From the NCBI GenBank assembly GCA_913050215.1, contig CAJXBG010000002.1, forward strand, positions 1-64,000: a stretch of 64,000 bases of DNA. Direction: 5' to 3'. The notes beneath the pieces are model-generated. The model did no database searches, was not told where the DNA came from, and saw nothing but the letters and a program-made list of their open reading frames with translations. Position numbers and translations under genes: made by a program. The stretch's first letter is position 1. Each line of letters begins with the position of its first letter. Below, one piece after another: positions 1-64,000 of the stretch. The stretch is from an uncultured Gammaproteobacteria bacterium (GTDB lineage: Bacteria; Pseudomonadota; Gammaproteobacteria; Pseudomonadales; Azotimanducaceae).

Positions 1-347
1 AAGCCTGTTCGACCGGGTAGAAGATCATTGATGTTTGACTTCAAGGCCAATGATTTTGGTGCGGCAGCTTTAATCTCTTCCCATTCGGGTGGTGCTGGTA
101 CTTCCATTTCCCATTGGACCGGTTTCACTTGGGCGATCAGAATTTCTCCATCCATGATAGCTGCGGTACCGTCGTCTAGGCGATTCACTTGCATGTGTTT
201 ATCAAGCGGAATGGGGGAGCGGAGTGTCACCTCGACATCTCCTCGCCCGGAGGGATCAATAGTTTTTGAAAACAAACCACCAACATAACCACCATTACCG
301 GATTGAGGCGGGCCTCTGAATCTTTCTTCTACAACGACGTCTCGCAT
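1..347 (-). CDS. Hotdog-fold thioesterase-like protein (3' end cut by window edge)
   Basis: The first 115 codons of a minus-strand gene are present; the rest lies beyond the left edge. The ATG is at 347 with a possible Shine-Dalgarno AAGGGAT 13 bases upstream. The start of the protein contains FRGPPQSGNGGYVGGLF followed by a beta-rich stretch (VEVTLRSPIPLD). I recognise this opening from uncharacterised acyl-CoA thioesterase-like hotdog proteins. No catalytic residue can be assigned from the fragment. It is 158 bases downstream of a CoA-transferase gene on the same strand, so it may end a small CoA-thioester catabolic operon. The family call is from memory of the N-terminal motif and is moderate. 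Confidence 0.6.
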   Translation of the reverse strand, partial: MRDVVVEERFRGPPQSGNGGYVGGLFSKTIDPSGRGDVEVTLRSPIPLDKHMQVNRLDDGTAAIMDGEILIAQVKPVQWEMEVPAPPEWEEIKAAAPKSLALKSNINDLLPGRTG

Positions 348-505
348 GTGTGATTTTATTATCCCTTAACAAATCGTATGGAAGTCTAGCACGCAGAATC
401 AAGCAGGCCGGTTATATAAAGGAGTCTTGCCGTAGGTCATCAATACGTTTGATATGAGATTTTTATCAGGCTAATGTGCGGGCGGTTAAGACGGGGCGAG
501 CGGCA

Positions 506-1711
506 TTAAATCACACCATTTTCTTGTAGATCTGAAATTTCAGCATCGGAGAAACCCATTTCGGACAGAATTTCCAGACTATGCTCGCCGTTGTCCGGTG
601 CTTTTTTCGCACCAATTTTTTTGACACCTTCAACATTGACTGGATCATTGATAATGAGGTCAATACCGACGTCGTCATCGACAGGCGGTGCCACCATGCC
701 ATTTAGTGGCAGATGAGGATCTTGTTGAACATCAGCAAAAGTGGCCACTCTTTCAATAGGTAGTGCGTTATCTGTCCGGAGCAGTTGTAGCCATTCGTCA
801 CTTGTTTTCGTCTTAAAAATGGCTCGTAGACTGGCGGTGAGTTCTTCTGCATGAGCCATCCTTGACTCCAAAGAGGTATATCGGTCATCTCCCAAAACAT
901 CGAATGCTTCCATGGCGATCAGGAGCCGGTCAAATTCATCCTCTCCGCGGACCATATTCAGTTGTAGCCAACGACCATCTTTAGTCTCGTAAAGCGCGGA
1001 GGTCAGGCGCTGATTCGCGACGGTAGAGAAATCTGCGCGAGCAAACTGAGCTTGACTAAAACAAGAAGAAGACCAGAGCCCATTCGCCAATAGGCTTGTA
1101 TACGCCATTGAACCTTTGCCCGTGCGCTCGCGTTGCAGGAGTGCAGTGACGATGCCAGCGTAAAGCGCTACGGCGGTTGGATGGTCGCCCATGCCTGCCA
1201 ATGCCTGAACTGGTTCGGTGCTGTCTGGCCGCATTTTGTTCATTAAGCCTGATCTGTTCCAGTAGGCAACGAGGTCAAACGCTTCGTTGTCGCTGTCGGG
1301 ACCTTGCTCCCCATAGGGTGTTAGCGAAGCATAGATCATTCGAGGATTCAGATGTTTAATATCGTCGTAATTAAGCTTTAGCAGACGACGAAGCGGGAGC
1401 GGTTGATTTGAAAGATAAATGTCACACTCGGCTATGAGGCGTTTGAGAATATCCATCGCAGCCTCGGTTTTCAGATTAAGCGACAGAGATCGTTTGTTTC
1501 GCGCATCCATCGCCCAAGTGTAATTAACATCAGCGGTTGGTGTAAAAGGTAGCAGGGCATATTGTCTATAGCCATCTCCATTGACGGGTTCTTCTATCTT
1601 AATGACCTCAGCGCCTCTGTCCGCCAGCATCGTTGCGGCAACCGGACCCGCAATCCAACTGCCGACGTCAAGCACTTTTAAACCTTCAAATATCAAGGAT
1701 TCATCTGTCAT
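506..1711 (-). CDS. CaiB/BaiF family (class III) CoA-transferase
   Basis: The 401-residue protein matches the length and layout of class III CoA-transferases, which move CoA between carboxylic acids through an aspartyl-CoA thioester. Visible family marks are the N-terminal LKVLDVGSWIAGPVAATMLADRGAEVIKIE, written here in pieces (LKVLDVGSWIAGP, then GAEVIKIE), the NKRSLSLNLK segment near residue 72, and a GMGDHPTAV segment whose Asp is the likely catalytic residue, followed by RTGKG. The substrate cannot be read from sequence. It starts 17 bases after the amidohydrolase gene at 1729-3468, so the two are almost certainly co-transcribed. A second, divergent copy of the family lies at 3688-4851. 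Confidence 0.9.
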   Translation of the reverse strand: MTDESLIFEGLKVLDVGSWIAGPVAATMLADRGAEVIKIEEPVNGDGYRQYALLPFTPTADVNYTWAMDARNKRSLSLNLKTEAAMDILKRLIAECDIYLSNQPLPLRRLLKLNYDDIKHLNPRMIYASLTPYGEQGPDSDNEAFDLVAYWNRSGLMNKMRPDSTEPVQALAGMGDHPTAVALYAGIVTALLQRERTGKGSMAYTSLLANGLWSSSCFSQAQFARADFSTVANQRLTSALYETKDGRWLQLNMVRGEDEFDRLLIAMEAFDVLGDDRYTSLESRMAHAEELTASLRAIFKTKTSDEWLQLLRTDNALPIERVATFADVQQDPHLPLNGMVAPPVDDDVGIDLIINDPVNVEGVKKIGAKKAPDNGEHSLEILSEMGFSDAEISDLQENGVI

Positions 1712-1728
1712 ACGTGTCCTCTATGCCT

Positions 1729-3468
1729 CTAGCTGGCTATTTGTGCCGGTCGGTTATTAGATCTTCTGACCAGCTTGCCGGGCAGGGCACCAGTGTGTTC
1801 GCCCTTATCGAATATGACTTCCCCCGCCTTGATTGTTACGTCGTAACCCTCCGCGCGTTGCACCAAACGTCGGCCACCCATAGGTAGATCGAAAATTGCC
1901 TCTGGTCTGAAGAGCTTGAGCGCCTCGAAGTCGATAACATTGATGTCAGCGATCATACCTTCTCTGATGAGGCCTCGATCGAACATGCCAAAAGCCTCTG
2001 CGGTTTTTGATGTAAGCGCCTGAACAATGAATTCGAGTTCCATTTTCTCCCCCTTACTACGATCCCTGCCCCAATGCGTCATAATAAATGTTGGCATTCC
2101 GGCGTCTGCGATAACGCCACAATGCGCACCGCCATCACTTAAGCCGAACAGCACATTTGGATGTTCAAGCAGTCGCTTTTGTCCTTCAAGAGAGTAACCT
2201 TGATAGCCTCCCAGTGGCTGATAGAAAAGCTCTTTTCCATCATTGGCGACCAAAAGGTCGTACATCACTTCCATTGCATCAATGCCACGAATCTGAGCGA
2301 TACCCGCGATACTGTCTTCCGGGCCCGGCTCGTAGTTTGGATTTTCCCCGAGAGGAAACACTTGGCCCATCAGTGCAGTCAGATCACGCATGGGACCCGA
2401 GGTGATCATTGATTCTTCAGACAGTATCTGAGCCTTCATCTCTGGATCAAGTAATCGTGCGACTAGCGCGTCATGACTAAGTTCAGCAAGTTCTGAGCGC
2501 CAGGTTGGGTGACCAACGAAGGCATGGAAGCTCGACTGCAAGCCGTGGAGTACACCAGTTGGACGACCGGCGGCTTGAGGTCTTATTTCCCGACCCTCTT
2601 TTCGAGCCTGTTCGGCGAGTTTGTACATTTTGCCGTTCTCATAGGCAGGCGCAGTTGTTGCGATCAGGGTGACTGTGAGCCCTGTTTGCTTCTGGAATTC
2701 TGTCACCCACTCCCACTCTTTATCGTCGCCGAGATGGTCAGATACCAACTCGAATACCGCGTTGTTCATGGATTTCATGCCCATACCAAGCGCCAGCATC
2801 TCTTCGTTGCCGGAAAAGGTACCTGGCATATACTCGCCGTGAATGTCTTTGTGCAGAAGTGTTTTTGAACTTGAAAACCCGAGAGCGCCGGCTTCAACCC
2901 CTTCCCGCACCAAAGCGGCCATTTCGTCGACCTCGGCCTGTGTGGGTGCGTAATCTGTATTGCATCTTTCACCCATAACATATGCGCGTACGGCGCCATG
3001 AGGGACTTGGGTTGCCACGTCGATCGCCCTTGGCATTGCCTCCAGCGCATCAAGATATTCGGGGAAACTTTCCCACTCCCATTTGATACCTTCTGACAGA
3101 GCCGCGCCTGGTATATCCTCTACGCCTTCCATCAGCTCGATGAGAAAGTTTCTGTCTTTGGGTTTGACGGGGGCAAATCCTACGCCACAATTTCCCATCA
3201 CAACGGTAGTTACCCCGTGCCAGCTTGAGGGCGCAAGCAGCGGATCCCAGGTCGCTTGACCATCATAGTGCGTATGAATGTCTACCCATCCTGGTGTAAT
3301 CAGCTTTCCCTCGGCATCGATTTCCGAATTAGCAGATGCTGCTATGGTGGGATTATCCGCTGTGCCCAGTTTTTCGATCCTGCCATCTTTAACGGCTACA
3401 TCGCCCAAATAGCGGGGGTTACCTGAACCATCGATAATCGTGCCGTTTCGGATAATCAAGTCGTACAT
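1729..3468 (-). CDS. D-aminoacylase / N-acyl-D-amino-acid deacylase family amidohydrolase
   Basis: A 579-residue metal-dependent amidohydrolase. It opens with the classic MYDLIIRNGTIIDGSG start, the beta-sandwich LITPGWVDIHTHYDGQ segment carrying the HxH metal ligands near residues 67-69, then GVTTVVMGNCGVGFAP, which is typical of the D-aminoacylase subfamily. A late SDGGAHCG motif holds the conserved metal Asp region. The C-terminus (GMIADINVIDFEAL) closes the sandwich. These enzymes hydrolyse N-acyl-D-amino acids or related cyclic amides; the exact substrate is unknown. ATG at 3468; gene order is amidohydrolase, CoA-transferase, hotdog protein, divergent from another CoA-transferase. Confidence 0.88.
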   Translation of the reverse strand: MYDLIIRNGTIIDGSGNPRYLGDVAVKDGRIEKLGTADNPTIAASANSEIDAEGKLITPGWVDIHTHYDGQATWDPLLAPSSWHGVTTVVMGNCGVGFAPVKPKDRNFLIELMEGVEDIPGAALSEGIKWEWESFPEYLDALEAMPRAIDVATQVPHGAVRAYVMGERCNTDYAPTQAEVDEMAALVREGVEAGALGFSSSKTLLHKDIHGEYMPGTFSGNEEMLALGMGMKSMNNAVFELVSDHLGDDKEWEWVTEFQKQTGLTVTLIATTAPAYENGKMYKLAEQARKEGREIRPQAAGRPTGVLHGLQSSFHAFVGHPTWRSELAELSHDALVARLLDPEMKAQILSEESMITSGPMRDLTALMGQVFPLGENPNYEPGPEDSIAGIAQIRGIDAMEVMYDLLVANDGKELFYQPLGGYQGYSLEGQKRLLEHPNVLFGLSDGGAHCGVIADAGMPTFIMTHWGRDRSKGEKMELEFIVQALTSKTAEAFGMFDRGLIREGMIADINVIDFEALKLFRPEAIFDLPMGGRRLVQRAEGYDVTIKAGEVIFDKGEHTGALPGKLVRRSNNRPAQIAS

Positions 3469-3687
3469 TGTGCTCTCCAGTTTGTTGGACCATCAGTTTT
3501 TCTGCAGTCGATGATAATGAATGGACATTGTGAATAGCGCAAACATTTTTGCTAACGATAGTTGGTGACCGTCGCTATATTGCTCGATCTCGACATTACT
3601 CAGCGGTGGTCTCAGGTATTCAATTTGTTGTAGTCTTGTGGCGATTACCCAAGTGTTTTTCATTACCGAAATGAGTAGCGTGAAATT

Positions 3688-4851
3688 ATGAGTCAAACGA
3701 AACCGCTGGCACACCTAAAGATAATAGATTTCTCCGCTGTTTATGCCGGACCGATTTGCACCCGATTAATGTCGGACTGCGGTGCAGATGTGATTAAAAT
3801 TGAGACCCCAGGGTTGGGAGATGTCATTCGTGGACCGAAAGGTACTAGCCGAGTATTTTCCCATTTTAATGCAGGCAAAAAGAGTGTTGCCGTCGATCTA
3901 AAAACCCCCGAAGGTCAGAAAATGGCAAAGGCGTTGGTGGCAGATGCCGACGTGGTTGTAGAGAACTTCAGACCTGGCGTTATGAAGCAATTTGATCTTG
4001 ATTATGAATCTCTGTCTGCTGTAAAGCCTGATCTTGTTTATTGTTCCATATCCGGGTTCGGTCAAAAAGGCCCCTTTGCACAACGAGCTGCCTATGCACC
4101 TATTGCCCACGCGGCCGGAGGCTTTGATATCACTCATATGCGATCACAGGGCGAAGAGGAAGTTGAACCTTCGATCTGGGGCATTATGATTGCCGACATG
4201 TTGACGGGTTCGTATGCCTATGGCGCCATTCAGACTGCGTTGCTTGGACGACAACAGACAGGGAAGGGCGAATATATCGATGTCACGATGCTCGAGTCGA
4301 TGATCTCTTTGATTCCTGGGCAAATGCAGGGTGCGCAAATTGAAAATGCACCCAAAGGCGGTGGTTTTCACCCGGTTCGAACAAATGATGGTCATCTGAT
4401 GATTTGTATATTGTCCGGGAAAAACATGCAGGGGCTTTGTGAGGCGATTAACCGGCAGGATATGCTCGGGGATGCAAGGTTCAGCAGCAGTCAGCGTTTT
4501 AGACACATGAAGGAATTTGTTGCCGAAATCGAAAGTTGGTCGCTCCATTTGTCTGCGCTTGAATGCGAAGAAGCACTCAATAGATACGGTGTACCCTGCA
4601 GTGTCTACAATGCAGCAGAAGATCTGTTTGACCACCCGCAAATACTTTCCCGCAATGTTTTTACCGAACAGCAGGATGAATATGGCATGTTCAAGATTCA
4701 GAATGCGCCTTACATCTTTGCTAGTGTTGATATCTCAACCTCCAATGAATCACCCGGACTGGGCGAGCATACTGATCAGGTGCTTTCCCAGTATCTTGGA
4801 TACGGCGAGGATCAAATCTCAAGTTTGAGAGGCAGCAAGGTGGTTGCCTGA
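3688..4851 (+). CDS. CaiB/BaiF family (class III) CoA-transferase
   Basis: A 387-residue class III CoA-transferase. The N-terminus has LKIIDFSAVYAGPICTRLM and GADVIKIETPGLGD, and the middle has CSISGFGQKGP, all family marks. The likely catalytic Asp sits in IADMLTGSYAYG, followed by RQQTGKGEYIDV. It reads away from the amidohydrolase/CoA-transferase pair on the minus strand across a 219-base divergent spacer. It diverges strongly from the first copy, so it is not a recent duplicate. The stop codon lies inside an 18-base-period direct repeat (4845-4878). Substrate unknown. Confidence 0.9.
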   Translation: MSQTKPLAHLKIIDFSAVYAGPICTRLMSDCGADVIKIETPGLGDVIRGPKGTSRVFSHFNAGKKSVAVDLKTPEGQKMAKALVADADVVVENFRPGVMKQFDLDYESLSAVKPDLVYCSISGFGQKGPFAQRAAYAPIAHAAGGFDITHMRSQGEEEVEPSIWGIMIADMLTGSYAYGAIQTALLGRQQTGKGEYIDVTMLESMISLIPGQMQGAQIENAPKGGGFHPVRTNDGHLMICILSGKNMQGLCEAINRQDMLGDARFSSSQRFRHMKEFVAEIESWSLHLSALECEEALNRYGVPCSVYNAAEDLFDHPQILSRNVFTEQQDEYGMFKIQNAPYIFASVDISTSNESPGLGEHTDQVLSQYLGYGEDQISSLRGSKVVA

Positions 4852-4878
4852 AACGCCTGTGATGCCTGAAACGCCTGT
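4845..4878. repeat. 16-bp direct repeat across a stop codon, two copies
   Basis: The 16-mer TGCCTGAAACGCCTGT occurs at 4845-4860 and 4863-4878, separated by two bases. The first copy contains the TGA stop of the CoA-transferase. It looks like a slippage duplication. Confidence 0.85.
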
Positions 4879-5528
4879 AATAAATGTTGTTGTTTCCACA
4901 AAATATAGCGTCATGTTAAGAAACTAGATCTTCGGACACGCACCAATCGTCGCTGGGCGCAGGTTCATGAATCTTGGGAATCGCTAGGTTAATGGGTTAA
5001 GCACACAAGATTGCACGACGACTGAGCCAGTTCTGAGGATCAATACGAAGTTGTTAAGAAGAGGCTCATGGATCAGTGAAGGATTCACGTGAGCTATATT
5101 TATTTTCGTATATAGTGATATAAAACAATATGATATGGCGGTTATCAATAATTTAGATGAAGTTCCAATGCGTTTTATTTAGACGAATCCGAAAGTTTTG
5201 AACTAAGTTGATATAGCCAATATCCTCCGGTTGCCGGCGCTAGCATAGGTTTTGCCTCCCATTCGCCCGAATACAGATCTGAGCGTTGGCCCGAGAGACC
5301 AAAGCTCACTCGCGCGAGTCACAGCAAGTTAAGCAGCCCGCTCAGATGATTTTAGGACCCGCGCTGATTCTGCGTGATCAACAGGTGCGTTTGATCTAAG
5401 GGTGTCTGTGGCCTCTTTCAATACATACTGGCGCTGTTGGCCAAGGCGGTGCAGGCAAGTAAACAACCCCGGCTTAGCCTAGAATGCGCTGATTAGGCTC
5501 ACTCGGGCATCCGCATCTAGACAGAGCA
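4879..5528. other. Long non-coding stretch before tRNA-Leu; no gene recognised
   Basis: No convincing gene in about 650 bases. The left half (to about 5220) is AT-rich with many stops. The right half is GC-richer and contains a perfect 12-bp palindrome, ACTCGCGCGAGT, at 5308-5319. On the minus strand a 49-codon open run (5478 down to 5329) reads without a start codon. It may be debris of a former gene, but it is too short to assign and could be chance. Confidence 0.5.
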
Positions 5529-5557
5529 TTGTTTTGGCAACAAATTGCCTCTATAAT
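5529..5557 (+). promoter_or_regulatory. Sigma-70 promoter of tRNA-Leu with GC-rich discriminator
   Basis: TTGTTT at 5529-5534, a 17-base spacer and a perfect TATAAT at 5552-5557. The -10 is followed by CCGCGCCC, the GC-rich discriminator typical of stringently controlled stable-RNA promoters. The tRNA begins 43 bases downstream of the -10. The -35 is only a half match. Confidence 0.65.
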
Positions 5558-5598
5558 CCGCGCCCTTCGGTTCCCTCTGTGGAACCAAATTACATACA

Positions 5599-5684
<86 letters not shown>

Positions 5685-5733
5685 TCTATTTTGCTCGACT
5701 ATTGATGTTCGACGATAAAAACAGGTAACGGCA

Positions 5734-7116
5734 ATGCAAGTATCCCTTGAAACAACTTCTGGCTTGGAACGACGAATGCACATCACAGTGCCCTCGAATG
5801 AGTTCGAGGGTCAAGTAGAGGCCAAGCTAAAGCAAACTGCTGGTCAGGTCCGTCTTAAAGGGTTCAGACCAGGTAAAGTGCCGATGAAGGAAGTAAATCG
5901 TCGATTCGGCGCTGGTATTCGCCAAGAAGTCAGTAGCGAAATGATGGAGTCCTCGTATCGCGAAGCGATTATCAAGGAAGAGGTATCTCCGGCTGGGTCT
6001 CCTCAGATTGAAGATATAAAGATTGAGCCGGGCCAAGACCTTGAGTTTACTGCTGTCTTTGAGGTCTTTCCCGAAATTACGCTAGCAGATTTCTCTGGTA
6101 TTGAAGTCACAAAACCTGAAGCGGGTGTGACTGAAGCAGATATTGAAAAGATGATTGAAACCCTGCGTGAACAAAGGAAGGAGTTCGAAGCGGTTGATCG
6201 TGCGGCACAGAACGACGACAAACTGAACATTGATTTTGAAGGTTTCATTGACGGAGAAGCATTTGAGGGTGGCAAGGCGGAAGGCTCTGATCTAGTGATT
6301 GGCAGCGGAAGCATGATTCCTGGATTTGAAGATGGGTTGATCGGGGCTAAAACAGGTGAAGATACTGAGCTTAACGTCACTTTTCCCGAGGACTACCAGT
6401 CCAGCGATCTCGCCGGTAAAGACGCTTTGTTCAAGGTAAAGGTGAACTCCGTACTCGAAGCCAAGCTTCCGGAGCTCAATGAATCGCTGTTCGAACAGTT
6501 TGGGGTCACCGAGGGCGGTCTCGATGCCTTCAAGACCGAAGTCACCGCAAACATGGAGAAAGAGCTAAAAGCTGCGATCGCAACCAAGGTAAAGAATCAG
6601 GTGCTCGACGGACTCGCTGAGACTAATGATGTTTTGGTTCCGCAGGCTTTGATTGACTCAGAAATTGATCGCATGCGACGCGAAGCTATTCAACAGTTTG
6701 GTGGTCAGCAGCAGATAGACCCATCAATTTTGCCTGCTGAAATGTTTCAGGACCAGGCCTCAAAGCGCGTGGTGCTGGGTTTACTGGTTAACGCCATTGT
6801 CGAAGAGAAATCGCTATCTGCAGACGCTGATCTTGTGAAAGAAAAGATTACAGAAATGGCCAGCTCCTACGAAGAACCCGAGCAGGTGGTTAATTATTAC
6901 TACAGTAATGAGGAGCAGTTGAACCAGATTCAAAATCTTGTCCTCGAAGAACAGGTAATAGACACGGTTATCGCTGAAGCTGTGGTGACCACGGAAGCAA
7001 TGGGTTACGAGGAAGCAATCAAGCCCGTCCAGCCCCCAGAAGTTGAAGCTGAGGCCGACGAATCCGAATTGGATGAGGCTGAACAGGACGCCGAATCCTC
7101 AGAAAAAGAAGATTGA
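5734..7116 (+). CDS. tig: Trigger factor, ribosome-associated chaperone and peptidyl-prolyl isomerase
   Basis: A 460-residue trigger factor that binds nascent chains at the ribosome exit tunnel. The N-terminal ribosome-docking signature GFRPGKVP is at residues 43-50. An FKBP-type isomerase domain follows, with NIDFEGFIDGEAFEGG near 165-180 and GSGSMIPGFEDGL near 191-203. The helical C-terminal domain ends in a long acidic tail rich in Glu and Asp (about 435-460), making it longer than the E. coli protein (432 residues). ATG at 5734 is preceded by AGGTAACG. It heads the tig-clpP-clpX block, coupling nascent-chain folding with ClpXP proteolysis. Confidence 0.97.
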   Translation: MQVSLETTSGLERRMHITVPSNEFEGQVEAKLKQTAGQVRLKGFRPGKVPMKEVNRRFGAGIRQEVSSEMMESSYREAIIKEEVSPAGSPQIEDIKIEPGQDLEFTAVFEVFPEITLADFSGIEVTKPEAGVTEADIEKMIETLREQRKEFEAVDRAAQNDDKLNIDFEGFIDGEAFEGGKAEGSDLVIGSGSMIPGFEDGLIGAKTGEDTELNVTFPEDYQSSDLAGKDALFKVKVNSVLEAKLPELNESLFEQFGVTEGGLDAFKTEVTANMEKELKAAIATKVKNQVLDGLAETNDVLVPQALIDSEIDRMRREAIQQFGGQQQIDPSILPAEMFQDQASKRVVLGLLVNAIVEEKSLSADADLVKEKITEMASSYEEPEQVVNYYYSNEEQLNQIQNLVLEEQVIDTVIAEAVVTTEAMGYEEAIKPVQPPEVEAEADESELDEAEQDAESSEKED

Positions 7117-7138
7117 GATAAATAAGTCACCCTCAGGC

Positions 7139-7165
7139 ATTGAAACTTTGTGAAAATGTCGCAAT
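7139..7165 (+). promoter_or_regulatory. Possible sigma-32 promoter of clpP
   Basis: ATTGAA (7139-7144), a 15-base spacer and CGCAAT (7160-7165) loosely fit the heat-shock consensus CTTGAA-N13-15-CCCCAT (5/6 and 4/6). A small stem-loop, GTGGTG (7170-7175) with CACCAC (7186-7191), lies just downstream. This is weaker than the lon and clpB sites. Confidence 0.25.
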
Positions 7166-7250
7166 ATTAGTGGTGTAGTGCAAAGCACCACAGTGAATTT
7201 GAGACTTTTGGTTCTGCCAAAAGAATTTTCCAAGTATGCATGAGGTTTAA

Positions 7251-7892
7251 ATGAGCAATATTTACGATCCTACTCGTCCGGTCACCCAGGGTCTTGGCTA
7301 CGTGCCGATGGTTGTTGAACAAACGGCAAGAGGAGAGCGCTCATACGACATCTACTCTCGGCTGTTAAAAGAACGCATTATATTTATTGTCGGTCCTATC
7401 GATGATGCGGTGGCTAACATTGTCGTTGCCCAAATGCTGTTCGCAGAATCCGAGAATGCCGATAAGGACATCCAGCTGTACATTAATTCACCAGGGGGCT
7501 CCGTGACCGCCGGTCTGGCGATCTATGACACCATGCAGTTCATTAATTGCGACGTCAGCACCATGTGTATTGGTCAAGCCGCAAGTATGGGCTCTTTCCT
7601 TCTCGCTGGTGGCGCAAAGGGAAAACGCTACTGTCTACCCAACTCCCGAGTCATGATTCATCAGCCACACGGTGGTTCTCAAGGGCAGGCATCTGATATT
7701 GAGATCCAAGCAAAGGAAATTCTTTTCTTGAGAGATCGTTTAAATCAAATTCTGGCCGACCACACGGGCAAGAGCGTTGAGCAAATAGCTGCGGACACCG
7801 AGCGCGATAATTTCATGACAGCAAATGAAGCTGCTGAGTATGGGCTTGTCGATCGAGTGCAGGAGCCACGAACCGAGCTTTCATCGGTATAA
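7251..7892 (+). CDS. clpP: ATP-dependent Clp protease proteolytic subunit
   Basis: A 213-residue ClpP serine peptidase, the barrel partner of ClpX. The catalytic triad is visible: Ser112 in GQAASMGSF, His137 in VMIHQPHGG and Asp186 in ERDNFM. The [11 protein letters not shown] oxyanion-hole strand is at residues 79-89. The short N-terminal region before [14 protein letters not shown] fits a propeptide. It lies 134 bases after tig and 167 bases before clpX. Confidence 0.98.
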
Positions 7893-8059
7893 CCGATCTT
7901 GGTGCGGTTACCGTTTTAAATCGGTCAACTTTATATATAATACTTCTGTGTACGGTCCTTTGAGTGCAACGCTGTCTAAATAATTTGGAAGCAAGCCTCA
8001 TTGACACAAGCACATAGTTTCTTTGGTATGCTGAACAAAATTGAGAGTGAGGTGATGTT

Positions 8060-9340
8060 ATGTCCGACGAAAACGACGGGAATAATGGAGACGGAAAACT
8101 TCTTCATTGCAACTTCTGTGGTAAGAGTCAGCATGAAGTTCGAAAATTAATTGCAGGACCTTCTGTTTACGTCTGTGATGAGTGCGTAGAGCTTTGCAAC
8201 GACATTATCCGTGAGGAATTGCAGGAAACTGCCGAAGAAGGTGAATCTAAGAGCCTTCCAACGCCGCAGGAAATCAAAGAAATACTTGACGAGTACGTGA
8301 TAGGTCAAAAATGGGCCAAGAAGGTCCTTTCTGTAGCGGTTTATAATCATTACAAGCGTTTGAATTATAACGGTAAGAAAGACGAAGTAGAGCTACAGAA
8401 GAGTAATATCTTGCTGGTTGGACCTACGGGTGTTGGTAAAACGCTGCTTGCCGAAACACTTGCCAGATTGCTTGATGTTCCGTTTACAATCGCGGACGCG
8501 ACCACGCTGACAGAAGCCGGTTATGTCGGAGAAGACGTAGAAAATATCATTCAAAAACTGCTGCAAAAATGCGATTACGACGTAGACAAAGCACAGGTAG
8601 GTATAGTTTACATCGATGAAATCGATAAGATTTCACGAAAGTCGGATAACCCTTCGATAACCAGAGATGTCTCTGGTGAAGGTGTTCAGCAAGCGTTATT
8701 GAAACTCATAGAGGGCACGGTTGCCTCAGTTCCCCCGCAGGGTGGTCGCAAGCATCCCCAGCAAGAATTTCTTCAGGTAGACACTTCAAATATCCTGTTC
8801 ATTTGCGGCGGGGCCTTCGCTGGTTTGGATAAGGTCATTATGGACCGCTCTTCGAAAAGTGGCATTGGCTTTGGCGCAGCCGTAGAGACTGAAAGCAATA
8901 AGAAAAACTTAGGCGATACCTTACGCACGGTTGAGCCTGAAGATCTGGTCCGTTACGGTTTGATCCCTGAGTTTGTCGGTCGTTTGCCGGTAATAGCGAC
9001 GCTTGATGAGCTCGATGCTGATGCCTTGGTCCGTATTCTGAAAGAACCTAAAAACGCTTACACCAAGCAATACTCAAAGCTGTTTGAGATGGAAGACGTC
9101 GAAATAGATTTTCGGGAGGATGCACTGGTTGCGATCGCAAGCAAGGCAATGGAACGTAAAACAGGGGCGCGTGGGCTAAGGTCCATACTTGAAGCCGTGC
9201 TTTTGGAAATTATGTACGAAATTCCTTCAGAGAGCAGCGTGACTAAGGTCATTATTGATGAAAATGTCATCAATGGCGTCTCTGATCCGATTTTGATATA
9301 CGAAACTCAGGATCCGCAACAAAAAGCGTCCTCTGAGTAG
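8060..9340 (+). CDS. clpX: ATP-dependent Clp protease ATP-binding subunit ClpX
   Basis: A 426-residue AAA+ unfoldase that feeds substrates to ClpP. The N-terminal zinc-binding domain has Cys17, Cys20, Cys39 and Cys42. Walker A GPTGVGKT is at residues 121-128 and Walker B VYIDEIDK near 184-191. The ClpP-docking IGF loop is seen as SGIGFGA, and GARGLRSI is the sensor-2 motif. ATG at 8060 has GAGTGAGGTG just upstream, with the next possible start far inside. A strong terminator follows at 9394-9419. Confidence 0.98.
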
Positions 9341-9393
9341 TAGGATTGGCTGACCTGTTTAGCTGATTGCTATCGGAACAGAGGAGTAGATAG

Positions 9394-9419
9394 AAAAGGG
9401 GCTCATGAGCCCCTTTTTT
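9394..9419 (+). terminator. Rho-independent terminator after clpX
   Basis: AAAAGGGGCTCATGAGCCCC forms a perfect stem followed by six T. It ends the tig-clpP-clpX unit about 55 bases after the clpX stop. The stem is preceded by four A, so it may also work on the opposite strand. Confidence 0.9.
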
Positions 9420-9508
9420 GTTTCTGAAGAAATGAAGTCAACCTTACGTTTAAAGCAAAGGTTTTATCTGTGTCCAGAGAGATTTGCGTGAGCAATCAGT
9501 AGATTTGG
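9420..9508. other. Start of the clpX-lon intergenic region, no gene
   Basis: The 341-base gap between clpX and lon (9341-9681) holds the clpX terminator, then AT-rich DNA, then the heat-shock promoter at 9509-9534. No coding frame or RNA gene was recognised. Confidence 0.5.
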
Positions 9509-9534
9509 CTTGATATTTAATGAAAGTGCCCAAT
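9509..9534 (+). promoter_or_regulatory. Sigma-32 (heat-shock) promoter of lon
   Basis: CTTGAT at 9509-9514, a 14-base spacer, and CCCAAT at 9529-9534 match the sigma-32 consensus CTTGAA-N13-15-CCCCAT at 5/6 in both boxes. The lon ATG is about 147 bases downstream. The clpB promoter in this window has the same CTTGAT box and the same spacing. In E. coli, lon is a known sigma-32 regulon member. Confidence 0.65.
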
Positions 9535-9681
9535 AAATTGTTATTAACTGTGGTCAGTTCAATTAAGATGAAGAAAGCTTGAAGAGGCGCGAAACCATCT
9601 GTTGAGAACGTCACTTCCCGAGCGGCATCTTGGAATCTTTTTCCAGCACCGTAAGCAAAATTAAGGGTACCAGGAGAATTT

Positions 9682-12090
9682 ATGCCCGTTTTAAAGAATA
9701 TACCGATCGTTACCTTACGCGACATGGTGGTCTATCCACATGGCGTACAACCGCTGTTCATTGGTACTGAAAAATCGATTCGCGCCCTTGATTATGCCCA
9801 GAAGAATGATAAGGGTAAGAAAGTCCTATTGGTCGCTAAACGGGACCCTGAAAACGAAGCCCCGGGTCCCGATGACCTGTTTGATTTCGGGACGGTAGCG
9901 ACAATTCTTCAATTGATTCGATTGCCAGACAAGACAGTCAAGATCCTCGTTGAAGGTGGTTCGCGGGCTGAAGTCCTGTCGATTTCGGATGGTGACGAAT
10001 TCTTTGTCAGCGAAGTCAATATCATCGAAGAAGAGCCAGTGAGTGCCGCTGAATCTGAAGCGCTCGTTCGCTCTCTAATGTCAGCATTTGATCAGTACGT
10101 TCAACTGAGCAAAAAAGTGCCTGCAGAAGTCATGACCTCACTCTCTAGTGTAGATGATCCCAGTCGTTTGGTTGATACCATTGCTGCACAAATGAGCTTG
10201 AAACTTGACGAGAAGCAAAAAATTCTTGAGATGTCCAATCTGAGCGAACGGATTGAACATATGATGAAGCTGCTCGAGAGTGAAATTGATTTGTTTAACG
10301 TAGAAAAACGGATTCGCGGCCGCGTTAAAAAACAGATGGAGAAAAGTCAGCGCGAGTACTACTTAAACGAACAGATGAAGGCCATTCAGAAAGAGCTGGG
10401 TGACCTAGAAGACGTGCCAAACGAAGTCGAGGACATTCAGAAACGGCTTGACGACTCTGGTATGCCGAAAGAGGCGAAGGACAAGACAGCTCAGGAACTC
10501 AATAAGCTGAAAATGATGTCACCGATGTCAGCTGAGGCAGCGGTTGTCAGAAGTTATATCGACTGGATGTTAAATACGCCTTGGAAGAAACGCTCAAGGG
10601 TTAGAACTGACATTCTGGAAGCCGAGTCAGTGCTAGAAGCTGATCACTTTGGTCTTGAAGAGGTCAAGGATCGCATACTTGAATATCTGGCGGTTCAGCG
10701 TCGTGTAAAAAAGATCAAGGGCCCGGTGCTTTGCCTGGTAGGTCCACCCGGCGTTGGTAAGACATCGTTGGGCGAGTCTATCGCGAGAGCAACTAATCGA
10801 AAGTTTGTACGAATGGCTCTCGGTGGTGTGCGGGATGAAGCAGAAATTCGAGGACACAGAAGAACTTACATTGGCTCAATGCCGGGAAAGATCATCCAGA
10901 AATTATCAAAATCTGGCGTCAAGAACCCTTTGTTTTTGCTGGATGAAATAGACAAGATGGGTCAGGATCATCGCGGTGACCCTGCCTCAGCTCTGTTAGA
11001 AGTGCTTGACCCGGAGCAAAACAACTCATTCAACGATCACTACATGGAAGTCGACTACGACCTCTCTGAGGTGATGTTTATCTGCACATCTAACTCGATG
11101 AACATACCTCCACCTCTGCTGGACCGAATGGAGATCATTCGCATTCCAGGATATACCGAGGACGAGAAGATGAATATCGCTTCCCGCTACCTGGTACCAA
11201 AGCAGACTAGTAACAATGGTTTGAAAGACGGCGAAGTTGAAATCGGAGAAGACACACTTAGAGATCTCATTAGGTACTACAGTCGCGAGGCTGGCGTCCG
11301 TGGGCTTGAGCGTGAGGTCGCAAGAATCTGTCGTAAGGTGGTTAAGAAAAAAGCCTTATCCGACAAAGGTGAAGTTCCGGACACTCTTGCTATCACTCCG
11401 GCAGATCTTGAGGATTACAGTGGTGTCCGAAAATTCAATTTCGGTAAAGCAGAAGAAAATGATCAGATTGGTCAAGTGACCGGTTTGGCTGTGACGAGTG
11501 TTGGCGGAGAATTGCTCACTATCGAGGCTATGGCGGTACCTGGAAAAGGTTCTACCATCAAGACCGGTTCACTGGGTGATGTCATGCAGGAATCAATTCA
11601 GGCGGCCTTAACTGTTGTCAGAAGTCGTGCGACGGTCTTGGGCATTCAAGGGGATTATTACGAGAAATATGATCTGCATGTACACATGCCCGAAGGCGCA
11701 ACACCCAAAGATGGCCCTAGCGCAGGTATTGGTCTTTGCACCGCGCTCGTGTCCGTACTCACGGGTATTCCAGCTCGATCAGATGTGGCAATGACTGGGG
11801 AGATAACATTACGCGGCCAGGTGTTGCCCATTGGTGGATTAAAAGACAAGTTGCTGGCTGCGCACCGGGGTGGCATCAAGACCGTTTTGATTCCGGATGA
11901 AAACAAGCGTGACTTGAAAGAAATTCCCGACAACATCAAAGGCGACTTAGATATACGCCCGGTAAAATGGATAGACGAAGTGTTGGAGGTAGCACTTCAA
12001 CGTATGCCCGAACCGCTAACTGAAGAAGAACTAAAAAAGCAAGAAAATAGAAAGGATTCCGAGCTAGACGGCAGAATTAGTGCACATTAG
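9682..12090 (+). CDS. lon: ATP-dependent Lon protease
   Basis: An 802-residue LonA protease degrading misfolded and regulatory proteins in the cytoplasm. The N-terminal substrate domain starts IPIVTLRDMVVYPHGVQPLF. The AAA+ module has Walker A GPPGVGKT at 354-361 and FLLDEIDKMG as Walker B. The protease domain shows catalytic Ser680 in DGPSAG and the Lys in the GGLKDKLLAAHRGG segment near 722, matching E. coli Ser679 and Lys722. ATG at 9682 follows CCAGGAGAA, a strong ribosome binding site. Upstream lies a sigma-32-like promoter. Confidence 0.98.
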   Translation: MPVLKNIPIVTLRDMVVYPHGVQPLFIGTEKSIRALDYAQKNDKGKKVLLVAKRDPENEAPGPDDLFDFGTVATILQLIRLPDKTVKILVEGGSRAEVLSISDGDEFFVSEVNIIEEEPVSAAESEALVRSLMSAFDQYVQLSKKVPAEVMTSLSSVDDPSRLVDTIAAQMSLKLDEKQKILEMSNLSERIEHMMKLLESEIDLFNVEKRIRGRVKKQMEKSQREYYLNEQMKAIQKELGDLEDVPNEVEDIQKRLDDSGMPKEAKDKTAQELNKLKMMSPMSAEAAVVRSYIDWMLNTPWKKRSRVRTDILEAESVLEADHFGLEEVKDRILEYLAVQRRVKKIKGPVLCLVGPPGVGKTSLGESIARATNRKFVRMALGGVRDEAEIRGHRRTYIGSMPGKIIQKLSKSGVKNPLFLLDEIDKMGQDHRGDPASALLEVLDPEQNNSFNDHYMEVDYDLSEVMFICTSNSMNIPPPLLDRMEIIRIPGYTEDEKMNIASRYLVPKQTSNNGLKDGEVEIGEDTLRDLIRYYSREAGVRGLEREVARICRKVVKKKALSDKGEVPDTLAITPADLEDYSGVRKFNFGKAEENDQIGQVTGLAVTSVGGELLTIEAMAVPGKGSTIKTGSLGDVMQESIQAALTVVRSRATVLGIQGDYYEKYDLHVHMPEGATPKDGPSAGIGLCTALVSVLTGIPARSDVAMTGEITLRGQVLPIGGLKDKLLAAHRGGIKTVLIPDENKRDLKEIPDNIKGDLDIRPVKWIDEVLEVALQRMPEPLTEEELKKQENRKDSELDGRISAH

Positions 12091-12100
12091 GAACTTTGTC

Positions 12101-12133
12101 TTGACAGCTATTTTGCCGAGTTGGTATAACTCG
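12101..12133 (+). promoter_or_regulatory. Strong sigma-70 promoter with overlapping dyad, ahead of hupB
   Basis: A perfect -35 TTGACA (12101-12106), an 18-base spacer, and TATAAC (12125-12130). The -10 is embedded in an inverted repeat, CGAGTT (12117-12122) and AACTCG (12128-12133), which could be an operator. It begins 11 bases after the lon stop. The predicted transcript would start near 12137 and run about 238 bases before the hupB start codon. That stretch contains an AT-rich hairpin (GATTAA and TTAATC) near 12210-12240. Confidence 0.7.
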
Positions 12134-12374
12134 AGTGTGGTTGTGGCTTTATGCAAAGCAGGCTTTCGCACTTCGTCTTGCCAAAGGCGTGTCGACGTTC
12201 GGAGAGCTTTGGATTAATAAAAATGCTTTTGATTTTAATCTTGGGCGTGCTGCGGTCATTGGCAGTTTGATAGAGTATTAACAGGTACCATAGTGTACAT
12301 TGTTTGGTTCTTAAAAATTTTTTATCGGTACTGGGATTTCCAATACTTGGTTTCTCAACACAAAGAGGTGCAGT

Positions 12375-12647
12375 GTGAATAAACAAGAATTAATAGAAAA
12401 CATAGCGGAGTCTGCCGATATTACTAAGGCAGCAGCGGGCCGGGCTCTTGACTCAATGATTGACTCAGTAACTGGTGCTCTGAAAGAAGGCGATTCTGTC
12501 GTCTTGGTAGGCTTCGGCACTTTTACAGTGAGAGATAGGGCGGCTCGAACCGGTCGAAATCCTCAAACTGGCGAAGAAATACAGATCGCTGCGGCTAAAG
12601 TACCTGCCTTTAAAGCGGGTAAAGCACTGAAGGATGCTGTTAACTAA
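12375..12647 (+). CDS. hupB: DNA-binding protein HU (beta-type)
   Basis: A 90-residue HU protein, a nucleoid-associated dimer that bends DNA. It begins [21 protein letters not shown], split here only for reading, and has the DNA-binding arm signature [18 protein letters not shown], then [16 protein letters not shown] at the end, which is diagnostic of HU. It starts with GTG at 12375, with AGAGGTG upstream. Position after lon is the usual hupB location. A strong promoter lies 245 bases upstream. Confidence 0.97.
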
Positions 12648-12899
12648 CAGGGTCTAACCCGATTTAGTCGCTTGGTTCCAAACGTCTCTTGGTTCCAGTC
12701 TACTTTAGAGTCGGTCATCTTCAATGCAGAGAGAAGGATGAGGCAATTATTTTGTCTTATGCTCATCGCAGGTTGAGATGGTCGCCTTGAGATTGTAGTC
12801 CTGAGATTCGATGGAACCGATTGCTCTCTGGTCTTGGCGCTTTACGTCCTTGGCTGCGGTTGTAATCGTACGAAAGGAAGGGCGGTTCAATCTTTCATG
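12648..12899. other. hupB-ppiD gap upstream of a terminator; possible 3' UTR or small RNA
   Basis: The 371-base gap between hupB and ppiD has no credible coding frame. GGGTCTAACCC sits just after the hupB stop but has no T-run. The only good terminator is about 250 bases further on, so this is either a long hupB 3' UTR or an unrecognised small RNA. No convincing promoter was found inside it. Confidence 0.35.
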
Positions 12900-12900
12900 A

Positions 12901-12929
12901 AATGGCGCATCTTGGATGCGCCATTTTTT
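12901..12929 (+). terminator. Rho-independent terminator between hupB and ppiD
   Basis: A 10-bp perfect stem, AATGGCGCAT (12901-12910) with ATGCGCCATT (12916-12925), a five-base loop and a run of six T (12924-12929). Confidence 0.9.
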
Positions 12930-13018
12930 GTGCGTTCCCTGAATTAGTGCCCGCATTTTCGATGTAGAATACACCACTTAGATTTAGACACCCGTTTATT
13001 GGAAGATTGAGGTAGTAA

Positions 13019-14905
13019 ATGTCCATCCAGAACATGCGTGACAAGTCCCAAGGACTGGTTGCGAAATTTATTGTTTTTATGATCATCATCGTATTCGCCC
13101 TTTTCGGTATGGGGTCTATCACGACATTTTTGGCGCCCGTGCCTAAAGTTGCTACGGTCAATGGTACTGATATTACTCAACAGGAAATGGAACTCGCGGT
13201 TGAAAGAAATAGGCGCATGATGCTAGCGCAAGAAGTATCGCTGGACGATATCGATGAAGATACGTTGCGCCAAAATGTGTTGCGAGATCTGATAAATCGA
13301 GCACTCTTAATTGATGCGGCCAAAGATCTCGGATTAGGTTTTAGTGATGCAGCGCTCGATGATGAAATACGCGCCACACCCGCATTTCAGTTAGACGGTG
13401 TTTTTGATCCGGGACAATTTCAATTAGTTATTGGTAGCGCCGGTTTTTCACCGGTTTTATACCGTCAGGAAATGAGAAGGGACAAGACCTTCCAGCAATT
13501 GAGTGCAGCGATTAGCGCGACGGCTTTTTATACGGAAGATGAGGTGCTTAAATCGAGTAGCCTTGCTCAACAGACAAGAGATATCGCATATTTGAGGATC
13601 GACACAGAAACGTTGATTGACGAAATAGAAGTTAGTGAAGACGATGTTGAGTTGTACTATAACGCCAACACTAATCTGTATATGACGGAAGAAAGTGTCG
13701 AATTAAGTTTTGTTGAACTCAAGAGAGCCGACCTGTTAGGCGAGATTGATGTTTCAGAAGACGATTTGTTGATTTTCTATGAGGAAACTAAGGAAATCTA
13801 TGCCGAAGACGAGCGTCGACAATTGGCGCATATTCTCTTTGAAGTCAATGATGAAGTGAGTCAGGAAGAAGCGCTGGTTAATATTCAAGATGTTTATGAA
13901 AAACTCAAGTCGGGTGACAATTTTTCTGAACTTGCAAAGCAATACTCTCAGGATCCGGGTTCCGCGGAAGTGGGCGGTGATCTAGGTTATAACGCAGCCG
14001 ATACTTTTGTGCCTGAGTTCGAGGAAGCCGCAAATAATCTTGAATTGAATCAATTTTCAGCGCCTGTTCTAACAGAGTTTGGCTACCACCTCATTAAATT
14101 GTTAGACGTGGAAGCTGCACAGACACCAGAATTTTTCGCGATAAGAGAGAGATTAGAAAAGTCTTACCGTGAAGCAGAAGCTGAAGAGGTGTTCGTCAAT
14201 CGTTCGGCTCGACTGAGCGAGTTGGCTTATGAAAGCGATGATCTTTTTGAGCTTTCCGAAGAACTCGGATTGGAAATCAAACAGACGGGTAAAGTAAATC
14301 GTTCTACAAATGACGGCATCGCGGCGAATACCCGGGTGTTGGATGCTGCATTCAGTTCGGATGTGCTGTTGGATCGCGTTAACAGCGACTTGATTGAAAT
14401 TGATCCGAACCATCATGTTGTTGTTCGAGTCGAAGAACATCAACCGCGCGAGGTACGTCCTTTAGTCGAAGTGTCTGCAGATATTCAGAATGCTTTGACC
14501 AGCGAGAAAGCGGCCCAGTTGGCGAGAGAGCAGAGTGTAGAAATTGTCGATTTGCTAAATACCGGGTCTATTACCAGGTTTGTCGCCGACAAGTTCGGTT
14601 TGAAGTGGGAGGTTGTTGGTGAGGCAGGGCGTAATCAACTAGGACTTGACCGCGAAATTGTCACAGAAGCGTTTAGCCTAGCCAGACCAGTTGAAGGCAG
14701 TAAGACGATAGGTAGTGCAATTTTGCCTGACGGTGATGCTGTTGTGCTTAGTGTTACGAATGTGACTAACAAATCCGAAACCGGGATGGCCGAGACAGAA
14801 CTAACGAGTCTTGCAAGAGTGCTTGCTGTTCAGCAGGGTACTCACGACTATTTTGAATTTCGTGAAACGTTGGGTGAAGATGGTGCTATCGATAGAGTGA
14901 ATTAG
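13019..14905 (+). CDS. ppiD: Periplasmic folding factor PpiD (SurA N-terminal/parvulin-type)
   Basis: A 628-residue inner-membrane-anchored periplasmic chaperone. One transmembrane helix lies near residues 14-36 (KFIVFMIIIVFALFGMGS). A SurA-like helical domain follows (VATVNGTDITQQEMELAVE). The parvulin-type domain is near 265-365, with AHILFEV, FSELAKQYSQDPGSAEVGG and FGYHLIKL. It follows hupB as in most gammaproteobacteria. The protein starts with MSIQNMRDKSQG, a typical PpiD start, supporting the ATG at 13019 preceded by TTGAGGTAGTAA. Confidence 0.96.
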   Translation: MSIQNMRDKSQGLVAKFIVFMIIIVFALFGMGSITTFLAPVPKVATVNGTDITQQEMELAVERNRRMMLAQEVSLDDIDEDTLRQNVLRDLINRALLIDAAKDLGLGFSDAALDDEIRATPAFQLDGVFDPGQFQLVIGSAGFSPVLYRQEMRRDKTFQQLSAAISATAFYTEDEVLKSSSLAQQTRDIAYLRIDTETLIDEIEVSEDDVELYYNANTNLYMTEESVELSFVELKRADLLGEIDVSEDDLLIFYEETKEIYAEDERRQLAHILFEVNDEVSQEEALVNIQDVYEKLKSGDNFSELAKQYSQDPGSAEVGGDLGYNAADTFVPEFEEAANNLELNQFSAPVLTEFGYHLIKLLDVEAAQTPEFFAIRERLEKSYREAEAEEVFVNRSARLSELAYESDDLFELSEELGLEIKQTGKVNRSTNDGIAANTRVLDAAFSSDVLLDRVNSDLIEIDPNHHVVVRVEEHQPREVRPLVEVSADIQNALTSEKAAQLAREQSVEIVDLLNTGSITRFVADKFGLKWEVVGEAGRNQLGLDREIVTEAFSLARPVEGSKTIGSAILPDGDAVVLSVTNVTNKSETGMAETELTSLARVLAVQQGTHDYFEFRETLGEDGAIDRVN

Positions 14906-15020
14906 CGATTGCAGTTCAAAACTAATCAAGCATTCGATGCTACATTGTGATGCTAGGTGAATTTTTACGAACTCCAGCGCGATTCAGTTATCGTCTAACC
15001 TTACTTGCTTACAGCTAGCT

Positions 15021-16805
15021 CTATTCGGTTTGGGTGACGTCTACGTAAAGCGTCACTCGATCGCCGGGTTGGATATACTTTTTATTACCGAGTTTCGCGT
15101 TCCACTTCTTAACACTGCCGACAGAAAGATTAAATTTGTTTGCGATCATTGCTAGAGATTCTCCTTTCCGCACGCGATAGTTGACCTTCCGGATAACTTC
15201 TTTACGGCTCGGTGTGCTGGCCAGGGCAAGGGTGGCCGTGTCTTCGCGCTTACCGAATATCAGCAGTTCTTTACCAGGTCTAAGAATGTCGGTGGGAGCC
15301 ATGCCATTCCATTTGGCGAGTGAACGTGTTCCCACAGAAAATTTACGTGACAAATCCCAAAAAGTATCACCAGGCAATACCGTGTAGCGGATCGCGTCTG
15401 TGCCTAATTGGTTTGCCACGGAGTTTTGTTTATTTGACAGCCGTGAAGTATCACTGAGTTGATAAGTATTACTTGCAGCACTCGCGACAGGAATCATCAA
15501 TGACTGGCCAGTTACGATGAGGTTACTTCGGATATTGTTTGCATTGCGAATGGCAGTAATTGTTGTGTGATAGTGGTCAGCGATTACACTGAGGCTCTCG
15601 CCTGATTTTATCTTGTGTCGAGTCCAAGAAAGACGCTCGCTCTCGGAAAGATTTACCAGATTTAGCTTCAAAGTCTCTGCGTGGTCGACAGGTACTAGAA
15701 TTTCATGTGGACCTTCCGGATGGGTGGACCATTTATTAAATGCTGGGTTGAGCAGGTAGAGCTCCTCAATACTGATTTCAGCGGCTTCTGCGGCCTTACT
15801 CAAGTCCATTTGTGAGCCGATATCTACGGCTTCCCAATACGGTTTGTTCGAGAGAGGTTTAAGTTTTACGCCATATTTTTCTGGTTCCATAACAATAGCG
15901 CTGATTGCCAGTAACCGGGGAACATATGCGCTGGTCTCTCTGAATAATTTCAGAGAAAAGAAGTCGATCGGTTTTCCGGCTTTTTTGTTCTTCCTGATGG
16001 AACGTTTAACATTGCCCTCACCTGAATTGTAGGAAGCCAAAGCAAGGTACCAATCTTCGTCAAGGTTCCTGTGAAGCGTTTCTAAGTAATTGAGGGCTCC
16101 CCGGGTCGCGAGGCGAATATCTCGTCTGCCGTCATGCCAATAGTCAACTTGGAGTCCGTACATTCGTCCCGTTGCCGGGATAAACTGCCACAAGCCTGAG
16201 GCTCGACCGTGGGAGTAGGCAAATGGGTCGTAAGCACTCTCGACAATCGGAAGCAGAGCCAGTTCCATGGGCATGCCTCGTTGTTCAATCTCTTCAACAA
16301 TATAATGCAGGTATCGTGATGCTCGATCGGTAACACGATCTAGGTAAGCTGGGTGTCTGCTATACCAGTTGATTTCAGCCTGCACTCTCCGTTGGTCAAG
16401 GTGGTGCTCAAGGCTAAGACCACTGCGTACCCGAGCCCAGAGATTGAGTTGATCGGCTTTTAAGTCTTCTGCCGGTATGATTTCATTGATGGCGTCTTCA
16501 GTGTCCTGAGAAATCACGTTTGATGGAACACCAACACTATCTATGCTGGCGGGTATCGTGACTTTTTCTTTGAGTGCTGCGGCCTCATCTGATGGTGAGG
16601 GGTGCTGTTCCTCTACAGCTAACATAACTTGATCAGCACTCGAAAGATTCTCATAAGAAACCGTTTCATCCGTTGCCTGATCAGCCTCTGTACCGACGCC
16701 TTCAGCGTTTTTAGATTGACTGAGAAATGACTCGGGAATTATTGTCTGGCAACCACCTAAAGTAACAATCAGCGCGAGGATAGTGCTAAGATTCTTGGTG
16801 CTCAT
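15021..16805 (-). CDS. mltD: Membrane-bound lytic murein transglycosylase D with three LysM domains
   Basis: A 594-residue peptidoglycan-cleaving lipoprotein. The lipobox LGGC puts the lipidated Cys at residue 19. The family 1 lytic transglycosylase domain has the catalytic Glu189 in PIVESAYDPFAYSHG, then ASGLWQFIPATGRMYG and ALASYNSGEGNV. Three LysM peptidoglycan-binding repeats lie at about 397-439, 474-516 and 543-588. A low-complexity linker (about 30-115) separates the lipid anchor from the enzyme. It is divergent from the YafS-like gene at 16934; in E. coli gloB lies between these two genes, but it is absent here. Confidence 0.95.
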   Translation of the reverse strand: MSTKNLSTILALIVTLGGCQTIIPESFLSQSKNAEGVGTEADQATDETVSYENLSSADQVMLAVEEQHPSPSDEAAALKEKVTIPASIDSVGVPSNVISQDTEDAINEIIPAEDLKADQLNLWARVRSGLSLEHHLDQRRVQAEINWYSRHPAYLDRVTDRASRYLHYIVEEIEQRGMPMELALLPIVESAYDPFAYSHGRASGLWQFIPATGRMYGLQVDYWHDGRRDIRLATRGALNYLETLHRNLDEDWYLALASYNSGEGNVKRSIRKNKKAGKPIDFFSLKLFRETSAYVPRLLAISAIVMEPEKYGVKLKPLSNKPYWEAVDIGSQMDLSKAAEAAEISIEELYLLNPAFNKWSTHPEGPHEILVPVDHAETLKLNLVNLSESERLSWTRHKIKSGESLSVIADHYHTTITAIRNANNIRSNLIVTGQSLMIPVASAASNTYQLSDTSRLSNKQNSVANQLGTDAIRYTVLPGDTFWDLSRKFSVGTRSLAKWNGMAPTDILRPGKELLIFGKREDTATLALASTPSRKEVIRKVNYRVRKGESLAMIANKFNLSVGSVKKWNAKLGNKKYIQPGDRVTLYVDVTQTE

Positions 16806-16831
16806 TGTAAATAGCTCAGCAGGTTTGTGTT

Positions 16832-16866
16832 TTACGATACAAGTGCGTTAAGTCGCGGAGTATAAT
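16832..16866. promoter_or_regulatory. Candidate divergent promoter region, mltD / methyltransferase
   Basis: A perfect TATAAT at 16861-16866 reads towards the methyltransferase with no good -35. The same bases read on the minus strand as TATACT towards mltD, with TTAGCA 18 bases upstream. Overlapping -10 boxes would make the two genes compete. Confidence 0.25.
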
Positions 16867-16933
16867 CTGATCACCCGGGGACTGCTAACCTGAATCGATG
16901 GGTGGATCGCTCACTTTGTGAGAGGCTAATATT

Positions 16934-17734
16934 ATGAAGTCAGAATCAGGAAGATACCACTTGGAACAGAACGAACTGATTGAGGCGTTACGGGAGTGGT
17001 TTCAGAGCCCTTTGGGCGAGCAGGTTAGCGAAACTCAGAATGCGATTCTAGAACAGCTTTTACCCGGTTATTTTGGCTATCACTTGCTGCAAATGAGCAT
17101 ACAGTCCGGTGTGCTTTACGAGTCAAGTCCAATCAGACATAAATTCAAGCTTGATATTCATCCTGCTGATTCAGCCTATTGCGCCGCTTCCCCGGCGGCA
17201 CTGCCATTCGCGAATGATTCTGTCGATGTCGTGCTTATGCATCATCTGCTCGAATATTCTAATAACCCTCAGCAATTACTCAGGGAGGTATCAAGAGTGT
17301 CCTTGCCGATGGGACACGTGGTAATTGTCGGTTTCAATCCCCACAGCCTCTGGGGACTTTGTAAGCCCCTAGGTCGCCTGAGGAAGCATCCTCTCTGGTC
17401 AGGGAATTTTATCCGTCCCGGAAGGGTGATGGATTGGCTAAACCTGCTTAATTTTAAAATTGATCGGGCGCAGTATTGTACTTACGGGTTACCCGTTGTG
17501 GGTTATAGCGGTCAGAAAGCCGATTATTCCAATGGATTGAGTCGGAACGCTAATCTACCGTTCGGAGCGGTTTATGTGATCGTCGCAAGAAAACAGGTTG
17601 GTACACTCACACCCATCAAGCCTGTATGGAAAACGCAAACATCCTTCGGTCGGCTAGCGGCCGTTCGCCCCTTGGCGGGTAGAAATGCTTCCCCGCGAAC
17701 AATTCGCGTCATCCCCCCCGAGAGCAAAAACTAA
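16934..17734 (+). CDS. YafS-like class I SAM-dependent methyltransferase
   Basis: A 266-residue protein resembling the methyltransferase encoded next to rnhA in many gammaproteobacteria (YafS in E. coli). The recognisable part is AALPFANDSVDVVLMHHLLEYSNNPQQLLREV in short: LPFANDSVDVV followed by HHLLEYS, a typical motif of the Methyltransf_11 group, then HVVIVGFNPHSLWGL. The classical glycine-rich SAM loop is not evident at the N-terminus, as seems usual for this family. Substrate unknown. The basic, Pro/Arg-rich C-terminus (last 40 residues) looks disordered. It is followed 26 bases later by the decayed rnhA. Confidence 0.8.
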   Translation: MKSESGRYHLEQNELIEALREWFQSPLGEQVSETQNAILEQLLPGYFGYHLLQMSIQSGVLYESSPIRHKFKLDIHPADSAYCAASPAALPFANDSVDVVLMHHLLEYSNNPQQLLREVSRVSLPMGHVVIVGFNPHSLWGLCKPLGRLRKHPLWSGNFIRPGRVMDWLNLLNFKIDRAQYCTYGLPVVGYSGQKADYSNGLSRNANLPFGAVYVIVARKQVGTLTPIKPVWKTQTSFGRLAAVRPLAGRNASPRTIRVIPPESKN

Positions 17735-17760
17735 TTCCTGTATGACGCAATGAGGCGAAG

Positions 17761-18159
17761 ATGAGTACGGTTCCAATTTCTACGGATGGTGCATGCAGAG
17801 GAAACTGCACGCGAGAAAAAGAACTCTGGGGCGAAGATCATAGCACCACTAACAAGCGAATGGAGCGGATGGCTGCGAGCAAGGGGCTTGAACTATTGAA
17901 ACGGCAAGGCCGGGTTGAGCTAACTACCAATTTTCAATACGTCCGCAAGGGAATTACTGAGTGGAAAAAAATCTGGAAGGCGCGTGGTTGTAAAACGGCG
18001 AACAAGAAACCCGCCATGAATCACGATCTCCGGCGACGTCTCGAGCGGCTAGCAGGTCAACACGCAGTGAGTTGGCACTGGGTAAAAGATCACAGTGGTC
18101 ACAGGGAAAACGACATTGCAGAAACCCTCGCCAATCGAGGTATTGATGAACTTAATTAG
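17761..18159 (+). pseudogene. rnhA: Degenerate ribonuclease HI, 12-residue deletion and lost catalytic residues
   Basis: An open 132-codon frame clearly derived from rnhA (usual length about 150-155) but damaged. Retained: Asp9 (E. coli Asp10) in STDGACRGN, Glu35 (Glu48) in RMERMAA, YVRKGITEW, and His111 (His124). Lost: Asp70 is Asn57 (TTNFQY instead of TTDSQY) and Asp134 is Glu121. The spacing between the first Asp and the Glu is 26 instead of 38, so 12 residues covering the glycine-rich PGPGG turn and the first strands are gone. RGWKTA has become RGCKTA. It sits in the normal slot before dnaQ, 9 bases apart. RNase HI cleaves RNA in RNA-DNA hybrids; this version is probably inactive. It might still be translated. 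Confidence 0.8.
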
Positions 18160-18168
18160 GATAATCTT

Positions 18169-18873
18169 ATGAGGCAGGTTGTACTAGACACTGAAACAAC
18201 GGGGCTTTCCCCTGAACTTGGCCATCGGATTTTGGAGATTGGTTGTGTGGAAATCGTGGATAGGAAATTAACGAGAAGGCACTACCATCAGTACATTAAT
18301 CCTCAACGAGAAATTGACGATGGAGCGCTAGAGGTTCACGGAATTACACAGGAATTTCTTAAGGATAAACCGGTATTTAAAGACATCTTCAATCCGTTTC
18401 TGGAGTACGTTAAGGGGGCCGAGCTCATCATCCACAATGCACCTTTCGATGTGGCTTTTATTAATCGCGAAATGGCACTGATGTCTCCACAACTGGGAAA
18501 GATAACCGACTACTGTTCAATCGTTGATAGTCTGGAGCTTGCAAGAAATAAACATCCGGGACAAAAAAATAACCTAGATGCGTTGTGTAAAAGATACATG
18601 GTTGACAACTCACAACGAGATTTGCATGGTGCGTTACTGGACTCTGAAATTTTGGCTGATGTCTATCTGTTGATGACCGGCGGTCAAGTGACGTTAGGTT
18701 TGGGCGAGGTTGAATCGAGTAGCGGCGAGGAGGGTACGGGTATTCGTCGAGTTAGCAACGCACGCGGCAAGCTGAAAGTCATCAAGGCTGCTGAAGCAGA
18801 AGTTGCGCGACACGAGACATTTCTCAGTAAACAGCAGGAAAGTTCAGGCGTTGAAAACCTCTGGCAGGACTAG
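18169..18873 (+). CDS. dnaQ: DNA polymerase III epsilon subunit (proofreading 3'-5' exonuclease)
   Basis: A 234-residue DEDDh exonuclease. ExoI VLDTETTGLSPE carries Asp7 and Glu9, ExoII HNAPFDVAFINRE carries Asp94, and ExoIII LHGALLDSEILADVY carries His153 and Asp158. The clamp-binding motif after the nuclease domain is seen as QVTLGL (173-178). The C-terminal tail that binds the alpha subunit follows. The start is ATG at 18169, 9 bases after the rnhA remnant, with AGGATAATCTT upstream. All catalytic residues are intact, unlike its neighbour. Confidence 0.97.
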   Translation: MRQVVLDTETTGLSPELGHRILEIGCVEIVDRKLTRRHYHQYINPQREIDDGALEVHGITQEFLKDKPVFKDIFNPFLEYVKGAELIIHNAPFDVAFINREMALMSPQLGKITDYCSIVDSLELARNKHPGQKNNLDALCKRYMVDNSQRDLHGALLDSEILADVYLLMTGGQVTLGLGEVESSSGEEGTGIRRVSNARGKLKVIKAAEAEVARHETFLSKQQESSGVENLWQD

Positions 18874-18915
18874 CTTCTCGTGTGATTTGGTGCGCCTCAT
18901 CTAGCCTCTTATTTT

Positions 18916-18954
18916 CTGAAATTGGTTCCTGAAATTGGTTTCTGAAATTGGTTG
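18916..18954. repeat. 13-bp tandem repeat, three copies, downstream of dnaQ
   Basis: CTGAAATTGGTT plus one variable base is repeated at 18916, 18929 and 18942. It lies in the dnaQ-SDR convergent gap (18874-19054), which has no gene or clear terminator. Confidence 0.9.
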
Positions 18955-19054
18955 CGAAGATTAGTCTGTTAATTGATAGATGCGGTAATAATTGAATACT
19001 GCTTAATGCGCATTATTTGTTTTTCGAAGTCGATCAGACGTTCCCTGTTTACCT

Positions 19055-19867
19055 CTAACTGAAAGCCCTGCTGATCAGTTTCTGGTAAAGCACAGGCGCA
19101 AGGCGCTCCAGAATAGCGATAAACATTGCGTCTCGGCCCACGAGAATCTGTGCCTTGTTTTTTATGACTCCCATCAGAATTTTTTCAGCAGCTTGGTCCG
19201 AAGTGAGATTCGCCATGCTCTCAAATGTAGCAGTAATTTCCTCTTTGGTAGGTGCAGCATTGTCTGGAGCGACGTAGCGTGAATCCCTGACGATGTTGGT
19301 TTTTACGCCACCGGGTTGAACACAACTGACATTAATATGTGTTTTCTCAAGCTCCATTCTCAATGCATATGTGAAGCCCCGGACTGCAAATTTTGATGCG
19401 TTATAGGCAGATTGTGATGGCACCGCAATGGTACCGAAGATACTTGACGTATTAACAATATGGGCCTCTTCAACTTTTTGCATATGCGGCAGAAAAGCCT
19501 TAGAACCGTAAACAACGCCCCAAAAATTGATATCCATTAGCCAATTAAAATCTTGATAGGTCATGTGCTCAACATTATCTGTGAGCGACACACCGGCATT
19601 GTTAAACACAAGATTGACGTGATTGTGATCACGAACGGCATCGTCAGCGAATGTGTATACCGAATCCTTGTTTGATACGTCGACGATATAGGTAGTGACG
19701 TCCACGTTGTAGTTCCTGCAATCTTTTGCAGTTTCTTCAAGTGCGCTTTCGTTGATGTCAGCTAAACCGAGGTGACAACCGCGGCTGGCTAGGGATTTTG
19801 CCAGCGCTCGACCCATGCCAGATCCGGCGCCAGTGATGGCAGCGACCTTGTTGTTGAATGATTTCAT
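19055..19867 (-). CDS. Short-chain dehydrogenase/reductase (SDR)
   Basis: A 270-residue classical SDR. The cofactor loop TGAGSGMG is at residues 12-19, NNAG marks strand 4, and the catalytic pair is Tyr155 and Lys159 in YNASK, with NTSSIFG supplying the Ser. The frame is open further upstream into selB, but the homology begins at the internal ATG (19867; MKSFNNKVAAITG), 43 bases after the selB stop, so I chose that start. It is a general oxidoreductase of unknown substrate. It ends the minus-strand run that begins with the metallophosphoesterase. Confidence 0.88.
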   Translation of the reverse strand: MKSFNNKVAAITGAGSGMGRALAKSLASRGCHLGLADINESALEETAKDCRNYNVDVTTYIVDVSNKDSVYTFADDAVRDHNHVNLVFNNAGVSLTDNVEHMTYQDFNWLMDINFWGVVYGSKAFLPHMQKVEEAHIVNTSSIFGTIAVPSQSAYNASKFAVRGFTYALRMELEKTHINVSCVQPGGVKTNIVRDSRYVAPDNAAPTKEEITATFESMANLTSDQAAEKILMGVIKNKAQILVGRDAMFIAILERLAPVLYQKLISRAFS

Positions 19868-19910
19868 TTTGACTGTTGGCCTTTTACGGGATGGTAACCT
19901 CTGAGTGTCC

Positions 19911-21872
19911 TTACGACTGCTTGGCAATAGTAATTCGCTGATCTCCGATGCGTTGGGTAATTCTTTTGATGTCAAAATATTCGAGAATCTCAATACACAG
20001 GTTGCGACCTATCTGTGTCACATCACGGTATTCCTTGACTGAAAATTTACCGTCGGCATTTAAACGAGATGTTTCGTGGACGTGTAGCTCCAGTTGACTG
20101 ATACCTTCTGGAAGAAAATATCGATTGGATACGGGCTTGATCAGATATCCTAGTTTTGTGAGTTCACTTAATAATTTTTCGAGCGCACGCGGTGGAAGAT
20201 TCAGTGTCTTTGCTAAGTCGTGAACGACAGGGGGACGGATGGGGTCCGATTGTAAAATCGGTTCAACTTTTTCCCACAGTTTAGCAGCAGCACTGGACAT
20301 CTCTGCCCGATGCCCAGACAAGCCATACAGCCCATTTGCAAAAGACCACTTTTCTTTCGCAACCAGACTGTTTGCCGCCAATGTTGCGACACCAGCGGAA
20401 AGTTTGTTGCTGATCATCGAGCTAATTTGGCTAAGCGTTGCTCCGTTTTTCTGTTTGTCATTATTGAGCAGCGACTGAAGTTTTTCCGACATTGATGAGG
20501 TTAAATTCTTTAGATTTTGATCGCTAATTAACTGATCATCCTCTGATAAGTAGATCTGGTCACTCGAAGCTTTTTCGAGTGTGGCTATTGGCTTTCCCGT
20601 TTGATGAATCAGACCAAGGTGCTCTTCAATTTCTGATTTTGTGAAATTAAAAGCGTTCTCGATCGTCGAAATAGGAACACCGAGAGGGTTGGCATCGATT
20701 GAGCTTTTGAGCGTGATATCGACGTGCCGCGAGTCCCAGGCTGTTTTTATTTTACTCAGCAGCGCAACACGATCGGGCTTTGCTCTGCCGCGAACGACCG
20801 AGACAGGATCAAGTACAAAGCCGCCGCCGAGTGTTCTCTCGGCCGCTTGATCTCTGATAATAATACTATCTCCGACACAAAGATTAAGCGGCTCGGTAAG
20901 CACCAGTTGGGCGAGCCCGGTTGTACCCGGTGCAATTGCTGTCGAATCCAACGTTGCTACCCGGCCCCGGGTGTGGCTGGCGGCGAAGTGTACATGCACG
21001 GAAGTCCAGTGCTTCAGTGATCTTGCCTCATCTGGCAAAATATGAAGGGCGATGTCGCATCGCTCGGTTTCTCTTTTGTCAAGCTTCGTCGAGAGGTGAC
21101 TGCCCCGATGTATATCTGTCTTTTCAAGCCCCTGAGCCGATATGTTGATCGCGCATCGGTCTCCTGCACGACCCATGTCAGACGGTTTGTTCTGCCGATG
21201 AATACCTCTGATGCGTGCGATGTGCTGCCCTGGGTTGATGAGCACTTGATCACCTACAGACGCTTGTCCGGCAAGCACTGAGCCGGTGACGACCAGCCCG
21301 GAGCCTTTAACACTAAAACAGCGATCAATTGATAGTCTGAAAAAACCGGTGGCAGATTTCGATTCAAGACGAGATGACGTGTCGTATAGATAATCAGCCA
21401 ACGCCTCAATACCATCACCGGTTTCATTAGAAATCTTAAAAATCTCGCAGTTATCCTGAGACAAAAATGTGTCCATCGCGAGAGATTTTATTTGTTCTGT
21501 TACCTCGGCGACACGGCGTGCATCAACCCTGTCTGTTTTGGTCAGCGCTATGGCACCTTTGGTCACGCCAATTAGATTCAGGATTGCGAGATGTTCTTGT
21601 GTTTGCGGCATGGGTCCATCGTCTGCGGCAATCACCAGCAAGCCAAAGTCTATTTCTCCAACTCCTGCGACCATATTGTTGATGAACTTAGTATGTCCGG
21701 GTACGTCAATAAATCCGAGTTGATTGCTACCTCGGCTGCAATAGGCATATCCAAGATCGATTGTCAGTCCTCGTTTTTTCTCTTCAACCAGGCGGTCCGT
21801 GTCTATACCGGTGAGTCTTCTTACTAGGCTGGTTTTACCATGATCGACGTGGCCCGAGGTGGCAATAATCAT
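19911..21872 (-). CDS. selB: Selenocysteine-specific elongation factor SelB
   Basis: A 653-residue GTPase that brings Sec-tRNA to UGA codons with a SECIS element. The N-terminus has G1 GHVDHGKTSL at 7-16, G3 DVPGHTKFI and G4 TKTD, and lacks the EF-Tu N-terminal extension as expected for SelB. Domains II-III are followed by C-terminal winged-helix repeats (for example PPVVHDLAKTLNLPPRAL near 545) that bind the mRNA hairpin. It overlaps selA by 4 bases (ATGA), so translation is coupled. No selenoprotein gene with in-frame TGA, no selD and no selC were seen in the window. Confidence 0.95.
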   Translation of the reverse strand: MIIATSGHVDHGKTSLVRRLTGIDTDRLVEEKKRGLTIDLGYAYCSRGSNQLGFIDVPGHTKFINNMVAGVGEIDFGLLVIAADDGPMPQTQEHLAILNLIGVTKGAIALTKTDRVDARRVAEVTEQIKSLAMDTFLSQDNCEIFKISNETGDGIEALADYLYDTSSRLESKSATGFFRLSIDRCFSVKGSGLVVTGSVLAGQASVGDQVLINPGQHIARIRGIHRQNKPSDMGRAGDRCAINISAQGLEKTDIHRGSHLSTKLDKRETERCDIALHILPDEARSLKHWTSVHVHFAASHTRGRVATLDSTAIAPGTTGLAQLVLTEPLNLCVGDSIIIRDQAAERTLGGGFVLDPVSVVRGRAKPDRVALLSKIKTAWDSRHVDITLKSSIDANPLGVPISTIENAFNFTKSEIEEHLGLIHQTGKPIATLEKASSDQIYLSEDDQLISDQNLKNLTSSMSEKLQSLLNNDKQKNGATLSQISSMISNKLSAGVATLAANSLVAKEKWSFANGLYGLSGHRAEMSSAAAKLWEKVEPILQSDPIRPPVVHDLAKTLNLPPRALEKLLSELTKLGYLIKPVSNRYFLPEGISQLELHVHETSRLNADGKFSVKEYRDVTQIGRNLCIEILEYFDIKRITQRIGDQRITIAKQS

Positions 21873-23287
21873 AATGGCAGAAGGGGTAGTTGGTCAGTGA
21901 CGGCGCTTGCATCATCGAGTGTGCGAACATCAAAAATCAAGGCGCTGTCTTGCACCCTGCCAATCATTGGAAGTGGCAGGTTACGAAAAGCGACAATGAT
22001 TTGCTGCAATAATTGCTCATGACTGGACCCCGAATCAGAAAGCACCGGACATATTTTTATTCCCCAACTCGGTATCAGCGCCGTTGGAAGTGAGCCGCTG
22101 CCGATTTGAGATTGGCACTCAACTGTTTCAGTCGTGGCACAAGTGCCTACAGCGCTCTGCAGTATCGGTTTCAGATGTTCTGCCGTTTTTTTGATATCCG
22201 CCTGGCTTCTGGTCAGGTGTCGCAAGGTGGGAAGGTTTGAGATGACAGTCTCCGGGTTCCGATATTGTTTCAGCACCTCAAATAGCGCTGCTATCGTCAT
22301 TTTGTCGACTCTGAGCGCTCTCTTAAGCGGGTTAGATTTGATCCGGTTTACCAGTTCTTTTGTCCCTACAATAATCCCAGCCTGCGGCCCCCCTAGCAAC
22401 TTGTCTCCACTAAAGGTCACAATGTCAGCGCCATTTGTGACTGCTTGTTGTACCGTGGGTTCCGGAGGTAATCCGTGCGGACCGAAGTCAATTAGCGTTC
22501 CGCTTCCTAGATCCGTCACAAAGGGCAAGTTGTTTTCATGAGCGAGGGACGCCAGAGCCGCTTCGTCAACAGACTTGGTGAAGCCCTGTATCTCATAGTT
22601 ACTAGTATGGACCTTCATTAGCATGGCGGTTTCGGTATTAATCGCGTTTTGATAGTCCACCAGATGAGTTCGGTTAGTTGTGCCAACTTCTACAAGGGTG
22701 CAACCGGAACCTGACATGATGTCAGGAATCCGAAAGGAACCCCCGATTTCGACCAGCTCGCCTCTAGAAACCGGCACCTGTTTGTTTCTTGCTAGGGTAT
22801 TCAATACCAACAAGACAGCTGCAGCATTGTTGTTAACTATCGTGGCGGCCTCAGCACCGGTAAGTTCTGCCAACAATTGCTCAGTGTGAGAGTCTCTGTC
22901 TCCTCGTTTGCCGCTGGAAATATCATATTCGAGATTCGATGCCGCTGCAGCCACCGCACTAATTTGATCGATGGCAGCCTGCGGTAACTGTGAACGACCA
23001 AGGTTAGTATGAATAACGGTTCCTGTGAGATTAAGTACAGTTTGAAGGCTGCCTTGGTTTAGGTGAGAGAGTGTATTTTCCACTTCTGCTAAGAGATCAG
23101 AAGCTGTGGGAATCGGCGAATCTGGCGTGCGCTGCAAGCCGGCTCGAATTGTAGAGAGCTGGTCACGAATGCATTGAACAAGTTTTGTATGCCCATATTT
23201 GGCAATTAGCGGTGCAGCTTCGTCTGCACCAAGAATAGTGTCCACGCCCGGTATTCGAGCGAGCGGGTTAGATTTACCAGAACTCAC
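21869..23287 (-). CDS. selA: L-seryl-tRNA(Sec) selenium transferase
   Basis: A 472-residue PLP enzyme that converts Ser-tRNA(Sec) to Sec-tRNA(Sec) using selenophosphate. The PLP lysine is Lys296 in TFSGDKLLGGPQAG, matching Lys295 of E. coli. Other family marks are TGTVIHTNLGRSQL, NLEYD and GRGELVEIGGSFRIP (here SRGELVEIGGSFRIP). The length is normal. It overlaps selB by 4 bases downstream and follows the SPOR lipoprotein gene by 40 bases. ATG at 23287. Confidence 0.96.
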   Translation of the reverse strand: MSSGKSNPLARIPGVDTILGADEAAPLIAKYGHTKLVQCIRDQLSTIRAGLQRTPDSPIPTASDLLAEVENTLSHLNQGSLQTVLNLTGTVIHTNLGRSQLPQAAIDQISAVAAAASNLEYDISSGKRGDRDSHTEQLLAELTGAEAATIVNNNAAAVLLVLNTLARNKQVPVSRGELVEIGGSFRIPDIMSGSGCTLVEVGTTNRTHLVDYQNAINTETAMLMKVHTSNYEIQGFTKSVDEAALASLAHENNLPFVTDLGSGTLIDFGPHGLPPEPTVQQAVTNGADIVTFSGDKLLGGPQAGIIVGTKELVNRIKSNPLKRALRVDKMTIAALFEVLKQYRNPETVISNLPTLRHLTRSQADIKKTAEHLKPILQSAVGTCATTETVECQSQIGSGSLPTALIPSWGIKICPVLSDSGSSHEQLLQQIIVAFRNLPLPMIGRVQDSALIFDVRTLDDASAVTDQLPLLPL

Positions 23288-23327
23288 AACAAGGTTCCTC
23301 GTTGCAACGTGACATACATCATTCGTG

Positions 23328-24032
23328 TTAGCCTTCTACTGCCTCTCGGATGGCGTCCTGCAACGGTCCTAGAGGTCTGATCCAGGGTTTTACCTTCAGG
23401 TTTTTAGCTGCGATCCAGTCCGACGCAGCTATTTCTGCTGCTGACTTGTCCGGGTAGATACCAAGGAGCAATACATGCCAGGGAGTACCCTGGCTATTTA
23501 TGAGAGCGGTCAACGGTGCAGTGATACCGTTGGTCTCGGCATACTCCATCACCTCCGATTGCTGCGGTAACGCGATGAGCTGAATCGTGTAGTAATCTGC
23601 CGGTTGCTCTAGCAAGCTGTTATTTTGTTCTGGTGGTGCGCTCTCCAGGGTTGCTGCCTCAGCTTGAGGTTCAGTAAACACGGGTGCCTCCAGCGAGGCC
23701 GTTGGATTCTGTTGCTGCTGTTGAAGCGTTTCTACCTCTGGTAAAACTGCTTGTCGAGGAGCACGGGTCTCGGGCTGTATCGAGGATATTTTTGTATCAT
23801 CAGCCTCTGTTTGGCATTCCCACTCTTCGACGCCTTGCTGCCCATAACAATGCCACTTTTTCGTAGTGCGCTGATTATCGATGAGAGAAGGGTTCTCGCA
23901 ATCAGGCCCACTGCACTGGTCGCCCTTTTTATTGAATAAGCCACCGATCGAATCAAAAGTTTTATTTACGGTCGAACAACCTGAAATAAAGCTCAAGCCA
24001 AAAAGAAATATGAGTGCAAAGCGTAACTTCAT
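23328..24032 (-). CDS. SPOR-domain lipoprotein
   Basis: A 234-residue predicted lipoprotein. The frame is open 70 codons further upstream into the next gene, but the signal peptide MKLRFALIFLFGLSFISGC begins at the ATG at 24032, with AAGGA upstream, so I use that start. The lipobox ISGC gives lipidated Cys19. A Gln/Pro-rich linker (about residues 85-150) leads to a C-terminal SPOR-like domain (YYTIQLIALPQQSEVMEYA, then WHVLLLGIYPDKSAA). SPOR domains bind denuded septal peptidoglycan. Its position between the desulfhydrase-like gene and selA looks co-transcriptional rather than functional. Confidence 0.75.
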   Translation of the reverse strand: MKLRFALIFLFGLSFISGCSTVNKTFDSIGGLFNKKGDQCSGPDCENPSLIDNQRTTKKWHCYGQQGVEEWECQTEADDTKISSIQPETRAPRQAVLPEVETLQQQQQNPTASLEAPVFTEPQAEAATLESAPPEQNNSLLEQPADYYTIQLIALPQQSEVMEYAETNGITAPLTALINSQGTPWHVLLLGIYPDKSAAEIAASDWIAAKNLKVKPWIRPLGPLQDAIREAVEG

Positions 24033-24073
24033 GAAGGACGAATTCCTTGTAAGAGTAAAATCGGTGTAAACCG

Positions 24074-25060
24074 TTAAAATTGCGATTTTTGTGGAAACAA
24101 ACCGAAAATGCCACCTGTGTGCAAAAACACCAGACATTTTGAATGCTGGAACTTGCCGGCCTTGATTTCTTGAATCATGCCGTAAAACGCTTTGCCGGTG
24201 TATACCGGATCGAGGATGACTCCCTCCAGTTGTGCCAGCCACTTGATTGTATCAAATATGACGGGTTCAGCACGAGCGTATCCGGGACCAACATATCCAT
24301 CTATGATATCAATCGCTGAGGGGCTGATCTCCTGTTGCGGACTGTAGCGTTTATTCCAGCTAGCAATATCTGCTGTAATTTTTCGGCGAAAATACGCCGC
24401 GTCATTGCTCACATTAAAAGCAATGGGTCGAGTCTCCAGCTGATACTTTTCGCGGCCTATAATCAATCCGCCCATCGTGCCTCCTGAGCCTGCCGCAGAG
24501 ACTAGGTACTCAGGTGAAATATTGTTGGCGGTAAAATCTTCCTTCAGTTCCTTGGACGCTTCGATATATCCCCAAAGACCAATTTCGTCACTGGCACCGA
24601 CAGGGATGAAAAAGGCTTTTTCACCCTGACTGGCGTATTGCGATATCAAGTTCTCAGCATATTGATCCAAAGCGTCAAACGTAGCTTGATCAAGATAGGA
24701 GATAGTGGTGCCTAACACTTGGTCGATGAACAGGTTTCCATCGGCCTCTTCTGGCTCCCGACCTCGCAAAAGCAGATGGCATTCTATGCCCAGTTGTCTG
24801 GCGATAACGGCGGTTGCGCGACAGTGATTAGACTGAGGACCGCCGGCAGTGATTAAACGTGTCGCGCCTTCTTCGAGCGCCTGAGCTACGCTGAATTCCA
24901 GCTTTCGAAGCTTGTTGCCTGATGCCGTGGTATCCGTAAGGTCATCTCTTTTTAGCCAAATTTCGGGTCCGCCAAGGGCACTCGACAATCTTTCGAGTTT
25001 TACCAGAGGGGTTGGCAATCTAGCGAGTTTTATTCTGGGGGGTGTCTGTGCCTGGTTCAT
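24074..25060 (-). CDS. D-cysteine desulfhydrase / ACC-deaminase family PLP enzyme
   Basis: A 328-residue fold-type II PLP enzyme. The PLP lysine is Lys50 in TASGNKLRKLEF, SNHCRAT carries the substrate-binding Ser/Asn/His, and AAGSGGTMGGL is the phosphate-binding loop. The family degrades D-cysteine to pyruvate, H2S and ammonia, or deaminates 1-aminocyclopropane-1-carboxylate; which one cannot be told here. The gene is 34 bases after the TPR gene and 41 bases before the lipoprotein gene leading to selA-selB. A role on D-selenocysteine or sulfide supply is only a suggestion from context. Confidence 0.85.
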   Translation of the reverse strand: MNQAQTPPRIKLARLPTPLVKLERLSSALGGPEIWLKRDDLTDTTASGNKLRKLEFSVAQALEEGATRLITAGGPQSNHCRATAVIARQLGIECHLLLRGREPEEADGNLFIDQVLGTTISYLDQATFDALDQYAENLISQYASQGEKAFFIPVGASDEIGLWGYIEASKELKEDFTANNISPEYLVSAAGSGGTMGGLIIGREKYQLETRPIAFNVSNDAAYFRRKITADIASWNKRYSPQQEISPSAIDIIDGYVGPGYARAEPVIFDTIKWLAQLEGVILDPVYTGKAFYGMIQEIKAGKFQHSKCLVFLHTGGIFGLFPQKSQF

Positions 25061-25094
25061 TGTCTCGTCTACGGGTCTGTTTGGGTGGTAAGCA

Positions 25095-25904
25095 TTATCC
25101 GAGCTGTTTTTCTATGCTCAAGAGTTTCAGGTCAAGCGCTTCCCTCGCGGGTGTTTTTCTTAATTGCAAAAGCTGGGCTCTGGCATCTTCAAGCATCAAT
25201 CTTGCTTCGCCAGCTCTGTTCGTGAGAATAAGTAGTTGTGCAAGAGTGATTTTATATTTCGGTGTTGTTCCCAGTTGATGCTCAAGACTGCGCCAGCGGT
25301 TATAGGCTCGTGTTGGTTGGTTTCTATCAAGTTCAAGTTGCATGGCATAGCCTTGAAGTTGCGCTGTCAGGCCAATGTTCTCTATCCCCTGGTCGATGAG
25401 ATCGAGCGCTTTTTTCAAGCCGCTGGCACCTGTGAGAGCATGGAGTTTTGCCGCGGCAAGGTAGTCGCCAGGGTGAGCTAGAGGTTCCATTGTCAAATAA
25501 TCATTCCAACTCTGCAGCGCGAGCTTCGTCTGTTTCGCTGCATGAGCAGAGCGGGCTTTTAGCAGTAAGGCGGGCGCATACTCAGGATTGATTTCGATAT
25601 ATTGATTAATGTGAAGCAGGGCATTATTGAATGCACCACTGTGAAAATAAAGTTGGGCAAGCGCAAACTCAACATTGATGTGCGTGTCTATTTGTTTTGC
25701 CCGTCGAATATCTTGTTCCGCTTTGTCCCATTGCCCTGTGCGAGTGTAGGCTGCTCCTCTGGTCATAAGTAGGGAAGGGGCATCAGGGCTAATCGCAAGC
25801 AATGCATCGAGTTCGGCGATGCTGCTATGATCTCCTTGGTGGGCCGATAATACCGGTAAATACAGGCTTATCAATGCCAACATGATTTGTAGGATTGGTC
25901 TCAT
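25095..25904 (-). CDS. Secreted tetratricopeptide-repeat protein
   Basis: A 269-residue protein with an N-terminal signal peptide (MRPILQIMLALISLYLPVLSAHQ) and several TPR-like helical pairs, for example LMTRGAAYTRTGQWDKAEQDI near 44-64 and ALAQLYFHSGAFNNALLHI near 76-94. TPRs mediate protein contacts; no enzyme domain is visible. Its ATG overlaps the stop of the metallophosphoesterase gene by 4 bases (25901-25904), implying coupled translation and a shared periplasmic task. Confidence 0.8.
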   Translation of the reverse strand: MRPILQIMLALISLYLPVLSAHQGDHSSIAELDALLAISPDAPSLLMTRGAAYTRTGQWDKAEQDIRRAKQIDTHINVEFALAQLYFHSGAFNNALLHINQYIEINPEYAPALLLKARSAHAAKQTKLALQSWNDYLTMEPLAHPGDYLAAAKLHALTGASGLKKALDLIDQGIENIGLTAQLQGYAMQLELDRNQPTRAYNRWRSLEHQLGTTPKYKITLAQLLILTNRAGEARLMLEDARAQLLQLRKTPAREALDLKLLSIEKQLG

Positions 25905-27547
25905 CGAGTTCCTCGTATGATTGTAAAGTAGTCGTGAACATCGCCGTGCTCATCGATAAACCTCGAAGTCAATTCGTTCCTCCCTGCATCAATAACAACC
26001 GACCCCTTTATCGCCAAACCGTTCTTTCTATATCCCGGTTTTGCCTCATCAAAGGTTCTGTGTACCGGATGTTCCAGCCAATTCGGCAAGGTGCATCCTT
26101 GAAACTGACCCTCAGCGCAGGGGGATTGTCTATCCGCTTTGCCGGAACTGCCTGCAACAGTGTAAACCGTGCGTTTATCAGCACCGCTGCTGTCTAACTG
26201 TGGGTATAATTCTCCTTGTTGTCCCATCGATGGTTCACCTTTGACATTTAGCAGCGCCTGAGTGGCCGGGTCGAAGGTATCAGACATTCCGTGATGACCG
26301 TTAACATACCAAGAACGCTCATAGGAGTGAGCGTGACCGCTGTAGACAACATCGACACCGTAATCTTCAAACACGGGGGCAAACGTTTGCCTCATGTCAA
26401 TTTCGTTCTGTTCGCGATCTGAATCGTGATTGCTTCCCTTGGAATATGGGGGATGATGGAAAATAACGATTGTCCAGTCCAACTGATTTGCGCTCAGGTC
26501 ATCAATGAGCCAGTCCCTCATCGCAGCGCGTTGGTCTTTGTCTCTGTTTGAAAGCTGGGAATCGAGACTGACAATGTGTACGTTACCGTAGTCAAACGCG
26601 TAGTATTGCTCGGTCCCGCTGGGCACACCGCCGAGTTCTCCTCGGGAGGGCAGACTGAATATGTTCAGATAAGGTAAACCGTAGGCATCCGGTCCGTCGC
26701 CAGTACTATCGTAGGAATCAGGATCAGCAGAGGTGCTAATACCTCCCATGTGAATCATCAGCGGGCCAGCATCACACGCCGGTAATTTCCTAAACAGGCA
26801 AACATCGAAGGGTGCGCCGACGCCCATCTCGTGGTTGCCAATAGTTGGCCAAGTGCTGACGGAATGGATGATGTCTGTGTAAATATCAAAGAACGCGCCC
26901 TGCCATTGTTCGTCAGTGCCTTCCACATACGCGTTATCGCCAAGGAGTAGCAACAGGTCCAAAGGTTCGCTATTTGCTTGCGCTTGGTTATATTTAAGAA
27001 AACCGTTCATCACGTCAATTGCTTTACCCGCATGAGAATAGTGCCCAAGGGATTTTTCCGTCGCTGTACCCGAATCTCCCAGTAACCATATATGCGTATT
27101 GCCGTCTGAGGGCAGGGCGCCTTTACGTGGTGCTGTGTTGAAGGACATTACCGTTTCACGTGAACCGTTTCCCTTAAATCCATAGTAGTATCGCGTATCG
27201 GGTTTTAGATCGTCTAAAACGACCAGTTTGTGATTGCGCTCTTGCTCCGCGCTCTTGCGCGCGCTTAAGTCATTTCTTTTTGTGCCATACCAAACTTCAT
27301 TCTGGTCACCGCGCCATTTTATAATCGCACTCGACGATGAGACTTGTTGGAGAAACAGCCTGTTCGGCACTTTCGGCCCTTTCGGCTCTTCGGAAGTTAC
27401 GCTGGTTTCTGTAGTCGGTTGCTCTTTTTGTTCCTGCCAAGCCGGAATAATCGATTGTGAGTGGGTGCAGGACGCCACCAAGCAGTATGTGCTGATGACG
27501 ATCAAAACTAGATGTTGCTTGCTCAATGGTGGCCCTCTGTAGGTCAT
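25901..27547 (-). CDS. Purple-acid-phosphatase-like metallophosphoesterase lipoprotein
   Basis: A 548-residue exported phosphoesterase. The signal region ends in the lipobox LVASC (Cys27). A fibronectin-like domain typical of purple acid phosphatases spans about 60-140 (RLFLQQVSSSSAIIKW, DTRYYYGF). The two-metal centre motifs follow in order: GDSGT, GDNAYVEG, GNHE, FHHPPYSKGSNH and GHAHSYERSW. These coordinate a dinuclear metal site. It probably releases phosphate from organic esters outside the cytoplasm, but the substrate is unknown. It heads the seven-gene minus-strand run and is coupled to the TPR gene. Confidence 0.88.
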   Translation of the reverse strand: MTYRGPPLSKQHLVLIVISTYCLVASCTHSQSIIPAWQEQKEQPTTETSVTSEEPKGPKVPNRLFLQQVSSSSAIIKWRGDQNEVWYGTKRNDLSARKSAEQERNHKLVVLDDLKPDTRYYYGFKGNGSRETVMSFNTAPRKGALPSDGNTHIWLLGDSGTATEKSLGHYSHAGKAIDVMNGFLKYNQAQANSEPLDLLLLLGDNAYVEGTDEQWQGAFFDIYTDIIHSVSTWPTIGNHEMGVGAPFDVCLFRKLPACDAGPLMIHMGGISTSADPDSYDSTGDGPDAYGLPYLNIFSLPSRGELGGVPSGTEQYYAFDYGNVHIVSLDSQLSNRDKDQRAAMRDWLIDDLSANQLDWTIVIFHHPPYSKGSNHDSDREQNEIDMRQTFAPVFEDYGVDVVYSGHAHSYERSWYVNGHHGMSDTFDPATQALLNVKGEPSMGQQGELYPQLDSSGADKRTVYTVAGSSGKADRQSPCAEGQFQGCTLPNWLEHPVHRTFDEAKPGYRKNGLAIKGSVVIDAGRNELTSRFIDEHGDVHDYFTIIRGTR

Positions 27548-27672
27548 ATGATGTGTGAATTAATGCCCCGCGCATGGTAACACGATGGATCATCTTGGCG
27601 ATGTCGCTATTGAACTCATCGTTTGGTTACCAGTAGACTCAATTCAAACGAAAACTAACTAAAGGTGAATAT

Positions 27673-28722
27673 GTGAAAATTTCAACATCAATGAACTATG
27701 GCCAGAGCTATATCGGCGCCACCAAAGAAATCGTAGAGATGGAAAAAGCCGGGCTTGACTGTGTTTGGCTGGCTGAAGCTTATTCTTTCGATGCGGTGAG
27801 TGCGATGGGGTACGTCGCTGCTAAAACAGAGAGAGTAACCATTGCGTCAGGCATCCTGAATATATATAGCCGCACGCCAACGTTACTGGCGATGACGGCG
27901 GCGGGCATTGATGCGCTGTCTGAGGGTCGATGCATGCTTGGGTTGGGCGCTTCCGGTCCTCAAGTCATTGAAGGCTTCCACGGTGTGCCGTATGACGCAC
28001 CAATGACCAGGATCCGGGAGATCGTTGATATTTGCCGAGAGGTGTGGAGAAGGGATGCAAAACTCGATTATCAGGGAAAGAAATATCAAATCCCATTGCC
28101 CGCGGATCAAGGCTCTGGACTTGGTATCCCGTTAAAAATAATCAACCACCCTTACCGCAGCGATATTCCCATAGCATTGGCTACTTTGGGAGAAAAAAGT
28201 GTCGAGATGACAGCAGAGATCGCTGATGCCTGGTTGCCCGCGTTTTTCATGGCGGAAGGCGCAGAGGCAGTATGGGGAGACGCGTTACGACGTGGCAACG
28301 CGAAACGTGATCCTTCGCTTCCACCGTTGGAAGTTTATGCCGGAGGTTCCGTTGCTATTGGTGAGGGTTTGGAAAGCTATCGCGATATGTCTCGACCCGG
28401 AATTGCTTTGTACGTAGGCGGTATGGGTGCCAAAGAAAAGAATTTCTACAACCAGATATTCAGAAAGTATGGATATGAAGAAGAGGCTGAATTGATTCAA
28501 AATCTTTATCTGTCTGGTCGAAAGTCAGAGGCCGAAGCTGCGATACCTCAAAGTTATTTAGATTCGACTTCGCTTATTGGTTCAGAGGGGTTCGTGAAAG
28601 AGCGCCTGCAGGTATACAAGGAAGCAGGCGTCACCAACTTGAATGTAAGCTTCCAAGGCACAACCTCGGAGGAGCGAGTCAGAAACTGTGATGCGTTCAA
28701 AAATCTGATTGAGAAGATCTGA
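27673..28722 (+). CDS. LLM-class (luciferase-like) flavin/F420-dependent oxidoreductase
   Basis: A 349-residue TIM-barrel oxidoreductase of the luciferase-like superfamily. Marks are the N-terminal VEMEKAGLDCVWLAEAYSFD, SGILNIYSRTPTLLAMTAA and GRCMLGLGASGPQVIEGFHG. The GTG start at 27673 has AAAGGTGA ahead; an ATG two bases earlier is out of frame. The subgroup resembles F420-type enzymes, yet gammaproteobacteria often use FMN, so the cofactor is uncertain. It lies 92 bases before a CaiC-like ligase and probably belongs to the same catabolic unit. Confidence 0.85.
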   Translation: MKISTSMNYGQSYIGATKEIVEMEKAGLDCVWLAEAYSFDAVSAMGYVAAKTERVTIASGILNIYSRTPTLLAMTAAGIDALSEGRCMLGLGASGPQVIEGFHGVPYDAPMTRIREIVDICREVWRRDAKLDYQGKKYQIPLPADQGSGLGIPLKIINHPYRSDIPIALATLGEKSVEMTAEIADAWLPAFFMAEGAEAVWGDALRRGNAKRDPSLPPLEVYAGGSVAIGEGLESYRDMSRPGIALYVGGMGAKEKNFYNQIFRKYGYEEEAELIQNLYLSGRKSEAEAAIPQSYLDSTSLIGSEGFVKERLQVYKEAGVTNLNVSFQGTTSEERVRNCDAFKNLIEKI

Positions 28723-28814
28723 TCTCCAAAAAGGCTATCCCTCAGGGTGCGTGGCTTGATTGGCTCGAAGCTTGATGAGCGTTTTGGTTGAAATATAGGG
28801 TGACAGGAACAGAT

Positions 28815-30443
28815 ATGGCGTCGGATCAATCACTTGCAGCTACGCTCACACATACACAGCGATTGCAGTGTGAAGGTCGTGACATTCCTTGGTTGTTAAA
28901 TCAGTGGGTAGAGCGCACGCCTGACAAGGTGTTTTTGCATTGGTCACCTTTTGATTTGGAGGATGCAAGTTGGACTTATGCTGAGTTTCAGCAGCAAGTT
29001 ATTCTCGTTGCAAACAATCTCGCAAAATCTGGTGTGATTGCTGGAGACAAGGTACTTATTCACATGGATAATTGCCCGGAATTTCTTCTCTGCTGGTTCG
29101 CTTGTGCGCACCTCGGTGCTATTGCTGTGTCGACCAATACGAGATCTGTGGCAAGAGACCTGACTTATTTTGCTGAGTTTGCGGAAGTCAGTTGTGCTAT
29201 CACTCAGCCTACCTTTGCTCGACTGTTGCGTAGTTCAGCGCCTAGGATCAAGTCGCTGTTTGTGACAGATGGGGACGTACCTGATTCGGAGGAAAACGAG
29301 TTTAGGCCTTTTTCTGAATTGCTTGAACGGAGCACAGCTGTCGCGCCCATGACCAGAGCAGCAGATCCCTGGGCTGATCTGGGAATCCAGTTCACATCCG
29401 GTACTACGTCTCGCCCAAAAGCTGTTCTCTGGACACATGCCAATGCGGTTTGGGGAGCGCAGGTGAACGCGACTCAAATGAGGTTGCGGCATGAAGATTG
29501 TACGTTGATTGTTTTGCCCTTGTTTCACACAAACGCCCAGTCGTATTCAATGCTATCGACACTCTGGACCGGCGGCACGATGGTATTGCAGCCAAGGTTT
29601 TCAGCGTCGAGGTTCTGGTCGGTCTCTGCGAGGTATAGCTGCAGTTGGGCGTCACTTATTCCGTTTTGTGTCAAAGCCCTTGCTTCTCAACCGGTACCTG
29701 AGGAAAACCAATATCGGTTTTGGGGATTAGGCGCACATCTACCGGAAGTGCAGAGCCGTTATAATATCCAAACGATCGGTTGGTGGGGTATGACAGAGAC
29801 CATCACACAGGGAATCATCGGAGATATTGATCATCCAGGGCCCAGATTATCGATGGGCAGATCAAGTTTTGCCTACGATGTGCGAGTAACAAATGAAGCT
29901 AATGAGCTTTGCGGGGTGGGTGAAAAAGGATTTCTTACGATTAGAGGCGTACGTGGCGTCAGTCTTTTTAAAGAGTATTACAAGAATCCAGAGGCGAATC
30001 GTGAGAGCTTCGATCAACACGGTTGGTTTGTTACCGGCGATGTGGTGAGATTTGATGAAAATGGTAACCTATTCTTCTGTGATCGAGAAAAAGACATGCT
30101 TAAAGTGGGCGCAGAAAATGTTGCCGCATCGGAAATCGAAACGGTCATCATGTCATCAGGTCTTGTCTCGGAGTGCGCTGTCGTTGCTCAAAAACATGAC
30201 ATGCTGGATGAAGTGCCTGTTGCATTTGTCATATTGAGCGAGAAAATACCGAGGCTCCTGAATGAAGTGGAACAGGAGAAGATTAAGCGCAGAATTATCG
30301 ATCATTGCGTGAGCAACCTCGCCGATTTTAAGGTCGTCAGAGCTATTCATATCGTCGACTCCTTGCCGCGTTCAACTCTTGAAAAAATTGCGAAAAACGA
30401 ATTGCGTGACAGATTGCCGTTGATTGTTTCTGCATCGTCTTAG
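28815..30443 (+). CDS. CaiC-like AMP-forming acyl-CoA ligase
   Basis: A 542-residue adenylate-forming enzyme. The core motif QFTSGTTSRPKAVLWTH matches the TSGTTSRPK form seen in carnitine-CoA ligase CaiC; GWWGMTETITQGIIGD also resembles it. HGWFVTGDVV and DREKDMLKVGAENV follow. The C-terminal lysine is in PRSTLEKIAKNEL. I chose the ATG at 28815 (AGGAACAG just upstream) over an open TTG at 28788. Its stop is 9 bases from apbE, so the two share a transcript. Substrate is some carboxylic acid, perhaps one also used by the CaiB-like enzymes. Confidence 0.88.
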   Translation: MASDQSLAATLTHTQRLQCEGRDIPWLLNQWVERTPDKVFLHWSPFDLEDASWTYAEFQQQVILVANNLAKSGVIAGDKVLIHMDNCPEFLLCWFACAHLGAIAVSTNTRSVARDLTYFAEFAEVSCAITQPTFARLLRSSAPRIKSLFVTDGDVPDSEENEFRPFSELLERSTAVAPMTRAADPWADLGIQFTSGTTSRPKAVLWTHANAVWGAQVNATQMRLRHEDCTLIVLPLFHTNAQSYSMLSTLWTGGTMVLQPRFSASRFWSVSARYSCSWASLIPFCVKALASQPVPEENQYRFWGLGAHLPEVQSRYNIQTIGWWGMTETITQGIIGDIDHPGPRLSMGRSSFAYDVRVTNEANELCGVGEKGFLTIRGVRGVSLFKEYYKNPEANRESFDQHGWFVTGDVVRFDENGNLFFCDREKDMLKVGAENVAASEIETVIMSSGLVSECAVVAQKHDMLDEVPVAFVILSEKIPRLLNEVEQEKIKRRIIDHCVSNLADFKVVRAIHIVDSLPRSTLEKIAKNELRDRLPLIVSASS

Positions 30444-30452
30444 AGAGGTTCA

Positions 30453-31490
30453 GTGAGCAAATTTATAACACTAACAGTTGTGCCAAGGTCAAGGTTGATC
30501 ACTCTCTTGGTTGCCACTGTTTTGTGGCTAGGCGGGTGCGAACCCAAGCCGCCGCCGATCGTGACGGTTTCCGGAAACACCATGGGCACGACCTATAGCG
30601 TAAAGGTTGTGGGGGCCAATGTAGACCGGGACAAGCTTCAGAATGCAGTTCAGATGACGGTGGACAGGATTAACCAGCTAATGTCCAACTACAAAGATGA
30701 CTCTGAGTTGTCTTTACTCAACCGAAGCGCACTCGATACGCGATTTCCAGTGTCTAATGAAACGCGAGAGGTTTTGGCGTTGTCAGCGCAAATCCATGCA
30801 CTGAGCGATGGTGCTTTCGATATTTCACTTGGACCCGTTGTTGAGTTGTGGGGCTTTGGTCCAACACCGACGGATTCAAGAGTACCGCCGATGGAAGTGA
30901 TTACAGAAGCTTTGAGCCAAACTGGTACCGACGGGTTAGTGTTGGGTGATGTTTACGTTCAACGCACACGGGATATCTCCCTAGATCTCTCAGCGATTGC
31001 GAAAGGTTACGCAGTAGATCAGGTCGCGCAGATGCTCGACAGTGAAGGTTACAAAGACTATCTGGTTGAGATTGGCGGAGAACTTAAGGGTCTGGGAACA
31101 AACCAGGCAAACAACCCTTGGCGAATTGCAATAGAGTTGCCGGACTCAACCAAGCGAGAAATGTACTCGGTGATTGAGTTACGGAACCTCGGCATGGCGA
31201 CTTCAGGCGATTATCGAAACTACTTTGAGTTTGATGGCAAACGCTATTCCCATACAATTGATCCGGCAACGGGCATGCCAATAACCCACAATCTTGCCTC
31301 GGTGACAGTGTTAGACGCTTCTGCTGCACGAGCTGATGGGTTGGCAACAGCAATCAATGTGATGGGAGCAGAGAAAGGTATTGCGCTGGCTAATGCCCAA
31401 AACATTCCAATAATGGTTATAATGAAAGGGGCCGAAGGGTTTGTCGCAAAAACCTCAAAGGCATTTGATAAGTACGTTTCTACTCAATAA
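30453..31490 (+). CDS. apbE: FAD:protein FMN transferase
   Basis: A 345-residue lipoprotein that attaches FMN covalently to threonine in flavoproteins such as NqrB and NqrC. Signal region ends LGGC (lipidated Cys near residue 29). Family marks are NTMGTTYSVKV, LSAIAKGYAVDQVA, VEIGGELKGLG, and SHTIDPATGMPI followed by ARADGLATA with the metal-binding Asp. GTG start at 30453, with GAGAGG upstream. nqrM follows 100 bases later. The usual nqrABCDEF genes are not in front of it; a CaiC-like ligase is instead. Confidence 0.94.
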   Translation: MSKFITLTVVPRSRLITLLVATVLWLGGCEPKPPPIVTVSGNTMGTTYSVKVVGANVDRDKLQNAVQMTVDRINQLMSNYKDDSELSLLNRSALDTRFPVSNETREVLALSAQIHALSDGAFDISLGPVVELWGFGPTPTDSRVPPMEVITEALSQTGTDGLVLGDVYVQRTRDISLDLSAIAKGYAVDQVAQMLDSEGYKDYLVEIGGELKGLGTNQANNPWRIAIELPDSTKREMYSVIELRNLGMATSGDYRNYFEFDGKRYSHTIDPATGMPITHNLASVTVLDASAARADGLATAINVMGAEKGIALANAQNIPIMVIMKGAEGFVAKTSKAFDKYVSTQ

Positions 31491-31590
31491 AATACCAAGC
31501 TGCGGTTGCGTGCGTCACTTCAAATGCAAAGTGCTAGCCCGAGCAGAAGACACCCATTCAAGGGTGTAAACACACTGAAGAGGTTCAGGA

Positions 31591-31851
31591 ATGGCCGAAA
31601 TACTAATCACTTTTGTTATTTTACTGACGATCGTCGGAGCCATGTCCGTTGGTGTGCTGATGGGTCGAAAGCCTATAAGTGGCAGCTGTGGCGGCTTAGC
31701 AAATGTCGGTGTAGGTGGACCTTGCGAGATTTGTGGCGGTGATATGAGTAAGTGTGATGCTGAAAGCGACATGACGATACCATCTGGCGCCAAAAGCAGG
31801 GCTGACACGCCGCTGTTTGTTGAGGCAAGTACCTCCCAAAATCGCGGATAA
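31591..31851 (+). CDS. nqrM: Na+-translocating NADH:quinone reductase maturation protein NqrM
   Basis: An 86-residue protein with an N-terminal transmembrane helix (ILITFVILLTIVGAMSVGVL) and the Cys cluster SCGG...GPCEICGGDMSKC, which is the DUF539/NqrM signature. NqrM is needed to assemble the iron centre of Na+-NQR. ATG at 31591 follows AGGTTCAGGA. It is next to apbE as usual, but the structural nqr genes are not in the window. Confidence 0.93.
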   Translation: MAEILITFVILLTIVGAMSVGVLMGRKPISGSCGGLANVGVGGPCEICGGDMSKCDAESDMTIPSGAKSRADTPLFVEASTSQNRG

Positions 31852-32113
31852 CGACCTTTCTGTCACTCTGACAAGCGCACCTCTTAGTTCTACCGTCAAT
31901 CCCAAAACTTCCGCCTTGCCTGAAAGGGTGTGAACCCCTCGCCCTGGTTTACATTCAGGCAAACATGTCGAACAGTTTCTCAGATTTCTATCCTCGGTTG
32001 AGCGATGCTTTGATGCAGTAAAACTCATCCTGTTCTTGATAAGTTAAGCTGGAATAGCGCATCATTCGCTTCAGCGATTTCACTAATAGATATTACAATC
32101 AGGAGCGTTCCCA

Positions 32114-33673
32114 ATGTATTCAATGACTCAGCTTGTGCGCCGTGCTGCCCAAACGAATGGTAATGCGATTGCAACCCTCGATGGCGAACGAAGTCAGACT
32201 TGGAAAGAATTTGCAGTAAGAGTGGCTGCATTTGGCGGTGGTCTACAGAAACTGGGTATAGCGAATGGAGATTGCGCGGCTATTCTTGCGCTCAACAGTG
32301 ATCGTTACTTTGAATTTATGTTTGCTGTGCCTTGGGCTGGTGGCGTCTTTCAGCCGGTAAATACCCGTCTTGCTGGTCCTGAGGTGACATATTGGCTGAC
32401 TGACTCTGAGGCGAAAGTTGTGTTCGTAGACGCCAGCTTTGTCCCACTGATAGAGAAGATACGCGGTGATTTACCCCACGTTGAACATTTCGTTTTTATC
32501 GATGATGGTGATGTACCGGCTGGCTATCGTTCATATACAGATCTAGTTTCGGCGGACCCAATGCCCGATGCGGGTAGAGAAGGCGATGATGTTGCAGGGT
32601 TATTTTATACTGGCGGTACAACTGGTAGATCTAAAGGTGTCATGCTCAGCCACGCAAACCTCGTGGTTAACGCATTGCAGGCCTTTTCTGTATTTGACAT
32701 GTCACCAACCGATAAAGTGTTGCATGTTGCGCCAATGTTTCATATCGCAGATGCATTTGTCTGTCTGATGACGGCAGCTACAGCAGGCTCAAATTTCTTC
32801 CAACCGGCATTCGATCCCGTTAGCACAATGAAAGGGGTTCAGGAATATAGCATTGACCGAATGTTGTTGGTCCCAACAATGATTAATATGTTTGTTAATC
32901 ATCCCGAGGTTGAGAACTTTGATTTGAAATCTCTGAGCCAGATTCTATACGGTGCGTCGCCGATGCCTGAGCCAGTGATTAAAAAAGCGATGGAAATCCT
33001 ACCTCATACACAGTTCTATCAAGCGTATGGACAAACTGAGGCCGCCCCGTGCATCACGTTATTAGATGCTGGTCGACACACGTTTGAAGGCCCGCTTGCA
33101 GGTAAGATGAAATCCGCAGGTCAGGCGATTGCAGGCGTAGAACTCGCGGTACTCGATGAAAAAGGCGCACCTGTAGAAACTGGCGTTGTTGGCGAAGTTT
33201 GTATGAAAGGACCCAATGTCATGCTTGGTTATCGAAATATGGAAGAGCAAACCAACAACACTATCGTCGACGGCTGGCTTCACACTGGTGACGGTGGCTA
33301 CCTAGATGAAGATGGTTTTCTATTCATCGTAGACCGTGTTAAAGACATGATTGTTTCAGGTGGAGAGAATGTCTATTCGGCCGAAGTTGAGAATGCCATT
33401 TATCAACATGATGCGGTTGCTCAATGTGCGGTGATTGGTATTCCGAGTGAAAAATGGGGTGAACAGGTCCATGTGATTGTGGTTCCCAAGGAAGGAATGG
33501 ATGTCTCTGAGGATGATCTTATCGCACACTGTAAGACACTGATTGCCGGGTTTAAGTGTCCTCGTTCGGTGAGCTATCAGTCAGCGCCATTGCCACTTTC
33601 AGGCGCAGGCAAAATACTAAAAACAGAACTCAGAAAACCGTTCTGGAAAGATGGCGAGCGAAATGTTAACTAG
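32114..33673 (+). CDS. AMP-forming long/medium-chain acyl-CoA ligase (FadD-like)
   Basis: A 519-residue acyl-CoA synthetase. The AMP-binding loop is LFYTGGTTGRSKGVMLSH, then QAYGQTEAAP, GWLHTGDGGYLDEDGF, and VKDMIVSGGENVYSAEVE, with the C-terminal lysine in PLSGAGKILKTELRKP. The length and motifs fit fatty-acid or aryl-acid CoA ligases. ATG at 32114 with CAGGAGCG upstream. It stands 262 bases after nqrM, a gap with only the short dyad TGTCA/TGACA (near 31861-31873), so it may have its own promoter. Confidence 0.92.
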   Translation: MYSMTQLVRRAAQTNGNAIATLDGERSQTWKEFAVRVAAFGGGLQKLGIANGDCAAILALNSDRYFEFMFAVPWAGGVFQPVNTRLAGPEVTYWLTDSEAKVVFVDASFVPLIEKIRGDLPHVEHFVFIDDGDVPAGYRSYTDLVSADPMPDAGREGDDVAGLFYTGGTTGRSKGVMLSHANLVVNALQAFSVFDMSPTDKVLHVAPMFHIADAFVCLMTAATAGSNFFQPAFDPVSTMKGVQEYSIDRMLLVPTMINMFVNHPEVENFDLKSLSQILYGASPMPEPVIKKAMEILPHTQFYQAYGQTEAAPCITLLDAGRHTFEGPLAGKMKSAGQAIAGVELAVLDEKGAPVETGVVGEVCMKGPNVMLGYRNMEEQTNNTIVDGWLHTGDGGYLDEDGFLFIVDRVKDMIVSGGENVYSAEVENAIYQHDAVAQCAVIGIPSEKWGEQVHVIVVPKEGMDVSEDDLIAHCKTLIAGFKCPRSVSYQSAPLPLSGAGKILKTELRKPFWKDGERNVN

Positions 33674-33899
33674 ATCCGTGCCGCTCGAGTTTCATCGCGC
33701 GTTATTGATCTCGTTTATTTGACTGGCGAGCCTTGTTTACATCGGCGCCAAGCACGGCTGGTGACTGACCTGTAGTTGATCATTGAGTCGATAGCAGTCC
33801 TGCCTTTTCGTCTTTTCAGTACTTGCGCAATTAATGACGTCGCAACTCACTTTACGTGTGTTCAGGCGCTAGTTCACAATCCCAAGCGCGAATAATACT

Positions 33900-35213
33900 G
33901 TGAAGGATGAAGCGCCTGTGCTTATATGCTTCAATACGTTCTTTCCCGTATTGGACAGCGTAACTTTGAGGTCTTTGATTGACAATTGGCGAATGGGGGT
34001 AGCGTTCCGCTACACCTATTCCAGTGCATCGGATCAGTTGGTTTCTTTTATGTCACTGATCTCTGTCGCCGGACTTATCCTGGGTGTTGCAGTGCTGGTC
34101 ATTGTGCTCTCAGTCATGAATGGGTTTGAAAGGGAACTCAGGGAGCGTGTTCTCGCTGTGCTTCCTCATGGCGTTGTTTTTGCTGATAATGGTTTTGCAG
34201 ACTGGGGAGCTGTGACGGACCGTTTTTTAGCCCATCCAAAAGTCGTTGCAGCGGCGCCTTACGTCGAAGGCGCTGGTTTAATCATTGGGCAGGATAAGCT
34301 GCTCGGAGTGTCTTTTACGGGTGTTGATCCAGTAGCCGAATCCAAAATTTTTGGTATTGGTCAATTTACCCAAACTGGATCGCTAGATGCGCTGGTGTCT
34401 GGGAAGTTTGGTTTAATCATTGGCTCAAGTTTGGCTAAGCAACTGGATGTCACGTTAGGTGACAGAGTAACGCTGATAATGCCGGATGCCCAGCTCACAC
34501 TTGCGGGGCCTGTACCTAGAAGCAAGCGATTTACCATTGTGGGTGAATTTACTGCAGGAACAGATGCGGATAAGTCGACTATCCTTATGCACCACAAAGA
34601 TGCACAACGGCTCTTGCGTCTCCAAAGCGTTAACGGGATACGCATCTCACTTAACGATCTGTTTGAGGTGCAAGATGTGTTGCCTGAATTGGCGGCTGGG
34701 TTGAATCGTTCCGATGTTTTTTATGCCAGCTGGATGCGCCGCTATGGCAATCTCTACAACGCAATTAGTGTTCAAAAATCTACCATGTTTCTGCTTCTCT
34801 CTATGCTGATCGCAGTTGCCGCCTTCAATGTTGTCTCAAACCTTGTGATGGTTGTGAACGATAAACGTTCGGATATCGCTATTCTTAGAACCATGGGAGC
34901 GCATCCAAGTACGATTTTGCGGATATTTATTCTCCACGGTGCACTAGTGGGCGCGTTGGGAGTAACGCTAGGTGTGTTGCTGGGTATTCTTGTTTCTTCG
35001 AATGTGAGTAACCTATATTTAGTGATTGAAAACCAATTTTCTCTAGGCTTGATGGATGAATATTTTGTCCACTATTTACCCTCAGAAATATTACCTGGGG
35101 ATGTTTTTCTAGTTGCGTTTGTATCCATGATTATTTGTTTGTGTTCGTCAATATATCCGGCTCTTTCTGCTGCGAAGACTGATCCGGTGGAGTGTTTGCA
35201 GTATGAAGCCTGA
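33900..35213 (+). CDS. lolC: Lipoprotein-releasing ABC transporter membrane subunit LolC
   Basis: A 437-residue permease that, with LolD and LolE, extracts outer-membrane lipoproteins from the inner membrane. Four transmembrane helices are visible: one near 50-75 ([21 protein letters not shown]) and three after residue 295, flanking a large periplasmic domain. The conserved [15 protein letters not shown] follows the first helix. The start is unsure: GTG 33900, GTG 33918 (AAGGATGAAG upstream) and ATG 33993 are all in frame; the homologous part begins near the last. It overlaps lolD by 11 bases. Confidence 0.93.
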
Positions 35214-35880
35214 CCCTGTGATAACAGCTACAGACATCCATAAACATTTTGTTCAAGGTGAACAAGATCTTCACATTTTGCGAGGCATAGACCTGACGGT
35301 GAATCAGGGAGAACGAATTGCTATTGTTGGTTTGTCCGGAAGTGGAAAAAGTACATTACTTCATCTGTTGGGCGGTCTAGACAGTTGCGAAGAGGGTTGC
35401 ATACAAATAAATGGTAAGAATCTCCGTGACCTAAGCGAAGATGAACTGTGCCGATTACGAAATAAAACTTTGGGTTTCATCTATCAATTCCATCATTTAA
35501 TGATGGATTTCACCGCGCTCGAAAACGTCATGATGCCGCTTAGAATCGGTGGAGCGGCGATAGTACAAGCAACGGAACTGGCTGAAAAAATGCTGGATCG
35601 CGTTGGTCTGGGAGACCGTTTGGATCATAGACCGGGTCAGCTTTCTGGGGGCGAACGGCAACGGGTTGCTATCGCAAGAGCGCTTGTAACACGTCCTCAA
35701 TGTGTTCTCGCGGATGAACCTACGGGTAATCTGGATGAAGGCACCGCGCTTGAAATTGATGAGTTGATGATCGAACTTAGCGACGAGTTGAATATTAGCT
35801 TTGTCATCGTCACGCATAACCTTGCTCTCGCTGCACGTATGGACCGTAAACTTGAATTGCATAACGGAGTACTCGATTGA
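35203..35880 (+). CDS. lolD: Lipoprotein-releasing ABC transporter ATPase LolD
   Basis: A 225-residue ABC ATPase. Walker [10 protein letters not shown] lies near residue 43, the Q-loop region reads [18 protein letters not shown], the signature is [15 protein letters not shown], and Walker B is [12 protein letters not shown]. The [18 protein letters not shown] stretch is typical of LolD. It overlaps lolC (11 bases) and lolE (TTGA, 4 bases), so the three are translated together. Confidence 0.97.
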
Positions 35881-37094
35881 AATTTCGAATTCCCTTCGAG
35901 ATAGCGGTCAGGTATGCCCGCAGCAGAAAAGATACCGGGTATCTTTCTTTTATATCGAAGGTATCTTTGGTAGGAATGAGTTTGGGAGTGATTGTTCTGA
36001 CGGTGATTGTTTCTGTGATGAACGGCTTCGATACTGAGCTAAAACACAGAATACTGGGTGCAGTGCCCCATGTTGTGTTGGTCGATCAGGGGGCCCACCT
36101 AGACCGCGATGTCTTGATGTCTAATCCTGATGTTGCCTATGTAGCGCGGTTCCAACAGCGTCAGGGTATGGTGGTAGGCAGAAACGCGAGTAAATTGATC
36201 ACCATATACGGCGTTGATGCGGTTTCAGAGCCTTCAGTCTCAGTAATTTCCAGTCACATGGTCGATGGAGAAATGACTGTGCTGACACCTGGCTCAAATG
36301 CAGTGGTGATCGGTCAAACACTCGGATATCAACTAGGGTTGAGGGTAGGTGACGAGCTTGCAATCGTGTTGCCAAAGCCAAATGCTAGTGGGCACTCTGT
36401 AAAGCCGGTGCTTGCCAAAGTCACTGTAGAAGGCTTTTTTGAATTGGAGTCGGAGCTGGATTATAGCTTGATATTGATTTCGCTTGAGGACTTACAAGGT
36501 ATATCCGGCGATAATAGAGCGGGCTTCAGGATTAAATTACATGATATTTTTGCTGCAGACTCCTATGTTCTTGCGATTCTGGAACAATATGGTCAGCAGG
36601 TCGAGACATCCAGTTGGACCGAACAGTATGGTGATTTTTTCGAAACAGTGAAAATGGAAAAAGTCATGATGTTTGTCCTGCTGTCTTTTGTAGTGATGAT
36701 CGCAGCGTTCAACATCGTCTCGGGTCTTAGTATGATGGTTAAAGATAAGGCCAGTGACATCGCCATATTGACGACGCTTGGTTTGCCTTCTAACAGTTTG
36801 ATGCTGGTTTTCGTCATTCAGGGTGCAGTGATCGGTTTGATTGGGATCATTTTGGGGCTGGCTGTCGGTTTACCTATGGCCTATTTTGTGCCCGAAATTG
36901 TAAATTTTATCGAACAAATCGTTGGTGGCAGAATGCTAGCGGGGACTTACTTCAGCGAGGTGCCCAGTGACGTGAGGTATGGTGATATTGCCGTTGTGGT
37001 CGTAGTATCGATTGTGATTGCTCTGTCGGCAACACTTTATCCTGCCTACACCGCTTCACGGTTGGACCCTGCAGAGGTTCTCAGAAGAGAATAA
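35877..37094 (+). CDS. lolE: Lipoprotein-releasing ABC transporter membrane subunit LolE
   Basis: A 405-residue LolC/LolE-type permease, with [20 protein letters not shown] at the start, then [16 protein letters not shown] after the first helix, and three helices after residue 270. It starts with TTG at 35877, whose last two bases begin the lolD TGA stop; the homology starts immediately after, so no later start is likely. Presence of separate LolC and LolE means the asymmetric system rather than LolF. Confidence 0.95.
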
Positions 37095-37103
37095 ATACTA
37101 GAT

Positions 37104-37649
37104 TCAATGCTTTGACCGGTCTTTGGCACGACGCTCCGTCAGCCTTTGCTTGATTTTTCTGCGTCTGCGCTCGCTCCAGTTTCTTGAAACCCTCCACCGC
37201 CAATAGAGTCTGGACGTTATGAACGCGAGGGTTCCGAGCGTGATGCCTGTAATGAGTGAACCGAGCAAAAGTGGTTGCCAGACCAAAGCGAACTGCTGGT
37301 AAAGCCATTCGAATGAAAGCTCGATAGTGCTAACGCGATTCGGTTCATTAAGTATCCATGTGCCAATTTTGTAGGTTGCATAAAACATCGGCGGCATCGT
37401 GAACGGATTGCTGATCCAGATGAGCGCGATCGAAATAGGTACATTGGCTTTGAGCCATAAGCAAAGGAATATACCGGGAATCATCTGGAAAGGTATGGGT
37501 AGGAAGCAACAGAAAAAACCGACAAAAAATGCGACCGAGACTGAATGTCGATTGAAGTGCCATAGATTATTTTGAAAAATGACCTCGCCGAAAAAGTGCA
37601 ACGCTTTTTGCTTTCGGAGGTCGTCTCTGTTTGGAAGGTATTTTTTCAA
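37104..37649 (-). CDS. DUF2062 membrane protein
   Basis: A 181-residue protein with three hydrophobic helices (for example SVAFFVGFFCCFLPIPFQM near 37-56). The motif WISNPFTMPPMFYATYKIG is the DUF2062 signature. Function is unknown; it is often found between lolCDE and comEC in gammaproteobacteria, as here. It is convergent with lolE (9 bases apart) and divergent from comEC. The C-terminus is strongly basic. Confidence 0.88.
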   Translation of the reverse strand: MKKYLPNRDDLRKQKALHFFGEVIFQNNLWHFNRHSVSVAFFVGFFCCFLPIPFQMIPGIFLCLWLKANVPISIALIWISNPFTMPPMFYATYKIGTWILNEPNRVSTIELSFEWLYQQFALVWQPLLLGSLITGITLGTLAFITSRLYWRWRVSRNWSERRRRKIKQRLTERRAKDRSKH

Positions 37650-37800
37650 CTTTGGTTTTTTCTGATGTGCGATCTTGAGAGTAAATTATAGCTGCGTCGA
37701 GAGATCGTCTCCATCAATTACAGATATCTCGCACATAAATTTTCACTATTGCGTCATAGACTCGAACTTTCGGGGGAAATCGTAACCTCTGGGTCAGTTC

Positions 37801-40272
37801 ATGAACGCTATTTTTATTGCCTTTGTCTGCGCAACGCTGCTAACCGTTCGGTTGCCAATCGTAATTCTACCATCTACCGTCGCGGGACTATGCCTTTTTT
37901 CTCCTATTGCCCTGTTTGCCCTAACAAAAGCTCGTAGCCAGTTTTTCGGCGCTTTTTATCTCGGTTTTCTCTATGTCGTATTCAATACACATCAGTGGCT
38001 TGATGCCTCGCTGCCCCCTGAGTTGGAACAAAAGAATATGGTGATCGAGGGCTACGTGAGCTCTCTACCGGTATATGCACGTGCGTCGGATGGGGCCCAC
38101 GGGAGTTTAAATGCCTGGCATAAAGGAGGTCATAACAAGTTCCAGTTTCAGATTGAGAAGACAGATAGCGGATGGGAAGGCGGCCTTGTGCAGTTGTCTT
38201 GGTACACGGATGCTGAGGTGCAGACAGGGCAAAAGCTGCGTCTCGAGGTGAGATTGAACAGACCAAGAGGGTTAGCGAATCAGGGATTATTTGACTATGA
38301 AGCTTGGTTGTTTAGTCGCCAAATCGTAGCAATCGGTTATGTTCGATCCGGGGAGCAGTTGTCGGTACAGGGCGTTTTCCGACTTAAGACGCTTGCCGAC
38401 CGATTCAGGCAACACTTAAGTCACCGAATCAGGTCTCTCGCTGGTGACAATACTTTTATGCCTCTGCTTCTGGCTTTGAGTCTGGGAGCAAGTCAGGAGA
38501 TACCGCCTGCCATGTGGGAGATACTGTCCTCAACCGGGACGAATCACCTACTCATTATCTCCGGATTGCATGTTGGTTTGATTGCTGCTTTGTCATTGGG
38601 TTTATTCAGATATCTTTTTAAGCGAGTCCCAAATACCCGACTGATTGCAGGGATATTGTCTGGAACCGTAACGCTATTCTATGGGTTGATAGCGGGAGGA
38701 GGCTTACCTGTCCAGCGGGCGTTAACCATGGTGTTTGTTGTATACCTTGCGTTGTTCCTAAAACGATCCTCCTCTGTGCTGACCATGTGCTGTCTTGCAC
38801 TCTTTTGTGTTGTCCTGATAGACCCTTTTGCTTCTTTATCGCCAGGTTTCTGGCTCTCCTTTGGCGCCGTGTTCCTGTTGTTATTCGTGTTTGCTCTGTC
38901 ACGAGGTGATCTGAATTTGAGCCGATCTCCCATGATGGAGGAAGGGTCAGCATTATCCGGGATAGCAATTTTCAGGCATGAAGCGCTACGGCATCAGTGG
39001 AAAGTGTTTTCACATAAAGGAAAGCAAATGATTTACTCGCAATGGGTAGTATTTGCTGGGATGGCACCGTTGATGCTTATCAATGTGTCGCAGTTGTCAC
39101 TTATTGGATTCCTAGCAAATCTCGTTGCGATACCGTTTGTTTCGTTGGTTATTGTTCCGCTAACTTTTGTTAGCTTGCCTGCGGTGTTGCTTCACGATGC
39201 CATTGGCGCCTGGTTGGTAACACTCATGATGGATTTGTTGGCTTGGTTATGGCGATATCTGACCTTTCTGAGTGAATTCAAATTGATGTTTTATCCCAGT
39301 GCTTTTCCGCTGGCTTCGGGTTTGTCAGCCATACTCGCTGTGATCATTTTTTTCGCTCCTGGCCGCGTGGTACCGAGATGGCTGTGTGTGATATTTCTGT
39401 TGCCGTTACTGGTAGGCCAAATTCCTCGCTCAGCCTCTCAGGGAGAAGTTCAATTGACGCTACTTGATGTGGGGCAGGGATTAAGTGTTGTGATCAGAGG
39501 AGCCAATCACACTGTGGTCTATGACACCGGACCGAAATATGGGGCACGGTTCGATACGGGTCAACAAATCGTCACGCCATTTCTTCGAAGCCAGGGCATA
39601 AGCAGAATTGACAGGTTAATTGTTAGTCACAATGATAACGACCACGCAGGTGGTGCTGAAGCGCTGCGTCGAAACTTTGAGATTAATCAAACGCTCCGAA
39701 GTCTGCCGGTCAATGCGATGGACATCTCTTGTGATCAGGTTGATGGGTGGATCATGGACGGTGTCAAATATTCATTGGTCCAGCATGTGAGCATTAAGCA
39801 GATCAACAACACGAATGATCAATCCTGTGTTTTACTTGTGCAGACCAAGCGGTACACGATTTTGCTCCCGGGAGACATCAGCTCAGATGCGGAAGAACGC
39901 CCTGGCATGAAAAGGCTCCGAGATATAAATCTTCTGATTTCCCCGCATCATGGTAGCGCGACGTCCTCGGGGCCGGCTTTTCTTAATCGTTTGGCACCGG
40001 ACCTAGTGCTGGTCTCTGCAGGCTATAACAATAAGTTTGGTCACCCGCATAAAAGCGTGTTAAACCGCTACAGAGCCAGAAGTATTAAGGTGCTCAATAC
40101 CGCCGAGACCGGTGCAATAACGATTAAGACGGATAACATTCCGCTTGTTTCTTATGCCAGAGAGCATCCTGCAGGTATTTGGAGACCGTTGGGCGCTAGG
40201 TCTTTAAAAACGCAGGTTGAAAAGGGCGTGATCGAAACCGATTCGGGTTCGTCGTTGGAGATTGGACATTAA
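37801..40272 (+). CDS. comEC: DNA internalization / competence protein ComEC (Rec2)
   Basis: An 823-residue polytopic protein that carries single-stranded DNA across the inner membrane in natural transformation. It has an N-terminal DUF4131 region, the central Competence domain with many helices (LLIISGLHVGLIAALSLGLF, GGGLPVQRALTMVFVVYLAL in shorter reading), and a C-terminal metallo-beta-lactamase-like domain with LTLLDVGQGLSVVIRG, SHNDNDHAGGAEAL and LLISPHHGSATSSG. The length is typical and no break is seen. exbB, exbD, lpxK and kdsB, which often follow comEC, are missing here. Confidence 0.95.
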   Translation: MNAIFIAFVCATLLTVRLPIVILPSTVAGLCLFSPIALFALTKARSQFFGAFYLGFLYVVFNTHQWLDASLPPELEQKNMVIEGYVSSLPVYARASDGAHGSLNAWHKGGHNKFQFQIEKTDSGWEGGLVQLSWYTDAEVQTGQKLRLEVRLNRPRGLANQGLFDYEAWLFSRQIVAIGYVRSGEQLSVQGVFRLKTLADRFRQHLSHRIRSLAGDNTFMPLLLALSLGASQEIPPAMWEILSSTGTNHLLIISGLHVGLIAALSLGLFRYLFKRVPNTRLIAGILSGTVTLFYGLIAGGGLPVQRALTMVFVVYLALFLKRSSSVLTMCCLALFCVVLIDPFASLSPGFWLSFGAVFLLLFVFALSRGDLNLSRSPMMEEGSALSGIAIFRHEALRHQWKVFSHKGKQMIYSQWVVFAGMAPLMLINVSQLSLIGFLANLVAIPFVSLVIVPLTFVSLPAVLLHDAIGAWLVTLMMDLLAWLWRYLTFLSEFKLMFYPSAFPLASGLSAILAVIIFFAPGRVVPRWLCVIFLLPLLVGQIPRSASQGEVQLTLLDVGQGLSVVIRGANHTVVYDTGPKYGARFDTGQQIVTPFLRSQGISRIDRLIVSHNDNDHAGGAEALRRNFEINQTLRSLPVNAMDISCDQVDGWIMDGVKYSLVQHVSIKQINNTNDQSCVLLVQTKRYTILLPGDISSDAEERPGMKRLRDINLLISPHHGSATSSGPAFLNRLAPDLVLVSAGYNNKFGHPHKSVLNRYRARSIKVLNTAETGAITIKTDNIPLVSYAREHPAGIWRPLGARSLKTQVEKGVIETDSGSSLEIGH

Positions 40273-40493
40273 GGCCTGAATCTTCTAAATTGCGGTCAAA
40301 TGAATGACTAAGGACCTGATCTTTGCTGACAGGTACCATCAAATTGCGCAATCTTCGATATATCGACCAGCACCTGTTAAGTCTCAAGCGGCCTTGGTGT
40401 ATTGGCTCAAGGCTCCTCTTTCTGTTTATTCAAGCTGTTGCATGGATGAGTGGCTATGCTGCATTTGTAATAAACAACCGGAGTAGTTAATTC

Positions 40494-41750
40494 ATGAGTT
40501 ATCCCTCTTCTGCGGCTCAACCTCGAATACTGTTTCAAATGAGCGGTTCAATTGCCGCCTATAAAGCATGTGAGGTGATCTCAAGCCTTGTCAAAGCAGG
40601 CTGCGAAGTTAAGGTCGCGGCAAGTAAATCCCTTTATCATTTCATTGGCAGGTCTACGCTAGAAGGTCTAACAGGCAATAAGGTGTTTGATGATGTTTTT
40701 TCATCAGGAGACGCGATGGAGCACATTAACTTAGAGCGTTGGGCTGACCTGATTTTATTGTGTCCTGCAACAGGGAACCAGATCACGGCGCTGGCGAATG
40801 GAACGGCTTCCGACGCGATAGGTACTCTGTTTTTGGCGCATCACTTCGAGAAACCATATCTCATTGTGCCAGCTATGAATCACACGATGTGGGCACATCC
40901 AGCTGTCGAGCAAGCAGTCAAACAATTGAAAGATTGGGGTATCTTATTTCAGGATCCTGAGTCAGGCATATTGGCTTGCGGTGAAGAGGGCGCAGGTCGA
41001 CTGGCAGAGCCGGACCAAATTCTGGCAACCATAGACAGGTTGTTGGGAAATAGAGTGATTGGGGTTGCAGACCATGCTTCTAGGAAAAAGAAGATATTGG
41101 TAGTTTATGGCGGTACTGAGGAGCAGATCGATGCTGTTAGAACGATCAGCAACTTTAGCACTGGCCGGACTGGTGCACACTTGGTGGATTGGTTCCGTCA
41201 ACAGGGCCATGAAGTTGTTGCGCTCGGAAGTCATAGGGCTGAAAAGCCGAGCGATACAGGTGATTTACGAGAGTTCAAAAGTTTTCAGGATCTTGAAAAT
41301 GAACTGAGGGCGATTCTAGCTGACTCTAACTTTGATGCGGTTGTCCAACTTGCTGCAGTTAGCGACTTTTCAGTATCGGGCATTGAAATCGATGGAGAGA
41401 TAACCCCGCCCAAACACCAAGCTAAAATGTCATCTCAATCCGAGTTTAAAATTGTACTGAGTAAAAATCACAAAATTATCGATTTGATTAAAGGGTTTAG
41501 TGTCAACAAAGCTGTAAAGGTTATTGCCTTCAAGCTTACCCACACCAACGATCAGCAAGCACGGGACGAGGCGGTCGCAAAACTCACAAAGTCCACCAGC
41601 ATAGATTTTGTTGTTCATAACGACCTTCAGGAGATAGTGGCAGGAGACAATGCTCATTTGTTTGAGGTGTACAAGGGCGCTGATATTATTTGTTCGGGCA
41701 AGACGAAAACCGACATGGCAATCGCCCTTGACAAAATTGTTAGTGAATAA
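40494..41750 (+). CDS. coaBC: Divergent bifunctional phosphopantothenoylcysteine decarboxylase / phosphopantothenate-cysteine ligase
   Basis: A 418-residue CoaBC. The CoaC half shows SGSIAAYKACEVI, the catalytic His in AMEHINLERWAD, PAMNHTMW, and the flap LACGEEGAGRLAEP. The CoaB half shows YGGTEEQIDAVRTISNFSTG and a lysine in EFKIVLSKNHK, but where most bacterial enzymes have a GFAAET motif this one reads IAFKLTH, and the AAV(A/S)D motif is AAVSDFSV. It makes 4'-phosphopantetheine from 4'-phosphopantothenate in CoA synthesis. ATG at 40494. It is 47 bases before coaX, so the two CoA genes form an operon. Confidence 0.85.
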   Translation: MSYPSSAAQPRILFQMSGSIAAYKACEVISSLVKAGCEVKVAASKSLYHFIGRSTLEGLTGNKVFDDVFSSGDAMEHINLERWADLILLCPATGNQITALANGTASDAIGTLFLAHHFEKPYLIVPAMNHTMWAHPAVEQAVKQLKDWGILFQDPESGILACGEEGAGRLAEPDQILATIDRLLGNRVIGVADHASRKKKILVVYGGTEEQIDAVRTISNFSTGRTGAHLVDWFRQQGHEVVALGSHRAEKPSDTGDLREFKSFQDLENELRAILADSNFDAVVQLAAVSDFSVSGIEIDGEITPPKHQAKMSSQSEFKIVLSKNHKIIDLIKGFSVNKAVKVIAFKLTHTNDQQARDEAVAKLTKSTSIDFVVHNDLQEIVAGDNAHLFEVYKGADIICSGKTKTDMAIALDKIVSE

Positions 41751-41797
41751 ACAGCTAGTGTAAAATCAAATTAAACTTTCGAGGGTTTACGTAAATA

Positions 41798-42616
41798 ATG
41801 ATTCTTTGTTTGGATGTAGGAAACAGTCAGCTTTACGGTGGTGTATTTGACGAGAATCAAAAATTGCTTCTGCAATTTCGAAAGACCTCGCAGGCGGGTT
41901 CTTCCTCGGACGAGTCTGCAATATTTTTGCGATCGGTACTGCGTGAAAACGGCCTTAATCCAGAAGAAATTGACCGAATTGCAATATGCTGTGTTGTACC
42001 CGACGTGCTTTATTCGCTCAGAAGCGCCTGTACAAAATATTTTAATATTGATCCGTTCGTGCTTGAGGCGGGTGTTAAAACCGGACTTAAGGTCAAGTAT
42101 AAAAACCCGCTCGAAGTAGGCTCCGACCGCATTGCCGATGCGGTTGCCGCGTCGCATCTTTATCCGAATAGAAACCTGATTATCGTTGACTTCGGTACAG
42201 CAACGACCGTCTGCGCCGTATCTTCTAATCGAGAGTTTCTCGGTGGAAATATTATTGCAGGAGTAAGACTCTCGATGGAGGCATTGGAAGCGAAGGCGGC
42301 AAAATTACCCTCGGTTGAAATAAGACGTCCCGGTACCTCGGTGGGTAGAACTACAATCGAGAGTATTCAGTCGGGATTGTACTGGAGCAATGTTGGTGCG
42401 ATTCGCGAACTCACGAATCAGATCTCAAAGGAGATGTTCGCTGGGGACAAACCAATGGTAATTGGTACGGGTGGCTTTGCTCATTTGTTTGAAGATGAAG
42501 GCTTGTTCGACGAAATAGTGCCAGATCTTATTCTAATGGGACTGTATCTCGCACTAGATCTAAATCATCCGCGTTCCGACCCAAAGTCACGAAAAAGTAC
42601 GATGACGAGTTGTTAA
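41798..42616 (+). CDS. coaX: Type III pantothenate kinase
   Basis: A 272-residue CoaX kinase, the first step of CoA synthesis. Family motifs: [15 protein letters not shown] (phosphate-binding), [20 protein letters not shown] (pantothenate-binding), [13 protein letters not shown], and [15 protein letters not shown]. The usual length is 250-260, so it is normal. Unlike most pseudomonads, where coaX follows birA, it follows coaBC. Its end overlaps the convergent DUF2244 gene by 4 bases. Confidence 0.95.
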
Positions 42617-43098
42617 GCGGTGTAACCATAGACGACGCGTTTAAGCATACTAACAAGTTCTGACTTGTCTTTCTGATTAAGAAAGCTGCCAATCTCGAGC
42701 TCTTTGCCATGGGACCTGATGCAGACAATTTTCGGATCCCACGGATGTTTTGGTGTGGAGATAAGGAATTGTGACCAGGACCGATTAAACTGACGAGACT
42801 GTTCGGGTTTCCTCCGACCAGATTCGATGAGCACTTCATGTTCGGAAATCGTGATAACTTCCTGTCTATCGCACTTCAGCAGGCAAAGATAGATACAAGC
42901 GCCGAGAAAAAGCATCTCGAGTATTGAAAATGGCAGCACGAGCCATGCGCCGTGAATCATGAAGCCTAAGCCAACCACCAAAGAAATGCCCATCAGGGTG
43001 TAGAGCAAATAAAGATTAGCTTTCCAGCTCCATGAAAAATTGGGTGTAAGAACGATTTGTCCGGTCAGGGACTGCTCGTTTATTTCTGCTAAAACCAT
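42613..43098 (-). CDS. DUF2244 membrane protein
   Basis: A 161-residue protein with two adjacent transmembrane helices ([20 protein letters not shown] and [19 protein letters not shown], residues about 31-80) followed by a cytoplasmic beta-rich region ([16 protein letters not shown]). This matches DUF2244, of unknown function. It follows hisC by 74 bases; an 8-bp hairpin (43141-43161) lies between, so co-transcription is uncertain. Confidence 0.8.
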
Positions 43099-43140
43099 AA
43101 GTAATTCAGGGGTTTAAACTATTGTGGTGAATTTAAATGC

Positions 43141-43161
43141 ACTTGTTTACGTCAAACAAGT
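43141..43161 (-). terminator. Perfect inverted repeat between hisC and DUF2244, possible weak terminator
   Basis: ACTTGTTT and AAACAAGT form an 8-bp perfect stem with a five-base loop. There is no long T-run on the minus strand, so termination is doubtful; it may be an mRNA-processing or attenuation hairpin. Confidence 0.35.
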
Positions 43162-43172
43162 TTAGCGAAAAT

Positions 43173-44252
43173 TTACGCATTGATCGAACGTAGTGCTTCG
43201 ATGAGCTGTGAATTCTCTTGCGCCGTACCTATTGTAATACGTATACGTTCGATCAGCCTCGATGTACTAAAATATCGAACAAGAATATCATTCTGTTTTA
43301 ACTTGTGCTGAATCTGAAGTGCGCTGAGGCCGATGTCGGGTGGGGGAGTGATAAGCAAAAAATTGGTTTGGCTCGGCAAAACACTGAAGCCGAGATTTTT
43401 TAACGCATTCGTCAGGTGCTTACGTTCAGCGCGTGTTTTCTGCCAGGTGTCAGCTGCATATGCCTGATCGGCGATGCCAGCGACAGCGACTTTTTGACTC
43501 AGTAGGTCAAGGTTGTAACTGTCACGGGTTTTTTCAAGCATGGGCGTGATCAGCGATTCAGCGCCAATGCCATAGCCGAATCGGAGACCGGCAAGTGAAT
43601 AGCCCTTGCTAAGGGTGCGAAGAAATACCAGATTATCGAATTCGTTGATCATGCTGAGACAATCATGATTCAGGTCAGGGTCGACAAAATCAATGTAAGC
43701 TTCATCAATAAGGAGTACAGAATCGAGTGTCTCTGCAAGATCCCGTACTTGCGCTTTAGAAAACAACTTGCCGGTTGGCGCATGAGGATTCACGATAAGA
43801 GTCAGCTTGACACCAGCGGCGTTCATTCGGGTGGCAAAGTCTGTAGGTAGTGACCAGTCATCCTCCAGTTCAACCTCGACTACGGGGCAATTCTGTATTT
43901 GTGCCAGAACTGGGTAGAGTGAGTAGGTCGGGGACGTCGTTCCAATAGGATCAAGTGGATCTACGAACGTTGTCAACAACAGGCGCAGCAGCTCATCGCC
44001 ACCCCGAGTGGCAATAATCTGATTTTTGTTTACACCGTGGATTTTGGCTGCAAGATTTCGGAACTCATCGGCGGTGGGGGGTGGATAGCGCCTGAGCTTT
44101 GATCCATCGAAGCCTGATATGACCTCCTGCACGCCAGGCGCAGGCGGGTACGGGTTTTCGTTAGTGTTTAATTTGATGACCTTGTCGTCAAGAGGCTGCT
44201 CGCCTGAGCTGTACCCATCCATTGATCGGATGTTTTGTCTTTCATAGGACAT
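43173..44252 (-). CDS. hisC: Histidinol-phosphate aminotransferase
   Basis: A 359-residue fold-type I PLP aminotransferase. The PLP lysine is Lys216 in RTLSKGYSLAGLRFGYG. IKLNTNENPYPP near the N-terminus and LIVNPHAPTGKL are HisC marks. It transfers an amino group in histidine synthesis, but HisC-like enzymes outside the his operon can also act on aromatic amino acids. No other his gene is near. It starts 14 bases after greB ends. Confidence 0.9.
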   Translation of the reverse strand: MSYERQNIRSMDGYSSGEQPLDDKVIKLNTNENPYPPAPGVQEVISGFDGSKLRRYPPPTADEFRNLAAKIHGVNKNQIIATRGGDELLRLLLTTFVDPLDPIGTTSPTYSLYPVLAQIQNCPVVEVELEDDWSLPTDFATRMNAAGVKLTLIVNPHAPTGKLFSKAQVRDLAETLDSVLLIDEAYIDFVDPDLNHDCLSMINEFDNLVFLRTLSKGYSLAGLRFGYGIGAESLITPMLEKTRDSYNLDLLSQKVAVAGIADQAYAADTWQKTRAERKHLTNALKNLGFSVLPSQTNFLLITPPPDIGLSALQIQHKLKQNDILVRYFSTSRLIERIRITIGTAQENSQLIEALRSINA

Positions 44253-44266
44253 TAAAAATAGTTCTC

Positions 44267-44812
44267 TTATAGTTCACTGGAATTAGAGGAAGGGCGTACT
44301 GTGATGTCGTTTGGATCCGGTAAAGAAAATTTCCCGAAGCCATCGTAACTCACTTCGCTAATGTACATTTCCTGATCGCCGATGGGTCGCTTAAGAATGA
44401 CGTCCATTCCTTTGCGTTTTCCCAACAGGGTTTGCGCGACTGGAGAATTAAGGCTTATCCAGCGTTTCTTTAAATCAAATTCGTCTACACCCACGATGCG
44501 CAGTTCGCTTATTTCGCCTTCTTCGTCTTCCAGTCGCACCCAAGCGCCAAAAAATATTTTATCCAGTTCAGGAGGCGGTCTGTCAACAATCTCGAGATTA
44601 TCAAGCCGTTTTGTTAGGTAACGAATACGTTTATCGATTTCTCTGAGCTGCTTTTTGCCATAGATATAGTCTGCATTTTCTGAACGATCACCGAGCGCCG
44701 CAGCATCGGATACTTTTTGTGTTACCTCCGGTCGGGTAACACTCCAGATGTTCCGAAGTTCATCTCGGAGGGATCTTGCTCCAGCGGGCGTTATGTAAAC
44801 TTTGTTAGTCAT
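44267..44812 (-). CDS. greB: Transcription elongation factor GreB
   Basis: A 181-residue Gre factor that rescues backtracked RNA polymerase. The N-terminal coiled coil carries the acidic tip DAAALGDRSENADYIYGKKQ, with the catalytic Asp/Glu pair in GDRSENADY, and RYLTKRLDNLEIVD. The FKBP-like C-terminal domain follows. GreB rather than GreA is indicated by RPEVTQKVSDAAALGDRSE and the Y-x-Y-x-KK spacing. Its ATG overlaps the phytase stop by 8 bases. Confidence 0.93.
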   Translation of the reverse strand: MTNKVYITPAGARSLRDELRNIWSVTRPEVTQKVSDAAALGDRSENADYIYGKKQLREIDKRIRYLTKRLDNLEIVDRPPPELDKIFFGAWVRLEDEEGEISELRIVGVDEFDLKKRWISLNSPVAQTLLGKRKGMDVILKRPIGDQEMYISEVSYDGFGKFSLPDPNDITVRPSSNSSEL

Positions 44813-45869
44813 TAGAAATTAGTTCGATCTGGTTCAATATCTTCTCAAGCGGCACGACTTTCAGGTTCTGATTCTGCGTTTCTCCGTTAGACGTGTTGTC
44901 ATCGTCTTGTGCGACGAAAATACCATTTGGCAACGCTTGTCCAAGATTAGCGCTCGTCAAATCGATTCCATCGGTATGACTGGTACCGTCAATCTTCTCT
45001 GCCTGTCTCGTCTCATCAGTCTCGACGATGGCGAAATTGGCAATGTGCTGGTAGCTGACGCGATCAATTATCGCGTATTCATCATTCCCCTGCGAAGAGA
45101 TAATGAGGTATCCATCGGTATCGTTTGTTGCAAGCAGTGTAATACCTTCGACATTCGATGTTAGCGGCTCAAACAGCCCTGTTTTAACGATCAATTCCGG
45201 TGCTTCGAGCGTATTTTTCGACAGGTCAAATTTCCAAACGCCCCTCGATTCTTCTGCCACATACAATAGCTGGCGAGCATCATCGACAGTGCACCCTTCA
45301 GTTGCTGAACCGAGCTTGAATCGGCTTTGCAGTTTATGCGTACCGTCAATGTTCGAAATCTGGAAGAAGGCAATGTCTCCACCTTTTCCTGTGGCAACAT
45401 AAGCCAAGTTCCCATTGAGGGATGGTTGGTACATACACACGCCGACTAATTTTGGCACGCCGCTGGTATTTGTACTGCGAATTTTATCATCTACCCTCAA
45501 TCGGGTGTGATCTATGTTGTGAAGGGTGATCTCACCACTGAACCAATGGCTAACTGCAATGACTTCGCCAGGCTTATTTGGGGTGTATCTGATGTCAATG
45601 TTGTTCGGTGTGCCGCCAGGTAAAAATTGAATCTGTTTTCCACTAAGGTCATAAACCAGAATGCCAGTTTCTTTTACAGGTTTCTGATTACTCGCTTTTA
45701 AAGTTGCAAGGATCAGTGATTGCGAGGGATCCGACCGGTTAATCCATATGGCGATGTCGTCGATTGAATCCCCGGGGTAAGGCGATGCGCTAGTTTCCAA
45801 CTCGGGCTGAACCACGAAATAACCGCCCAGTACTGGGAGTAATAATATCGATTTTATCCACTCGATCAT
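44805..45869 (-). CDS. Beta-propeller phytase (3-phytase)
   Basis: A 354-residue exported phytase. An N-terminal hydrophobic segment (SILLLPVLGGYFVV) is a likely signal. The propeller opens with SIDDIAIWINRSDPSQS, which matches the DDPAIWL start of Bacillus phytases, then NNIDIRY, TGKGGDIAFFQ, SATEGCTVDD, YVAEESRGVWKF, NVEGITLL, SSQGNDEYAI and SHTDGIDL, and ends GIFVAQDDDN...NQNLKVVPLEKIL. Acidic residues in these motifs bind the calcium ions of the active site. It releases phosphate from inositol hexakisphosphate. It is translationally coupled to greB, an unusual partner. Confidence 0.93.
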   Translation of the reverse strand: MIEWIKSILLLPVLGGYFVVQPELETSASPYPGDSIDDIAIWINRSDPSQSLILATLKASNQKPVKETGILVYDLSGKQIQFLPGGTPNNIDIRYTPNKPGEVIAVSHWFSGEITLHNIDHTRLRVDDKIRSTNTSGVPKLVGVCMYQPSLNGNLAYVATGKGGDIAFFQISNIDGTHKLQSRFKLGSATEGCTVDDARQLLYVAEESRGVWKFDLSKNTLEAPELIVKTGLFEPLTSNVEGITLLATNDTDGYLIISSQGNDEYAIIDRVSYQHIANFAIVETDETRQAEKIDGTSHTDGIDLTSANLGQALPNGIFVAQDDDNTSNGETQNQNLKVVPLEKILNQIELISND

Positions 45870-45922
45870 CGTTTAGTTACTCAGTAATGGCTCTTCAGGC
45901 TTCCGATACTCAAGGGCGCAAA

Positions 45923-46002
45923 GCCTATGATATTCAAAGCCTATGATATTCAAAGTTAATGAAATTCAAAGTTAATGAAATTCAAAGCCAAAGATTTCAA
46001 AG
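45923..46002. repeat. Five-copy 16-bp tandem repeat between phytase and clpB
   Basis: Units are GCCTATGATATTCAAA twice (45923, 45939), GTTAATGAAATTCAAA twice (45955, 45971) and GCCAAAGATTTCAAAG (45987). All share the ATTCAAA-type end. The array sits in the 269-base divergent spacer, 54 bases from the phytase start and 70 bases from the clpB promoter. Confidence 0.93.
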
Positions 46003-46071
46003 GCTTGGAATGTGTGAGAAGGGTTAATTTTCAATGTAAATCGCTGTTTTAGGAAATTGTCCCATCAACTT

Positions 46072-46097
46072 CTTGATTAAGTTATCACCATCCCCAC
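46072..46097 (+). promoter_or_regulatory. Sigma-32 (heat-shock) promoter of clpB
   Basis: CTTGAT at 46072-46077, a 14-base spacer and CCCCAC at 46092-46097 match the consensus at 5/6 and 5/6. It ends 42 bases before the clpB ATG, a usual distance. clpB is a sigma-32 target in E. coli. Confidence 0.75.
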
Positions 46098-46138
46098 TAT
46101 ATGTTGCATGATAACAGACTGGTTACGGGATAAGTTTC

Positions 46139-48721
46139 ATGAGAATAGACAGATTTACGAGCAAATTACAGGAAGCTCTCGCTGATGCGCAATCCGTTGC
46201 TGTGGGCAAGGACAATAATCAGATCGCGCCGGTTCACCTAGTATCAGCGTTAGTAACCCAAAAAGGGGGTTCAATCGGACCTCTGATTGCTCAGATGGGT
46301 ATTGACATAGGTGCGTTTCAACCCGCGCTGGAGAATATGATCGAGCGTTTGCCAAAGATCGCCGATAACGTGGGTGATGTTCAAATGTCTCCCGAACTTG
46401 GGCGGATGCTGAATCTGGCAGATAAGCTTGCCCAGGAAAAATCAGACCAATTTATTTCTAGTGAGTTAGTGATGCTGGCTGCGCTTGAAGACCGCGGCGA
46501 TCTAGGCAAACTTTTCTCAAAATTTAGCATCAAGAAAGAAGCGCTTGAGCGTGTCGTAGAGCAGGTAAGGGGCGGAGAAAGTGTGAATGATGCTAATGCA
46601 GAAGACACGCGGCAAGCGCTGGATAAATTCACCGTAAATTTAACTGAGTTGGCAGAAAGCGGGAAACTGGACCCTGTCATTGGGCGCGACGATGAAATTC
46701 GTCGAACAGTGCAGGTTCTTCAGCGGCGCACGAAAAACAATCCTGTGCTAATAGGTGAACCTGGTGTGGGTAAAACCGCGATAGTGGAAGGGTTGGCGCA
46801 GAGAATCGTCAACGGTGAAGTGCCCGAAACACTCAGGGGCAAGAAAATTCTTTCCCTTGATATGGGAGCGCTTATCGCCGGCGCAAAATTTCGGGGCGAG
46901 TTTGAAGAGAGGCTCAAGGCTGTGCTCAATGAGTTGTCGAAGGAAGAGGGCAGCGTCATCCTCTTTATCGATGAATTGCACACCATGGTGGGTGCCGGTA
47001 AGGCGGAAGGTTCAATGGATGCAGGTAACATGCTGAAACCTGCGCTGGCTCGAGGGGAACTGCATTGCGTTGGTGCCACAACGCTTGACGAATACCGTGA
47101 ATACATCGAAGCAGACGCTGCGTTGGAGCGCCGATTTCAAAAAGTGCAAGTTGATGAGCCCAACGTTGAAGACACCATTGCGATATTACGTGGCTTGAAG
47201 GAACGGTATGAGATTCATCACGGGGTAGATATTACAGACCCAGCGATTATCGCTGCAGCGCGATTGTCACATCGCTACATTTCTGACCGCCAATTGCCAG
47301 ACAAGGCTATCGATCTGATCGATGAAGCGGGAAGTCTTATTCGTATGGAAATTGATTCAAAGCCCGAGGATTTGGATCGCCTTGAGCGCAGGCTTATTCA
47401 GCTGAAGATCGAGCGGGAAGCGCTAAAGAATGAAAGTGATGAGGGCTCTATCGCTCGATTGAAATTGATAGAGGAGACCGTCGCGTCGCTGGAGAAGGAA
47501 TACGGGGATCTCGAAGAGATCTGGAATACTGAGAAAGCAGCTTTGAGCGGCACACAGCACATTAAAGAAGACCTTGAGGTCGCGCGGCAAAATCTTGACT
47601 CGGCCAAACGTGCAGGTGATTTAACGAAAATGTCCGAATTACAATACGGCGCCATTCCGGAGCTCGAGAAGCAACTTGAAACGGCTTCCCAAGCCGAAAT
47701 GATGGACATGAAACTGTTAAGGAACAAGGTAACAGAAGAGGAGATTGCAGAGGTCATTTCAAAATGGACGGGGATACCCGTTGTAAAAATGCTTGAAGGT
47801 GAAAAAGAGAAATTACTTGAGCTGGAAGTTGAGTTACACAAACAGGTCGTTGGTCAAGATGAAGCTGTCAGCGCCGTCTCGAACGCCGTAAGAAGGTCTC
47901 GTTCCGGCATCGCTGATCCCAATCGGCCTAACGGTTCCTTTCTGTTTCTTGGGCCAACCGGTGTCGGTAAGACAGAGCTATGTAAAGCACTCGCGACATT
48001 TCTATTTGACACGGAAGATGCACTGGTGCGAATCGATATGTCCGAGTTTATGGAAAAACACTCGGTTGCTCGCCTGATCGGTGCGCCTCCGGGATACGTT
48101 GGCTATCAGGAAGGGGGATACCTGACAGAAAAAGTGCGACGTAAACCCTATTCGGTCATATTGCTGGATGAAGTCGAAAAAGCGCATCCTGACGTGTTCA
48201 ACATACTTTTACAGGTGCTAGATGATGGTCGGTTGACGGATGGTCACGGCAGAACGGTTGATTTCAAAAATACTGTGCTCGTCATGACCTCTAATCTGGG
48301 TTCTGACGTGATTCAGGCCATGGCAACTGACACAGGCTCCGACACCGCCTATGACGATATGAAAGAAGCTGTTATGGGGATCGTATCGCAGCATTTTCGC
48401 CCAGAATTTCTCAACCGCGTTGATGACTCTGTCGTATTTCATCCTCTGGCTCAGAATCAGATATTGGGCATTGCTGAAATTCAGCTCGAGATACTTAAAG
48501 CCCGTTTAAAGGATAACGACATTCATTTGCAAGTTGGTGCAGACACCCTCAATTTTCTGTCTGAAGTAGGCTATGACCCGGTTTACGGAGCGAGACCTCT
48601 CAAAAGGGCCATTCAGCGCTATATAGAGAATCCCCTTGCTCAGGAGTTGCTTTCAGGCAAATTCAAAGCAGGGGACAGTGTGAAATTAGTGCAGGAATCG
48701 GGACAAATTGCCTTCCACTAG
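46139..48721 (+). CDS. clpB: ATP-dependent disaggregase ClpB
   Basis: An 860-residue Hsp100 chaperone that, with DnaK, rescues aggregated proteins. N-terminal repeat domain ([19 protein letters not shown]), Walker A1 GEPGVGKT at 206-213, a long coiled-coil middle domain (about 410-525), Walker A2 GPTGVGKT at 605-612, pore-loop GYVGYQEGG and the sensor [10 protein letters not shown]. Length equals E. coli ClpB (857). No ClpP-docking tripeptide is seen, as expected. It is driven by the heat-shock promoter just upstream. Confidence 0.98.
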
Positions 48722-48800
48722 TGAGTAATCACGGAAAGTACTGTACATAAAACCAGTATGCTGATACTGTGCATTTATCCAGTAAACGGAGGCCGGTAAA

Positions 48801-49139
48801 TTGAACCGAAACATTCAGGCTAAAGCAGAAAAAGATATCCAGAACAAACTAGAAAGCGCACCGCTAAGGCATTCGCAGCTTGCGATGAGTGCAGCCAAGC
48901 GTATGCCCAGGGCGCGTAAAAAAGAGCGGGTTGGCAGGGTTGTTTGTCACCACCTGCTTCAAATGCTGGCGAGTGAAACGCCTGTGGCTGTGAATCAAAG
49001 CGAGTTTGAACTGGCGCCACACTCTTTGCCTGAATCTAGATCTCCAGCAGAATGCGACAATAGCATGCAAGATCATCTCTCAATAGTTCCTCGACAGGTT
49101 ATGTCGCAGCAAGAAGAACAGTTTTCGCTCTCTATCTGA
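48801..49139 (+). CDS. Small protein of unknown function downstream of clpB
   Basis: A 112-residue frame I do not recognise. The start is TTG at 48801, with a textbook CGGAGG eight bases upstream (48787-48792), and a strong terminator follows at 49200-49226, so translation is likely. The N-terminal half is basic (SAAKRMPRARKKERVGRVV) and the C-terminal half acidic and Gln/Ser-rich. There is no signal peptide, membrane helix or known motif. It may be transcribed with clpB, 79 bases away. Confidence 0.55.
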   Translation: MNRNIQAKAEKDIQNKLESAPLRHSQLAMSAAKRMPRARKKERVGRVVCHHLLQMLASETPVAVNQSEFELAPHSLPESRSPAECDNSMQDHLSIVPRQVMSQQEEQFSLSI

Positions 49140-49199
49140 AGATGACCCCAGACGATTGTTTGTTCTGAGTATCTCAGACGACTGAGTTACCCTCCCACT

Positions 49200-49226
49200 A
49201 GCGCTCAAAATAGAGCGCTTTTTTTT
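49200..49226 (+). terminator. Rho-independent terminator
   Basis: AGCGCTC (49200-49206) and GAGCGCT (49213-49219) form a 7-bp stem with a six-base loop, followed by eight T in total. It ends the clpB unit. Confidence 0.9.
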
Positions 49227-49277
49227 GTCTAGAGGGTAATTTAACTGTTTGGCGCGTCGTCGAGCGTAAAAGGTGCT

Positions 49278-50465
49278 CTAATCAAACCAGACGGAAACCT
49301 TGTGTAACCAAGATATTTCGCTTGCCATATCCGTGAGTTTGTCAGCCAATGCTCGACCACTCGGAGCTGCAGCGCTATCGCCGATTGACTCGAAATGGGC
49401 TTCTCGGTCAAGAAAAATTTCAGCGTGTATGCCAGAGTTCAGATAATGCAATGTAAGTTTATAGACGTGTTTCGGCGTAAATTCACTCTCCCAGAGAGTC
49501 ATCAATAATTCACGCGCCTCTCGTCTCAATGGTGGCAGACTTTGACGGGCGTTAACTTCAATCAGCTCGTCGTCTTCGGCATCTATGTGAACGACGACGT
49601 CATTGAGCTCGCTAAATGTGCTGGTCAGCTCGCGGGTTGCCCATTCTCCGATGTGGTGTCCTTCGGATACGCTGATGAAGGGTTCGACCTGCAGGTGAAC
49701 ATCTGCTAGCACGTCATTGCCCATCCTTCTTGTGCGAATACTATGCACGCCATTGACGCCTTCAACGCCTTCAATTTTATCCTTGATTTGACCAACGTAC
49801 GACTCTGCTAGCGATGTGTCGACCAGTTCCTCCACGCTTTGTTTTGATAATTTCCAGCCTATTTGTGCGATCATTAATGCAACACCCATCGCTGCCAGCA
49901 TCTCGAGCCACAGGAAGCCTGCGATTGCGCCACCTACGCCTATCAGCACAATTATCGACGATAATGCATCGCTTCGATGATGCCAGGCGTTAGCGACGAG
50001 TAAGCGGGAGTTGGTTTTGTTACCCAAGGCGTGGGTGATTTGATACAACCATTCCTTTCCTGCGATGGAAATCAGCGCTGCGATCAATGCGGGCCAGGCG
50101 GGAATGGAGACTTCAGAGACATCTAAAAGCCGCTGCATGCTGTCAAAAATCAGACCAGCTGACACCAGAATCAGCAGAATACCGAGTACGAAGGTACCAA
50201 AAGTCTCAAATTTAGCGTGCCCGTATGGGTGATCTTCATCCGCTTCTGCCGCTCCTATTTTGTTAAATACCCATACCATGATGTCCGTAGCAAGGTCCGA
50301 GAACGAATGAATGCCGTCAGCGATAAGTGCGTGGGAGTTTGCGAAAATACCAACACCTACCTTAAGAAATCCAAGCGCAGCATCAACAATGCCGCTCAGA
50401 ATAAGTAATCGCTGGGTTGCCTGTTTGTTGCCTTCACGGGTATCTGTTGTGATCGTGTTGGTCAT
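49278..50465 (-). CDS. Cation diffusion facilitator transporter (FieF-like)
   Basis: A 395-residue CDF exporter of divalent metals. It has six helices with the metal-site motifs HALIADGIHSFSDLATD (D-x-H-x-x-x-D type) and WHHRSDALSS on helices 2 and 5, DEDHPYGHAKFET between helices 2 and 3, and a cytoplasmic dimerisation domain (GVNGVHSIRTRRMGND). The His/Asp arrangement fits Fe/Zn/Mn subfamilies. At 395 residues it is longer than FieF (300); the extra C-terminal region (about 300-395) is not recognised. It is divergent from the LhgO-like gene. Confidence 0.9.
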   Translation of the reverse strand: MTNTITTDTREGNKQATQRLLILSGIVDAALGFLKVGVGIFANSHALIADGIHSFSDLATDIMVWVFNKIGAAEADEDHPYGHAKFETFGTFVLGILLILVSAGLIFDSMQRLLDVSEVSIPAWPALIAALISIAGKEWLYQITHALGNKTNSRLLVANAWHHRSDALSSIIVLIGVGGAIAGFLWLEMLAAMGVALMIAQIGWKLSKQSVEELVDTSLAESYVGQIKDKIEGVEGVNGVHSIRTRRMGNDVLADVHLQVEPFISVSEGHHIGEWATRELTSTFSELNDVVVHIDAEDDELIEVNARQSLPPLRREARELLMTLWESEFTPKHVYKLTLHYLNSGIHAEIFLDREAHFESIGDSAAAPSGRALADKLTDMASEISWLHKVSVWFD

Positions 50466-50783
50466 GCTAAGAGAGTTTCGCTATGTCTTTTCGGTGGTGT
50501 TTCTCTTAGGGTGCAGGATAACAGGGTCGTGCTCATTAATTAACAATCATTACTGGCAAACTTAGGTGATGCGGGTATATCAGGCATTGATATTTTTGAT
50601 CAGCCAGCTTCGGTCTAACCGGTACAACAGAGAAATTTTTGCGAAGGCCGCTGGGAGCGCTACATGGATAGAGATGGTTGACTCTGTCTGGCTGCTGAAC
50701 TTTCTCTCGTAGGTGAAAAAAGACCGCTTGATTGATTGGAATCGTCTGCTTGATCAGCAACAATAGCAGCTCATCTAGATTAA
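50466..50783. other. Divergent spacer, no gene recognised
   Basis: 318 bases between the CDF and the LhgO-like genes. No clear promoter, RNA or repeat. A 75-codon minus-strand frame inside has no recognisable content. Confidence 0.5.
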
Positions 50784-51908
50784 ATGATAAATCAATTGGA
50801 CTTTATAGAAAGTTGCGTCATTGGCGCTGGTGTTGTCGGCTTGGCCATTGCCCGCTCGTTAGCTCAGAGGGTGAGCTCGTTGGTCGTGCTGGATAAAGAA
50901 CCTCACTTTGGCCAAGGTATTAGCAGCCGTAACAGCGAAGTGATTCATGCCGGTATCTATTACGCAGCAGGATCGTTGAAAGCGGACCTCTGTGTTGAAG
51001 GAAAAGAACGGCTCTATCAATACTGTGAAAGTCATAACGTCAACTATCGAAAGATCGGAAAGCTCATCGTTGCTACTACCGAAGAGGAGCGCGAGGTACT
51101 CGATGGAATAAGGCTAAAAGCTGAGGCGAATGGGGTTTTTGATCTTGAATACTGGGATAGGCAAAAGATCAAGCAGGAAGAGCCGGAGGTACAAGCCGTT
51201 GCTGCGTTATTCTCTCCTTCAACAGGTATTATCAGCGCACATGATTTGATGACTGCTTATCTTGGCGATATAGAAAGTTGTGGCGGCAGTTTTGTTGGTC
51301 AAACACGAGTTACATCTGTGGAGCAGGGCGGCAAAGGTTTCATTATTACGAGCCAGATTGGTGGTGATAGTTACAAGTTCACCTGCGAGAAGCTGATCAA
51401 TGCTGCGGGACTGGGCGCGCAGGGTATTCATGCCGCATTTGAATTCGATTACAGCGCTGATGTTCCTCCCTTACATTTGTGCAAAGGGAGTTACTTCACG
51501 TTGCCTGGAAAAAGTCCATTTAATAAACTGATATACCCTGTGCCAGAAAAATCCGGTGCAGGCCTTGGCGTTCATTCGACGATTGATCTCGGTGGTCAGG
51601 TCAAATTTGGGCCAAACGTTGAATACATCGAGGACGAAGATTACGCAGTAACATCTGACCTCGCCGACGCCTATCATTCATCTATCAGTCGCTACTATCC
51701 CGCGCTGAAGCAAGGTGTGCTTGTGCCTGCCTATGCAGGGATTAGACCGAAGCTACAAGGTCCGGACGATCCAGTGAAGGATTTCGTGATTCAAGGGCCG
51801 CAGGAACATGGCGTTGAAGGACTGGTACAACTATTCGGTATAGAATCTCCCGGATTAACATCTTCTCTTGCGCTAGCGGAAAAGGTTCGACAGGCACTCG
51901 TAATTTAA
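50784..51908 (+). CDS. FAD-dependent L-2-hydroxyglutarate oxidase-like enzyme
   Basis: A 374-residue DAO-family flavoprotein. The dinucleotide-binding loop is VIGAGVVGLAIARSLA at the N-terminus, followed by SSRNSEVIHAGIYY, which is highly typical of LhgO (L-2-hydroxyglutarate oxidase), then LINAAGLGAQGI and LCKGSYF. It probably oxidises L-2-hydroxyglutarate or a similar 2-hydroxy acid to the keto acid. pdxH follows 31 bases later. Confidence 0.85.
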   Translation: MINQLDFIESCVIGAGVVGLAIARSLAQRVSSLVVLDKEPHFGQGISSRNSEVIHAGIYYAAGSLKADLCVEGKERLYQYCESHNVNYRKIGKLIVATTEEEREVLDGIRLKAEANGVFDLEYWDRQKIKQEEPEVQAVAALFSPSTGIISAHDLMTAYLGDIESCGGSFVGQTRVTSVEQGGKGFIITSQIGGDSYKFTCEKLINAAGLGAQGIHAAFEFDYSADVPPLHLCKGSYFTLPGKSPFNKLIYPVPEKSGAGLGVHSTIDLGGQVKFGPNVEYIEDEDYAVTSDLADAYHSSISRYYPALKQGVLVPAYAGIRPKLQGPDDPVKDFVIQGPQEHGVEGLVQLFGIESPGLTSSLALAEKVRQALVI

Positions 51909-51939
51909 ATAATGAACACCTCTGAAATGGATTGGAAAC

Positions 51940-52581
51940 ATGAGTCTTGAAGAAGAACGCAGGGAATATCGATACGGTAAATTGACTAAAAAATCATTAC
52001 AGGACACACCCTCTGCCCAATTTGAGTCCTGGATGTCTCAGGCGCTTGAAGCGAAGATTCAGGACCCAACCGCCATGAGCATAGGTACGTTAGGTCCGAA
52101 TGGTATGCCTTGGCAACGCATTGTTTTACTTAAGGGGTTTAGCGATGACGGACTGGTTTTTTATACGAACCTAGGTAGCCAAAAGGCGCAGGAGTTTAAA
52201 CATCACAACCAAGTAAGTGCGCTATTTCCGTGGCTGCAAATGGATCGACAAGTTATCGTTGCAGGTCTCATACAACCCATGAGTGCTGCTGAGAGTGCGG
52301 CGTATTTCCTCTCCCGACCCCGTGAAAGTCAATTAGCCGCGTGGACTTCCCATCAAAGTCGATCTATTTCATCCCGGCAATTTTTAGATGCGCAATTCCA
52401 AAGCATGAAATCAAAATTTCAAAAGGGTAAGATTCCAGTGCCTGATTTCTGGGGTGGTTTCAGAATTGTGCCTCAACAATGGGAATTTTGGCAGGGCGGT
52501 GAAAACAGGCTGCATGATCGATTTAGATACGTGAAGGTCGAATCCGGAGATCAATGGGAAATAAATCGCTTGGCTCCATAG
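51940..52581 (+). CDS. pdxH: Pyridoxamine 5'-phosphate oxidase
   Basis: A 213-residue FMN enzyme that makes PLP from PNP or PMP. MSIGTLGPNGMPWQRIVLLKG, RESQLAAWTSHQS (FMN/PLP binding), and the C-terminal RLHDRFRYVK and WEINRLAP are diagnostic. Length is normal. PLP-dependent genes are plentiful in this window (selA, hisC, the desulfhydrase-like and D-threonine-aldolase-like enzymes), though pdxH is a housekeeping gene. Confidence 0.96.
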   Translation: MSLEEERREYRYGKLTKKSLQDTPSAQFESWMSQALEAKIQDPTAMSIGTLGPNGMPWQRIVLLKGFSDDGLVFYTNLGSQKAQEFKHHNQVSALFPWLQMDRQVIVAGLIQPMSAAESAAYFLSRPRESQLAAWTSHQSRSISSRQFLDAQFQSMKSKFQKGKIPVPDFWGGFRIVPQQWEFWQGGENRLHDRFRYVKVESGDQWEINRLAP

Positions 52582-52606
52582 TGCGGTTTCCTTATCCAAC
52601 GGCGGG

Positions 52607-52639
52607 GACACTGCAGGTGTCTCATCAGTAACACTGATG
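52607..52639. promoter_or_regulatory. Two adjacent perfect dyads upstream of the His-rich CDF gene
   Basis: GACAC-TGCAG-GTGTC at 52607-52621 and CATCAGT-AAC-ACTGATG at 52623-52639 lie head to tail. Neither has a T-run, so they are unlikely terminators. They could be operators for the metal exporter or mRNA hairpins. Confidence 0.4.
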
Positions 52640-52673
52640 CATCTAAAAATAATGCCGACAATAGAGTAAACGC

Positions 52674-53690
52674 ATGCCGAATCATTCGGAAAATCACGAT
52701 CATCATAAACATGACGCTGCTCACGAGGAGCACGGTCATGGTTCTCTCGATGATGGTCCTGTTGGAGATGGCTTTCACAGTCATGGCCATGGCCATGGTC
52801 ACGTCCACGATCATGGTTATGATTTCAGTAAAGTCAATGCTGGTTTTATGATCGCGATTGCCGCAAATCTGATATTCACCGTGCTTGAAGCTGTATACGG
52901 ATTTTTATCTAACTCAGTAAGCCTGTTGGGCGACGCGGGTCATAACCTTTCAGATGTGCTCGGATTGTTGCTGGCCTGGGGCGCTTCTTACCTAGCCACA
53001 AGAAAAAGCACCGAACTGTATTCTTACGGGTTCAGGAAAACGACGATCCTTGCAGCAATAATCAATGCAATGACCTTGGTCTTTGCTGCAGGTTTTATCG
53101 CTATTGAATCAATAGAGAAGTTTTTTACGCCATCACCTATGGATGAGGTCATCGTCATGGTCGTCGCGGGTATCGGTATTGTAGTCAATGCCGGCACTGC
53201 GATGATATTTATGAAAGGCAGTAAAGAAGATCTGAATTTGAAAGGAGCCTATTTACATCTTGCTTATGACGCTGCGATTTCTGCCGCGGTGGTTGTTGGT
53301 GCATGCATCAGCTATTTCTCTAATTGGCACTTAATTGATCCGTTGCTTGGTTTACTCATCGTTGGAGTGATCTTGTTCGGCACCTGGGGACTATTACGAG
53401 ACTCCATTAATCTGATTCTGGATGCAGTGCCGGAGGGCTGCAGCCCTCAGGGTGTCAAGGCATATCTTGAAGGAATATCAGGGGTGTCTGAAGTTCATGA
53501 TTTACACATTTGGGCGATGAGCACGTTTGAAAACTGTATGACAGCGCATCTTGTGATGCCTGAAAATACACTTTGGGAGTCAGAATCAAGTTATGAGGAA
53601 ATAGGTCAGGCGATGAGAAAAGACTTCAATATTCATCACATCACGCTTCAAGTTGAGAGGGATTTTACCTGTTCAACTAATGACTGTTGA
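52674..53690 (+). CDS. Cation diffusion facilitator transporter, CzcD/ZitB-like, with His-rich N-terminus
   Basis: A 338-residue zinc-type CDF exporter. The first 50 residues are a His/Asp-rich metal-handling tail (for example SHGHGHGHVHDHGYDF). Six helices follow, with the metal site motifs SLLGDAGHNLSDVLG and LHLAYDAAISAA. In the second motif the usual H-x-x-x-D reads H-x-x-x-D (HLAYD), so it is intact. C-terminal domain: GISGVSEVHDLHIWAMST. This is a different subfamily from the 49278 gene. ATG at 52674. Confidence 0.93.
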   Translation: MPNHSENHDHHKHDAAHEEHGHGSLDDGPVGDGFHSHGHGHGHVHDHGYDFSKVNAGFMIAIAANLIFTVLEAVYGFLSNSVSLLGDAGHNLSDVLGLLLAWGASYLATRKSTELYSYGFRKTTILAAIINAMTLVFAAGFIAIESIEKFFTPSPMDEVIVMVVAGIGIVVNAGTAMIFMKGSKEDLNLKGAYLHLAYDAAISAAVVVGACISYFSNWHLIDPLLGLLIVGVILFGTWGLLRDSINLILDAVPEGCSPQGVKAYLEGISGVSEVHDLHIWAMSTFENCMTAHLVMPENTLWESESSYEEIGQAMRKDFNIHHITLQVERDFTCSTNDC

Positions 53691-53977
53691 TAGCATCGTT
53701 AATGTCATAGAGGAGCAGCGCTAATGCTGTTGGCGGTTAAAAGAACAATATAACTCCAGGGTAATGCGCCCAGAATAATTTCCGTTAGTCCAGTAATGTT
53801 CCCTTAGGGTGAGTCTCGGGGTGTTAGTTCTGGTTTGTTAAATATCAGTTCCCGTCGAAATCTGTTTATTGGCTTGAGTTGCCCGGGAAATGTCATCGCT
53901 TGCGACAGGACAATCGGCGTTGATGTATGAGAAGATTATTATCATCTAAATAAAAACAAGAAAAACAAGGACTTTGC

Positions 53978-55309
53978 ATGAGTGTACGGGGAGAATTTTC
54001 ATCCCGCCTAGGATTTATTTTAGCGGCGGCAGGTTCGGCAGTTGGCCTTGGTAATATCTGGGGGTTTCCTACCCAGGTTGCAGGAAATGGTGGCGCTGCG
54101 TTTGTGCTGGTGTATGTCATTCTCGCTTTTGCGCTTGCTTACCCCGTGTTGATGGCTGAGTTGATTATCGGGCGTGCAACACGTTCAAATATGGTAGATG
54201 CGCTTGGCATCGTGACAGGAAGCCCCGTTGGTAGAATCACCGGCGTCTGGGGTTTTGTTACGGTCTCTTTCATTCTTGCTTTTTACGCGCTGGTCGCTGG
54301 CTGGATGATCGCTTTCTTCCTTGAAACCTTGTCTAGTCTGGTTGGTTTGGAGCGGCTGTCAGAGTGGCTGACATCACAAACCGTGTTACGTGATGTGATT
54401 TTTTGCGGTCTTTTCATGGCCGCTACGGCAGGGATTGTACTTGGCGGCGTAAGTAATGGAATAGAGAAGTGGTCGGTGAGATTGATGCCAACACTGATTT
54501 TGCTGATTGTGCTACTCATCGTTTACGTTGCAACGCTCGACGGTGCATCTGCCGGTTTTAAGGCCTATCTGTTGCCCGATTTCAGCAAAGTGCTCAACCC
54601 CGGGCTGTTGGTGAGCGCGATGGGACAAGCATTTTTCTCCATGTCTCTTGGTGTAGGTACGATGTTGGTCTACGGATCGTATATCCAAAATAGTGAAAAG
54701 CTATCAACACTCGGCGCCTCTGTTGCATTGGTCGATATTGGCATCGCGGTGATTGCCGGTTTGTTAATTATCCCCGCGATGTATGTCGCCCTTGCTAACG
54801 GTGTGGAAATTTACACGGAGGCTGGCGAACTCATTGCCGGGGACTCACTGATCTTTACTGTCCTGCCAGCGTTATTTGATACGATGGGCGCAGCGGGTAG
54901 TCTGGTTGCTTTTGTTTTTTTCGCCTTGATGATCATCGCGGCGTTGACCTCGTCGATTTCCATGCTGGAGGTTCCTGTCGCTTATGTTGTAGAGAGTAAG
55001 GGATTCACCCGCACCAAGGCGGTTTGGGGGCTCACGACCGTTATTTTCTCTGTCAGCACGGTTATCGCATTTAATTTTGGTGAGCTTTTCGGGTTGGTGA
55101 TTTCATTGACCACTCAGTACAGTCAGCCCCTCTTGGGCTTCGTGTTGTGTATTTTCGCGGGTTGGGTATGGCATCGCGATAATATTCTGCAAGAGCTGGA
55201 AAAAGGCGATGAGGGGGTAAGTGCTAGTCTGTTTTGGATGATCTGGCCCTGGTACATTCGGTTCGTATGTCCGGTTGTGATCCTGATCATGTTTTACAGG
55301 TCTTTCTAA
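53978..55309 (+). CDS. Sodium-dependent amino-acid/neurotransmitter symporter (NSS family)
   Basis: A 443-residue Na+-coupled transporter of the LeuT/SNF family. The first helix motif LGFILAAAGSAVGLGNIWGF carries the unwound sodium and substrate site. About 11 helices are visible, the usual count for bacterial members. Substrate is probably an amino acid. Its position 172 bases before a D-threonine-aldolase-like gene suggests uptake of a hydroxy- or D-amino acid for that enzyme. The 287 bases before it hold no gene. Confidence 0.92.
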   Translation: MSVRGEFSSRLGFILAAAGSAVGLGNIWGFPTQVAGNGGAAFVLVYVILAFALAYPVLMAELIIGRATRSNMVDALGIVTGSPVGRITGVWGFVTVSFILAFYALVAGWMIAFFLETLSSLVGLERLSEWLTSQTVLRDVIFCGLFMAATAGIVLGGVSNGIEKWSVRLMPTLILLIVLLIVYVATLDGASAGFKAYLLPDFSKVLNPGLLVSAMGQAFFSMSLGVGTMLVYGSYIQNSEKLSTLGASVALVDIGIAVIAGLLIIPAMYVALANGVEIYTEAGELIAGDSLIFTVLPALFDTMGAAGSLVAFVFFALMIIAALTSSISMLEVPVAYVVESKGFTRTKAVWGLTTVIFSVSTVIAFNFGELFGLVISLTTQYSQPLLGFVLCIFAGWVWHRDNILQELEKGDEGVSASLFWMIWPWYIRFVCPVVILIMFYRSF

Positions 55310-55481
55310 AAATTCATACAGCTTTTATCAAGCAAGCTTTTTTCTCCCGTAGTGACCATAAGGAAAAGAAAAAGCAAAGAGATCGGAGAGGCACCCTTAC
55401 ATAGCTTAACCTGTTGACTCTAAATCCATATTCGTTTCTTATCGATGTTTGTAGAAAGTTTATTCGAAGGAAAGTTATACC

Positions 55482-56657
55482 ATGCCGTCATTTAACCAGT
55501 TTCTTAAAAACACCATCGAACAGACGCCACTTGATCCTATCGTACTGGATAAGCCAATAGAGATAGGGGAGCTTCCTACGCCGGCATTAACAATTGATCT
55601 CGAGATCTTCGAGCGTAATCTCGAAAACATGCAAAGTTATCTGGACAGTTGCAATCTTGGGTTAAGAAGTCACGGCAAAATGCACAAGTGTCCAATCATC
55701 GCAAAGAAGCAGATCGAACATGGTGCGCTGGGAATATGTACCGCAACCGTAAGCGAAGCTGAGATGATGGTGCGTGCAGGCATTGAAGATATTCTTATCA
55801 CTTCGCCAATAGCAACAACGGATAAAATAGCGCGCGTTATTGAGATGGGTCTGGTGACGGACAAGTTACACCTTGTTGTGGATGACGTCGGGAATGCGAC
55901 GGCGCTCAACATCGCCGCGCGCGATGCTGGAATCATACTTTCGGTCTATATAGACCTCGATCCCCCCATGGGAAGAACCGGCGTTGAGCAGGGTGCACCG
56001 GCGCTTGCGCTTGGGCAACACCTTACGGATGAATGCAATAATCTTTCTCTTGATGGTCTGCAGATTTACATCGGTAGTTGCATGCATATCCACGGGTTTG
56101 AAAAAAGGCGCGATCGATATGCACGTATGATGGCGCTTACTGCTTCAACCCGTGAAATGTTTCTTCAAGCTGGCATTGATGTACCCGTCGTCTCCGGTGG
56201 AGGCACCGGCTCCTACAATATGGAATCTGATATAGGTGTACTTACTGAAGTTCAGGCGGGCTCCTACGTTTTTATGGATGTTGAATACCGCGAAATCGGT
56301 GGAGAAAAAACTGAGCTTTTTTCGGACTTTGAACCCTCGCTCCACGTGCTGGTCACTGCTATCAGCAAACCCCAGAAAAAATTGATCACGGTTGATGCTG
56401 GTTACAAGTCTTTCGCGTCAGATACGGTCAAACCTCAGTTCAAGGATATTGAAGGTGTTGATTTTAACTGGGGAGGAGATGAGCACGGTATTATTTTGTT
56501 GAACAATCCATCGGTGGAAATCCGGTTGGGAGATAAGTTACCCATTGTCACACCTCACTGTGATCCAACAGTAAACCTATACGACTACTATTTTCCTCAT
56601 CGGGATGGCGTTGTTTCTGAGATCTGGCCAATAGCAGCACGGGGTAAATCTCAGTAG
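55482..56657 (+). CDS. D-threonine aldolase-like PLP enzyme (DSD1/alanine racemase N-terminal fold)
   Basis: A 391-residue fold-type III PLP enzyme. LPTPALTIDLEIFERNL leads to LRSHGKMHKCP, where Lys66 is the likely PLP lysine in the R-x-H-x-K-x-H-K pattern. GGGTGSYNME binds the phosphate, and the metal-binding HCDPTVNLYDYYF near the end is diagnostic of D-threonine aldolase, D-serine dehydratase and 3-hydroxy-D-aspartate aldolase. It probably cleaves or dehydrates a D-3-hydroxy amino acid. A MaoC-like gene follows 52 bases later. Confidence 0.9.
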   Translation: MPSFNQFLKNTIEQTPLDPIVLDKPIEIGELPTPALTIDLEIFERNLENMQSYLDSCNLGLRSHGKMHKCPIIAKKQIEHGALGICTATVSEAEMMVRAGIEDILITSPIATTDKIARVIEMGLVTDKLHLVVDDVGNATALNIAARDAGIILSVYIDLDPPMGRTGVEQGAPALALGQHLTDECNNLSLDGLQIYIGSCMHIHGFEKRRDRYARMMALTASTREMFLQAGIDVPVVSGGGTGSYNMESDIGVLTEVQAGSYVFMDVEYREIGGEKTELFSDFEPSLHVLVTAISKPQKKLITVDAGYKSFASDTVKPQFKDIEGVDFNWGGDEHGIILLNNPSVEIRLGDKLPIVTPHCDPTVNLYDYYFPHRDGVVSEIWPIAARGKSQ

Positions 56658-56709
56658 TTTTCAGCGGGTTCACCATATCTTATTAATAACCTAACACTTG
56701 GAATCGTAA

Positions 56710-57711
56710 ATGCACCAGTTTGTTCCCTACTTTGAAGATTTTGCCGTTGGAGATGATCTCAGTGATGTACCAGCGGTGACTATTACCTCAGGGCAGGTTG
56801 CCATACACCAGGCGATTTTTGGTGACAGGCTTAAGATGGCGCTTGATCATCCCCTTTCAACCGCAGTCACAGGCCATCATCAAGCGTTGGTTAGCTCATC
56901 ATTGGTTTGCAACATTGCGATCGGACTTAGCACAATTCCTTCGCAGAGAGTCATGGGGAATCTGTTTTACAGGGGCCTAGTGTTACGTGAACCAGTATTT
57001 GTTGGGGATACGCTATCGGTGACGACCAAAGTTGTTGGCCTCAGACAGAACAAGCTCCGAGCAGGGCGAGCGGCGTCTGGGATGGTTGCTTTAGAAATAC
57101 AAGTAAAAAACCAACACGGTTCGACCGTCATGCATTTCTGGCGTTGTCCAATGATCCCTTGCCGTGATGGGGCAATTGATACAGGCAAAGTAGATGACTT
57201 TGGTTTTATGCCGGAGGAAATCGAAGCTTCAGAGCTGCTCGCAGTGGTGCCTGATTGGAACTACGAAAAATATCGCGCAATGACCTCTGGTGCCTACTTT
57301 AGTGACTTGGTCGTGGGCGCCACGACAAATATTGAAGCGAAAGATACCGTAACCTCGGCGCCTGAGTTGGTCCGTATGACTCTCAATATGGCAATGACCC
57401 ATACTGATGCAGGGCAAAGTGTCTATGGCAAACGATTAGTTTATGGGGGACATACGATAGCGATGGCAGCGGCTCAGTTGTTGCGGGTAATGCCCAATAT
57501 GTTGTCAGTGCTTGCTTGGTACAAGTGCGATCATCTTGCGCCTGTATTTGAGGAGGACGTCTTGTACTCAAGTGTCACCATTGAGGGTTTGACCCAAATA
57601 AAAAGCGCGGGCATCGTAAATCTCTCTATACAGACTTATGCTGTCAGATCTGATGGTGAAACAGGTGATGTACAGGTACTGGATTGGAAACTGGCGGTGC
57701 TATCTGCGTGA
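56710..57711 (+). CDS. MaoC-like double-hotdog acyl dehydratase
   Basis: A 333-residue protein with two hotdog halves. First: YFEDFAVGDDLSDVPAVTIT, LDHPLSTAVTGHHQALVSSS and GNLFYRGLVLREPVFVGDTL; second: TLNMAMTHTDAGQSVYGKRLVYGGHT. It matches MaoC-type enoyl-CoA hydratase-like proteins. The usual catalytic Asp/His of the R-hydratase motif is not clearly present in the first half, so activity is uncertain; D and H in HTDAG are candidates. It is convergent with the nitrile hydratase operon (35 bases). Confidence 0.8.
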   Translation: MHQFVPYFEDFAVGDDLSDVPAVTITSGQVAIHQAIFGDRLKMALDHPLSTAVTGHHQALVSSSLVCNIAIGLSTIPSQRVMGNLFYRGLVLREPVFVGDTLSVTTKVVGLRQNKLRAGRAASGMVALEIQVKNQHGSTVMHFWRCPMIPCRDGAIDTGKVDDFGFMPEEIEASELLAVVPDWNYEKYRAMTSGAYFSDLVVGATTNIEAKDTVTSAPELVRMTLNMAMTHTDAGQSVYGKRLVYGGHTIAMAAAQLLRVMPNMLSVLAWYKCDHLAPVFEEDVLYSSVTIEGLTQIKSAGIVNLSIQTYAVRSDGETGDVQVLDWKLAVLSA

Positions 57712-57746
57712 TAGCAAAACAGTATTGAGATGTATAGAGCATTCAG

Positions 57747-58091
57747 CTAGTGGTCGTGTCCCGCGGGTCTCTCGGAATAAATCTGTTGTATGGCTTGAAG
57801 TTGTGCGGAGTCAACAATACCCTTTGTTTCAAGCGTATCGGTGAGAGCCGCGAGAAATAGAGGGTAATATTGGTATTCAGCCGTTGGGTTGCGCCGTTCC
57901 CAATCGTCAATTCTAGCTATCAAGGAAGCTCTGAATTCGTCCCACTCAAATGCGCCATTCTCACTCAACAGTCGGGCCATGCCAAATACACGACTTTGCC
58001 AAGGTTCGTCGAACAGCAGCTCGCCGTTTATCAGTGGTGGTGCCCCTCGGCCCAGTAGTTCTGGGTCAGGCGAGGTGTCTTTCTCATGCAT
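57747..58091 (-). CDS. Nitrile hydratase accessory protein
   Basis: A 114-residue protein resembling the N-terminal part of the beta subunit: [37 protein letters not shown], shortened here to [10 protein letters not shown] and FEWDEFR. Such small proteins escort the alpha subunit and help cobalt insertion by subunit swapping. Its ATG overlaps the end of the alpha gene by 8 bases, the usual beta-alpha-accessory order of cobalt enzymes. It ends in GHDH, a possible metal-binding tail. Confidence 0.87.
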
Positions 58092-58707
58092 GGGCTACCC
58101 CTATCATCGCGTCTCTGGATACGCGATTAGCCAATTCTGACTCGGTCATATTCTCGGTTCCAGCAGGTTGTTCCGGCAGTACCATGTAACGTACTTCCGC
58201 GCTGGAGTCCCAGACTTTTATTTCCGTATCCGATGGCAACGCGAGTCCCATTTCAGCAAGAACCTTGCGGGGCTCCCTGACGATCCGTGACCGATAGGCC
58301 GGATCTTTGTACCATTTAGGTGGCAGACCAAGAACTGCCCATGGGTAGCAAGAGCAGAGAGTACATACAACAACATTGTGAATATTGGATTCATTGGCGA
58401 CGACGACGAGTTTCTCTGTTTGTCCGCCTTCAAATTTGAAGTCTTGAATAGCCTTAGTACCGTCGTTCAGGAGTCGCGTCTTGAAAGCGGGGTCTTTCCA
58501 CGCGCGGGCGACAACTTTTGCACCATTCATGGGGCCAACGCGCTCTTCATACTGAACGATGACATGATCAACATCGCTTGCTTTGAGCAGACCTCTTTCA
58601 ATCAGCAGTGATTCTAGGGCCTCTGCTCTGATTGCTTGTGGGGAACTCTCGTGATGATGAGCATGTCCGTGATGGCTATCTCCTGTACCGTCTGTTTTAT
58701 CGGTCAA
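58084..58707 (-). CDS. nthA: Nitrile hydratase alpha subunit (cobalt-type)
   Basis: A 207-residue alpha subunit with the metal claw [10 protein letters not shown]: Cys115, Cys118 and Cys120. Thr in C-T-L-C and Tyr after the last Cys mark the cobalt type. [20 protein letters not shown] and [17 protein letters not shown] follow. The enzyme hydrates nitriles to amides. The N-terminal tail ([10 protein letters not shown], residues 11-20) is His-rich and may help metal capture. It lies 14 bases after nthB. Confidence 0.96.
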
Positions 58708-58721
58708 TTTTGCCTCCGGTA

Positions 58722-59423
58722 TTATTGTTGATATATGTCGTTGGAATAATCGCCTGCATGGAGATAGGACTCAAATAGATCGAGGCTTACCTGAACGCCG
58801 TGTTCTCCGTCATCCCAAAGGTCGGTGGCTCGGAAAGCGATTGTGTACAAATGTTGGGGCTGTTCACCTTCACCATGGGCATTTGAATCGGGAAAAACCC
58901 AAACGCCGTGATGTTTAATCACGGTACCTGTTTTACCTCGAGCGTAGGCTGGTAAACGAGTGTGCCCCGGAACACTTTGATTAGTTGTTCTAATTTGAGT
59001 GTGAATGTCAAACTTGGGTGCGTGGTTCAATGAACGCTGAGCACCCTGCGCTGCAGGTTGTTTGATTGGTGTAGCGACCTGTTTATTCGGTTGTGCGGCA
59101 ATCAGGTCATTCTCTTTAGCGCCGATAGCTAATGCTCGTGTCGTAATTTCTTTTTGAGTTACCACTCCGGCTTCGACCAACAGGGTTTCTATGCCGCCGA
59201 GCCATCGTCCGTAATAGCCATGAGTAAGATACGCCGTTGGGGATATCCGCTCAACACCATGCCGAAACGTATCGGTGTTGGTCCACGCGCCACATTTTGG
59301 ACCGACGTTTGACATGGTAAATACCGCTGCCTGCCAGCGCTCAGCAAAGTTTCGAGCGCTTGGTTGCCCTTTGTCAACTTTCCCGTGGCCCTGCTTACCA
59401 CCGAGATCATGTATACCATCCAT
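58722..59423 (-). CDS. nthB: Nitrile hydratase beta subunit
   Basis: A 233-residue beta subunit. It begins [16 protein letters not shown], the family start, has SYYGRW-like [15 protein letters not shown], and the C-terminal SH3-like domain [20 protein letters not shown] with the conserved Arg that contacts the oxidised cysteines. [18 protein letters not shown] completes it. The gap between the two domains is a low-complexity Pro/Gln linker. Its ATG shares one base with the stop of the upstream acyl-CoA ligase (TAATG). Confidence 0.95.
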
Positions 59424-61141
59424 TAGCGTTCCATTTTTGCGACGGTTGCTTCCCTTATGCGTCTCTTGTCAATTTTGCCGGAGGCGATCCTCAATAAAGG
59501 TTCGGAGGCAAATTCAATGTATCTAGGGATTTTGAATTTTGCGATGTGCTCAGCTAAGTAATCACTTAGGGTATCGATAGTGATTGCATCCTCACTGAAA
59601 ACGGTTGCACCCACTTCTTCACCCAATCGTTTATCCGGGACAGCATAGACGCTTGCTTCTAAAATTGCCGGGTGAGATAGCAGTGCGGCTTCGACTTCAG
59701 CACATCCAATATTCTCTCCCCCCCGGATCACTAAATCCTTAATCCGATCGACGATATAGAGGTAGCCTTCCCCGTCGATGTAAGCAACGTCACCCGTATG
59801 TAGCCATCGATCGCTAAATGCTTCTGCATTGGCATCGGAGCGGTTCCAATAACCTTTAATCACGGATGTGCCTTTGACAAGTAATTCACCGCGCATGTTT
59901 GCTGGCAGCTGTTGTCCCGATTCATCGATGATTTTCAATTCCAAAACAGCAGAACATCTGCCGGAGCTTCCTGGGTGTGCTAGATAGTCCTCGCCGCCAA
60001 TGCCAGCCCCGATTGCATTGGTTTCGGTCATTCCCCATCCGGTATTCGGCAGGGCTTTTTGGAACGTGGCTGCTATCCCCTTGACCTGTTCTGGTGCTCT
60101 TGGTGCACCGCCACCTCCCACGCTAGCGAGGGTGCTTAAATCGCGGTTGGTTTGCTTTGCGACCTCAACTAAATCTCCAGTCATCGCGGCCGGAGCAACG
60201 AAGGATGCGATTTTTTCCTGTTCGATAAGTTCTGCTGCTACCGTTGCGTTCCACCGATACATTGACACCAGTTTTCTCTGCGATCTGTAACTTGAGAGGT
60301 AAACAGCATGCGATCCCGTTGCATGAAATAGAGGAACAGCCAGTAGGGTTGCAAGCTGATAATCATTCTTTGGTGGTTCGATACCTGCAACCAGCATTGC
60401 AGAACGCTGATCCAGCTCCCAGGACATTAGGGCGGTTATGATGTTTCTGTGGCAAGAAACTGCCCCTTTGGGATGTCCAGTCGAGCCTGATGTAAACAGA
60501 ATCGTTGCATCATCATTTGGTCCGACCGTCGCTTCAGGCATGTCGCATGGCGCTATGCTTGATAATAGATCTTCTAGTACAGGAATATCCTCTGGAAGGG
60601 GTTTTTCGGGACGAACAGCGATCACGCGGACGCCAGCACTTTGATAGACTGACTGTACTCTATCGATTCGTTCCTGATCCGCCAGCAAGGTTTTCGCGCC
60701 GCTGTGATTTAACCCATATTCAATCTCTTCTGTAGACCAGAGGGCATTCAGCGTGACCGCGATAGCACCAATTGAGGTTACCGCGGTAAACGCCATGATC
60801 CACTCAGGATAATTACGCATTGAAATAGCAACCCGGTCGCCCTGTTGTACGTGATAGTCATTTACCAGTAAGTGACCAATCTTTGCCGCATTTTGATAAG
60901 TCTCTTCAAAAGAGTATCGCTCTTCTTGGTAGACGATAAATGTTTCATCGCTGCGGTTGTCTCGATACAAGTCGCCGAGGGTAAGTGGTGCGTGAACGAA
61001 GGCACGACAGGATTCACCGTAGAGTTCGACCTCATGAAGTTCGTAGGGTTGTCCCGGGCTGGTTAGGTGTGCAATTGCGTCTGTTCTTGTTGCAAATTCC
61101 GACATGGTTTGTGATTTTACTCTCTGTGTAAGAAGCGGCAT
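59423..61141 (-). CDS. AMP-forming acyl-CoA ligase, first gene of the nitrile hydratase operon
   Basis: A 572-residue class I adenylate-forming enzyme: ILFTSGSTGHPKGAVSCH, NTGWGMTETNAIG, DRWLHTGDVAYIDGEGYLYI, IKDLVIRGGENIGCAEVE and the C-terminal lysine in RIASGKIDKRRIRE. It activates a carboxylic acid to its CoA ester. It may start at 61141 (AGGGG upstream) or at the internal ATG at 61105 (MSEFATRTDA), where the homology starts. It is joined to nthB by a TAATG overlap, so it is made with the hydratase. The acid may be the end product of nitrile breakdown. Confidence 0.9.
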   Translation of the reverse strand: MPLLTQRVKSQTMSEFATRTDAIAHLTSPGQPYELHEVELYGESCRAFVHAPLTLGDLYRDNRSDETFIVYQEERYSFEETYQNAAKIGHLLVNDYHVQQGDRVAISMRNYPEWIMAFTAVTSIGAIAVTLNALWSTEEIEYGLNHSGAKTLLADQERIDRVQSVYQSAGVRVIAVRPEKPLPEDIPVLEDLLSSIAPCDMPEATVGPNDDATILFTSGSTGHPKGAVSCHRNIITALMSWELDQRSAMLVAGIEPPKNDYQLATLLAVPLFHATGSHAVYLSSYRSQRKLVSMYRWNATVAAELIEQEKIASFVAPAAMTGDLVEVAKQTNRDLSTLASVGGGGAPRAPEQVKGIAATFQKALPNTGWGMTETNAIGAGIGGEDYLAHPGSSGRCSAVLELKIIDESGQQLPANMRGELLVKGTSVIKGYWNRSDANAEAFSDRWLHTGDVAYIDGEGYLYIVDRIKDLVIRGGENIGCAEVEAALLSHPAILEASVYAVPDKRLGEEVGATVFSEDAITIDTLSDYLAEHIAKFKIPRYIEFASEPLLRIASGKIDKRRIREATVAKMER

Positions 61142-61228
61142 TACTTAAGATGCCCCTAAATGTATCTGAAAAATACGATGGCTGCCAATCGAGCGATGTT
61201 TACTTGTTCTCACCAACCGTGTGCTTGT

Positions 61229-61582
61229 TTAATTCAAGCAAGCAGTCTGGTTTTCCTCGAGTGTACACATGGTCATGATTCGAAGTGTCTTGTCCCTTCC
61301 TCGTTTCAATTCAAACTGAATCTCATCGTCTTCCCGAAACGCTGTTAAGTCGGTTGCGCCGGCTACCCCAAAATACATTGTCATAGGTTGCATATTGAAT
61401 TGCTTCAATTCACCGTGAGTAATTTTTACTCTTCGCCCGGATTCATCGATCTTGACTATTTTACCTTTGGTGATTTCTATGCGCTTCCTATCTTGCGCGT
61501 CAGCGACTACCGGCGGGGTAATAATCGTCACGATTAGAGCTAAGGCTTTAGTGATTCGAGAAAGTTTGTCAGTTGTCGTCAT
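61229..61582 (-). CDS. CusF-like periplasmic copper-binding protein
   Basis: A 117-residue exported protein. A signal peptide (ITKALALIVTIITPPVVADA) precedes a small beta barrel: GKIVKIDESGRRVKITHGEL, then FNMQPMTMYFGV. The Met residues in the NMQPMTM segment and the His in ITHGEL correspond to the Cu(I)-binding residues of CusF; the Trp of E. coli CusF is Met here. It chaperones copper to the RND pump. It follows the pump gene by 45 bases. The extra C-terminal CTLEENQTACLN carries two Cys of unknown use. Confidence 0.85.
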   Translation of the reverse strand: MTTTDKLSRITKALALIVTIITPPVVADAQDRKRIEITKGKIVKIDESGRRVKITHGELKQFNMQPMTMYFGVAGATDLTAFREDDEIQFELKRGRDKTLRIMTMCTLEENQTACLN

Positions 61583-61627
61583 TCAGGGTGTCTCTCTATC
61601 TGATGGGTCGTCGGTAAATATTTTGGG

Positions 61628-64000
61628 CTAAGTTTCTTTTATTGAGCGTTCGATCCAAATGAAATAGATCACCGGGATAATAATCAGTGTCAGCACAGTG
61701 GTTGATAGCATTCCACCAAGCATGGGTAAGGCAATTCGACGCATGACATCGGCACCGGGTCCATCAACCAGGAATATTGGGGTAAGACTCGCCATGACTG
61801 TGATCACCGTCATGAGTTTCGGGCGTACTCTGAGTACAGCACCAGCGATAATTGCCGCGAAGAGTTCTTTAGAGCTCCTTGGGCGGTCGTTTAATACTTG
61901 TTGATCTATGTACAGCAGCATAATGATCGTTGTTTCGATTGCGATGCCTGCCAATGCGATAAATCCGACGGCGACCGCGACAGACAGATTAAAGTCAAAT
62001 ATCCAGACCGCCCATAATCCGCCAGTTAACGCGAAGGGTAACGAAAATATGACGATCAGGGTTCGATCAAGCTGGCGAAAGTGCAGCATCAACAGTAAAA
62101 AAATGATGGCAATGACGGCAGGGACTGCAATCATAAGTCGCTTATTAGCCACCTCGAGCTGTTGGTATTGCCCAGACCACTCTATTGCATACCCAGGGGG
62201 AAGCCGTATCTCTTCTGAGACGAGTTGGCTAGCGTCTGCGACATAGCTCCCTAGGTCCCGCTTGCTGATGTCGACAAAAACCCATCCGGTCAATCGGGCA
62301 TTTTCAGATCTGATCATGGGAGGGCCATCCGCATAGCTGATCTGAGCAAGTTCTTTCAGTGGGATATGAGCACCTGCGGGGGTCGGTAAAAGCACTTCCT
62401 CTAAATCCTGTGAGGTTTCGCGAAACGGCCGGTCATAGCGCAGAATAATATTGTATCGCTCTCTGCCTTCAACGCTCTCTGCGAGCTTGATGCCGCCCAA
62501 TGCTGACTGTACAACGGTCTGAAAAGTACCCATGTCAATATTTCGCCTCGCCAGTTCGGCACGATCAGGCACGATCTCAAGGTATTTGCCACCGAGCACA
62601 CGGTCGGCAAAAGCAGACCTCGTTCCCGGAACATCTTGAATAACGCTCTCGATTCGGCGAGCGATATTGGCAATTTCATATAAATTATTGCCGGTAATTT
62701 TGATGCCAACGGGTGTTCGAATACCCGTCGATACCATATCCATCCTTATCTTGATTGGGTATCCCCAGGAATTAACGAGACCGGGCATTTGTAGGCGTGA
62801 ATCGAGTTCTTTGACTATATCGTCTGCGGTGATGCCAGGTCGCCACTGTGACTTCGGTTTGAGTCGGATCCAACTCTCAATCATTGTGAGCGGAGCAGGG
62901 TCTGTTGCCGTGTCGGCGCGCCCAGCTTTGGCAAACACGCTCTCAACCTCGGGCACAGTTTTGATGATTTGATTCGTTTGCCCGAGTATCTCTCGCATTT
63001 TTGTTGCCGAGGCACCGGGCAAAGTTGTTGGCATATAAAGTAACTCTCCCTCATATAGCGCTGGCATGAACTCCGAACCTAATTTGGTAAGCGGCACGGC
63101 GATGCTGCTTATCACTAGCAGTCCGAATATGATGGTCGACCATCGGAATTTCAACGCAACTGATAGCATCGGGCGGTAGATCCCGATGAAAAACCGGTTG
63201 ATTGGGTTTTTGGTTTCGACGGGCATGTGTCCTCGAAGAAACCACAGCATAAGTACTGGAACGAGTGTGATCGAGAGTATGGCTGCGAATGCCATAGCAT
63301 AGGTTTTTGTGTAGGCTAGCGGGGAAAACAATCGATAGCTTTCACCTGTTAGAGCGAAGATCGGTAAGAACGAAGCTGTAATGATGAGAAGACTGAAGAA
63401 GAGACCCGGGCCGACTTCTTGCGCGGATGAGGTGATGACCGCTAACCTGTCTTTCGCGCTAGGATTGGTTCCGGACGCGTAAAATGCGGATAGTTTCCTA
63501 GAGCCGTTTTCGACCATAACGATCGAAGCATCGACCATCGTGCCGATAGCGATCGCAATACCCCCAAGTGACATAATATTTGCCGTAATGCCTTGATAGG
63601 ACATGAGTAAAAAAGCACCCAGTATGCCAAGTGGTAATGTGATTACGGCGACAAAAACCGAGCGCATATGCAAAAGGAAAACAAAGATGACTAAGGCGAC
63701 TGTCACGCCTTCTTCTAAAAGTTTCTGAGCGAGATATTGCACTGCACCCTTTATGAGCGGGGCGCGATCATACACGGGTATAATTTCAACACCCGGCGGG
63801 AGTCCTTGTCTCAATTGTTCTAGTCTCGATTTGACCCGATCAATGACCTGCAGCGCATTTTCCCCGTCGCGCATGATCACGATGCCCGCAACGGTTTCTC
63901 CTTCGCCATTTAGCTCGACAATACCGCGCCTTAGAGCGGGTCCTTCAATGACTCGCGCGATTTCTTTCAAAGTGATCGGTGCATCATCTGAGGCAAACAC
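61628..64000 (-). CDS. CusA/CzcA-type heavy-metal RND efflux pump (5' end beyond window edge)
   Basis: The last 790 residues of a roughly 1040-residue inner-membrane RND transporter; the N-terminus is off the right edge, so no start is claimed. Visible are VEIIPVYDRAPLIKGAV, the helix 4 motif LGGIAIAIGTMVDASIVMVE carrying the proton-relay acids, PGASATKMREILGQTNQ, and the final helices. GSEFMPALYEGELLYMP is typical of CusA-type pumps. With the CusF-like protein next to it, copper or silver is the likely substrate; zinc or cobalt is possible. Confidence 0.93.
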   Translation of the reverse strand: MFASDDAPITLKEIARVIEGPALRRGIVELNGEGETVAGIVIMRDGENALQVIDRVKSRLEQLRQGLPPGVEIIPVYDRAPLIKGAVQYLAQKLLEEGVTVALVIFVFLLHMRSVFVAVITLPLGILGAFLLMSYQGITANIMSLGGIAIAIGTMVDASIVMVENGSRKLSAFYASGTNPSAKDRLAVITSSAQEVGPGLFFSLLIITASFLPIFALTGESYRLFSPLAYTKTYAMAFAAILSITLVPVLMLWFLRGHMPVETKNPINRFFIGIYRPMLSVALKFRWSTIIFGLLVISSIAVPLTKLGSEFMPALYEGELLYMPTTLPGASATKMREILGQTNQIIKTVPEVESVFAKAGRADTATDPAPLTMIESWIRLKPKSQWRPGITADDIVKELDSRLQMPGLVNSWGYPIKIRMDMVSTGIRTPVGIKITGNNLYEIANIARRIESVIQDVPGTRSAFADRVLGGKYLEIVPDRAELARRNIDMGTFQTVVQSALGGIKLAESVEGRERYNIILRYDRPFRETSQDLEEVLLPTPAGAHIPLKELAQISYADGPPMIRSENARLTGWVFVDISKRDLGSYVADASQLVSEEIRLPPGYAIEWSGQYQQLEVANKRLMIAVPAVIAIIFLLLMLHFRQLDRTLIVIFSLPFALTGGLWAVWIFDFNLSVAVAVGFIALAGIAIETTIIMLLYIDQQVLNDRPRSSKELFAAIIAGAVLRVRPKLMTVITVMASLTPIFLVDGPGADVMRRIALPMLGGMLSTTVLTLIIIPVIYFIWIERSIKET

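Follow-up and report, generated by a model that had tools for sequence, protein, structure and literature searches.

The rnhA frame at 17761-18159 of the window, by which we mean the whole 64,000-nucleotide stretch of DNA that was analysed, is best read as an ancestral rnhA (RNase HI) gene in early pseudogene decay, made redundant by a second RNase HI that carries an N-terminal RNA-DNA hybrid-binding domain (HBD); we assign this reading a probability of roughly 0.8. The frame carries lesions, and its excess of changes is specific to this gene and to this branch. The same genome encodes a catalytically complete second RNase HI as well as RNase HII (rnhB), and across the family carriage of an HBD enzyme is linked to loss of the plain gene. 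Decay is supported because changes at invariant sites exceed those in the neighbouring genes and because a neutral segment fits the end of the rnhA branch. Judged by its residues, the protein is probably inactive; redundancy is the most likely cause of the decay, and gain of the HBD gene would have preceded the loss of rnhA.

Identity and lesions of the rnhA frame

Residues were numbered by aligning the window protein to E. coli RNase HI chains (PDB), which gave a 13-residue offset, and by a second alignment with relatives and the E. coli protein; for the changed sites, the E. coli number equals the alignment column plus 1. The locus comprises the following features.

16934-17734, + strand: Methyltransf_11 protein, upstream neighbour, 26 bp before rnhA; no signs of decay in the invariant-column and codon tests
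17761-18159, + strand: probable rnhA (RNase HI) relic, 132 codons, frame open; from homology, lesion and codon-model tests
17785-17787, + strand: codon of D9 (E. coli Asp10), retained; from the alignment that includes the E. coli protein
17803-17808, + strand: junction N15/C16 of a 12-residue (36-bp) in-frame loss, E. coli residues 17-28 missing; from alignment
17863-17865, + strand: codon of E35 (Glu48), retained; from alignment
17929-17931, + strand: AAT codon, N57 replacing Asp70; GAT or GAC in 14 of 14 aligned relatives
17989-17991, + strand: TGT codon, C77 replacing Trp90; TGG in 14 of 14 aligned relatives
18121-18123, + strand: GAA codon, E121 replacing Asp134; GAC or GAT in 14 of 14 aligned relatives
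18169-18873, + strand: dnaQ, downstream neighbour, 9 bp after rnhA; no signs of decay in the invariant-column and codon tests

The window frame scored 82.8 bits against PF00075 (RNase_H; gathering cut-off, 25.8) and is therefore a member by homology; in a search that included the five relatives in the genus, it scored 79.8 bits and they scored 166.8 to 173.1. Against the NCBIfam RNase HI equivalog NF001236 it reached 129 bits, under the curated cut-off of 160. Full-length RNase HI with all four catalytic residues was found in the five other genomes of the genus, so that the truncated form occurs in one of six. Structure predictions for the window protein and for its L004 homologue, each made from an alignment of two rows only, had mean pLDDT values of 43.7 and 43.8, respectively.

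In E. coli RNase HI the metal site consists of D10, E48, D70 and D134, of which D134 is partly dispensable, according to the available part of PMC4032109. Both alignments placed D9, E35, N57 and E121 at these four positions, where the window protein thus reads D/E/N/E, an incomplete set. The spacing from D9 to E35 is 26 residues versus 38 in E. coli, meaning that 12 residues are gone, and the RGWKTA motif reads RGCKTA. Each of these observations bears out the preliminary description, which had also reported an open frame; the translation holds no stop, and neither a stop codon nor a frameshift was detected in the window rnhA. Its statement that two catalytic carboxylates were lost stands for Asp70, which is now Asn, but not for Asp134, where the replacing Glu is altered yet still a carboxylate. 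Further radical changes at sites invariant in the 14 aligned relatives (E. coli numbers) are G38E, N45K, L49R, I53S, S71F, W90C, K99M, W104R and G123D, with D70N classed alongside them. E39D (glutamate being the family residue at E. coli position 39), V98A and E131D make up, with D134E, the four mild changes among the 14. Asp10, Glu48, the counterpart of His124 and much of the basic region are kept.

The extent of change was then set against relatives and neighbouring genes. Fifteen sequences were aligned, after G046, G047 and G052 (from other families of the order) had been included in a first alignment and dropped; G182, a near copy of G176, was omitted from the invariant-column test. In the resulting 14-sequence alignment, the window rnhA is changed at 14 of the 58 columns that are invariant in the 13 other family sequences, which makes the lesions listed in the preliminary description real but the list too short. 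Each of the 13 others showed zero to three changes in 44 to 47 such columns, a smaller set because the window sequence then counts among the comparators. For the neighbours in the window genome, the counts were 2 of 79 for dnaQ and 1 of 38 for the methyltransferase. A high count of this kind is not proof of decay, as the neighbours in G009 also score high (methyltransferase, 16 of 53; dnaQ, 10 of 87).

Elsewhere in the window, selB (19911-21872) and selA (21869-23287) are found nearby on the - strand (19911-23287), so that the organism probably decodes selenocysteine. The - strand also has two long overlapping frames within 23328-25060: one at 24074-25060 encodes a PLP-dependent enzyme (PF00291), and the other, a 304-residue and possibly spurious frame at 23328-24242, matched nothing in Pfam at 1e-5.

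Codon models and the open frame

All codon models used 13 of the 15 sequences, with G182 and G009 left out. When one omega was fitted per branch, rnhA gave 0.029 on the window branch and 0.036 elsewhere, which is no difference, and synonymous change was saturated; the window branch hit its length bound for rnhA, dnaQ and the methyltransferase. An omega of 1 across the entire window branch was rejected (2 delta lnL, 25.96), and decay of rnhA can therefore only be recent. A scan of genome contigs gave one locus, at 51%, which is too distant for strain-level dN/dS. Because the relatives are too distant for ordinary dN/dS, a model was built that combines three site classes with a neutral segment terminating one branch.

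Placed at the end of the window branch, this segment was favoured for rnhA (2 delta lnL, 25.75) at a length of 0.275 substitutions per codon, or about 36 in the frame. Lengths within 1.92 log units ranged roughly from 0.15 to 0.45 substitutions per codon, in a profile that held the other branches fixed while the window branch was re-fitted along with the model parameters. For dnaQ and the methyltransferase, on both the window and the G001 branch, the fitted segment was absent or negligible (<=0.007); when rnhA was examined on nine other branches, no gain in 2 delta lnL exceeded 2.05 (reached on G168). The earlier account of dnaQ as normal agrees with this result and with its low count of changed invariant positions.

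With three relatives and the window frame as starting sequences, simulations gave the probability that a neutral frame acquires no stop, frameshifts being uncounted. This was 0.20 to 0.28 at the best estimate of 0.275 substitutions per codon, 0.45 to 0.51 at 0.13, and 0.09 to 0.15 at 0.45. Since neutrality leaves the frame open with a chance of 0.20 to 0.28, its openness is no evidence of function.

HBD-type RNase HI and the plain gene across the family

A whole-genome search for a second rnhA and for rnhB, which the preliminary description had proposed, found both. The profile search gave a single PF01351 match for rnhB (146.3 bits), and contig C90 (G000:C90:7718-8461, L064) was found to encode a second RNase HI with PF01693 (Ribonuclease H1 N-terminal domain, the HBD) and PF00075. 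Alignment with relatives showed all four catalytic residues (D/E/D/D) in this enzyme; the earlier suggestion that the organism must rely on RNase HII if no other rnhA exists consequently does not apply.

The C90 enzyme is 77.6% identical to the copy in G092, a genome of another genus, versus 44 to 49% to the copies in its own genus (G002, partial; G003, which holds two different copies; and G004). For comparison, dnaQ of G092 is 66.5% identical to the window dnaQ. In a FastTree phylogeny that left out G183, whose gene runs off its contig, the C90 enzyme grouped with G092 at a support of 1.00. The other genes of C90 had no counterpart near the HBD gene of other carriers, in stretches of about 3.4 to 12 kb, apart from weak matches in G003 (39%) and G014 (28%). 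The simplest reading of these comparisons is that the enzyme was probably gained laterally, while ancient paralogy with losses may be an alternative origin. The window genome is a draft of 258 contigs with 2.53% estimated contamination, and C90 was assigned to it by binning, with sole support from a neighbouring 1,155-residue gene, presumably putA-like, whose best match in the 58 genomes searched, its own aside, is a member of the genus (72%) and whose next is from another genus (71%).

To 206 genomes of the family, PF00075 gave matches in 184, PF01693 in 16 and the window dnaQ in 182. The dnaQ orthologue set comprised 181 genomes, G023 being excluded for its weak match (E, 6.2e-5; 29%), and G002, whose partial copy is cut by a contig end but groups with those of G003 and G004, brought the number of HBD carriers to 17. 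Within this set, 8 of 17 HBD carriers have lost plain rnhA or hold a damaged copy, versus 0 of 164 non-carriers in which it is missing; the non-carriers all have an RNase_H match and were judged by best E-value (1e-40 or better, three excepted) rather than by gene-by-gene reading. Fisher's test gave 1.0e-9 by genome, a value that ignores kinship, and 1.1e-8 without the window genome (7 of 16 carriers); by genus it gave 6.5e-5 (5 of 7 versus 0 of 28) and, without the window genus, 3.2e-4 (4 of 6 versus 0 of 28). Some non-carriers of genus g8 were counted through frames of 326 to 335 residues that have two RNase_H matches each, apparently tandem domains (L090/L112 = G073:C49; G012:C48).

Loss is not forced by the HBD enzyme, as 9 of the 17 carriers have an intact plain rnhA (G002, G003, G004, G167, G168, G176, G182, G017 and G103). 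The remaining carriers form a staged series at one locus: a degraded open frame in the window genome, broken, stop-containing genes in G180 and G183, and no detectable trace between the methyltransferase and dnaQ in G006, G014, G091, G092 and G111. Outside the family but within the order, G057 has the HBD enzyme without plain rnhA and extends the last stage, and G037 and G042 have both. The remnants in G180 (L115) and G183 (L119) are without an N-terminal part and sit between the methyltransferase and dnaQ; the C-terminal half reads cleanly in G180 and is more decayed, with stops, in G183.

Several candidate losses were rejected. Matches in G161 and G181 sit at contig ends, and that in G036 is interrupted by a run of N within the gene, all of which are technical; these are the three genomes excepted from the E-value limit above. 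Loss in family genomes that have no HBD enzyme was likewise rejected for the 22 of 206 genomes with no RNase_H match, as these also have no good dnaQ: 18 have no dnaQ match, G023 has the weak one, and G186 and two more are dnaQ-less by elimination. With dnaQ missing too, the locus is most likely unassembled in these genomes.

Together, the stages suggest a course in which the lineage would have gained an RNase HI with an N-terminal HBD, and this enzyme and RNase HII would have taken over the removal of hybrids. The old rnhA, no longer under selection, would then have lost segment 17-28 and gathered random substitutions, including that at the metal-site Asp70. The family amounts to a natural experiment, with close relatives that have the plain enzyme only, both enzymes or the HBD enzyme only. 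It provides ordered stages (intact, decayed frame, broken remnant and no trace) by which a conserved gene gives way to a second version that probably moves laterally.

Alternative readings and known systems

The preliminary description had left two options, an early pseudogene or a catalytically dead protein kept for hybrid binding; the former is supported, whereas the latter fits poorly with losses that run frame-wide rather than being catalytic only and with branch-end drift that fits neutrality. That selection keeps a catalytically dead RNase HI for binding RNA-DNA hybrids or for regulation is accordingly judged unlikely, although such a role would suit the open frame and the persistence of Asp10, Glu48, the equivalent of His124 and a large part of the basic region. 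Segment 17-28 is lost together with Asn45, Ser71, Trp90, Lys99 and Trp104, all of which we take to serve fold and substrate contact. The neutral end segment fits rnhA and is absent in its neighbours, the five other genus genomes have complete enzymes, and a dedicated HBD enzyme is already in the genome. We hold it just as improbable that the truncated, Asp70-less protein was repurposed to bind hybrids without cleaving them, or as a factor coupled to dnaQ, once the HBD enzyme took over catalysis. Slightly more doubtful is that the frame of a non-functional protein is kept open for translational coupling, in which ribosomes finishing rnhA help to start dnaQ. The gaps of 26 and 9 bp on one strand would allow this, but the frame is broken in G180 and G183 and gone in five carriers while dnaQ is open throughout, and at a probability of 0.20 to 0.28 an open frame needs no special cause.

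An assembly or base-calling artefact is very unlikely: the assembly is a draft in 258 contigs, but the 14 private changes lie across a frame that is still open, and its two neighbours on this contig, dnaQ and the methyltransferase, are normal. Nor is a single miscalled base a likely cause, given that private changes occur throughout the frame. Least credible is a weakly active variant enzyme. Glu134 could bind metal, and Asp134 is not fully essential in E. coli as far as the available part of PMC4032109 goes; however, Asp70, a metal-site residue in the same source, is Asn here, and the chain lacks 12 residues close to the active-site strand. Overall, we favour decay of a redundant gene.

Like canonical E. 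coli-type rnhA, the window copy lies above the Pfam RNase_H cut-off and keeps the methyltransferase-rnhA-dnaQ order of its genus relatives; unlike it, the copy is 12 residues shorter, has no Asp70, has Asp134 replaced and falls under the equivalog cut-off. In the available part of PMC1950709, B. subtilis-type RNase HI (Group A) is described as having no nuclease activity and no basic protrusion. The window copy resembles Group A as a presumably inactive RNase HI homologue beside other RNases H, but it retains the basic region, has lost 17-28 and scattered conserved residues, and occurs in one of six genus genomes.

The closest precedent is Model B of Kochiwa, Tomita and Kanai (2007), in which an RNase HI with a dsRHbd/HBD replaces the plain enzyme (PMC1950709). 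As far as the available part of that paper goes, the HBD enzyme may have displaced the plain gene in 21 of 31 HBD species, judged by presence and absence in 353 genomes, and some RNase HI genes may be undergoing nonfunctionalisation. The stages described here lend direct support to this redundancy model, whose earlier basis was presence and absence. Among the matches listed in a limited collection searched with a limited set of terms, the titles and abstract openings included none that dealt with rnhA decay in a genome carrying an HBD enzyme. The kind of event is already known, and the value of the present case is as a staged example of RNase HI displacement rather than as a new mechanism. As in Model B, an HBD enzyme (here the catalytically complete one at C90:7718-8461 in the window genome) stands alongside loss of the orthologous plain enzyme; unlike in the part of that account available, the intermediate stages are here seen at one anchored locus in one family.
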